A stretch of 33,281 nucleotides of DNA, taken from positions 1 through 33,281 of the forward strand of contig JAFVZL010000025.1 of NCBI GenBank assembly GCA_017508195.1. The letters are read 5' to 3'. The number at the start of each line of letters is the position of its first letter. Positions within the stretch are counted from its first letter, which is position 1. This document shows positions 1-33,281 of the stretch, piece after piece. Below the pieces are notes generated by a model, which was given only the letters and a program-made list of their open reading frames with translations, had not been told where the DNA came from and did not search any database. This DNA is from Clostridia bacterium (GTDB taxonomy: Bacteria; Bacillota; Clostridia; Oscillospirales; CAG-272). The position numbers were made by a program, and so were the translations under genes.

Positions 1-261
1 ATCCTCGCCAAGGCTCGGATGAAATCGCTGCGGCGGTGGGTGGATTTAATTCTAACCGAAAACAAAGTTTTCGACTTCTTCCGCTGAAGGCGGATTTCTT
101 CTGAACGCAGTGAAGATTTCTTCGCGCGACTGAAGGTCGCGTGATTTCATTTTGAAAGAGCGGCGCTTCTCCCCGAAATCTGCCTATCCCCGGATGCCAT
201 ATTTGGTGAGAATACCAAACCACGGATTCTTATATTCGATAAAACAACACTTCGCATTTTT
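1..261. other. Non-coding stretch with a run of small hairpins
   Basis: No gene is supported between the window start and the terminator at 262. Positions 57-147 hold consecutive short palindromes: 57-73 (arms CGAAAAC/GTTTTCG), 80-94 (TCCGC, loop TGAAG, GCGGA), 97-116 (TCTTC/GAAGA, imperfect) and 125-141 (CGCGAC, loop TGAAG, GTCGCG). The last three are separated by ATTTC/TTTC linkers. A further hairpin lies at 202-219 (TTTGGT/ACCAAA). The function is unknown. It could be a degraded interspersed repeat or a processed RNA. Confidence 0.6.
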
Positions 262-296
262 AACGGCTATCCCGAAATGAGGGATAGCCGTTTTTC
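262..296 (+). terminator. Intrinsic terminator
   Basis: A perfect 12 bp stem (AACGGCTATCCC at 262-273, GGGATAGCCGTT at 281-292) closes a 7-nt loop and runs into TTTTT at 291-295. It must end a transcript entering from left of the window, and it insulates the promoter at 312. Confidence 0.9.
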
Positions 297-311
297 TCTT
301 TGCCGACTCCA

Positions 312-340
312 TTGACAAGCGAAAAAATGAATGATATAAT
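312..340 (+). promoter_or_regulatory. Sigma-A promoter of the Gfo/Idh/MocA gene
   Basis: The sequence has consensus TTGACA at 312-317 and TATAAT at 335-340 with a 17 bp spacer. It lies 35 bp upstream of the start codon at 375, so the leader is very short. No operator-like dyad is visible. Confidence 0.92.
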
Positions 341-374
341 ATACTCGTGAAAATATAATAGAGGAGTTTATACT

Positions 375-1388
375 ATGTATAAGTACGCGATAATCGGCTT
401 CGGCGGTCTTGGAAAGCTTCAGCTTGGAAACCTTCTTGAGCTCGAGGCAGAGAGGGGGGATATGAAGCTATGCGCCCTTTGCGGAGCAGACCCCAACAGC
501 TTCAAGTCAAACGTAAAGATCAATATCGGAAATATCGACATCTCGAACGTAGATTTTTCGGAGTGCGCGTTCTATCAGGATTACCGCGAGCTCATCGATA
601 AGGAAAAGCCTGACTTTATAATTTCTACACTTCCGACCTACCTTCACGAGGAGGTAGCAATTTACGCCCTCGAGCGTGGAGTACACGTTTTCTCTGAGAA
701 GCCCATGGCTCTCACTCTCGAGTCCTGCGACAGAATGATCGAGGCTGGGAAAAAGGGCGGAAAGCTTATGATCGGTCACGCACTGAGATTTGATCCTATT
801 TATATCAAAATAAAGGAGTATATCGACAACGAGACCTTCGGCAAGCCATACCGTGCTGAGTTTTCGAGATATAGTGCGACTCCTACGTGGACGTGGAATA
901 ATTGGATACTCGACCCCGAGAAGAGTGGCGGAGCAGCGATAGATCTGCACGTTCATGACGTTGATCTTGTAAATTGGCTATTTGGTACACCCGATTGCCT
1001 TCGTTCCGTTTCTACGTCGAAGAAGACAAAGCGCGAGAGCATGTTCACACAGTATTTCTACGAGGATCTGTTTGTAACCACATCTGCCGATTGGTCAATG
1101 TGCGCGAGCTTCCCCTTCGAGGCGAGAACCATCATCAATTTCGAGCACGCCACAGTTACCGTCCTTGACGGAAAGCTTATCGTGCACAGGGACGGTGAGC
1201 CGATCGTTCCGATACTCAGCGGTGTTAGCTGCTATATGAATGAGATGCGATCCTTCGTGGAGTGGGTCATTGATGGCAAGCCTTGTGAGCTTATCTCGGT
1301 CGAGTCGGTCCGTGAATCAATGGAGCTTGCTTTCTCGGAAATTGAATCTGCTGAAAAGGATCTCCCGATTTATTACGAGGAAGACTGA
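375..1388 (+). CDS. Gfo/Idh/MocA family NAD(P)-dependent oxidoreductase
   Basis: This is a 337-residue cytosolic dehydrogenase of the inositol dehydrogenase/glucose-fructose oxidoreductase family. The Rossmann glycine motif GFGGLG is at residues 8-13, the family EKP motif at 108-110, GHALRFDP at 134-141, and the substrate-domain segment DLHVHDVD at 190-197, where His194 is the likely catalytic histidine. The length is normal. The start is set by GAGGAG at 361-366, about 8 nt before the ATG. The substrate cannot be read from sequence; family members act on sugars, inositols, biliverdin and others. It follows its own promoter and precedes a YitT-like gene at a 114 bp gap, so cotranscription is possible but unproven. 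Confidence 0.85.
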   Translation: MYKYAIIGFGGLGKLQLGNLLELEAERGDMKLCALCGADPNSFKSNVKINIGNIDISNVDFSECAFYQDYRELIDKEKPDFIISTLPTYLHEEVAIYALERGVHVFSEKPMALTLESCDRMIEAGKKGGKLMIGHALRFDPIYIKIKEYIDNETFGKPYRAEFSRYSATPTWTWNNWILDPEKSGGAAIDLHVHDVDLVNWLFGTPDCLRSVSTSKKTKRESMFTQYFYEDLFVTTSADWSMCASFPFEARTIINFEHATVTVLDGKLIVHRDGEPIVPILSGVSCYMNEMRSFVEWVIDGKPCELISVESVRESMELAFSEIESAEKDLPIYYEED

Positions 1389-1502
1389 CAGCCGCGGAGA
1401 ATTTACCACGATAATCGTGTTGCCGACCCTACTTTCGGAAAATGCAGGAATTTATCCGCAAACAGCTCAATATGTCAACAAAAGTTAGAATATGGAGGGT
1501 GT

Positions 1503-2546
1503 ATGTCTGAAATTGACGCTATAAAAAGAAAAAGGCAGCTGCGCGTTGTAAGAGATACTGTATATGTAATTCTCGGTACTGCCATACTCGCACTCGGTGC
1601 GGGTCTCTTTATTATCCCGTTCGATCTTGTAACGGGCGGAGTGTCGGGTATAGGTATCGTTTTGGAGCAGGCATTTGATGCTGTTCCGGTTGTAACCGAC
1701 ATAACCGCTGATATGTATGCAAGCGTGCTGGTGTGGGTGCTCTTTTTCGTAGGTCTGCTATTCCTAGGTAAAATGTTCGCAGTTCAGACACTCGTGTCTA
1801 CGATAGTGTATCCCATTGTCCTGACATTTGCGAGCTGGCTTTCGAACAGCGATATACTCGGTGGCTTTTTCAATCTGAATTCCGCTATGTATGCTGAGTA
1901 CGGGGGTGTGACTATAATACTTGCTACCCTCTTTGGCGGTGCCTGCTTCGGCGCGGGCTCGGCGCTTACTTTCCTCGGTGGCGGCTCTACCGGCGGATCG
2001 GATATTATTCCTCTTGTCATATGTAAATTCTTTCCGAAGCTTAAAAGCTCGGTTATGATATTCGTAACAGATGCTTCTATCGTTGTTCTCGGTATGCTGG
2101 TCTCGGGCAATCTCGTTATTACCCTGCTCGGTATCGTCGCCGCATTTATCTGTGCGATAGCCGTAGATAAGATATTCCTCGGCGGACAGAGCGCGCTTAT
2201 AGCACAGGTAGTATCGGACAGATATGAAGAGATAAGCGCACAGATCATAAGACAGATGAACAGAACTACCACGATAAGCACCGTTGAGGGCGGATATTCT
2301 CACGGTGAGAAGAAGCTGCTGATGACCACCTTTGCTATGAGCCAGTACAGTGTGTTTCTCTCCATCGTTTCTTCGCTTGATAAAAAGGCGTTTGTAACCG
2401 TTCACCGCGCTCACGAGATCTCGGGTGATGGATGGACTTATAATATTGAAGACGAATATTGCTCGATAGAGCGCGATGCTATCGCAAATATGCAGCCGGA
2501 CACCACAGTCGGTGCCGAGAGCGAAACCGGCGAAAATAATCAGTAA
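1503..2546 (+). CDS. YitT family membrane protein (YitT_membrane + DUF2179)
   Basis: This 347-residue integral membrane protein has about five to six hydrophobic segments in residues 18-225. The glycine-rich signature GAGLFIIPFDLVTGGVSGIG is near 33-52, and a second, GGGSTGGSDIIP, is near 158-169. A soluble C-terminal domain (about 230-320) matches the DUF2179 tail of this family. The last 20 or so residues are acidic and low in complexity. GGAGGG at 1494-1499 sets the start. The molecular function of the family is not established; transport has been suggested. The length agrees with the family apart from the acidic tail. Confidence 0.85.
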   Translation: MSEIDAIKRKRQLRVVRDTVYVILGTAILALGAGLFIIPFDLVTGGVSGIGIVLEQAFDAVPVVTDITADMYASVLVWVLFFVGLLFLGKMFAVQTLVSTIVYPIVLTFASWLSNSDILGGFFNLNSAMYAEYGGVTIILATLFGGACFGAGSALTFLGGGSTGGSDIIPLVICKFFPKLKSSVMIFVTDASIVVLGMLVSGNLVITLLGIVAAFICAIAVDKIFLGGQSALIAQVVSDRYEEISAQIIRQMNRTTTISTVEGGYSHGEKKLLMTTFAMSQYSVFLSIVSSLDKKAFVTVHRAHEISGDGWTYNIEDEYCSIERDAIANMQPDTTVGAESETGENNQ

Positions 2547-2593
2547 AGCATGACCCCGTGTCGAAAAAATGATGAAATGGAGGCGAATAACCG

Positions 2594-3931
2594 ATGATCG
2601 AGCGTTCTATAACGATAGACCTTTCCAAAAAAGGCGTTAAGGTAAAGCCACTGTCGGGTGTTTGCCTCGGGCCACTATTCGATACAGAGCCGAGAATTGA
2701 TCTATCCGAAGAATACAGCGAGCTTGCAATACCCATTGTTCGTACGGGTATGTACGATGCTCCGGCAGGCTCGGTGTGCTTTCTCGATATCCACAACATT
2801 TTTCCCGACGCAGCTCTTGACGAGCGTTTCCCCGAGTCATACGACTTTAAGCTTGCCGACGAGTATATGGCATCGATTAAAAATGTCGGAGCCGATATCT
2901 ACTTAAGACTCGGTGAGAGCAGGGATAAATACTCGCATAATCCTACACGCCCCCACGTCAGCTATGAAAAATGGGCAAGGATTGCCGAGAAGATCATACT
3001 CCATTATAACAAGGGATGGGGAAGGGGCGCGAAGTATTCCGTCAAGTACGTTGAGATATGGCCGGGCGCGGATAAGCCCGGGGCGTTCACCTCTCGCGAG
3101 GACTACTTCGAGTTTTACCGCACGGTTGCTACTCACCTGAAGGGTGCTTTTCCTACTTTGAAGGTCGGAGGCTATTCCTCCGGCGGCTTCGCCTCGCTCA
3201 ATCGCTATGACGCCTCGGACGAGGAGCGCGGATACGTTGACTTCCTTGAGCATTTTCTTGCATATATTACTGATAAGGATACGTCTGCTCCTCTCGACTT
3301 CCTCTCGTGGGAGTGCCGTGCAGACTCAGCTGAGGAGCTATCTTTGCACAGCAACTATGCGAAGAACTACCTTTTGCAGTATAAGCTGAAAAAAACGCTC
3401 AGCATCGTATCCTCTCTGAAGCTCGAGTGTGAGACGAATCCAAGGCTGTCCCGTGACTATCCGGCAAGGCTTGCCACGGCTCTTATTGTGGCATCCGATG
3501 CTAATATTGATATGATGTTCTATTCGAGCCTTCACCCGTATTCTCCCGACAACGCGGTTATTACCGTCGACGATTGCGAGAATAAGCATAAGTACGGTGC
3601 GTATGCCGTTCTATCCGCCTTCGGTACACTCATGAAGCATGGCAGCGTCGTATCCACGAGCGATAACTTCCGCCGTGAGATCTACTCTCTCGCAACCGCA
3701 TCCGATTCCGGTGCGGCTATCATGGTTGCCACCGCAAATTATTCCGGCACGCTCAAGATTGCCATAAAGGGCTCACCCTTCACAAGATACTCGATAAAGG
3801 GTATGCTCGGCGGCGGCAAGCGCGGTGTAGGGTACTCGACCGCACAGGAAAATCTTCCGCTCGGCATAGGATCACTGACCTTGAAGGTTGGCAGATGTGA
3901 GATATATCTCATCACTCTTTCAAACCCGTAA
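2594..3931 (+). CDS. GH39-like (beta-xylosidase fold) protein, probably catalytically degenerate
   Basis: This is a 445-residue protein without a signal peptide. The central part (about 45-310) resembles a GH39 TIM barrel: the strand with VEIW at 153-156, then EDYFEFYRTVATHLK at 169-183 and PTLKVGGYSSGG at 187-198. A beta-rich C-terminal domain (about 350-440) fits the GH39 accessory domain. In GH39 enzymes the acid/base Glu lies in a WNEP motif; here the aligned positions read W156-P157-G158-A159. The usual SWHxY and TEWN motifs are also not recognisable (SWECR at 238-242; LECETN at 277-282). Sugar binding or a non-enzymatic role is therefore possible. The SD is GGAGGCG just upstream. The fold call is from pattern only. 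Confidence 0.55.
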   Translation: MIERSITIDLSKKGVKVKPLSGVCLGPLFDTEPRIDLSEEYSELAIPIVRTGMYDAPAGSVCFLDIHNIFPDAALDERFPESYDFKLADEYMASIKNVGADIYLRLGESRDKYSHNPTRPHVSYEKWARIAEKIILHYNKGWGRGAKYSVKYVEIWPGADKPGAFTSREDYFEFYRTVATHLKGAFPTLKVGGYSSGGFASLNRYDASDEERGYVDFLEHFLAYITDKDTSAPLDFLSWECRADSAEELSLHSNYAKNYLLQYKLKKTLSIVSSLKLECETNPRLSRDYPARLATALIVASDANIDMMFYSSLHPYSPDNAVITVDDCENKHKYGAYAVLSAFGTLMKHGSVVSTSDNFRREIYSLATASDSGAAIMVATANYSGTLKIAIKGSPFTRYSIKGMLGGGKRGVGYSTAQENLPLGIGSLTLKVGRCEIYLITLSNP

Positions 3932-3968
3932 TGCCGATAAAAATCCCATCGTAATTCAACAAAATATC

Positions 3969-3997
3969 TTGACACATTCTCGCGCGTATGTTACAAT
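3969..3997 (+). promoter_or_regulatory. Sigma-A promoter of the purine operon
   Basis: TTGACA at 3969-3974 and TACAAT at 3992-3997 are separated by 17 bp. Transcription would begin near 4004-4007, immediately before the riboswitch aptamer. The start codon of purE is about 165 nt further on, leaving room for a structured leader. Confidence 0.9.
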
Positions 3998-4004
3998 ATA
4001 CGCG

Positions 4005-4095
4005 GTAAGGGCTTCTGCGACTGACGGAAAGGCGTATGCCGGCGGAACAGACCGCGAAGAAACGGAAGCTTATATTTGTGTCGACCGTCTGGGCA
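4005..4095 (+). ncRNA. ZTP riboswitch (pfl motif) aptamer
   Basis: The leader holds the two conserved parts of the pfl/ZTP motif: a 5' part with GCGACTGACGGAA (about 4017-4029) and the 3' hallmark CCGTCTGGGCA at 4085-4095 (family consensus CCGCCUGGGCA). An outer stem forms between GGGCTTCT (4009-4016) and GGAAGCTT (4064-4071). Inner hairpins are available at 4031-4040 and 4042-4055. Known pfl RNAs sense ZTP/ZMP (AICAR nucleotides) and control purine and one-carbon genes, which matches the operon that follows. The assignment is from motif recognition; a covariance-model search was not possible. Confidence 0.82.
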
Positions 4096-4135
4096 GTTCT
4101 ACCGTTATGGGGTAGAACTGCCCTTATTTGTTTTC
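4091..4135 (+). terminator. Riboswitch-controlled attenuator terminator upstream of purE
   Basis: A perfect 13 bp stem (GGGCAGTTCTACC at 4091-4103, GGTAGAACTGCCC at 4111-4123) is followed by TTATTTGTTTTC. The 5' arm starts with the GGGCA that belongs to the aptamer's conserved 3' core, so ligand-bound aptamer and terminator exclude each other. This predicts an ON switch: ZTP/ZMP binding lets transcription continue into purE. Confidence 0.88.
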
Positions 4136-4168
4136 TTGGCAAAATTTTATTAAGAGAAAGGAAAGCTT

Positions 4169-4663
4169 ATGAAAAAAGTAGCAGTAATCATGGGTAGCGA
4201 CAGCGACCTTCCGATCGTGGAAAAGGGAATAGCCGTTCTTCGGGAATACGGTATCCCGTTTGAGGTACACGTTTATTCGGCTCACAGAACGCCTCTTGAA
4301 TGTGCGGAGTTCGTAAAGAGTGCCGAGGATGAGGGCTTTGGCGTTATTATCGCGGCGGCGGGAATGGCTGCCCACCTCGCAGGTGCTATCGCGGCAAACA
4401 CGACACTCCCTGTCATAGGTATTCCTATCTCATCGAAGAATACCGGAGGCATCGATGCGCTCCTTTCTACCGTTCAGATGCCATCGGGCATCCCGGTAGC
4501 TACGGTCGCTATTGACGGTGCGGCGAACGCTGCACACCTTGCTGCCGAGATACTCGCTCTTTCGGATAAGGAGCTCTCACGCAAGGTAAAGGATGCTCGC
4601 GCGGCGGGCTACGGAAAGGTTCTTGAAAAGAATCGCGCTATTGAAGAGCGCTTTAACGGCTAA
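4169..4663 (+). CDS. purE: 5-(carboxyamino)imidazole ribonucleotide mutase / AIR carboxylase catalytic subunit
   Basis: This 164-residue protein forms CAIR in purine synthesis. MGSDSDLPIVEKG at residues 8-20 is the nucleotide-binding loop, SAHRTP at 37-42 is the family signature, AAGMAAHLAG at 63-72 is the active-site glycine loop, and VQMPSGIPVATVAI follows. These features look like class I (bacterial) PurE, which normally works with PurK; no purK is in this window. AAAGGAAAG lies just upstream of the ATG. It is the first gene of the operon and directly downstream of the riboswitch terminator. Confidence 0.95.
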   Translation: MKKVAVIMGSDSDLPIVEKGIAVLREYGIPFEVHVYSAHRTPLECAEFVKSAEDEGFGVIIAAAGMAAHLAGAIAANTTLPVIGIPISSKNTGGIDALLSTVQMPSGIPVATVAIDGAANAAHLAAEILALSDKELSRKVKDARAAGYGKVLEKNRAIEERFNG

Positions 4664-4683
4664 GCCTTTTGCTCGGAGGAAGA

Positions 4684-6099
4684 ATGGGAATTTTCGGTAT
4701 TACGGGAAATGAAAGAGGCGATCTTGCCTCAATAACTTATTACGGTCTTTACGCACTTCAGCACAGAGGTCAGGAGAGTGCGGGAATTGCGGTCAACGAC
4801 GACGGAGTGTTTTCTGTTCATAAGGATACGGGACTTGTCGGAGACGTCTTTACCTCCGAGGTGCTCGCGCGTCTCGGTGAGGGCAATATGGCGATAGGCC
4901 ACACGCGCTACGGCACTCTCGGTACCCGAGGCATTGTGAACGCTGAGCCCATAGTGGTTAATCATATCAAAGGACGTCTCGCGCTTGCGACTGAGGGAGC
5001 ACTTGTTAACGCCGGGCCGCTCCGTAAGGAGCTCGAGCTTGGCGGTATGATATTCCATACGAGCTCGGATGCGGAGATAATATCCTGCGTCATTATTCAG
5101 GAAAGACTTAAGGCTCCGTCGATAGAGGCGGCGGTCAGCGCTGCAATGTCGCGCCTTAAAGGCGGATATACAGTCCTTCTTATGTCTCCGTCGAAGATGG
5201 TCGTTGCGAGAGATCCGCACGGTATTCATTCGGTCTGCTTTGGTAGGCGCGCAGACGGCAGATACGTCGTTGCGTCGGAAAGCTGTGCTCTTGATGCCGT
5301 TGGTGCAGTGCTTGAAAGAGAGCTGCTGCCCGGTGAGATAATAGTATTCAAAAACGGAGAGGTGACATCGCTCCGCGATCACTGCGATAGCGTACCCGAG
5401 AGGCTTTGCATTTTCGAGTACATTTACACCGCGCGTCCCGATTCGATGATATCGGGCTGCTCGGTGCAGACGGCGAGAAGAAGAGCGGGAGCGCTTCTTG
5501 CTATGGCACATCCCGTCGAGGCTGACGTCGTCGTGGGCGTTCCGGATTCGGGACTTGACGCAGCACTAGGATATTCCGAGCAGTCGGGCATCCCCTACGG
5601 CATCGGTCTTATAAAAAACAAATATATAGGCAGAACCTTTATCTCGCCGGGTCAGAATAACCGCGAGGATAAGGTAAGAATAAAGCTTAACCCGGTTTCT
5701 TCTGCAGTAAAGGGAAAGAGAGTCGTGCTCGTTGACGACTCAATAGTAAGGGGAACTACATCAGCTCGTATAGTTCGACTGCTCAGAAACGCCGGCGCAA
5801 CAGAGGTTCATCTTCGCTCTTCTGCGCCAAAATTCCTTAACCCCTGCTATTACGGTACCGATATAGATTCTCGCGAGATGCTTATCGCGTGCAAATATTC
5901 GACCGAGGAGATAGCTAAGATAGTCGGTGCGGATTCGCTTGGCTTCTTACTCCTCGAGGATGTGAGAAAGATTGCCGAGGATGCAGGTGTAAAGGGCTTC
6001 TGCACGGCGTGCTTCGACGGTGAATATCCCACGGATGCGCCTGTAAAATATACCAGTAAATATGACAATAAAATTTCCGAAAGTGAGAAAGAGCAGTGA
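4684..6099 (+). CDS. purF: Amidophosphoribosyltransferase with apparently inactive glutaminase domain
   Basis: This 471-residue protein should make phosphoribosylamine from PRPP. I chose ATG 4684 after GGAGGA (4675-4680); a TTG at 4669 adds only five residues. The N-terminal class II glutaminase domain (1-230) keeps HRGQESAG (27-34), Arg75 in GHTRYG and Asp129. It has no catalytic cysteine: the start MGIFGI aligns with CGVFGI/CGIVGI of the family. The oxyanion motif HNGNL reads TEGAL (103-107). The phosphoribosyltransferase half is intact, with the PRPP loop VLVDDSIVRGTTS at 348-360. The four Fe-S cysteines of Bacillus-type PurF are present (242, 388, 440, 443). It may use free ammonia. It ends inside the purM start codon. 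Confidence 0.93.
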   Translation: MGIFGITGNERGDLASITYYGLYALQHRGQESAGIAVNDDGVFSVHKDTGLVGDVFTSEVLARLGEGNMAIGHTRYGTLGTRGIVNAEPIVVNHIKGRLALATEGALVNAGPLRKELELGGMIFHTSSDAEIISCVIIQERLKAPSIEAAVSAAMSRLKGGYTVLLMSPSKMVVARDPHGIHSVCFGRRADGRYVVASESCALDAVGAVLERELLPGEIIVFKNGEVTSLRDHCDSVPERLCIFEYIYTARPDSMISGCSVQTARRRAGALLAMAHPVEADVVVGVPDSGLDAALGYSEQSGIPYGIGLIKNKYIGRTFISPGQNNREDKVRIKLNPVSSAVKGKRVVLVDDSIVRGTTSARIVRLLRNAGATEVHLRSSAPKFLNPCYYGTDIDSREMLIACKYSTEEIAKIVGADSLGFLLLEDVRKIAEDAGVKGFCTACFDGEYPTDAPVKYTSKYDNKISESEKEQ

Positions 6100-7142
6100 A
6101 GAATTCAAGATCTGAAAGCTATGCTAAGGCAGGCGTAGACATCACCGCAGGCTATAAGGCGGTTGAGCTTATGAAATCGCATATTGCGAGAACGAAAAAT
6201 GCGGGCTGTCTTGATGACGTGGGTGGCTTCGGCGGCATGTTCGGACTTCCGCTTTCGGGTATGGACGAGCCCGTTTTGGTTTCCGGTACTGACGGTTGCG
6301 GTACCAAGGTTAAAATGGCTATACTTGCGGATAAGCACGATACTATCGGCATTGATGCCGTTGCTATGTGCGTCAACGATATTATCTGCTCGGGTGCAAG
6401 ACCCCTCTTCTTCCTCGATTATATCGCTTGCGGAAAGAATATTCCCGAGAAGATTGCCGAGATAGTAAGCGGTGTTGCGGAGGGCTGTGTTCAGTCGGGT
6501 GCCGCACTTATCGGCGGCGAGACCGCGGAGCACCCCGGCCTCATGCCCGCGGAGGACTACGATCTCGCAGGCTTCGCGGTTGGTATCGTTGATAAGAAAA
6601 AGATAATAGATAAGGATAAGGTCGCTGTCGGTGACGTCATTATAGCACTTGCGTCGAGCGGTGTTCATTCTAACGGCTTTTCGCTTGTGCGTAAGGTGTT
6701 TGACATCGACAATAATCCGGGAGAGCTTTACGAGCCTTGTGAGGCTCTCGGTGGTGAAAGCATAGCAAATACCCTTCTTACGCCAACAAAGATTTACGTT
6801 AAGAGCGTTCTCGCGCTTCTCGACAAGGTCGAGGTCAAGGGTGTAAGCCATATAACGGGCGGCGGCTTCTATGAAAATATTCCTCGCTCTATTCCTAAGG
6901 GCATGTCGGCTAAAATTGACAAGAGTGCGATAAAGGTGCTCCCCATCTTCGAGCTCATCAGAGAGCGCGGAAATATTCCCGAGAGGGATATGTACAACAC
7001 CTATAACATGGGTGTCGGCATGAGCATTACCGTAAGTCCTGCCGACGTAGAAAAGGCACTTGAGGTGCTCCGTGATTGCGGTGAGGATGCCTACGTTATC
7101 GGTGAGATCATCGAGGGTGATGACGGAGTGGTGTTCCCGTGA
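6096..7142 (+). CDS. purM: Phosphoribosylformylglycinamidine cyclo-ligase (AIR synthetase)
   Basis: This 348-residue cytosolic enzyme closes the imidazole ring using ATP. SYAKAGVDITAGYKAVELM opens the protein, SGTDGCGTKVKMA is near 63-75, GGETAEHPG near 140-148, and YDLAGFAVG follows. The length is normal. The start is GTG at 6096, overlapping the purF stop as GTGA, so translation is probably coupled; no strong SD is visible. Family members usually have Val where this protein has Cys in the DGCGTK motif, which is not a known catalytic position. Confidence 0.95.
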   Translation: MKNSRSESYAKAGVDITAGYKAVELMKSHIARTKNAGCLDDVGGFGGMFGLPLSGMDEPVLVSGTDGCGTKVKMAILADKHDTIGIDAVAMCVNDIICSGARPLFFLDYIACGKNIPEKIAEIVSGVAEGCVQSGAALIGGETAEHPGLMPAEDYDLAGFAVGIVDKKKIIDKDKVAVGDVIIALASSGVHSNGFSLVRKVFDIDNNPGELYEPCEALGGESIANTLLTPTKIYVKSVLALLDKVEVKGVSHITGGGFYENIPRSIPKGMSAKIDKSAIKVLPIFELIRERGNIPERDMYNTYNMGVGMSITVSPADVEKALEVLRDCGEDAYVIGEIIEGDDGVVFP

Positions 7143-7750
7143 TGAAAAAGGTAAAAATAGCCGTTCTGGTTTCGGGCGGCGGAACAAATTTACAAGCACT
7201 TATCGACGCACAAAAGAGTGGTATTATCACCTCGGGTGAGATAGCTCTCGTTATTTCGAACAAAAAGGATGCCTATGCTCTCGAACGCGCGAAGGCGGCA
7301 AAAATTGACACGGCTACCGTCTTGCGTAAGGAATGTGCCGATTCTTCTGAGTTCGAGAGTCGGATAATATCCTTGATCGACGGTGCGGGCTGCGAGCTCA
7401 TCGTGCTTGCAGGATTTATGTCGATACTCTCCGAGGGCTTCACGAGCTACTACCGCGACAGAATTATAAACGTACACCCCTCGCTCATTCCCTCGTTTTG
7501 CGGTCAGGGCTTCTACGGTCTGCGCGTTCACGAGGCGGCTTTAGCTTACGGCGTGAAGGTCAGCGGAGCGACCGTTCACTTTGTGAACGAGATACCCGAC
7601 GGCGGTAAAATAATCATGCAAAAGGCTGTTGAGGTCAAGGATGGAGATACTCCCGAGACCCTTCAGAAAAGGATAATGGAGGAGGCGGAGTGGAGGATAC
7701 TCCCCCTTTCCTGTGAGCAGGTTTGTAAAAATATCCTCGAGAATAAATAA
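7142..7750 (+). CDS. purN: Phosphoribosylglycinamide formyltransferase (GART, folate-dependent)
   Basis: This 202-residue enzyme transfers a formyl group from 10-formyl-THF to GAR. SGGGTNLQALI at 11-21 binds the phosphate, Asn110 and His112 of NVHPSLIPSF are the catalytic pair, and Asp153 in the HFVNEIPDGGKIIMQ segment completes the set. A GTG at 7139 lies directly before ATG 7142; I chose the ATG, which overlaps the purM stop (TGATG) and implies coupling. Length and motifs are normal. Confidence 0.95.
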   Translation: MKKVKIAVLVSGGGTNLQALIDAQKSGIITSGEIALVISNKKDAYALERAKAAKIDTATVLRKECADSSEFESRIISLIDGAGCELIVLAGFMSILSEGFTSYYRDRIINVHPSLIPSFCGQGFYGLRVHEAALAYGVKVSGATVHFVNEIPDGGKIIMQKAVEVKDGDTPETLQKRIMEEAEWRILPLSCEQVCKNILENK

Positions 7751-7760
7751 GGAGAACAAA

Positions 7761-8477
7761 ATGAACGTATATAAGACCGATTCCATTGAAGAGCTTCTCG
7801 CAAATAACCCCTACCCGGGTCGCGGGATCGTTATCGGAAAGAGCGATGACGGAGCCGCAGTATTTGCATACTTCATTATGGGTAGAAGCGAGAACTCGCG
7901 CAACAGAGTTTTCGTAGAGCGTGACGGTGCGGTATTTACCGAGCCTTACGATTTTGCAAAGGTTTCCGATCCCTCGCTTATAATCTATTCCGCGATCCGT
8001 GAGATAGAGAATAAGATCATCGTCACAAACGGAGATCAGACCGATACCATATATGATGCTATCAAGGCAGGCGGGGATATGCGAGAGGGCCTCAGAACAA
8101 GAGAGTTCGAGCCCGACGCTCCTAACCTCACCCCCCGTATCAGCGGTGTTATCACGATGGGGCGCGGTGACTTCACCTATGAGATGAGTATCCTGAAGAG
8201 CGGCACTCCCGACGGTACGGTCTGTAACAGATACTTCTATGAGTACACTCCCGTGTCAGGACTCGGTCATTTTATACATACCTACGTTACCGACGGAAAT
8301 CCGCTCCCCACCTTTGTTGGAGAGCCCGAACGCGTCAGTATACCCACTGATATCGACAGATTTACAAAGGCTATCTGGGATAACCTCAACGAGGAGAACA
8401 AGATATCCCTCTATGTTAGATACACCGACCCAAAGAGCGGCGCATCGGATGTCCGCCTTATCAACAAGCATAAGTGA
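7761..8477 (+). CDS. purO: IMP cyclohydrolase, PurO type
   Basis: This 238-residue protein is predicted to cyclise FAICAR to IMP, the last purine step. It matches the PurO/IMP cyclohydrolase family (first known in archaea) through NPYPGRGIVIG near 16-26 and YFIMGRSENSRNRVFVE near 36-52, and it shows no relation to the PurH N-terminal MGS-like fold. GGAG at 7751-7754 sits 6 nt before the ATG, right after the purN stop. The gene is followed by a free-standing transformylase, so the pair replaces bifunctional PurH. Confidence 0.88.
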   Translation: MNVYKTDSIEELLANNPYPGRGIVIGKSDDGAAVFAYFIMGRSENSRNRVFVERDGAVFTEPYDFAKVSDPSLIIYSAIREIENKIIVTNGDQTDTIYDAIKAGGDMREGLRTREFEPDAPNLTPRISGVITMGRGDFTYEMSILKSGTPDGTVCNRYFYEYTPVSGLGHFIHTYVTDGNPLPTFVGEPERVSIPTDIDRFTKAIWDNLNEENKISLYVRYTDPKSGASDVRLINKHK

Positions 8478-8484
8478 GGTAAAT

Positions 8485-9669
8485 ATGAAAGAGTTTGAGC
8501 TTAAATACGGTTGTAACCCCAATCAGAAGCCCGCAAAGATCTTTATGCATGACGGAAGCGAGCTTCCGATAAAGATCCTTTCGGGAAGACCCGGATACAT
8601 TAATTTCCTCGATGCGTTCAACTCCTGGCAGCTTGTCAAGGAGCTGAAGGAGGCAACGGGTATGCCCTCTGCGACATCGTTCAAGCACGTCAGCCCTACC
8701 TCTGCTGCGGTTGGCCTGCCCCTCTCCGATGCTCTTAAGAGAGCCTGCTTCGTAGACGATATCAAGGGGCTTGATGACTCGCCTCTCGCTTGTGCCTACG
8801 CAAGAGCACGCGGAACCGACAGAATGTCCTCGTTCGGTGACTGGATAGCACTCTCCGACGTTTGCGACGTTACCACGGCAACCCTTATCAAGCGTGAGAT
8901 ATCCGACGGTATCATTGCTCCCGGCTACGAGCCCGAGGCTCTTGAAATACTGAAGACCAAAAAGAAGGGAAATTACAATATTATCGAGATAGACCCCGAT
9001 TACACGCCCGATCCCATCGAGCATAAGCAGGTATACGGTATCACATTCGAGCAGGGAAGAAACAACTTCGAGATAAACCGCGAGCTTCTTTCAAATATAG
9101 TAACCGTAAATAAGGAGCTTCCCGAGGACGCTGCACGCGATCTTATCATAGCGCTTATCACCCTTAAATACACTCAGTCGAATTCGGTATGCTATGCATA
9201 CGGCGGTCAGGCTATCGGTGTAGGTGCCGGACAGCAGTCGAGAATTCACTGCACCCGTCTTGCCGGTACTAAGGCTGACACGTGGCAGCTTCGTCAGTAT
9301 AAGAAGGTGCTCGATCTGCCCTTCCTTCCGACTCTCTCCCGTCCCGACAGAGATAACGTAATTGACGGCTATATAAACAAGAACGAGGAGGACGTCTGTG
9401 CAGAGGGAAATTGGCAGAAGTACTTCACCACGCGCCCCGAGCCCCTCACCGACGAGGAGGCGAGAGCATATCTTGATACCATCAAGGGCGTTGCACTCGG
9501 CTCGGATGCGTTCTTCCCGTTTGACGATAACATCGAGAGAGCCAAGAGAAGCGGAGTCAGCTACGTAGCCGAGCCCGGTGGCTCTGTCCGCGACGATATC
9601 GTTATAGAATGTGCCGATAAATACGGAATGGTAGTTGCGTTTACCGGTATGCGTCTGTTCCACCACTAA
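8485..9669 (+). CDS. Free-standing AICAR formyltransferase (PurH C-terminal domain homologue)
   Basis: This 394-residue enzyme formylates AICAR (ZMP) with 10-formyl-THF. It equals the transformylase half of PurH without the cyclohydrolase domain. Lys67-His68 in SFKHVSP are the catalytic pair; YTQSNSV, GVGAGQQSRIHCTRLA and PGGSVRDD are family signatures. The C-terminus reads TGMRLFHH rather than the TGMRHFRH of bifunctional PurH. ATG 8485 follows the purO stop by 7 nt, with TGAGGT as SD. Its substrate is the ligand sensed by the riboswitch at 4005-4095. Confidence 0.92.
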   Translation: MKEFELKYGCNPNQKPAKIFMHDGSELPIKILSGRPGYINFLDAFNSWQLVKELKEATGMPSATSFKHVSPTSAAVGLPLSDALKRACFVDDIKGLDDSPLACAYARARGTDRMSSFGDWIALSDVCDVTTATLIKREISDGIIAPGYEPEALEILKTKKKGNYNIIEIDPDYTPDPIEHKQVYGITFEQGRNNFEINRELLSNIVTVNKELPEDAARDLIIALITLKYTQSNSVCYAYGGQAIGVGAGQQSRIHCTRLAGTKADTWQLRQYKKVLDLPFLPTLSRPDRDNVIDGYINKNEEDVCAEGNWQKYFTTRPEPLTDEEARAYLDTIKGVALGSDAFFPFDDNIERAKRSGVSYVAEPGGSVRDDIVIECADKYGMVVAFTGMRLFHH

Positions 9670-9681
9670 GGAGAGTTAACG

Positions 9682-10950
9682 ATGAGGATTATGGTCGTTG
9701 GCGGTGGCGGCAGAGAGCACGCCATCATAAAAAAGCTTAAGGAAAATAAAAAGGTTGAAGAGATCTTCGCCCTTCCCGGCAACGGCGGCATGGCAAATGA
9801 TGCCACCCTCGTACCGATCGGTGCAAAGGATCTCGATGCGATAGTAGAGTTTGCGAAAAACAATGCTATCGACTATGCGGTCGTAGCGCCCGATGATCCC
9901 TTGGTGCTCGGCTGCGTTGACAGACTCGAGGAGATAGGCGTACCCTGCTTCGGTCCGAGAGCATCTGCCGCAATAATAGAGGGAAGCAAGGTCTTCTCGA
10001 AAAATCTTATGAAAAAATACGGCATCCCGACTGCGGAATACAGAGTGTTTGAGTCTGCGGATGATGCTTACGAATACCTGAAGGATGCACCTATACCGAC
10101 GGTAATAAAGGCTGACGGTCTAGCTCTCGGCAAGGGAGTTATCATTGCAACCGAGAGGGATGAGGCGCTTGCCGCGGTCCGATCCATAATGGAGGAGGGC
10201 AGATTCGGTAAGAGTGGCAGCCGTATCGTTATCGAGGAATTCCTTGAAGGCCCTGAGGTTTCTGTTCTCGCATTTACAGATGGCACTACCGTGTGTCCCA
10301 TGGTATCATCTATGGATCATAAGAGAATAGGTGACGGTGATACAGGTCTAAACACGGGAGGCATGGGAACGATAGCTCCCAACCCCTTCTATACCGAGGA
10401 TATTGCAAACAATTGTATGCAAAATATATTCGTTCCCACGATAAACGCTATGAAAAACGAGGGAAGGGAATTCCGCGGTTGCCTTTATTTCGGACTTATG
10501 ATCACGAAGGACGGGCCCAGGGTCATTGAGTATAACTGTCGCTTCGGCGATCCTGAGACGCAGGTCGTACTACCTCTTCTTGAGTCGGATCTTCTCGAGA
10601 TAATGATGGCTACTACGGAGGGCAGACTCTCCGAGTGCGAGGTAAAATTCAGTGACGGAGCAGCCGCTTGTGTCATTATGGCATCCGGCGGATATCCTGA
10701 GAGCTACAAGTCAGGATACCCCATCAGAATGGACGAGTCTGTATCCGATCATGTTTACGTTGCGGGTGCAAGACTCGAGGGCAATGAGCTTCTCACCGCG
10801 GGCGGACGAGTCCTCGGTGTGACTGCTACCGCGCCTACGCTAGAGGATGCACTTAAGACGGCTTACGAGAGAGTCGGACGTGTCGATTTTGAAGGAGCAT
10901 ATTACAGACATGACATTGGCAAGCGCGCTCTTGGCTTGAAGAAAGGATAA
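9682..10950 (+). CDS. purD: Phosphoribosylamine--glycine ligase (GAR synthetase)
   Basis: This 422-residue ATP-grasp enzyme joins phosphoribosylamine to glycine. MRIMVVGGGGREHAI opens the protein. KADGLALGKGV near 148-158 is the ATP-grasp loop, and NTGGMGTIAPNP near 226-237 and EYNCRFGDPETQ near 283-294 are family signatures. Length is normal. GGAGA at 9671-9675 precedes the ATG. It uses the unstable product of PurF, so its presence in the same transcript fits substrate hand-off. Confidence 0.95.
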   Translation: MRIMVVGGGGREHAIIKKLKENKKVEEIFALPGNGGMANDATLVPIGAKDLDAIVEFAKNNAIDYAVVAPDDPLVLGCVDRLEEIGVPCFGPRASAAIIEGSKVFSKNLMKKYGIPTAEYRVFESADDAYEYLKDAPIPTVIKADGLALGKGVIIATERDEALAAVRSIMEEGRFGKSGSRIVIEEFLEGPEVSVLAFTDGTTVCPMVSSMDHKRIGDGDTGLNTGGMGTIAPNPFYTEDIANNCMQNIFVPTINAMKNEGREFRGCLYFGLMITKDGPRVIEYNCRFGDPETQVVLPLLESDLLEIMMATTEGRLSECEVKFSDGAAACVIMASGGYPESYKSGYPIRMDESVSDHVYVAGARLEGNELLTAGGRVLGVTATAPTLEDALKTAYERVGRVDFEGAYYRHDIGKRALGLKKG

Positions 10951-10954
10951 AGGA

Positions 10955-13900
10955 ATGGTATATCGCATTTACGTAGAAAAGAAGGCGGGACTCGATAACG
11001 AGGCGAGAGCGCTTCGCTCGGAAATATCCGCCTTTCTCGGCATAAAGAACGTCGAGAGAGTAAGAATTCTGAATCGCTACGATGCAGAAAATATCACCGC
11101 TGAGCTGTTCGATTACGCGACGAAAACCGTTTTTTCGGAGCCTCAGCTCGATGACACTTATACAGAGCTTGACCCCCACGGTGCCACTGTCTTTGCGGTA
11201 GAGTACCTGCCCGGTCAGTTCGATCAGCGCGCTGATTCTGCTGCACAGTGTATTCAGCTTATCTCCCAGGGAGAAAGACCCACTGTCGCATCTGCGAGAA
11301 TCTATATGCTCTACGGCAAGCTTACGGCTGACGAGATCTCCCGCATCAAAAAGCACGTTATCAACCCCGTAGAGGCAAGAGAGGCGGAGCTTTCTGTTCG
11401 CGATACCTTAAAAACCGAGTACACCGTTCCCGCCGACGTACGCGTGCTGGAGGGCTTCACCGAGCTCGATGCCGAAGAGCTCCGCGAGTTTATAGGAGAG
11501 TACGGCCTTGCTATGGACGAGGGCGATATTGCCTTCTGTCAGCAGTACTTCATATCCGAGGGCAGATGCCCGACTATAACCGAGATAAGGATGATCGATA
11601 CCTATTGGTCAGACCACTGCCGTCACACCACGTTTAATACGATCATCGACAGTGTCAGCTTTGAGGATCCCACCCTCGAGCGGGCATATAACGAGTATAT
11701 CGCATCGAGAGAGTCGCTCGGCAGAACGAAGCCCGTGACCCTTATGGATATCGGTACTCTTGCCGCAAAATGCCTTAAAAAGGCAGGCAAGCTCGATAAG
11801 CTCGATGAGTCCGAGGAGATAAACGCCTGCACTGTAAAGGTCGACGTTACGGTTGACGGTGTTGTTGAGCCCTGGCTTCTTCTTTTCAAGAACGAGACAC
11901 ACAACCACCCGACCGAGATAGAGCCCTTCGGCGGTGCCGCTACCTGTATAGGCGGTGCGATAAGAGACCCCCTCTCGGGCAGATCCTACGTCTACGGTGC
12001 TATGCGACTGACGGGTGCGGCAGATCCTCTCTCTGCTATTGAGGATACCCTCGAGGGTAAGCTTCCGCAGAGAAAGATTGTTACGACCGCAGCACACGGC
12101 TATTCCTCGTACGGCAATCAGATCGGTCTTGCTACGGGCATCGTTGACGAGATATATCACGACGGCTATGCCGCAAAGCATATGGAGGTAGGTGCGGTAA
12201 TTGCCGCTACCCCTGCCGAGAACGTAAGGCGCGAGTGTCCTCTTCCCGGTGACCTCATCGTGCTCCTTGGCGGAAGAACGGGTCGCGATGGCTGCGGCGG
12301 TGCTACCGGTTCGTCAAAGTCCCATAATGTAAAGTCGCTCGAGAGCTGCGGAGCAGAGGTTCAGAAGGGTAACGCACCGGAGGAAAGAAAGCTTCAGCGC
12401 CTATTCAGAAATCCCGAGGTATCGCGTATGATAAAGCGATGCAATGACTTCGGTGCGGGCGGTGTATCCGTTGCGATAGGCGAGCTTGCCGACGGACTTG
12501 ATATCAACCTCGATGCAGTGCCTAAGAAGTATGAGGGACTTGACGGAACCGAGCTTGCGATAAGCGAGTCGCAGGAGAGAATGGCGGTGGTTATCGAGAA
12601 GGAGAGCCGTGAGCGCTTCCTCGAGCTTGCAGAAGGTGAGAACCTAGAGGCTACCGTTGTTGCTGCCGTTAAGGCAGATGCAAGACTTACGATGACGTGG
12701 CGCGGCAAGGTCATTTGCGATATCAGCCGCGAGTTCCTTAATTCAAACGGTGCTGAAAAGCATATAAGCATCAATACCGCAAAGGCTGAGAGCTTCACCC
12801 GTGAGCTCCCCGAGAGCTTCAGCGAGGGCGTGATAAAGACACTCTCCGACCTCAACTGCTGCTCTAAGAGAGGTCTCTCTGAGCGCTTCGACAGTACGAT
12901 AGGTGCGGGCACGGTGCTTATGCCCTTCGGCGGTGCGCGCCAGCGCACACCCATTCAGGCGATGGTACAGAAGCTTTCGGTTGAGAAGAAGCACACCGAT
13001 CTTGCATCCTTTATGTCCTGGGGCTACAACCCCTATATTTCAGAGAAGAGCCCCTATCACGGAGCGTATCTCGCGGTTGTTGAGTCGGTTGCTAAGCTTG
13101 TCAGCACGGGCGCAGATTTCAAGGACGTTTACCTCACCTTCCAAGAGTATTTCAAGAAGCTCGGTAAGGATAGCGACAGATGGGGTCAGCCCATGGCTGC
13201 ACTCCTCGGTGCCTTCCGCGCACAGATGGATCTCGGAGTTGCCGCTATCGGCGGTAAGGACTCCATGAGCGGATCCTTTGAGTCTCTCGACGTTCCCCCG
13301 ACTCTTATCTCCTTCGCAGTCACCACCGACCCCGTTAATAAGGTTGTGTCCCCCGAGTTCAAGAGAGCGGGCAGCAGGGTAGTTATTCTATCTCCCAAGT
13401 ATAATGTTGACGGACTTCCCGATAAGGACTCGCTGATTTCGCTCTTTGACAAGATCTCCTCGCTCAGAAACGAGGGCAAGATTCTTTCTATGTACACCCC
13501 CACCTCGGGAGGTGTTATAGAGGCTGTCGTAAAGATGGCTATGGGTAACGGCTTTGGCTTTAAATTTGACACGGGTGTAGATTTAAAGACCATTTTCGGC
13601 TATTCCTACGGCTCGTTTATCATAGAGCTTGCATCCGATGAGAATATCGGTGAGCTTCTCGGATATACCACCGAGGAGGAGATATTCACCTATGGTGATG
13701 AAAGCGTTGAGGCAAGCAAAGTGTATAAGGCATATGAGGACAAGCTCGAGAGCGTTTACTCCTGTAACGTAAAGAGCCCCGATGAAAAGGTTGAGAACGT
13801 AAGCTATACCGCAACCGAGCGCAGAGCACCGAGTGTGTTCACCGCGAAGCCCAGGGTGCTCATCCCCGTATTCCCCGGCACGAACTGCGAGTACGACTCC

Positions 13901-14647
13901 GCGAAGGCGGTCATGGACGCAGGTGCCGATGCCGAGATATTCGTTATCAACAACCTCTCGAAGGACGGTATCAGACGCTCTGCCGAGAGCTTCGCAGAGA
14001 AGCTTTCGGGCTCCGAGGCGCTCTTTATTCCCGGCGGCTTCTCGGGCGGTGACGAGCCTGACGGATCGGGTAAATTCATCACTGCGTTTATGAGAGGCGA
14101 GACCGTTAAAAACGCTGTAACCGAGCTTCTTGACAGGCGTGACGGACTTATCCTCGGTATCTGCAACGGATTCCAGGCACTTGTTAAGCTCGGACTCGTT
14201 CCCTACGGAAAGATCATCGACACCGATGAGAGCTGCCCCACCCTTACATTTAACAATATTGCGCGTCATCAGTCTAAGATAGTCAGAACGAGAATTGCAT
14301 CGAATATGTCCCCGTGGCTCGCATTTACTGAGGTGGGAGAGATCTATAACGTACCGATCTCTCACGGTGAGGGTAAGTTCTTAGCAGATGATAAAACCGT
14401 AAAAGAGCTTATAAAGAACGGCCAGATCGCGACTCAGTACGTCGATATGAACGCAAACGCGACCTACGATATCGATTTTAACCCCAACGGCTCGACCTAT
14501 GCTATCGAGGGTATCACCTCACCCGACGGCAGAGTTCTCGGTAAGATGGGTCACTCCGAGAGAATCGGCGACGGACTTTATAAAAACGTTCCCGGCGAAT
14601 ACGATATCAAGATGTTCAGATCTATGGTTAAGTATTTTAAGGGATGA
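10955..14647 (+). CDS. purL: Phosphoribosylformylglycinamidine synthase, single-chain large form
   Basis: This 1230-residue enzyme converts FGAR to FGAM with glutamine and ATP. It is the fused form, so purS and purQ are not needed. YWSDHCRHTTF near 215-225 and the FKNETHNHPTEIEPFGGAAT region near 311-330 are synthetase signatures. The C-terminal class I glutaminase (about 965-1230) has FPGTNCEYD, the nucleophile Cys1070 in GICNGFQAL, and His1137/Glu1139 in SHGEGK. GAAAGGA inside the end of purD is the likely SD for ATG 10955. Unlike PurF, its glutaminase site is complete. It is the last gene of the operon. Confidence 0.95.
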   Translation: MVYRIYVEKKAGLDNEARALRSEISAFLGIKNVERVRILNRYDAENITAELFDYATKTVFSEPQLDDTYTELDPHGATVFAVEYLPGQFDQRADSAAQCIQLISQGERPTVASARIYMLYGKLTADEISRIKKHVINPVEAREAELSVRDTLKTEYTVPADVRVLEGFTELDAEELREFIGEYGLAMDEGDIAFCQQYFISEGRCPTITEIRMIDTYWSDHCRHTTFNTIIDSVSFEDPTLERAYNEYIASRESLGRTKPVTLMDIGTLAAKCLKKAGKLDKLDESEEINACTVKVDVTVDGVVEPWLLLFKNETHNHPTEIEPFGGAATCIGGAIRDPLSGRSYVYGAMRLTGAADPLSAIEDTLEGKLPQRKIVTTAAHGYSSYGNQIGLATGIVDEIYHDGYAAKHMEVGAVIAATPAENVRRECPLPGDLIVLLGGRTGRDGCGGATGSSKSHNVKSLESCGAEVQKGNAPEERKLQRLFRNPEVSRMIKRCNDFGAGGVSVAIGELADGLDINLDAVPKKYEGLDGTELAISESQERMAVVIEKESRERFLELAEGENLEATVVAAVKADARLTMTWRGKVICDISREFLNSNGAEKHISINTAKAESFTRELPESFSEGVIKTLSDLNCCSKRGLSERFDSTIGAGTVLMPFGGARQRTPIQAMVQKLSVEKKHTDLASFMSWGYNPYISEKSPYHGAYLAVVESVAKLVSTGADFKDVYLTFQEYFKKLGKDSDRWGQPMAALLGAFRAQMDLGVAAIGGKDSMSGSFESLDVPPTLISFAVTTDPVNKVVSPEFKRAGSRVVILSPKYNVDGLPDKDSLISLFDKISSLRNEGKILSMYTPTSGGVIEAVVKMAMGNGFGFKFDTGVDLKTIFGYSYGSFIIELASDENIGELLGYTTEEEIFTYGDESVEASKVYKAYEDKLESVYSCNVKSPDEKVENVSYTATERRAPSVFTAKPRVLIPVFPGTNCEYDSAKAVMDAGADAEIFVINNLSKDGIRRSAESFAEKLSGSEALFIPGGFSGGDEPDGSGKFITAFMRGETVKNAVTELLDRRDGLILGICNGFQALVKLGLVPYGKIIDTDESCPTLTFNNIARHQSKIVRTRIASNMSPWLAFTEVGEIYNVPISHGEGKFLADDKTVKELIKNGQIATQYVDMNANATYDIDFNPNGSTYAIEGITSPDGRVLGKMGHSERIGDGLYKNVPGEYDIKMFRSMVKYFKG

Positions 14648-14700
14648 TGGAAAGATTCAACTAATAAAATATTGTCAGGGATAAAACAATGAAAAAATAG

Positions 14701-14746
14701 AAAACTACCCGATGAGGACCTGTTCCTCGGAAAGGTAGTTTTCTTT
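14701..14746 (+). terminator. Stem-loop after purL, probable operon terminator
   Basis: The outer arms are AAAACTACC (14701-14709) and GGTAGTTTT (14734-14742), with an inner pair GAGGA (14714-14718)/TCCTC (14724-14728). The T-tract is short (TTTTCTTT). The only SD-like bases for the ORF at 14747 (AAGGTAG, 14732-14738) lie in the 3' arm, so the structure could also hide that site. Confidence 0.65.
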
Positions 14747-14980
14747 ATGTCGAAGCAAAAGAATTTTATGAACAAAAAGGACTCACCCCCTACCGACAGA
14801 TACGATAAGGGATATGAGACCAATTCCACTCCCGGGATCAATTCTCCCGAGATCTCACTTCCTGCGTTTAATCCCCCGGTGCCAAACAGAGCATGGACTG
14901 CGATGAGGGCAGGACTTGACATTGATGCGCTCACCGAGGAGGAAAAGCGCGAGCTTTATTACGGTAAGGATCAAATCTAG
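14747..14980 (+). CDS. Unrecognised 77-residue protein
   Basis: I do not recognise this family. The protein is hydrophilic, with no signal peptide or membrane segment. The first half is rich in Lys, Asn, Asp, Ser and Pro (PAFNPPVPNRAW near 40-51) and looks disordered. The second half (about 49-73, AWTAMRAGLDIDALTEEEKR) can form a charged helix and is the part most likely to be conserved. The ATG is at 14747, 5 nt after a stem-loop; an alternative in-frame ATG at 14768 has no SD. A small dyad at 14997-15024 follows the stop codon. Real coding is plausible but not certain. Confidence 0.5.
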   Translation: MSKQKNFMNKKDSPPTDRYDKGYETNSTPGINSPEISLPAFNPPVPNRAWTAMRAGLDIDALTEEEKRELYYGKDQI

Positions 14981-14996
14981 CGCTCGAAAACGGAGC

Positions 14997-15030
14997 CGCT
15001 CATCTCTCGTGGGCTTCATGAGCGCATTTT
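14997..15030 (+). terminator. Possible weak terminator after the 77-residue ORF
   Basis: CGCTCAT (14997-15003) pairs with ATGAGCG (15018-15024), followed by CATTTTCTG. The T-run is short, so the call is weak. Confidence 0.4.
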
Positions 15031-15283
15031 CTGCTATGCTTGATTCTGAACGTAGTTTTGGCGGCGTGATGGCTTTCGCTTTTTGAAAAATGGGTGCCGA
15101 AAATGGTAGAAAATAAAGATATTTGGCACATCATGGGTACATTTTCGGCACTTTCTCTTTCCAAGCTCGTAACACCTTGCTATCCTTCAACTGCCAGTGT
15201 TGATCATTAAAGACGTAAAAATGTTCAGTTCGCTAATAGGTGGCGCGTGTCAACGCAAGCTACGCGCGAGTTTTTTAAATCTA
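15031..15283. other. Non-coding stretch with a 12 bp inverted repeat
   Basis: No gene is supported here. GTGCCGAAAATG (15094-15105) and CATTTTCGGCAC (15140-15151) form a perfect 12 bp inverted repeat around 34 bp. A second stem, GCGCGT (15243-15248) with ACGCGC (15262-15267), runs into GAGTTTTTT (15268-15276) and could terminate transcription before the AspRS promoter. Confidence 0.6.
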
Positions 15284-15312
15284 TTGACTTTTAGGTTGAA
15301 ATATTATATAAT
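15284..15312 (+). promoter_or_regulatory. Sigma-A promoter of the AspRS gene
   Basis: TTGACT at 15284-15289 and TATAAT at 15307-15312 are 17 bp apart. The leader to ATG 15350 is only about 30 nt, which leaves no room for a T-box. Confidence 0.9.
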
Positions 15313-15349
15313 GTTTTAAGTGAAAAAATATCCCGTTTTGGAGGAAAAT

Positions 15350-16636
15350 ATGAAAAGAACCTACATAAAGGACATTACGCCCGGTACGCACAGGATCTCG
15401 GGCTTTGTCGAGAACTTCAGAAACAAGAAGAGCATGGCGTTCATCGTTGTCCGCGATATCACAGGCAAGATGCAGGTCACCGTTATCAAGGACGAGCACC
15501 CCGAGATGCTCGAGATGCTCGATACTCTTACTCCCCACTCGGTCGTCACCTTCGAGGGTGAGGTCGTCGCGAGCGAGTACGTTAAGCTCGGAGGCATTGA
15601 GATGTATCCCACCTCGATGAAGATCGAGTCGGTTGCAGATGCGCTTCCGATAAAGGATGACTCTGACATTGACGTTCGTATGGATTACAGATGGATCGAT
15701 CTTCGCCGCGAGAAGAATCACCTTATGCTCGCCCTTCAGACTACTCTTACTAATGCGATGCGCGAGTTTCTTCTTAAGAGAAACTTCGTTGAGATCCACA
15801 CTCCAAAGCTCATCGCTGCAGCAAGTGAGTCGGGCTCGGACGTTTTTGAGGTGAAGTATTTCGAGGGAAATGCATACCTTGCACAGTCACCTCAGTTCTA
15901 TAAGCAGATGGCTATGGCTTCGGGCCTTGAGAGGATTTTCGAGACCGGTCCCGTATTCAGGGCAGAGAAGTCCTATACTAACAAGCACGCGACCGAGTTC
16001 TCGGGATTCGATCTTGAGTTCTCTTACATCGATTCCTTCGAGGACGTTATGCAGATCGAGGAGGAGCTTCTCACCTACGCAATCACTAAGGTAAAAGAGG
16101 CTCACGGAGACAAGCTTAAGGAGCTTTTTGGTATGGATCTTGAGATCCCGACTCTTCCTTTCCCGAGAATGAAGCTTGCAGACGTTTATGCCGAGCTTGA
16201 GGCAAGATACGGCTACAAGGTACCTGATGAGCTTAAGGGCGATCTCACCACCGAGGCTGAGAGAATGACCAAGCAGCTCTGTCATGATATGTTCGGACAC
16301 GAGTTCCTCTTCGTTACCGATTATGCGAAGGAGGAGCGCGCATTCTATCACATGAGAGACGAGAAGGGTGTACCTCAGGGCTATGATCTTATATGGCGCG
16401 GAGTCGAGATCACTACCGGTGCTCAGCGTGAGCACAGATATGACGTGCTTAAGGCACAGGCAGAGGAGAAGGGACTCGCAGAGGACGTTAAATTCTATCT
16501 TGAATTTTTCAAGTACGGATGTCCCCCTCACGGCGGCTTCGGACTTGGTATCGACCGTCTTACTATGCTCTTCCTTGACATTCCGATCAAGGAGGTCCAG
16601 TTCCTCTTCCGCGGTCCCAACCGCCTTACTCCGTAA
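15350..16636 (+). CDS. Aspartyl-tRNA synthetase, archaeal/eukaryal type (AspS2)
   Basis: This 428-residue class IIb synthetase charges tRNA with aspartate. An N-terminal OB-fold anticodon domain (1-100) precedes the catalytic core: LAQSPQFYKQ at 177-186, motif 2 with FRAEKS at 203-208, and motif 3 GGFGLGIDRLTM near the C-terminus. It lacks the roughly 100-residue bacterial insertion domain of AspRS (bacterial forms are near 590 residues), so it is the short archaeal type. Such enzymes in bacteria are often non-discriminating and make Asp-tRNA(Asn) for GatCAB. GGAGGA at 15340-15345 selects this ATG rather than a GTG 30 nt upstream. AsnRS is the alternative call, but the QSPQ/GxDR pattern favours AspRS. 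Confidence 0.87.
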   Translation: MKRTYIKDITPGTHRISGFVENFRNKKSMAFIVVRDITGKMQVTVIKDEHPEMLEMLDTLTPHSVVTFEGEVVASEYVKLGGIEMYPTSMKIESVADALPIKDDSDIDVRMDYRWIDLRREKNHLMLALQTTLTNAMREFLLKRNFVEIHTPKLIAAASESGSDVFEVKYFEGNAYLAQSPQFYKQMAMASGLERIFETGPVFRAEKSYTNKHATEFSGFDLEFSYIDSFEDVMQIEEELLTYAITKVKEAHGDKLKELFGMDLEIPTLPFPRMKLADVYAELEARYGYKVPDELKGDLTTEAERMTKQLCHDMFGHEFLFVTDYAKEERAFYHMRDEKGVPQGYDLIWRGVEITTGAQREHRYDVLKAQAEEKGLAEDVKFYLEFFKYGCPPHGGFGLGIDRLTMLFLDIPIKEVQFLFRGPNRLTP

Positions 16637-16707
16637 ATAATAGTTGTCATTTAGTCTGCTATTGCAACAAAAAACATAATTTTTACCAGAAAAAGGAATA
16701 CTTAAAA

Positions 16708-17346
16708 ATGAAAATTGCACTTATAAACGAGAACAGCCAGGCTGCTAAAAATGCCCTTATCGAAAAGACCCTGAAAGAGGTCGTTGAGCCCATGGGTCAC
16801 GAGGTATTCAACTACGGTATGTACTCCGCTGAGGATGAGGCTCAGCTCACCTATGTACAGATCGGTATCCTCTCTGCCATCCTTCTTAACTCGGGCGCGT
16901 GTGACCTCGTTATCACGGGTTGCGGTACGGGCGAGGGTGCTATGCTTGCATGTAATGCGTTCCCCGGTGTTCTTTGCGGTCACGTTGTCGATCCTACCGA
17001 TGCTTATCAGTTCACTCAGGTAAATAACGGTAACGCTATCTCTATGCCCTTCGCAAAGGGCTGGGGCTGGGGCTGTGAGCTCAACCTTCAGTACGTATTC
17101 GAGAAGCTCTTCGTTTCCGAGTGGGGTCTCGGCTATCCCCGTGAGAGGGCTGTTCCCGAGCAGAGAAACAAGAAGATCCTCGACGAGGTGAAGAAGGTTA
17201 CCCACAACGATATCGTTTACATACTCGAGAATCTCGACCGCGACCTTGTTAAGGGCGCTATTGCAGGTCCTAAGTTCGAGGAGTACTTCTTCGCTAACTG
17301 CAAGTGCGACAGAATCGCCGAGTGCGTAAAGAAGCTTCTTAAGTAA
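16708..17346 (+). CDS. RpiB/LacA/LacB family sugar-phosphate isomerase
   Basis: This 212-residue protein belongs to the RpiB/LacAB family of aldose-ketose phosphate isomerases. GCGTGEGAMLACNAFPG near 71-87 carries the conserved active-site Cys72. The N-terminus reads INENSQ where typical RpiB has a DHAG-type motif, and the later region reads QVNNGNA instead of RxHNxAN. It is about 60 residues longer than E. coli RpiB, with a charged C-terminal extension. Ribose-5-phosphate may therefore not be the substrate. AAAGGA lies about 12 nt before the ATG. It sits 71 bp after the AspRS gene and before a strong terminator. Confidence 0.8.
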   Translation: MKIALINENSQAAKNALIEKTLKEVVEPMGHEVFNYGMYSAEDEAQLTYVQIGILSAILLNSGACDLVITGCGTGEGAMLACNAFPGVLCGHVVDPTDAYQFTQVNNGNAISMPFAKGWGWGCELNLQYVFEKLFVSEWGLGYPRERAVPEQRNKKILDEVKKVTHNDIVYILENLDRDLVKGAIAGPKFEEYFFANCKCDRIAECVKKLLK

Positions 17347-17371
17347 TCGGGAATCCGACATAGTCAGATAG

Positions 17372-17418
17372 AGCACGGTGCGTGGTTTTTAGGTGTTCCC
17401 ACGCACCGTGCTTTTTTT
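17372..17418 (+). terminator. Intrinsic terminator
   Basis: A perfect 14 bp stem (AGCACGGTGCGTGG at 17372-17385, CCACGCACCGTGCT at 17399-17412) is followed by seven T. It ends the AspRS/isomerase transcript. Confidence 0.95.
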
Positions 17419-17473
17419 CACCATACTTAAACACCCGTTTTAGTGTTTCCGCGGGCTTGGTGCGAGTACCGCC

Positions 17474-17502
17474 TTGACAAATTCTTCCTATCATAGTATA
17501 AT
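17474..17502 (+). promoter_or_regulatory. Sigma-A promoter of the PAP2 gene
   Basis: TTGACA at 17474-17479 and TATAAT at 17497-17502, spacer 17 bp. The start codon lies 89 bp downstream. Confidence 0.92.
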
Positions 17503-17590
17503 TAAGAAAATCGCATAACCTGAAGTAAAAAAGTCTTTTATATTGCATCTTAAGCTATGCGGTATCAAATCTCATATAACGGAGAAAGGT

Positions 17591-18631
17591 ATGGAACTTT
17601 TATATTTTCTTGAGAGTATTCGTAACCCCGTGTTCGATTTTATCTTCTCTTTGATAACTCACCTCGGTGAGGAAACGGTGTTCCTTGTAGTCGCTATTTT
17701 TGTGTTTTGGTGCGTTGATAAGCGCGGCGGTTATTACGTTCTCACAACGGGTCTTATCGGCACGGTGATCAATCAGTGGCTGAAGCTGATATTCCGCATC
17801 CCCCGTCCGTGGGTTGGCACCGATCTTACCTACGTTGAATCGGCTTATGAGGAGGCGACGGGCTACTCCTTCCCCTCGGGTCACACACAGAATATTGCAG
17901 GCACTTTCGGCTCTATCGGAGCGTTCTTCAAGCGCAATTGGCTCAGAATAACCTCTATCGTAATAATAGTTCTTGTTGCATTTTCGAGAATGTATCTCGG
18001 TGTTCATACTCCGCTCGATGTAGGCGTGTCGCTCGTTATAGCGGCTATCCTTGTTGTCGGTCTTTATCCCATTTTTTCGAATGAGGAGCGCTTCTGTAAG
18101 TGTATGCCTTTCGTTATCGGCATATCTGTCGTTCTTACCCTTGGCTTCCTCATCTGGGTTAACCTTCTTCCCGATGCAGAGTATGTAGCACGCAATCTCG
18201 AGAGCGGGCGTAAGAATGCCGCGACCCTGTTCGGATGTCTGCTCGGACTTCTCGTGGTATACCCTCTTGACACCCTTATAACGAAGTTTGAGACTCATGC
18301 AAACTGGTACTCTCAGGTAATCAAGCTTGCCGGCGGTCTCGGAGGTGTACTTCTTATCAAGAGCACGCAGTCGCTCTTTGAACTGATATTCGGGCTCTTC
18401 CTCGAGGACCCCGTATACGTTGCGAGAGCAGCGCGCTATTTCCTTATCGTCGTGTTCGCCGGTGCGGTATGGCCTCTTACCTTTAAGTTCTTCTCAAAGC
18501 TTAAGATACCCTTCATGGAGAAATTCACCTCGTGGGTGCTCCGTGTGCTGAAAATTCGCACGGACTCCGAAGCCGCGGCAACTGCTTGCATCGGTGACGA
18601 TAGCGGAGAAAACGTCGAAAATGACAACTAA
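17591..18631 (+). CDS. PAP2 family membrane phosphatase
   Basis: This 346-residue integral membrane protein has about eight hydrophobic segments. All three PAP2 motifs are present: Lys65 with Arg72-Pro73 (KxxxxxxRP), PSGH at 95-98, and SR (132-133) with His139 and Asp143. The active site should face outward and remove phosphate from a lipid such as undecaprenyl pyrophosphate or phosphatidic acid. A second half (about 150-330) adds more membrane segments of unknown role, making it longer than simple PAP2 proteins of about 200 residues. GGAGAAAGG at 17581-17589 fixes this start; an upstream TTG-initiated extension is not used. The tail is acidic. Confidence 0.88.
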   Translation: MELLYFLESIRNPVFDFIFSLITHLGEETVFLVVAIFVFWCVDKRGGYYVLTTGLIGTVINQWLKLIFRIPRPWVGTDLTYVESAYEEATGYSFPSGHTQNIAGTFGSIGAFFKRNWLRITSIVIIVLVAFSRMYLGVHTPLDVGVSLVIAAILVVGLYPIFSNEERFCKCMPFVIGISVVLTLGFLIWVNLLPDAEYVARNLESGRKNAATLFGCLLGLLVVYPLDTLITKFETHANWYSQVIKLAGGLGGVLLIKSTQSLFELIFGLFLEDPVYVARAARYFLIVVFAGAVWPLTFKFFSKLKIPFMEKFTSWVLRVLKIRTDSEAAATACIGDDSGENVENDN

Positions 18632-18641
18632 ACTTATTATA

Positions 18642-18671
18642 AACCGTCGCTTTGCGGCGGTTTTTTCTTTT
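18642..18671 (+). terminator. Intrinsic terminator
   Basis: AACCGTCGC (18642-18650) pairs with GCGGCGGTT (18654-18662) across a TTT loop and runs into TTTTTTCTTTT. It ends the PAP2 transcript. Confidence 0.92.
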
Positions 18672-18775
18672 GGAAAGCTGCTTCGCTGCGACAAGAGTGT
18701 GATTCTTGTTCACGCACTTGATATCGGATAAGGTGCAGCACTTTCGAGGATTGTAAAAATTTTCTTTAAAAACGC

Positions 18776-18804
18776 TTTACTTTTTTCAAGGTATGTGTTA
18801 AAAT
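18776..18804 (+). promoter_or_regulatory. Sigma-A promoter of the nrdR operon
   Basis: TTTACT at 18776-18781 and TAAAAT at 18799-18804, spacer 17 bp. It is the only clear promoter seen before the run of genes from nrdR to rsgA. Confidence 0.8.
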
Positions 18805-18861
18805 ATATTGAATATTTATATTACGCGAGCGCATAGCACGCGTAAGAAAGAGGTACTATAT

Positions 18862-19344
18862 ATGAAATGTCCGGCATGTAACAGCCAGGATTCGAGAGTT
18901 CTTGATTCGCGCCCCGTTGAGGACGGTACTAGCATAAAGCGCCGTCGTGAGTGCCCCGTGTGCGGTAAGAGATTCACCACCTACGAGGTTATTGATTCGG
19001 TATCCATCGCGGTAGTGAAGCGTGACGGCAGACGCGAGTTCTTTGATAGACATAAGCTCATGCTAGGTATAGAGCGCGCTTGTCAGAAAAGACCCGTCAA
19101 CGCTGATGACGTTGCAACGGCTATCGAGACCGAGCTTCAGAATTCGCTCGTCACCGAAATATCCTCAAAGGAGATCGGTGAGCTTGTTCTCTCGCACCTT
19201 AAAGATATCGATATCGTCTCTTATATCAGATTTGCATCGGTATATCGAGAGTTCAAGGATATAGACTCCTTCATGGAGGTTATAAAGAGCCTTGCCAAGA
19301 AGAAGCGCCGCGGCGCCAAGGCAGAGGGTGAGGAGCAGAAATGA
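18862..19344 (+). CDS. nrdR: Transcriptional repressor NrdR
   Basis: This 160-residue repressor controls ribonucleotide reductase genes in response to ATP/dATP. A zinc ribbon is formed by Cys3, Cys6, Cys31 and Cys34 (MKCPAC and CPVCGKRFTTYE), followed by an ATP-cone domain (about 50-140) with VVKRDGRREFFD. GAAAGAGG at 18847-18854 supports ATG 18862 over an upstream in-frame ATG. The stop overlaps the yicC start as ATGA. The C-terminal tail is basic and acidic by turns and probably disordered. Confidence 0.95.
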   Translation: MKCPACNSQDSRVLDSRPVEDGTSIKRRRECPVCGKRFTTYEVIDSVSIAVVKRDGRREFFDRHKLMLGIERACQKRPVNADDVATAIETELQNSLVTEISSKEIGELVLSHLKDIDIVSYIRFASVYREFKDIDSFMEVIKSLAKKKRRGAKAEGEEQK

Positions 19345-20228
19345 TAAAGAGCATGACTGCCTTCGGCAGAGCAAAGGTCGAGGGTGAAACAAAGGATATA
19401 ACGGTAGAGATAAAGAGCGTCAATTCGCGCTTTTTCGACTGCACCGTAAAGATGCCCCGTGCGTATATGTTCCTCGAGGAGCGCATCAAGGCATACGTTC
19501 AGAAAAACGCAGTCTCCCGTGCGAAGGTCGATGTCTATATTACCGTAGAGGAGCATCAGTCCTCGTCGGCGAGGGTAGATCTCGACCTCGGCTATGCCGA
19601 GAGCTACGTTGAGGCACTGCGCGCGCTGCGTGATAGCTTCGGTCTTTCCGATGATATCAGCGTTATGACAGTTGCCAGAAATCAGGATATTTTCCGTCAG
19701 AAAAGACAGGAGTGCGATCTTGAGGCCGAGTGGCTTATGTTAGCACCCGTGTTGGATCTTGCAATAGCGGATTATGATGCGATGCGTAAAAAAGAGGGTG
19801 AGCGCGCCTTCATGGATCTCACTGCCAAGATAGAGCTTATCAAGACGTACGTTAACGAGGTTGAGGAGATATCTCTTTCCGATACTGTCGGCTATCGCGA
19901 CAAGCTTGAGGCGAGAATAAGGCAGATACTCGGCGATGCATCCGTTCCCGTCGACGAGCAGAGACTTCTCACGGAGTGTGCCGTTTGGGCGGATAAGATC
20001 GCGATAGACGAGGAGCTTGTAAGGCTTCGATCTCACTTCGGTGCTTTCTTTGAGATCGCATCTACTCCCGAGCCCTCGGGCAGAAAGCTCGATTTCCTTA
20101 TGCAGGAGATGAACAGAGAGACGAACACGATCGGATCTAAGGCGAACAACGCGAGAATTGCACGCATTGTGGTAAACATCAAGGGCGAGCTTGAAAAGAT
20201 ACGCGAGCAGGTCCAGAATATTGAGTAA
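19341..20228 (+). CDS. YicC/YloC family endoribonuclease
   Basis: This 295-residue protein matches the YicC family from MIKSMTAFGRA at the N-terminus through EIKSVNSRFFD to the conserved C-terminal LDFLMQEMNRE-NTIGSKANNARI segment (the DUF1732 part). E. coli YicC has been described as an endoribonuclease. It begins in an ATGA overlap with nrdR. It stands upstream of remA, as in Bacillus. Confidence 0.92.
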   Translation: MIKSMTAFGRAKVEGETKDITVEIKSVNSRFFDCTVKMPRAYMFLEERIKAYVQKNAVSRAKVDVYITVEEHQSSSARVDLDLGYAESYVEALRALRDSFGLSDDISVMTVARNQDIFRQKRQECDLEAEWLMLAPVLDLAIADYDAMRKKEGERAFMDLTAKIELIKTYVNEVEEISLSDTVGYRDKLEARIRQILGDASVPVDEQRLLTECAVWADKIAIDEELVRLRSHFGAFFEIASTPEPSGRKLDFLMQEMNRETNTIGSKANNARIARIVVNIKGELEKIREQVQNIE

Positions 20229-20237
20229 GGAGGGGCT

Positions 20238-20504
20238 ATGAGGTTTATAAACGTTGGCTTCGGTAATATGGTTTCTGCGGGCAGAATCGTTGCAATCGCA
20301 TGTCCCGATTCCGCCCCCGTAAAGCGCCTTGTACAGGATGCCAAGGATGACGGCAGAGTCATAGACGTTTCCTGCGGCCGCCGCACCCGTGCGGTAGTTA
20401 TCACCGACTCGGATCACATCATTCTCTCGGCAATCGCAGCCGAGACCATCACCAACCGTCTTGCAAGCGATGAGGTTGACGTGGAGGATCCCGAGGAGGA
20501 ATAA
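20238..20504 (+). CDS. remA: RemA/DUF370 family DNA-binding regulator
   Basis: This 88-residue protein matches RemA (YlzA/DUF370), in Bacillus subtilis a DNA-binding activator of biofilm matrix genes that forms ring oligomers. [17 protein letters not shown] starts the protein, and [21 protein letters not shown] near 45-65 is typical. AAGGAGGGG stands just before the ATG. In most Firmicutes gmk follows; here a 144 bp non-coding gap and then rpoZ follow. Confidence 0.92.
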
Positions 20505-20648
20505 TGCATCCGTCTTTGACGGTGCTCGGAATACCGACTGCTTTTTAACCGATTCGGAATATCCGGATATGTCGCTTATAATCGGGCTCCGAGCCAAAGA
20601 ATCAAACAGTAAATGACCGTTATTACGGTAACGAAAGGATAAAGAACA
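20505..20648. other. Gap where gmk would be expected
   Basis: No ORF or gmk remnant is visible. The gap contains two small dyads, CCGTC/GACGG (20509-20521) and ACCGT/ACGGT (about 20618-20631), neither followed by a good T-run. Confidence 0.55.
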
Positions 20649-20912
20649 ATGATCTACCCTACCATTGACCAGCTCTCCAAAGGAGAGTTTAACCGCTACG
20701 AGCTTGTTATCGGCGTCGCAAAGGGTGCTCGTATAGTAACCGACGAGTACGTTGAGATGAGAGCAAAGGCTCAGAAGATGATCGAGAATCACGAGACCGA
20801 GAAGCCCCTTGCGGCTCTTATCGATCCCGAGTACAAGGATCAGAAGGCGGTAAAGATTGCTATCGCGAAGCTCGAGCGCGGTGACTTCGTGCTCACCCGT
20901 GCAGAGCAGTAA
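20649..20912 (+). CDS. rpoZ: RNA polymerase omega subunit
   Basis: This 87-residue protein is the omega subunit, which helps assemble RNA polymerase. IDQLSKGEFNRYELVIGVAKGARI near 6-30 carries the conserved RYxLVxxxAKRAR-like segment, and KLERGDF near 75-81 is the conserved C-terminal motif. The position between remA and priA supports the call. GAAAGGATAAAG upstream serves as SD. Confidence 0.9.
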   Translation: MIYPTIDQLSKGEFNRYELVIGVAKGARIVTDEYVEMRAKAQKMIENHETEKPLAALIDPEYKDQKAVKIAIAKLERGDFVLTRAEQ

Positions 20913-20945
20913 CTGAAATTAATATCGGTTTGGAGGTGATACGGA

Positions 20946-23201
20946 GTGTTTTGTGAAGTATATCTCCTTGACCTGCCGTACCACCTTGACAGACCGTTTG
21001 ACTATTTTACCGAGTCCTCGGATATCAAGGTCGGCAGTATAGTACGCGTGCCTTTCGGCCGCGCCAACCGACTGCGCTTCGGAGTTGTCAGTGCCATTAA
21101 GGATGCACCGACCATGACGGGCGGCGAGGATATCAATATCAAGCCCGTGCACTCGGTGACGCATGAGATGTTCTCGCTCTCCGAGGAAATGCTCGGGCTG
21201 TGCTTGTTTATGAAGGAGCATACGCTATGCACCTTTGGCGAGGCGTTTAAGGCAATACTTCCGCCCGGCGCTCTTTCTGACACTCTTAACGTAAGAGTGC
21301 GTAAGACCTGTAAGCTTAATCTCTCGCGTGAGGCGGCAGTGACGCTGCTTCTTGCCGAGGGCAGAGCAGGCATACGCAGCGATGGGCAGAGGGCCGTCAT
21401 CCGCTACCTTCTCGATATTGGCTCTGCCGATGCCGAGCTCGTAAGGCTTCAGCCGGGTGTCACGTCTGCGCATATAAGAGCACTCGCCGAGAAGGGAATT
21501 ATCACCGTCACAGAGGATGAGGATATAAGGAATCCTTACGCACAGTACGCGAAAAACGTGGATAGATCCGAGATAGTCCTCAGCCCAGCGCAAGAAAAGG
21601 CATTTGACACGATAGAGTCGCTATACATTGAGCCGACCGCCCGTGCAGCCCTTCTTTTCGGCATAACGGGAAGCGGTAAGACCAAAGTAATAATGAAGGC
21701 GATAGACCGCACGGTCGCAGAGGGAAAGCGCGTGATAATGCTCGTCCCCGAGATATCACTCACACCGCAGACCGTGAGCATCTTCTGCTCGAGATACGGT
21801 GAGCGCGTTGCGGTCATTCATTCCTCGCTCTCGCAGGGCGAGCGTCTCGACGCATACAGGCGCATAAGGCGCGGTGACGTTGATCTTGTCATCGGTACGC
21901 GCTCGGCAATATTCGCACCGCTCGACAATATCGGTATGATAGTAATCGATGAGGAGCACGAGCATACCTATAAATCCGAGCAGGATCCCAAGTACCACGC
22001 GCGCGACATAGCCGCGTACAGGTGTGCAAAGCACGGTGCGCTGATGCTGCTCGCATCGGCAACGCCGTCACTCGAGAGCTTCTATAAGGCGAAGAGCGGT
22101 ATCTATACGCTCGTACCGCTTCGTGAAAGATACGGCGGAGTAAGGCTTCCCGAGGCTATCATAGTCGATATGCGCGAGGAGCTCAGGCTTGGAAACACCT
22201 CGCCCCTCAGTAAAAGGCTTCACGACTCTCTCTTGGGGGTCAAGGAGCGTGACGAGCAGGCGATCATATTCCTGAACAGACGCGGCTATTCGAGTCAGAT
22301 AAGCTGTAAGGAGTGCGGAGAGGTCATTACCTGTCCCCGCTGCTCGGTATCATTGACCTATCACTCGGGCGCACGCGGCGGCAAGCTTCTTTGCCATCTA
22401 TGCGGTTATACTGCACCCGTGCCTAAGACCTGTGAATGCGGAAGCGATCAGCTCTCCTTCCTCGGCTACGGCACACAGAAGCTCGAGGGCGAGCTTGAAA
22501 AGTATTTACCAGATATGCCGGTTATGAGAATGGATGCTGATACCACTCAGGGAAAGCTCGCATACGACCGTATGCTTGAGGACTTCAGAGGGGGTAACGC
22601 GGATATTCTTCTCGGCACGCAGATGGTAGCAAAGGGGCACGATTTTCCGCGAGTCACGCTTGTTGGCGTCGCGCTTGCGGATACCTCGCTCTATGTGAGT
22701 GATTTCCGTGCGGCTGAGAGGACCTTCTCGCTTCTGACTCAGGTAATAGGCAGAGCGGGCAGAGCGAGTGACGGCGGTGTTGCCGTTATCCAGACCTTCT
22801 CACCGCAGAACGAGATAATACGCCTTGCCTGCAAGCAGGACTATGAGAGCTTCTATGAGGGGGAGATCGCGCTACGCCGCGAGCTGTCCTATCCGCCGTT
22901 TTGCGATATGGCACAGATGACTCTGACCGCCTCGGATGAGGTGACTCTTATGAAGGCATCAAAGAAACTCTCGGACTCGATACTCGAGAAGCTGCGCGGT
23001 GAGTACGGAAGGCTTCCTTTCGTTGTGTTCGGCCCCTTCGAGGCACAGGTGTATAAGCTCAACGAAAAATACCGCATGAGAATGGTGATAAAGTGCAAGC
23101 TTAACGCCGCCTCGCGCCGCCTGTACAAGGAACTGCTCAGTGAATTTGCGCTCGAGAGGGATGTCACGTTGGCTATCGACCTAAACCCGCTATCGGTGTA
23201 A
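20946..23201 (+). CDS. priA: Primosomal replication restart helicase PriA
   Basis: This 751-residue 3'-5' DNA helicase reloads the replisome at stalled forks. An N-terminal 3'-DNA-binding domain (1-105) is followed by the helicase core: Walker A GITGSGKT at 239-246, DEEH at 335-338, GTRSAIFAP near 317-325, and QMVAKGHDFP and QVIGRAGRA in the second RecA domain. The zinc-binding insert has cysteines 454, 457, 463, 466, 483, 486, 496 and 498; the last pair is C-x-C instead of the usual C-x2-C. The start is GTG after a perfect GGAGGTGAT (20932-20940). coaBC, normally just upstream, is absent. Confidence 0.95.
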   Translation: MFCEVYLLDLPYHLDRPFDYFTESSDIKVGSIVRVPFGRANRLRFGVVSAIKDAPTMTGGEDINIKPVHSVTHEMFSLSEEMLGLCLFMKEHTLCTFGEAFKAILPPGALSDTLNVRVRKTCKLNLSREAAVTLLLAEGRAGIRSDGQRAVIRYLLDIGSADAELVRLQPGVTSAHIRALAEKGIITVTEDEDIRNPYAQYAKNVDRSEIVLSPAQEKAFDTIESLYIEPTARAALLFGITGSGKTKVIMKAIDRTVAEGKRVIMLVPEISLTPQTVSIFCSRYGERVAVIHSSLSQGERLDAYRRIRRGDVDLVIGTRSAIFAPLDNIGMIVIDEEHEHTYKSEQDPKYHARDIAAYRCAKHGALMLLASATPSLESFYKAKSGIYTLVPLRERYGGVRLPEAIIVDMREELRLGNTSPLSKRLHDSLLGVKERDEQAIIFLNRRGYSSQISCKECGEVITCPRCSVSLTYHSGARGGKLLCHLCGYTAPVPKTCECGSDQLSFLGYGTQKLEGELEKYLPDMPVMRMDADTTQGKLAYDRMLEDFRGGNADILLGTQMVAKGHDFPRVTLVGVALADTSLYVSDFRAAERTFSLLTQVIGRAGRASDGGVAVIQTFSPQNEIIRLACKQDYESFYEGEIALRRELSYPPFCDMAQMTLTASDEVTLMKASKKLSDSILEKLRGEYGRLPFVVFGPFEAQVYKLNEKYRMRMVIKCKLNAASRRLYKELLSEFALERDVTLAIDLNPLSV

Positions 23202-23231
23202 AAGCATCGCTTAATATCAATAATTGTTTGC

Positions 23232-23253
23232 AAAAGGCAGATTTTCGCCTTTT
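23232..23253 (+). terminator. Small hairpin between priA and def
   Basis: AAAAGGC (23232-23238) pairs with GCCTTTT (23247-23253) over an 8-nt loop, ending just before the SD of def. It may be a weak terminator or attenuator that partly separates def from priA. Confidence 0.35.
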
Positions 23254-23268
23254 ATGAAAGGAAATATT

Positions 23269-23733
23269 ATGGCAAAGCTCAGAATACTTAAGTTTGGTGA
23301 TCCTACACTCAGAAAGATCGCGAGACCCGTAGAGGAGATCACCCCGAGAATTCGTATGCTCCTCGATGATATGATCGAGACGATGCGTGATGCGGAGGGC
23401 TGCGGACTTGCAGCACCTCAGGTCGGAGTTCTCAGGCGGATTGTTGTTATCGAGGTTGAGCCGGGTACTGTTTACGAGCTCATCAATCCCAAGATAATTG
23501 CATTCTCGGGTGAGCAGGAGGAGTCGGAGGGCTGTCTTTCCAACCCCGGCAGATACGGCATCACCAAGCGTCCGATGCACGTCACCGTGCGCGCCATGAA
23601 CCGCAACGGTGAGACCTATGACCTTAACGGCTCAGGGCTTCTTGCTCGCGCTATTTGTCACGAGTGCGATCACCTTGACGGAAAGCTTTATACGGACGTT
23701 CAGCTTCGCGAGGTTCGTCCTAAGTCGAGGTAA
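23269..23733 (+). CDS. def: Peptide deformylase
   Basis: This 154-residue metalloenzyme removes the formyl group from nascent proteins. All three motifs are present: GCGLAAPQVG at 44-53, EGCLS at 87-91 with metal ligand Cys89, and HECDH at 131-135, with His131 and His135 as ligands and Glu132 catalytic. Length is normal. GAAAGGA at 23256-23262 supports this ATG over an upstream TTG. It pairs with fmt, which adds the formyl group to initiator tRNA. Confidence 0.95.
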   Translation: MAKLRILKFGDPTLRKIARPVEEITPRIRMLLDDMIETMRDAEGCGLAAPQVGVLRRIVVIEVEPGTVYELINPKIIAFSGEQEESEGCLSNPGRYGITKRPMHVTVRAMNRNGETYDLNGSGLLARAICHECDHLDGKLYTDVQLREVRPKSR

Positions 23734-23775
23734 GTCATTTTGTCCGGTGTCGGATGACACAAAAGGAGAGATCTG

Positions 23776-24708
23776 ATGAAAATAATGTTTATGGGTACGC
23801 CTGAGATATCGGCGACCTGCCTTCGTACGCTTATAGCCGAGGGTGAGAACGTCATAGCCGTTGTTACGGGTGTGGACAAGCCGAGGGGAAGGGGAAACGT
23901 AATGACCCCCACTCCCACAAAGAGCCTTGCGCTCGAGCACGGCATTCCCGTCTATACGCCGAAAACACTGCGCGACGGCGAATTTGACAAAGTGCTTAAG
24001 GAGATTGACCCTGAGCTTATCGTAGTAGTTGCCTACGGCAAAATACTCCCCGAGTCGGTAATCAATTACCCGAAATACGGATGTATAAACGTTCACGTTT
24101 CGCTTCTTCCGAAGTACCGCGGTGCCGCACCTATGCAGCGTGCGATAATGGAGGGGGAAAAGGCGACGGGTGTTACTATTATGCATATGGACGTAGGTCT
24201 TGACACGGGTGATATCATTTCTCAGGTCGAGTTCCCGATATTCGACGACGATACGTTCGAGACGATACACGATGAATCTGCCGAGATCGGCTCTGATCTT
24301 CTTGTGCGGACCATCCGTGATATAGAAGCAGGCACTGCGGTCCGCATCAAGCAGGATGACTCGCTCGCGTGCTATGCCGCAAAGATAGAAAAAGAGGACG
24401 CGAGGGTCGATTTCACTCTTCCTGCACATGTGCTCTCCTGTCGCATAAGGGGAACCACACCGATACCCGGTGCGTTTTGCTTCAAGGACGGCAAGATGCT
24501 TAAGCTCTTCAAGCCCTCGGTGACCCGCGGCTCGGGTAAGCCGGGTGAGGTCATCGACATTGACCCGAAGGGCGAGGGCTCGTTTACAGTTGCCTGCGGT
24601 GAGGGGGCGCTTCTCATAAGAGGCGTTATACCCGAGGGAAAGGGCAGAATGACTGCGGGCGACTATATCCGCGGCAGAAAGATCTCAAAAGGGGATATTC
24701 TAGAATAA
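23776..24708 (+). CDS. fmt: Methionyl-tRNA formyltransferase
   Basis: This 310-residue enzyme formylates Met-tRNA(fMet) using 10-formyl-THF. NVHVSLLPKYRGAAP at 105-119 contains Asn105 and His107 of the active site, and MDVGLDTGD at 138-146 contains Asp143. A C-terminal OB-like domain (about 205-310) contacts the tRNA. AAAGGAGAG upstream fixes the start. A short imperfect dyad in the def-fmt gap (TTTTGTC/GACACAAAA) lies against the SD. Confidence 0.95.
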   Translation: MKIMFMGTPEISATCLRTLIAEGENVIAVVTGVDKPRGRGNVMTPTPTKSLALEHGIPVYTPKTLRDGEFDKVLKEIDPELIVVVAYGKILPESVINYPKYGCINVHVSLLPKYRGAAPMQRAIMEGEKATGVTIMHMDVGLDTGDIISQVEFPIFDDDTFETIHDESAEIGSDLLVRTIRDIEAGTAVRIKQDDSLACYAAKIEKEDARVDFTLPAHVLSCRIRGTTPIPGAFCFKDGKMLKLFKPSVTRGSGKPGEVIDIDPKGEGSFTVACGEGALLIRGVIPEGKGRMTAGDYIRGRKISKGDILE

Positions 24709-24722
24709 AAGGACGGTAGGCT

Positions 24723-26039
24723 ATGACGCTTCGCGAGCTTGCCCTCGGTATGCTCGATCAGTATGAGCTCGAGGGTAAATACGTAAATCTTTTGCTTACC
24801 TCGCACAGCGCCGACAGTCTGAAAAGAGAGGAGCGTGCGAGTCTTACGGCGCTTCTTTATACCGTAACCGAGCGAAAGCACACCTATGATTACTATATCT
24901 CGTCGGTCGCGAAAAGACAGACTGCCGAGATGGATATACACACCCTGAACATACTGAGACTCGGTGTATGTCAGATAGTCGCGATGGACTCTATACCCGA
25001 CTTCGCTGCGGTAAACGAGACCGTAAAGCTTGCACGGGGTAAGGGAGAGAGAGCCTTCGTTAACGCAATACTTCGCAAGATTGCAGGACTTAAGGCTGAG
25101 GGTGCACTCCCGATGCCCGACAAAAACAAAAATTACGCGAGATACCTCTCCGTTAAACACTCGTTTCCGCTTTGGCTGACGAAGCATTTCATAGCCCTTG
25201 TCGGAGAGGAGAATACCGAGAGAATATTCGAGCACTTCAATACTCATACCTCTACCGATATTACGGTCAATACCGCGAAAGTAACGCGCGATGAGCTCAT
25301 AGCTACACTCAAAGCCGACGGCATAGATGCCAGGGCATCCGAGCTATCACTTATAACCGTTAGAATTAACGGCTCTGTCGATCCGAGAAGGCTTCGCGGA
25401 TTTGACGAGGGTCACTTTTTCGTTCAGGATACCGCCTCAGCGCTCGACGCGCTCGTGCTTGCACCCGAAACGAAAGACAGGATAATTGACGTCTGTGCCT
25501 GCCCGGGCGGTAAGAGCTTTGCCGCTGCTATTCTCGCAGGTAAGGATGCAGAGGTTAGCTCGTTCGACATCCACGAGAGCAAGCTCTCGCTCATAACCTC
25601 GGGCGCAAAAAGACTCGGGCTTGATAATATCGGTGTAGGTGTCATGGATGCGACAAAGCCTGATACTGCGCTCTTTTCCCGCTTTGACAGAGTGATATGC
25701 GACTGTCCCTGCTCGGGGCTTGGAGTCCTCGGCAAAAAGCCGGATATGCGCTATCGCTCCGAGGATGGCATTAAGGAGCTTCCCGAGCTTCAGTATGAAA
25801 TACTTAACGCATCGAAGAATTATCTTAAGGTCGGTGGATATCTTGTGTATTCGACCTGTACGCTGAACCCCATGGAAAACGAGGATGTTGTAAGAAGATT
25901 CCTCGGAAATCATCCCGATTTTGCCTCGGTTGAATTTGAGATAGGAGAGCTAAAGAGCTCGGGCGGTATGCTTACGCTCTGGCCTCATATCCACGCGACA
26001 GACGGATTCTTTATAGCGAAGATAAAACGGATAAAATAA
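24723..26039 (+). CDS. rsmB: 16S rRNA (cytosine967-C5)-methyltransferase
   Basis: This 438-residue SAM-dependent enzyme has an N-terminal NusB-like RNA-binding domain (1-135) and a NOL1/NOP2/Sun catalytic domain. CACPGGKS is the SAM loop, DCPCSGLG holds motif IV Cys330, and YSTCTLNPMENEDVV holds motif VI Cys379; both cysteines are needed in this family. Length is normal. The SD is a modest GGACGGTAGG, and the gap after fmt is 14 bp. Confidence 0.93.
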   Translation: MTLRELALGMLDQYELEGKYVNLLLTSHSADSLKREERASLTALLYTVTERKHTYDYYISSVAKRQTAEMDIHTLNILRLGVCQIVAMDSIPDFAAVNETVKLARGKGERAFVNAILRKIAGLKAEGALPMPDKNKNYARYLSVKHSFPLWLTKHFIALVGEENTERIFEHFNTHTSTDITVNTAKVTRDELIATLKADGIDARASELSLITVRINGSVDPRRLRGFDEGHFFVQDTASALDALVLAPETKDRIIDVCACPGGKSFAAAILAGKDAEVSSFDIHESKLSLITSGAKRLGLDNIGVGVMDATKPDTALFSRFDRVICDCPCSGLGVLGKKPDMRYRSEDGIKELPELQYEILNASKNYLKVGGYLVYSTCTLNPMENEDVVRRFLGNHPDFASVEFEIGELKSSGGMLTLWPHIHATDGFFIAKIKRIK

Positions 26040-26059
26040 CGTGAAAGGGGGTACCCGTG

Positions 26060-27136
26060 ATGAATAAAATTGACCTATATTCGATGACGGAGGATGAACT
26101 TGTTGAATTCTTCTTGTCGATCGGTGAGCAAAAATTCAGAGCGAAGCAGGTCTTTCCGAATCTGCACCGCGGAATTCATATATCTGAGATGACGAATCTC
26201 TCGAAGCAGCTTCGCGAAAGACTCGAAGAGATGACCCTCGACACGCTCCCTAAAGTCGAGCGCAAGCTCACGTCGAAAATTGACGGTACTATAAAGTATC
26301 TTTTCAGACTCCATGACGGAGAGTGCATTGAGAGTGTATTCATGCGCTATAAGCACGGCAACACCCTCTGCATATCTAGCCAGGTCGGCTGCCTTATGGG
26401 CTGTAAATTCTGTGCATCAACACTCGGCGGCAAGGTTCGCGACCTTCTCCCATCGGAGCTTCTCGGACAGGTTATTGCCGCTAACCTTGATACGGGTGAG
26501 CGCGTATCAAACATCGTCATGATGGGTATCGGTGAGCCTCTCGATAACTTCGATAACGTAGTGAAATTTCTTAAGCTCGTCAACCACCCGAACGGTTTGA
26601 ATATCGGCTACCGACATATCTCTCTTTCGACCTGCGGAGTCGTGCCGGGAATATATAAGCTTGCCGAGGTTGACCTGCCGATTACTCTATCTATATCGCT
26701 CCACGCATCCAACGATGAGAAGCGTACAAGCATCATGCCTGTAAACAAAAGGTGGCATATTGATGAGCTTCTCACCGCTTGCGTCGATTATTACAAGAAG
26801 ACCGAGCGAAGAATTTCGTTTGAATATACACTCATTTCAGGCAAGAATGATACCGAGGAGGATGCTCGCGAGCTTGCCGCACTTCTGCGTGGAGCCTTCC
26901 GCGGTACGGGTGCTCCGATACACGTAAATCTCATCCGTGTCAACGAGGTTGAGGAAACCGAGTTCAAGCAGGGAAGCACCGATAGTGCGAACAGATTTGC
27001 AAATCGTCTTGAGGCGCTGGGTGTGGTTGCGACGGTCAGAAGAAGGCTTGGCTCGGATATCAATGCCGCATGCGGTCAGCTCAGGCGCTCAGCCGCTTGC
27101 GAAAAGTCTGAAACGGAGGTCGAGACACTTGATTAA
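26060..27136 (+). CDS. rlmN: Dual-specificity 23S rRNA/tRNA adenine-C2 methyltransferase
   Basis: This 358-residue radical-SAM enzyme methylates A2503 of 23S rRNA and A37 of some tRNAs. The 4Fe-4S ligands are Cys111, Cys115 and Cys118 in GCLMGCKFCAST; MMGIGEPL is the SAM-binding GEP motif; and the catalytic methyl-carrying Cys is in INAACGQLR near the C-terminus. GTG 26057 directly precedes ATG 26060; I chose the ATG, 8 nt after GAAAGGGGG. The end overlaps the rsgA start. Confidence 0.94.
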   Translation: MNKIDLYSMTEDELVEFFLSIGEQKFRAKQVFPNLHRGIHISEMTNLSKQLRERLEEMTLDTLPKVERKLTSKIDGTIKYLFRLHDGECIESVFMRYKHGNTLCISSQVGCLMGCKFCASTLGGKVRDLLPSELLGQVIAANLDTGERVSNIVMMGIGEPLDNFDNVVKFLKLVNHPNGLNIGYRHISLSTCGVVPGIYKLAEVDLPITLSISLHASNDEKRTSIMPVNKRWHIDELLTACVDYYKKTERRISFEYTLISGKNDTEEDARELAALLRGAFRGTGAPIHVNLIRVNEVEETEFKQGSTDSANRFANRLEALGVVATVRRRLGSDINAACGQLRRSAACEKSETEVETLD

Positions 27137-28067
27137 GGAGCTTTACGGCAAGGTCGTGAAGGGCCTTGGAGGACTTTACGAAACGAGAGTAAACGAGGAT
27201 GGTGAGATCAGGACCGTTTCTTCTCGCGCAAAGGGTACTCTTAAGCGAGGCGAGGCAAAGGTGCTTATCGGCGATAACGTGAAAATTACGGTCGATGAGT
27301 CGACTCCCGACGGTATCGTTATCTCGGAGATCCTTCAAAGAAAGAATGCGTTTATCCGCCCCCCGATGGCGAATCTCGATTACCTTTTTATGGTCTTTTC
27401 CGCAAAGAAGCCCGCCCCCGTGTTAGAAACCGTGGATAAGCTCGTCGCTATTGCCGAGCACAATTCGGTCATTCCCGTCATAGTTGTGACCAAGTGTGAG
27501 CTCGACCCCGAATTTTCGAGAGAGCTTGCCGCAACTTATAATAAGGTTGGTATAGATACCTTCGTTACCTCTTCACTCAGCGATATAGGCCTTTCTGAGC
27601 TTACCGAGTACATAAGAACGCATATAGTGAGCGGTGCCACCGCTGCCTTTGCAGGTGCATCGGGCGTTGGAAAATCAACGCTGATGAATGCTCTTTTCCC
27701 TTCGCTGAAGCTCGCAACGGGTGATATATCCCACAAGATAGAGCGCGGAAAGCATACCACGCGCCACGTCGAGATATTCGCGATAGGCGAGGGTGCCGAA
27801 GCCGGTTTTTTGGCTGACACGCCGGGCTTTTCATTGATAGACTTCGAGCGCTTCGACTTTTTATCGCTCGAGGATCTTCTGCCCGCCTTCCGTGAGTTTG
27901 TGCCATATATCGGCAAGTGCAGATATGCAGACTGCGCCCACGTTGGAGAGGGTGCTGACGAGTGCGCCGTAGCGCGTGCTGTTCTCGACGGAGCGATCCC
28001 CGAATCGCGCCTTGAATCCTACCGTTCTATATACAGAGTTTTGAAAAACAAAAACAAATACACTTGA
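27129..28067 (+). CDS. rsgA: Ribosome small subunit-dependent GTPase A
   Basis: This 312-residue GTPase helps mature the 30S subunit. An N-terminal OB domain (1-70) leads to a circularly permuted GTPase: G4-like TKCEL at 121-125, then P-loop GASGVGKS at 176-183 and DTPGF at 230-234. A C-terminal zinc site has Cys264, Cys269, His271 and Cys279. I place the start at TTG 27129, 8 nt after GGAGGT (27115-27120) and inside the end of rlmN; a longer upstream frame is only the rlmN shadow. In many Firmicutes prpC and prkC lie between rlmN and rsgA; they are absent here. Confidence 0.93.
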   Translation: MIKELYGKVVKGLGGLYETRVNEDGEIRTVSSRAKGTLKRGEAKVLIGDNVKITVDESTPDGIVISEILQRKNAFIRPPMANLDYLFMVFSAKKPAPVLETVDKLVAIAEHNSVIPVIVVTKCELDPEFSRELAATYNKVGIDTFVTSSLSDIGLSELTEYIRTHIVSGATAAFAGASGVGKSTLMNALFPSLKLATGDISHKIERGKHTTRHVEIFAIGEGAEAGFLADTPGFSLIDFERFDFLSLEDLLPAFREFVPYIGKCRYADCAHVGEGADECAVARAVLDGAIPESRLESYRSIYRVLKNKNKYT

Positions 28068-28189
28068 TTTCTGTGTAACGAATTCTTGCAGTATCTGCGG
28101 TATCCTCATAGCCTTGCGATATCAGCTTAGCCGTACAGCATTTAGATAGCCTTGCGGTATCAAAGCTCGGGCTTTCTCAATTTCATATC

Positions 28190-28231
28190 AAAAACGGTCT
28201 GTCCACTTTTGTGTCGGGACAGACCGTTTTT
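28190..28231. terminator. Bidirectional terminator between rsgA and the EamA gene
   Basis: A perfect 15 bp stem has A-rich and T-rich outer ends (AAAAACGGTCTGTCC at 28190-28204; GGACAGACCGTTTTT at 28217-28231). It serves both converging transcripts. Confidence 0.93.
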
Positions 28232-28257
28232 ATCCATTTATTCAAATTAAATAATAC

Positions 28258-29139
28258 TCAGATATTCAGCAGCACCGTTGCGATAACTCCGAGCACGATT
28301 CCGACCACCTGACGCGGCAAGAACTTTTCCTTTAATATAAAGTAGGAGTACGCGAAGGTGATAGCGGTCTTGACGACAGACCTTGTCGGTGAGGATATCG
28401 ATATAGCCATCATCGTGTTAAGAACTATGCTGAGCAGGTTGGTAGCACCGTTTGCGGCACCTGCCGCTACTGCGTAGGGCGCACAATTTTTGAGTATGGT
28501 AAGCGATTCTTTCTTTGAGCGTACTATTCCGACAACGAAAAGGATGAGCGCAGAGAAGCCGAGGCAGATGATCATGCACTCTCTTGAGACCGTGTCGTTG
28601 AATCGGATCTGCTGTTCACGGATAACAATGCCGTAAAGGGCGGATAAAACAACAGAAAGAGCTGTACAGATTATCCACTTGAAGGATATCTTCGGTTTTT
28701 CCTCGCCCTCTTTTTTCTCATCGTCCTTACCGCGGACGAGGAAGAGCGAGACTGCAATGATGATAAAGCCAATGATAGTGAGTATGGATGCCGGCTCGTT
28801 AAGGAAGATAATGCCGTATCCGCAGGTGATAACGATGGAGTATGAGAGGATGAGCATCGTTATTGCAAACGGACCGCACGCAACGGCTATGTAAGTGAGG
28901 AAGGATGATGCGCAATAGAGCGCACCTGCGATAAGCGCGTAGGGTATGACCTCTGGGGTGAAGTCACCCTTCTCGGCGTCTGTGAAAACGTACATCGCAA
29001 CAGCGAACAGCATCGCGAAGAGCGAGATCATTCCCATGAACAAGAATCCGCCGTTCGGTGTTTTCTTGTTGCTCTTTTTCAGCATCACGCTCTCTAAAAA
29101 GTGCGTAGTCGATGCTAAAAGTATAACTAAATAGGGCAT
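28258..29139 (-). CDS. EamA/DMT family transporter
   Basis: This 293-residue membrane protein has about ten hydrophobic helices in two similar halves, split by a charged cytosolic loop near 135-150 (RGKDDEKKEGEEKPK), as in drug/metabolite transporters. Conserved features include the LNEPAS segment near 112-117 and the ILKEKFLPRQVVGIVLG end. The substrate is unknown; the family moves amino acids, metabolites and drugs. GGAGGG stands 5 nt before the ATG on the minus strand. It is transcribed alone and opposite to its neighbours. Confidence 0.85.
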   Translation of the reverse strand: MPYLVILLASTTHFLESVMLKKSNKKTPNGGFLFMGMISLFAMLFAVAMYVFTDAEKGDFTPEVIPYALIAGALYCASSFLTYIAVACGPFAITMLILSYSIVITCGYGIIFLNEPASILTIIGFIIIAVSLFLVRGKDDEKKEGEEKPKISFKWIICTALSVVLSALYGIVIREQQIRFNDTVSRECMIICLGFSALILFVVGIVRSKKESLTILKNCAPYAVAAGAANGATNLLSIVLNTMMAISISSPTRSVVKTAITFAYSYFILKEKFLPRQVVGIVLGVIATVLLNI

Positions 29140-29169
29140 ATTATCCCTCCAAAATCATTATTCAAACGT

Positions 29170-29198
29170 ATTATAGCACCCGATAGTGAGGTTGTAAA
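29170..29198 (-). promoter_or_regulatory. Sigma-A promoter of the EamA gene
   Basis: Read on the minus strand, TTTACA (29198-29193) and TATAAT (29175-29170) are 17 bp apart, 30 bp before the start codon. Confidence 0.85.
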
Positions 29199-29281
29199 GT
29201 ACTAATTTGAACATAATACCAAAATAATAATGCTCTTTTAAATAAATTTTAACTGAACTAAAAAAACTTTGTGAAAACCCC

Positions 29282-29310
29282 TTGACAAACAGTGAAAAAG
29301 GGTGTATAAT
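29282..29310 (+). promoter_or_regulatory. Sigma-A promoter of rplJ-rplL
   Basis: Consensus TTGACA at 29282-29287 and TATAAT at 29305-29310 with a 17 bp spacer, as expected for a highly expressed ribosomal operon. Confidence 0.93.
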
Positions 29311-29318
29311 ACATCAGT

Positions 29319-29412
29319 AATCCTAAGACAGCAGGTTCCGGTAAAAGTGAAAGCTTTCCTGCCGAGGTGAGACTAACTTAATAATTGCGTGCCTTTTCGC
29401 GCGCCATGAGTT
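29319..29412 (+). ncRNA. Ribosomal protein L10 leader
   Basis: The 5' leader of rplJ resembles the L10 leader family: GCAGG (29331-29335) pairs with CCTGC (29358-29362) and is followed by GAGGTGAGACTAACTTAAT. In the known system L10(L12)4 binds this RNA and represses its own operon. The right boundary is approximate. Confidence 0.8.
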
Positions 29413-29413
29413 G

Positions 29414-29460
29414 TCCTTTCTTCGGTAAGCTTGATTTTCCGGGAGAGGATTTTTTATTTG
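29414..29460 (+). terminator. Attenuator terminator in the rplJ leader
   Basis: TCCTTTCTTCGG (29414-29425) pairs with CCGGGAGAGGA (29439-29449) with one bulge and runs into TTTTTTATTTG. Its place between the L10 binding region and the rplJ SD suggests transcriptional attenuation. Confidence 0.72.
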
Positions 29461-29485
29461 ATTTTTTTATGGAGGTGGAAAACAG

Positions 29486-30016
29486 ATGCCTAGTAATAAG
29501 ATTCTTGAAGCCAAGAAGCAGATCGTAGAGAACCTTGCAGCTAAGCTCCAGACTGCTCAGGCAGGCGTTCTCGTAAAGTACGAGGGTATCACTGTTGCAG
29601 ACGACACCGCTCTCCGTGCCGCACTTCGTAAGGCAGGCGTTGAGTATACCGTAATGAAGAACACTCTTACGGGTCAGGCTTGCGAGAAGGTTGGCTACGG
29701 CGAGATGAAGCAGTACCTTGAGGGTATGACTGCTATCGCTATTTCTCAGGACGATCCTATCGCTCCCGCTCGTATCATGAAGGAGTATCAGGATAAGGTT
29801 GAGTCCTTCGAGATCAAGGCAGGTTTCGTTGACGGTGGCGTAATCGACAAGGCAGGCGTAGAGGCTCTTGCAGCTACTCCTTCTAAGGAGGTTCTCGTTG
29901 CTAAGATGATGGGATCCCTTATGTCGTCTCTTTACAGCTTTGCTTACGTTCTTCAGGCTAAGATCGATAAGGAAAACGGTGGCGAGGAAGCTACCGAGGC
30001 TCCCGCAGAGGCTTAA
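29486..30016 (+). CDS. rplJ: Ribosomal protein L10
   Basis: This 176-residue protein forms the base of the ribosomal stalk and binds L7/L12 dimers through its C-terminal helix. The pattern K(Q/K)IVENLAAKLQTAQAGVLV near the start, DTALRAALRKAGVEYTVMKNTL and the acidic Ala/Glu-rich C-terminus are typical. GGAGGTGG at 29471-29478 is a strong SD. Codon use is that of a highly expressed gene (many GTT, GCT, AAG). Confidence 0.96.
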   Translation: MPSNKILEAKKQIVENLAAKLQTAQAGVLVKYEGITVADDTALRAALRKAGVEYTVMKNTLTGQACEKVGYGEMKQYLEGMTAIAISQDDPIAPARIMKEYQDKVESFEIKAGFVDGGVIDKAGVEALAATPSKEVLVAKMMGSLMSSLYSFAYVLQAKIDKENGGEEATEAPAEA

Positions 30017-30063
30017 TTTCTGCAAAAACTAAAACAGATTAAAAATTTTCGGAGGATATTAAA

Positions 30064-30438
30064 ATGAACGAAAAGACTACACAGATTCTTGACCTTGTTA
30101 AGGGTCTTACCATTCTTGAACTCGCTGACCTCGTTAAGGCTCTTGAGGAGGAGTTCGGCGTATCTGCAGCTCCCGTTGCAGCAGCTCCCGTAGCAGGTGG
30201 CGCAGCAGCTCCCGCAGCTGAGGAGAAGACTGAGTTCGACGTTATTCTTAAGGCAGCTGGCGCAAGCAAGCTCAACGTTATCAAGGTTGTTCGTGAGATC
30301 ACCGGCCTTGGACTTAAGGATGCTAAGGACCTCGTTGAGGCAGCTCCCAAGACCATCAAGGAAGCAGTTGCTAAGGATGAGGCAGAGAAGATCGCTGAGC
30401 AGCTTAAGGCAGCTGGCGCAGAAGTTGAAGTTAAGTAA
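30064..30438 (+). CDS. rplL: Ribosomal protein L7/L12
   Basis: This 124-residue stalk protein recruits translation factors. An N-terminal dimerisation domain (1-35) is followed by an Ala/Pro/Gly hinge (about 37-56) and the conserved C-terminal domain ([12 protein letters not shown], [24 protein letters not shown]). GGAGGA precedes the ATG by about 9 nt. It is cotranscribed with rplJ. Confidence 0.97.
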
Positions 30439-30457
30439 TTTCACCTCTCTCATAAAT

Positions 30458-30489
30458 AAAAAACACGACCCCTGCTGGTCGTGTTTTTT
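30458..30489. terminator. Intrinsic terminator after rplL
   Basis: AAAAAACACGACC (30458-30470) pairs with GGTCGTGTTTTTT (30477-30489) over a 6-nt loop, followed by ATTTTT. Confidence 0.94.
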
Positions 30490-30610
30490 ATTTTTCTCTT
30501 CTAAAACAGTAAAAACAGTACGACATTTATCAATACAGATATTATCGAGAAATAGCAGAAAATGTAAACAGTTATTATTTATCGAGCAAAAATGCGTAAA
30601 TTCAAGAAAG

Positions 30611-30637
30611 AAAAGAGAGGTTCTCTACCTCTCTTTT
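30611..30637. terminator. Terminator of the cysK-DUF4416 transcript
   Basis: AAAAGAGAGG (30611-30620) pairs with CCTCTCTTTT (30628-30637). On the minus strand it lies just after the DUF4416 stop and ends in a T-rich tract. It can work in both directions. Confidence 0.8.
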
Positions 30638-30638
30638 T

Positions 30639-31184
30639 TTACTTTTTCTTAAGCTTTTCACGGCGCTCCTTCATATAGCTTTCTCTGACCTCGGTTATGA
30701 AACTTTGTACGCGCTCTGACTGATAGTCGCGGTAGCTCCAGGGCAGCTTCTGCCAGCCGCCGCGAGCCCAGAAAAGTGTCAGCTCGGTATAAATACCGTC
30801 AGAGAGAGGTATACGGAAGCCCGCCTCTTTAGTCGTTGCGAGCATGAGCCTTCCGTGATTGATAAAGCCGGGGTCGAGGTTTATCAGTCTCTTCCCCTCA
30901 CGCGAGAGTATCCTCTCAAATTCGTTGGTCGTTTTCTTTATCTCGGCTTGACGGTCGGGCTTTACGGTGTCGCGGAAGCTGAGTATAACTCTCATACCCT
31001 CACCGCCTATCTCTTCATCATAGTATGATGAGAACTCCTCAGAGAAGGAAAAACGCTCGGACTCTGACTCAATAGGGCCGAATGCTTCGGTCAGCATCTG
31101 GATAGCGCGCTCGTAGATTTCGAGGTCGTTGTATATTACACCGACGATCAGCTTCTCTTCTTCAAAATCATGTACCGCACCCAT
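30639..31184 (-). CDS. DUF4416 family protein
   Basis: This 181-residue soluble protein has no known function. It resembles DUF4416 through KLIVGVIYNDLEIYERAIQML, a FGPIESESE-like stretch, SFSEEFSSYYDEE and EIKKTTNEFE. The C-terminus is strongly basic (MKERREKLKKK). I chose ATG 31184, one base after the cysK stop and preceded by GGGAG inside cysK; an upstream in-frame ATG at 31217 would overlap cysK by 32 bp. The spacing implies coupling to cysK. A role linked to cysteine metabolism is inference only. Confidence 0.8.
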   Translation of the reverse strand: MGAVHDFEEEKLIVGVIYNDLEIYERAIQMLTEAFGPIESESERFSFSEEFSSYYDEEIGGEGMRVILSFRDTVKPDRQAEIKKTTNEFERILSREGKRLINLDPGFINHGRLMLATTKEAGFRIPLSDGIYTELTLFWARGGWQKLPWSYRDYQSERVQSFITEVRESYMKERREKLKKK

Positions 31185-31185
31185 C

Positions 31186-32109
31186 TCAGAATACTCCCGC
31201 AGAAAGATATCTCTCACCCGAGTCGGGCAGAAGAACTACTATCGTCTTTCCCTTGTTTTCTTCCTTCTTGGCTTCGCTGATGCCTGCATAAAGCGCTGCT
31301 CCCGAGGATATTCCTGCGAGTACGCCCTCTTTTTTTGCCAGCAGCTTCATCGTTTCTACAGAGTCCTCAAGAGTGACGGCAATCACCTCATCGATGACAC
31401 CCGTGTTAAGTATTTCGGGTATAAATCCGGCTCCGATGCCCTGAATTCCGTGCTTACCCGACCTTCCCTCGGTGAGCACGGGGGAGTCACTCGGCTCGAC
31501 GCCGACAACTCTTATCCCGGGTTTTCTTTCCTTAAGGTACTCTCCGATTCCCGTAGCCGTTCCGCCCGTGCCTATGCCGGCTACGAATATATCTACTTTA
31601 CCATCAGTATCCTGCCATATCTCGGGTGCTGTCGAGAGCTTGTGAGCCTCGGGATTTGCAGGGTTAACGAACTGACCTGCTATTATTGAATTTGGCATTG
31701 TGCTGTTTATCCTCTCGGCTTCCTTTATAGCACCCGTCATTCCAAGCTCTGCGGGGGTCTCTATAAGCTCAGCTCCGTATGCGCGGATAAGCATCTTGCG
31801 CTCGTTTGACATATTCGAGGGCATAACTACTATCGTCCTGTATCCTCGCGATGCCGCAATAGCGGCAAGACCTATGCCCGTGTTTCCCGACGTGGGCTCG
31901 ATAATTACCGACCCGGGTACAAGCTTTCCCTTGCGCTCCGCGTCCTCGATAATGTTCTTTGCGACTCTGTCCTTCGCACTTCCGGCAGGGTTTGCCGATT
32001 CTATCTTTACTACAAGAGCGGCGCCGAGACCCAGCTCTGCCTCAATATTACGAAGCCTGAGCAGCGGTGTTCTGCCGACAAGCTCGCTTACACTGTTATA
32101 TATTTTCAT
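31186..32109 (-). CDS. cysK: Cysteine synthase A (O-acetylserine sulfhydrylase)
   Basis: This 307-residue PLP enzyme makes cysteine from O-acetylserine and sulfide. PLP binds Lys46 in NPAGSAKDRVA; TSGNTG at 73-78 is the substrate loop; GTGGTATG holds the phosphate; SSGAA and PDSGERYLS end the fold. Length is normal. The SD AAAGGGGG lies about 10 nt before the ATG on the minus strand. It has its own promoter with a dyad in the spacer. Confidence 0.95.
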   Translation of the reverse strand: MKIYNSVSELVGRTPLLRLRNIEAELGLGAALVVKIESANPAGSAKDRVAKNIIEDAERKGKLVPGSVIIEPTSGNTGIGLAAIAASRGYRTIVVMPSNMSNERKMLIRAYGAELIETPAELGMTGAIKEAERINSTMPNSIIAGQFVNPANPEAHKLSTAPEIWQDTDGKVDIFVAGIGTGGTATGIGEYLKERKPGIRVVGVEPSDSPVLTEGRSGKHGIQGIGAGFIPEILNTGVIDEVIAVTLEDSVETMKLLAKKEGVLAGISSGAALYAGISEAKKEENKGKTIVVLLPDSGERYLSAGVF

Positions 32110-32136
32110 GGGTATCCCCCTTTCTTCTTAATAGTA

Positions 32137-32165
32137 ATTATACACCAAGCTTGGTATAAAATCAA
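32137..32165 (-). promoter_or_regulatory. Sigma-A promoter of cysK with a dyad in the spacer
   Basis: On the minus strand TTGATT (32165-32160) and TATAAT (32142-32137) are 17 bp apart. A perfect 12 bp palindrome, ACCAAGCTTGGT (32144-32155), fills the spacer and is a candidate repressor site. Confidence 0.82.
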
Positions 32166-32268
32166 CACTAAGCTAAAAAACTGCGCGATATGTCGAAAAA
32201 CACCGCCAAAGCATATACTGAAACCGAGGCTTTGCCTTAAAATTCAGACAAAGGACACTGAAAGAAGA

Positions 32269-32481
32269 ATGGAAAGAAATCAGAACGGATATCCTCACAC
32301 CACCGCTGATAACGGTGGCTGCGGAGGCACCGATATGACCCCTCTTGACGAGAGATTGCTCGCCTATGCCTACGTGCCTATCCAGAGATGGAGGAAGCTC
32401 TATTCGGTAGAGGACGCACTCTCCCGCGGAACGATGTTTGAGGAGCTTGATAAGCCGATGGAGGTTTACGGCCGTGAATAA
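32269..32481 (+). CDS. cotJA: Spore coat-associated protein CotJA
   Basis: This 70-residue protein matches CotJA through LLAYAYVPIQRWRKLYS and EDALSRGTMFEELDKPM. The N-terminus is polar and glycine-rich. The family belongs to the inner spore coat and is made in the mother cell in Bacillus. GAAAGAAG is a weak SD. It overlaps cotJB by 8 bp. Confidence 0.88.
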   Translation: MERNQNGYPHTTADNGGCGGTDMTPLDERLLAYAYVPIQRWRKLYSVEDALSRGTMFEELDKPMEVYGRE

Positions 32482-32755
32482 TACAAGTCGCAACGATCTT
32501 ATGACACGGGTGCAGCGTCTCGGCTTTATGAAGGTCGAAACCGAGCTTTTTCTCGACACGCATCCCGACTGCCGACAGGCACTGGATTACTACCATAGAA
32601 TCCTTTCCGAGCTCGAGGCGGCTGTTGCTGAGTATAATAACACCTACGGTCCCCTGACAGCCGATGCATCATCGACTGAAAGCTGGAATTGGATAGAGGG
32701 CGCATGGCCCTGGCAGAAGTGCTACTACGAAGACGGAAAGAGAGGCGGTAAATAA
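32474..32755 (+). CDS. cotJB: Spore coat protein CotJB
   Basis: This 93-residue protein matches CotJB: ETELFLDTHPDCRQALDYYHR near 21-41, YNNTYGPL, and the WNWIEGAWPWQ tryptophan-rich end. I place the start at GTG 32474, 8 nt after GGAGGT (32460-32465) and inside the cotJA stop region; longer upstream reading is a shadow of cotJA. Confidence 0.88.
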   Translation: MNNTSRNDLMTRVQRLGFMKVETELFLDTHPDCRQALDYYHRILSELEAAVAEYNNTYGPLTADASSTESWNWIEGAWPWQKCYYEDGKRGGK

Positions 32756-32757
32756 GT

Positions 32758-33281
32758 ATGTGGGTATATGAGAAAAAGCTGCAGTATCCCGTAAAAATAG
32801 CTAAACCTAACGCAAGGCTTGCGAGCATCATAGTAGATGCGCTCGGCGGTCCCGACGGGGAGGTGGGTGCGGCAATGCGTTACCTCAGTCAGCGTTATAT
32901 CATGCCGAACGGTAAAATAATAGGTATTCTTACCGATGTAGGTAGCGAGGAGCTCGGGCACATGGAGATCGTATCCTCGCTCCTTTATCAGCTCACAAGA
33001 GGTCTTACACCCGAGGAGATAAAGGCGGGAGGTCTTGATAAGTACTTCACCGGTCATGGTGACGGTATTTTCCCCGCGGCGGCATCGGGTGAGCCCTATA
33101 CCACAATGGCTATGAGCAGCAAGGGAGATCCCATCTCCGACCTTAACGAGGATCTTGCCGCAGAGCAGAAGGCGCGCGTCACCTACGATAATATCCTTCG
33201 TCTGTCCGACGATCCCGACGTAAACGACGTTATAAAATTCCTTCGCCAGCGCGAAATAGTCCACTATCAGCGCTTTGGCGA
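32758..33281 (+). CDS. cotJC: Spore coat protein CotJC, manganese catalase family (partial, runs off the window)
   Basis: The first 174 codons are present and the gene continues past the right edge. The translation starts MWVYEKKLQYPVKI and contains GGPDGEVGAAMRYLSQRYIMP, GSEELGHMEIV, DLNEDLAAEQKAR and FLRQREIVHYQRFG. The Glu and His in the EELGHME, EDLAAEQKAR and REIVH segments are the di-manganese ligands of this family. CotJC protects or structures the spore coat; catalase activity is known for the family but not shown here. It begins 2 nt after the cotJB stop. Confidence 0.92.
   Translation, partial: MWVYEKKLQYPVKIAKPNARLASIIVDALGGPDGEVGAAMRYLSQRYIMPNGKIIGILTDVGSEELGHMEIVSSLLYQLTRGLTPEEIKAGGLDKYFTGHGDGIFPAAASGEPYTTMAMSSKGDPISDLNEDLAAEQKARVTYDNILRLSDDPDVNDVIKFLRQREIVHYQRFG

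Follow-up and report, generated by a model that had tools for sequence, protein, structure and literature searches.

The question raised by this locus is how a PurF that starts with Met in the position of the catalytic Cys1 of its family could supply phosphoribosylamine, and whether it still depends on glutamine as a source of nitrogen. The gene lies in a 33,281-nucleotide stretch of a Clostridia bacterium genome (GenBank assembly GCA_017508195.1, contig JAFVZL010000025.1), and this entire stretch is referred to here as the window. The genome from which it comes is 88% complete and is distributed over 54 contigs. A preliminary description made from the letters of the window had proposed that this PurF cannot hydrolyse glutamine and had offered three options for its nitrogen: free ammonia, ammonia drawn from another protein, or bound glutamine serving only as a signal.

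The purF gene is part of a pur operon with the order purE-purF-purM-purN...purD-purL (Table 1), and its product is composed of a non-catalytic class II glutaminase domain (approximately residues 1-231, matched above cut-off by both PF13537 and PF13522) and an intact PRTase domain (approximately residues 232-451). The likely ribosome-binding site places the start at the ATG. Upstream of this codon, just nine sense codons (RLSLLLGGR) follow an in-frame TAA at 4654-4656, so there is neither an in-frame Cys nor a propeptide, as had been described, and an alternative upstream start with Cys is ruled out. Alignment to the B. subtilis PurF puts the MGIFGI start in register.

Table 1. Features of the purF locus and of two other loci of the same genome. 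Positions are those of the window; positions prefixed with L refer to loci on contigs C54 and C28 of the window genome, labelled G000.
Feature	Position	Strand	Basis or remark
purE, upstream gene of operon	4169..4663	+	TIGR01162 above cut-off
GGAGG, likely ribosome-binding site of purF	4675..4679	+	Read directly; 5-9 bases upstream of ATG
purF, 471 aa	4684..6099	+	TIGR01134 equivalog, whole-length match; 471 bits, curated cut-off 350
ATG, Met1 in place of the family's catalytic Cys1	4684..4686	+	Met in 51/51 of clade, Cys in 89/89 others
Arg75 (Arg73 of E. coli), glutamine-carboxylate contact, kept	4906..4908	+	51/51 Cys-less, 88/89 with Cys1
Glu88 for conserved Gln of AQP motif	4945..4947	+	Alignment of 140 PurFs
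TEGAL for HNGNL; catalytic His (T103) and oxyanion Asn gone, Gly kept	4990..5004	+	Direct reading, alignment
Asp129 (Asp127 of E. coli), glutamine contact, kept in window PurF	5068..5070	+	Missing in 7/51 of clade
Fe-S cysteines 242, 388, 440, 443	5407..5409, 5845..5847, 6001..6003, 6010..6012 (span 5407..6012)	+	51/51 Cys-less
VDDSIVRGTT, PRPP-binding loop, intact	5731..5760	+	Direct reading, alignment
purM, overlaps purF end	6096..7142	+	TIGR00878 above cut-off
purN	7139..7750	+	TIGR00639 above cut-off
PurO-type IMP cyclohydrolase (PF07826)	7713..8477	+	Match covers residues 34-239; true start probably inside ORF
Stand-alone AICAR formyltransferase (PRK07106 type)	8239..9669	+	Family match residues 83-476, from ~8485
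purD	9682..10950	+	Profile match
purL with fused PurQ glutaminase domain	10955..14647	+	Cys and His-Glu motifs intact
pyrC then carB, carA missing	L327:6914-11366 (G000:C54)		Direct reading
Short GuaA, ATPPase domain only, 326 aa	L328:5286-6263 (G000:C28)		Matches 196-512 of 512-residue model

The active-site readings of the preliminary description were largely confirmed. TEGAL stands at residues 103-107 in register with HNGNL of the B. subtilis structure 1ao0, leaving Glu104-Gly105 where the family has the Asn-Gly of the oxyanion hole, and Arg75, Asp129, the PRPP loop and the four Fe-S cysteines are all present. The further statement that all else is intact is borne out by the PRTase residues checked, but not quite by the glutaminase domain, where Thr103 takes the place of the catalytic His and the AQP motif carries Glu instead of Gln. 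Window PurF has the same domain order and PRPP loop as the PurFs of B. subtilis (PDB 1ao0/1gph) and E. coli (1ecc), is homologous to 1ao0 over its whole length (427 bits) and has Fe-S cysteines of the B. subtilis type; in contrast to these enzymes it lacks Cys1, propeptide, catalytic His, oxyanion Asn and the AQP Gln. With the nucleophile, the catalytic His and the oxyanion Asn missing together, the sequence lends good support to the proposal that this PurF has lost glutamine hydrolysis, and it predicts that glutamine-dependent synthesis of phosphoribosylamine would be absent.

To place these changes in context, we compiled 214 PurF hits and retained 140 distinct proteins, including that of the window, after removal of identical, short or truncated ones; alignment A3 left out L147, which has a stop inside its translation. 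The set comprises 51 Cys-less proteins, all with Met1, and 89 with Cys1. Conservation of the two losses differs: Met1 is found throughout the Cys-less clade, but the Asn of HNGN is gone in 43 of its 51 members and still kept in 8, compared with no loss among the 89. Position 88 is Glu in every Cys-less protein, while the Cys1-bearing proteins have Gln in 88 cases and Leu in one. In the triad proposed for the E. coli enzyme Asp29 is the acid; at the equivalent position 31, 27 of the Cys-less proteins have Glu and 24 have Ala. None of the 51 departs from the family at the PRTase, flexible-loop and Fe-S positions checked.

The Cys-less PurFs are monophyletic, with support of 1.0 for the full alignment, 0.992 for the PRTase domain alone and 0.969 for the glutaminase domain alone, and within them the 24 Ala31 proteins form a clade while the 27 Glu31 proteins do not. 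Parsimony assigns a single loss to Cys1, three to Asp129, four (Fitch) to seven (Dollo) losses or changes to Asn104, and nine losses to His103 (Dollo, whole tree). As Asn104 persists in seven Glu31 proteins and one Ala31 protein, the nucleophile was apparently the first to go, and the order of loss in the pocket seems to have been Cys, followed by Asn, His and Asp. With the topology fixed, glutaminase branches exceed PRTase branches in length by a factor of 1.94 (bootstrap range 1.71-2.21) within the clade, compared with 1.26 (1.15-1.39) in the rest of the tree, so that relative to the PRTase domain the Cys-less glutaminase domain evolves approximately 1.5 times faster. This difference persists in the four branch-length bins that hold both groups, although it is small in the shortest bin (1.63 vs 1.33); the rest of the tree also has five very long branches, with a ratio of 1.82, that have no counterpart inside the clade. 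Constraint is relaxed in the clade at 11 of the 65 glutaminase-domain positions that are at least 97% conserved in the Cys1-bearing proteins, compared with 1 of 70 such positions in the PRTase domain (Fisher p = 0.0017). The glutaminase domain of the Cys-less PurFs is under relaxed constraint, decaying yet retained.

Possible intermediates are four PurFs outside the clade (G004, G019, G020 and G030; L066, L067, L020 and L029) in which Cys1 is retained while the HNGN motif reads NNGT or MNGA. Their genomes lack PyrG, have PurF as their only class II match and contain only small class I matches.

The distribution of the Cys-less form is narrow. Whole window PurF finds matches at E <= 1e-10 in 53 of 59 related genomes, a count that includes GlmS and PurF' (see below), and an N-terminal query of 69 genomes of the genus identifies Cys-less PurF in 17, including that of the window. 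An order-wide sample of 394 genomes added G306, G263 and G451, which belong to a different genus within the family and whose PurFs (L299-L301) begin with Met; the matches listed in that sample all begin at residue 2 except those of these three genomes, the window genome and G075, a further member of the window's own genus. Relatives with MCGIFG at this locus, which the preliminary description had named as a sign of assembly error, are not found among the closest proteins: PurFs at least 68% identical, among the matches listed, all start with Met, and many PurFs with Cys1 appear among more distant relatives at 67% identity and lower. In a scan of named genomes, the best 80 of 564 loci encoding a relative include 39 Cys-less ones, all from MAGs and none from a cultured strain. 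The sampling site is named for 32 of these 39 and is in every case ruminant hindgut (caecum, colon or rectum of sheep, goat, roe deer, water deer or yak); seven carry no site.

The genus also contains a second glutaminase-less PurF-like protein, which we call PurF' and defined by the profile of alignment A2. It starts with MGGFFG and, like window PurF, lacks Cys1 and the HNGN Asn. It differs in being only about 30% identical to window PurF, in missing the Arg73 segment and in falling below the TIGR01134 cut-off of 350 (160.6 and 179.7 bits for two members). Window PurF is not a member of this group, scoring 148.9 bits against the A2 profile compared with 679-944 for full-length PurF', and among solved structures the profile finds ordinary PurFs only. 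Full or large partial copies are present in 30 genomes of the genus (e.g. L033:5183-6604), with purM directly downstream in 27 of the 30 (not G014, G070 or G026). PurF'-like proteins may also occur in other Clostridia and in Bacteroidetes. If PurF' works as a PurF, the genus lost the glutaminase of PurF at least twice. In G053 a Cys1-bearing PurF and PurF' stand in tandem within one pur operon (L065:10506-13400).

Several other glutamine-using enzymes of these genomes have been lost or shortened as well. In 15 of the 17 Cys-less genomes a search with PF13522 (E <= 0.001) finds no class II glutaminase besides PurF; the exceptions are G011, with one further match in a 621-aa frame of GlmS length, and G086, with four. 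Incompleteness alone does not explain this absence, since the product of the chances that sampling missed the genes is approximately 1e-13 over the 15 genomes. A class II profile search of the 88% complete window genome found no glutaminase of the GlmS, AsnB or GOGAT type. CarB is present there, together with pyrB, pyrE, pyrC, pyrD, pyrF and pyrK for the rest of the UMP pathway, and CarA was not found in that genome. In all six Cys-less genomes read (G000, G016, G002, G075, G031 and G060) carB follows pyrC with no carA between them (gaps of up to ~0.4 kb), whereas the Cys1-bearing relatives read keep carA, either between pyrC and carB (G003) or adjoining carB (G009, G088). The GuaA of the window genome matches only the ATPPase part of its model and is thus missing the glutaminase part, and four further Cys-less genomes read have GuaA ORFs of 326-356 aa. 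Full-length and short GuaA are found together in several PyrG-bearing genomes.

Glutamine itself has not been wholly abandoned. The type III glutamine synthetase of the window genome rules out an inability to make glutamine, and total loss of glutamine amidotransferases is ruled out by the PurL glutaminase and by HisH, which was identified in one Cys-less genome, G011. The retreat is also uneven, as seen in the additional GlmS-length match of G011 and in G086, which carries several further class II matches along with PyrG and full-length GuaA.

On this evidence we consider it very probable that the window purF encodes a working PRPP aminotransferase, forming phosphoribosylamine from PRPP and free ammonia in a lineage that dropped or trimmed other glutamine-dependent enzymes. 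Among the three options of the preliminary description free ammonia fits best because the losses extend to carA, to genes of the GlmS/AsnB type and to the glutaminase domain of GuaA. Cys1 would have been lost once, in the ancestor of these hindgut Clostridia, and the same lineage would have come to rely on CarB without CarA, on GuaA without its glutaminase domain and on no GlmS/AsnB/GOGAT-type glutaminase that we could find, with PurF, CarB and GuaA presumably taking ammonia directly. The glutaminase domain may have been kept because the PRTase site needs it, staying as a structural part that probably helps this site to close and form. The driver was probably abundant hindgut ammonia, which would make its direct use affordable. 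Glutamine continues to be made by the type III synthetase, and the glutaminase site of PurL is intact. Taken together, the gene content suggests that the group may build much of its nucleotides from free ammonia.

Precedents for such chemistry exist. Mammalian carbamoyl-phosphate synthetase I, a different enzyme with a class I glutaminase, has likewise lost the glutaminase Cys and uses free ammonia. The ATPPase unit of GMPS alone, and most amidotransferases, use external ammonia (PMC10526850). E. coli PurF in which Cys1 was changed to Ala or Ser lost the nucleophile as window PurF has, and showed no detectable glutamine activity while ammonia was still used (Mei and Zalkin 1989, as cited in PMC3261824). 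Unlike these laboratory mutants, the loss in window PurF is natural and clade-wide, and the pocket has decayed further. The nearest precedent in the literature is one archaeal PurF-like paralogue, Mlab_0150 of Methanocorpusculum labreanum, a natural protein with Ser for the active Cys; it differs in standing alongside an intact paralogue in the same genome, and its identity as a PurF was doubted by the authors (PMC3261824).

Ammonia could instead reach PurF in trans from another glutaminase, such as PurL or an unrecognised subunit, so that the enzyme would still be glutamine-fed in the cell. PurL is encoded in the same operon with its glutaminase Cys and His-Glu motif intact. A pattern search located PurL in 16 further loci, all of which have the Cys and 14 of which match the His-Glu pattern (the exceptions being L053, from a Cys-less genome, and L061). 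The path toward the PRTase site is also kept: the channel-wall residues Tyr76 and Ile320, which we take to be Tyr74 and Ile335 of E. coli, are retained in all 51 Cys-less proteins. In the E. coli enzyme the channel wall includes Tyr74 and Ile335 (PMC7953260). We nevertheless consider supply in trans unlikely, because the 15 genomes noted above have no other class II glutaminase match, class I matches at E <= 1e-10 in the window genome are limited to one peptidase C26-like protein, and no extra gene is obvious in the pur operons of Cys-less compared with Cys1-bearing genomes under a crude gene call (greedy longest ORFs, some antisense ORFs kept). That call likewise gave no obvious candidate for a companion glutaminase-supply gene in the operon. 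The peptidase C26-like gene (L329:5287-6804, G000:C40) adjoins an APH-like kinase gene (match below cut-off), with the gene for type III glutamine synthetase ~8 kb away.

Evidence against the use of free ammonia includes the pocket itself, since the retention of Arg75 in 51/51 and of Asp129 in 44/51 Cys-less PurFs exceeds the needs of a fully idle pocket. Together with Gly105 (50/51), these residues would suit a pocket that binds glutamine without hydrolysis and reports nitrogen status to the PRTase domain. Such a signal, also among the options first offered, is weakened by the absence of Asp129 in 7/51 and of Asn104 in 43/51; the former was lost in three separate lineages, the latter in four to seven, and the whole domain is under relaxed constraint. 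We regard this role as very unlikely.

The Cys-less copy might also be redundant with a second, glutamine-using PurF in the cell. All these genomes are incomplete drafts, and at 88% completeness the window assembly could be missing a second PurF or a helper; G086 has both Cys-less and Cys1-bearing PurF, and G014 has Cys-less PurF and PurF'. A search for a second purF, as the preliminary description had proposed, found none in the window genome at E <= 0.01, 15 of the 17 Cys-less genomes have neither Cys1-bearing PurF nor PurF', and the Cys-less gene occupies the pur operon, which together make redundancy highly improbable. G086 (L343, L344), which may be a mixed bin, is alone in having both PurF forms, and no other Cys-less genome has PyrG and full-length GuaA.

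Although the window comes from a draft genome, a sequencing or assembly error or a pseudogene has next to no probability, as had been argued from the start, because Met1 is common to 51 distinct proteins from many genomes, which rules out assembly error, and because the frames are open and the PRTase residues checked are invariant.

The wider extent of the retreat from glutamine was evaluated with a table of states for the 69 genomes, compiled by hand, in which CarA and GlmS/AsnB were recognised by ORF length and score and the 31 PurF' genomes include G021, with a 65-residue fragment only. CTP synthase (PyrG; PF06418, E <= 1e-10) was found in 17 genomes, of which only G086 is Cys-less, and was not found at this threshold in the window genome and 51 others, 14 of the 52 being at least 90% complete with at most 5% contamination. 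The 52 genomes without detected PyrG include 4 with Cys1-bearing PurF, 16 with Cys-less PurF, 25 with PurF' and 8 with none (one has two kinds), such that only Cys-less PurF or PurF' was found in 40 of them (15 Cys-less, 24 PurF', one both). Of these 52 genomes, 43 have CarB without recognised CarA, 2 give strong class I matches and 11 have some other class II match. The 17 genomes with PyrG comprise 15 with Cys1-bearing PurF and two in which PurF was not found; none has a glutaminase-less PurF alone, all have strong class I and other class II matches, and 12 have recognised CarA. Fisher tests on this table give p between 2e-5 and 1.3e-4 with related genomes treated as independent, values that are descriptive since the Cys-less set is one clade. 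The associations across genomes stem from few evolutionary events.

A broader reading is that the lineage converted most of its nucleotide nitrogen chemistry to free ammonia and forms CTP by an enzyme unrelated to PyrG. It draws on the inactivation or replacement of PurF, the missing CarA in the pyr operon, GuaA reduced to its ATPPase and the failure to find PyrG in 52 of 69 genomes. In one of these 52, that of the window, the UMP pathway was read and proved complete. We offer this reading as a tentative and rather doubtful one.

A search of titles and abstract beginnings of open-licence PMC papers found no report of a clade-wide Cys-less PurF or of such a pattern of loss. The single enzyme is of modest novelty, but the lineage-wide retreat from glutamine together with a CTP synthase that was not found deserves the attention of specialists. 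These proteins represent a natural, clade-wide amidotransferase without the ability to use its usual donor that is apparently still the sole copy for a key step, and the graded decay of its pocket, from Cys to Asn, His and Asp, provides a test of which residues serve catalysis and which serve structure. With carA missing, GuaA truncated and PyrG undetected, the nucleotide synthesis of the group may depend on ambient ammonia, with possible consequences for nitrogen use in the ruminant hindgut. For annotation, window PurF passes a curated PurF model yet, judging from its residues, should not use glutamine.

Two further observations concern the operon. The PurO-type IMP cyclohydrolase falls below the cut-off of the archaeal NCBIfam models and here lies in a bacterial operon, adjoining the stand-alone AICAR formyltransferase. 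Upstream of purE is a GH39-like glycosidase gene (window 2594-3931), which is likewise present in several Cys-less genomes (L051-L057, L060).
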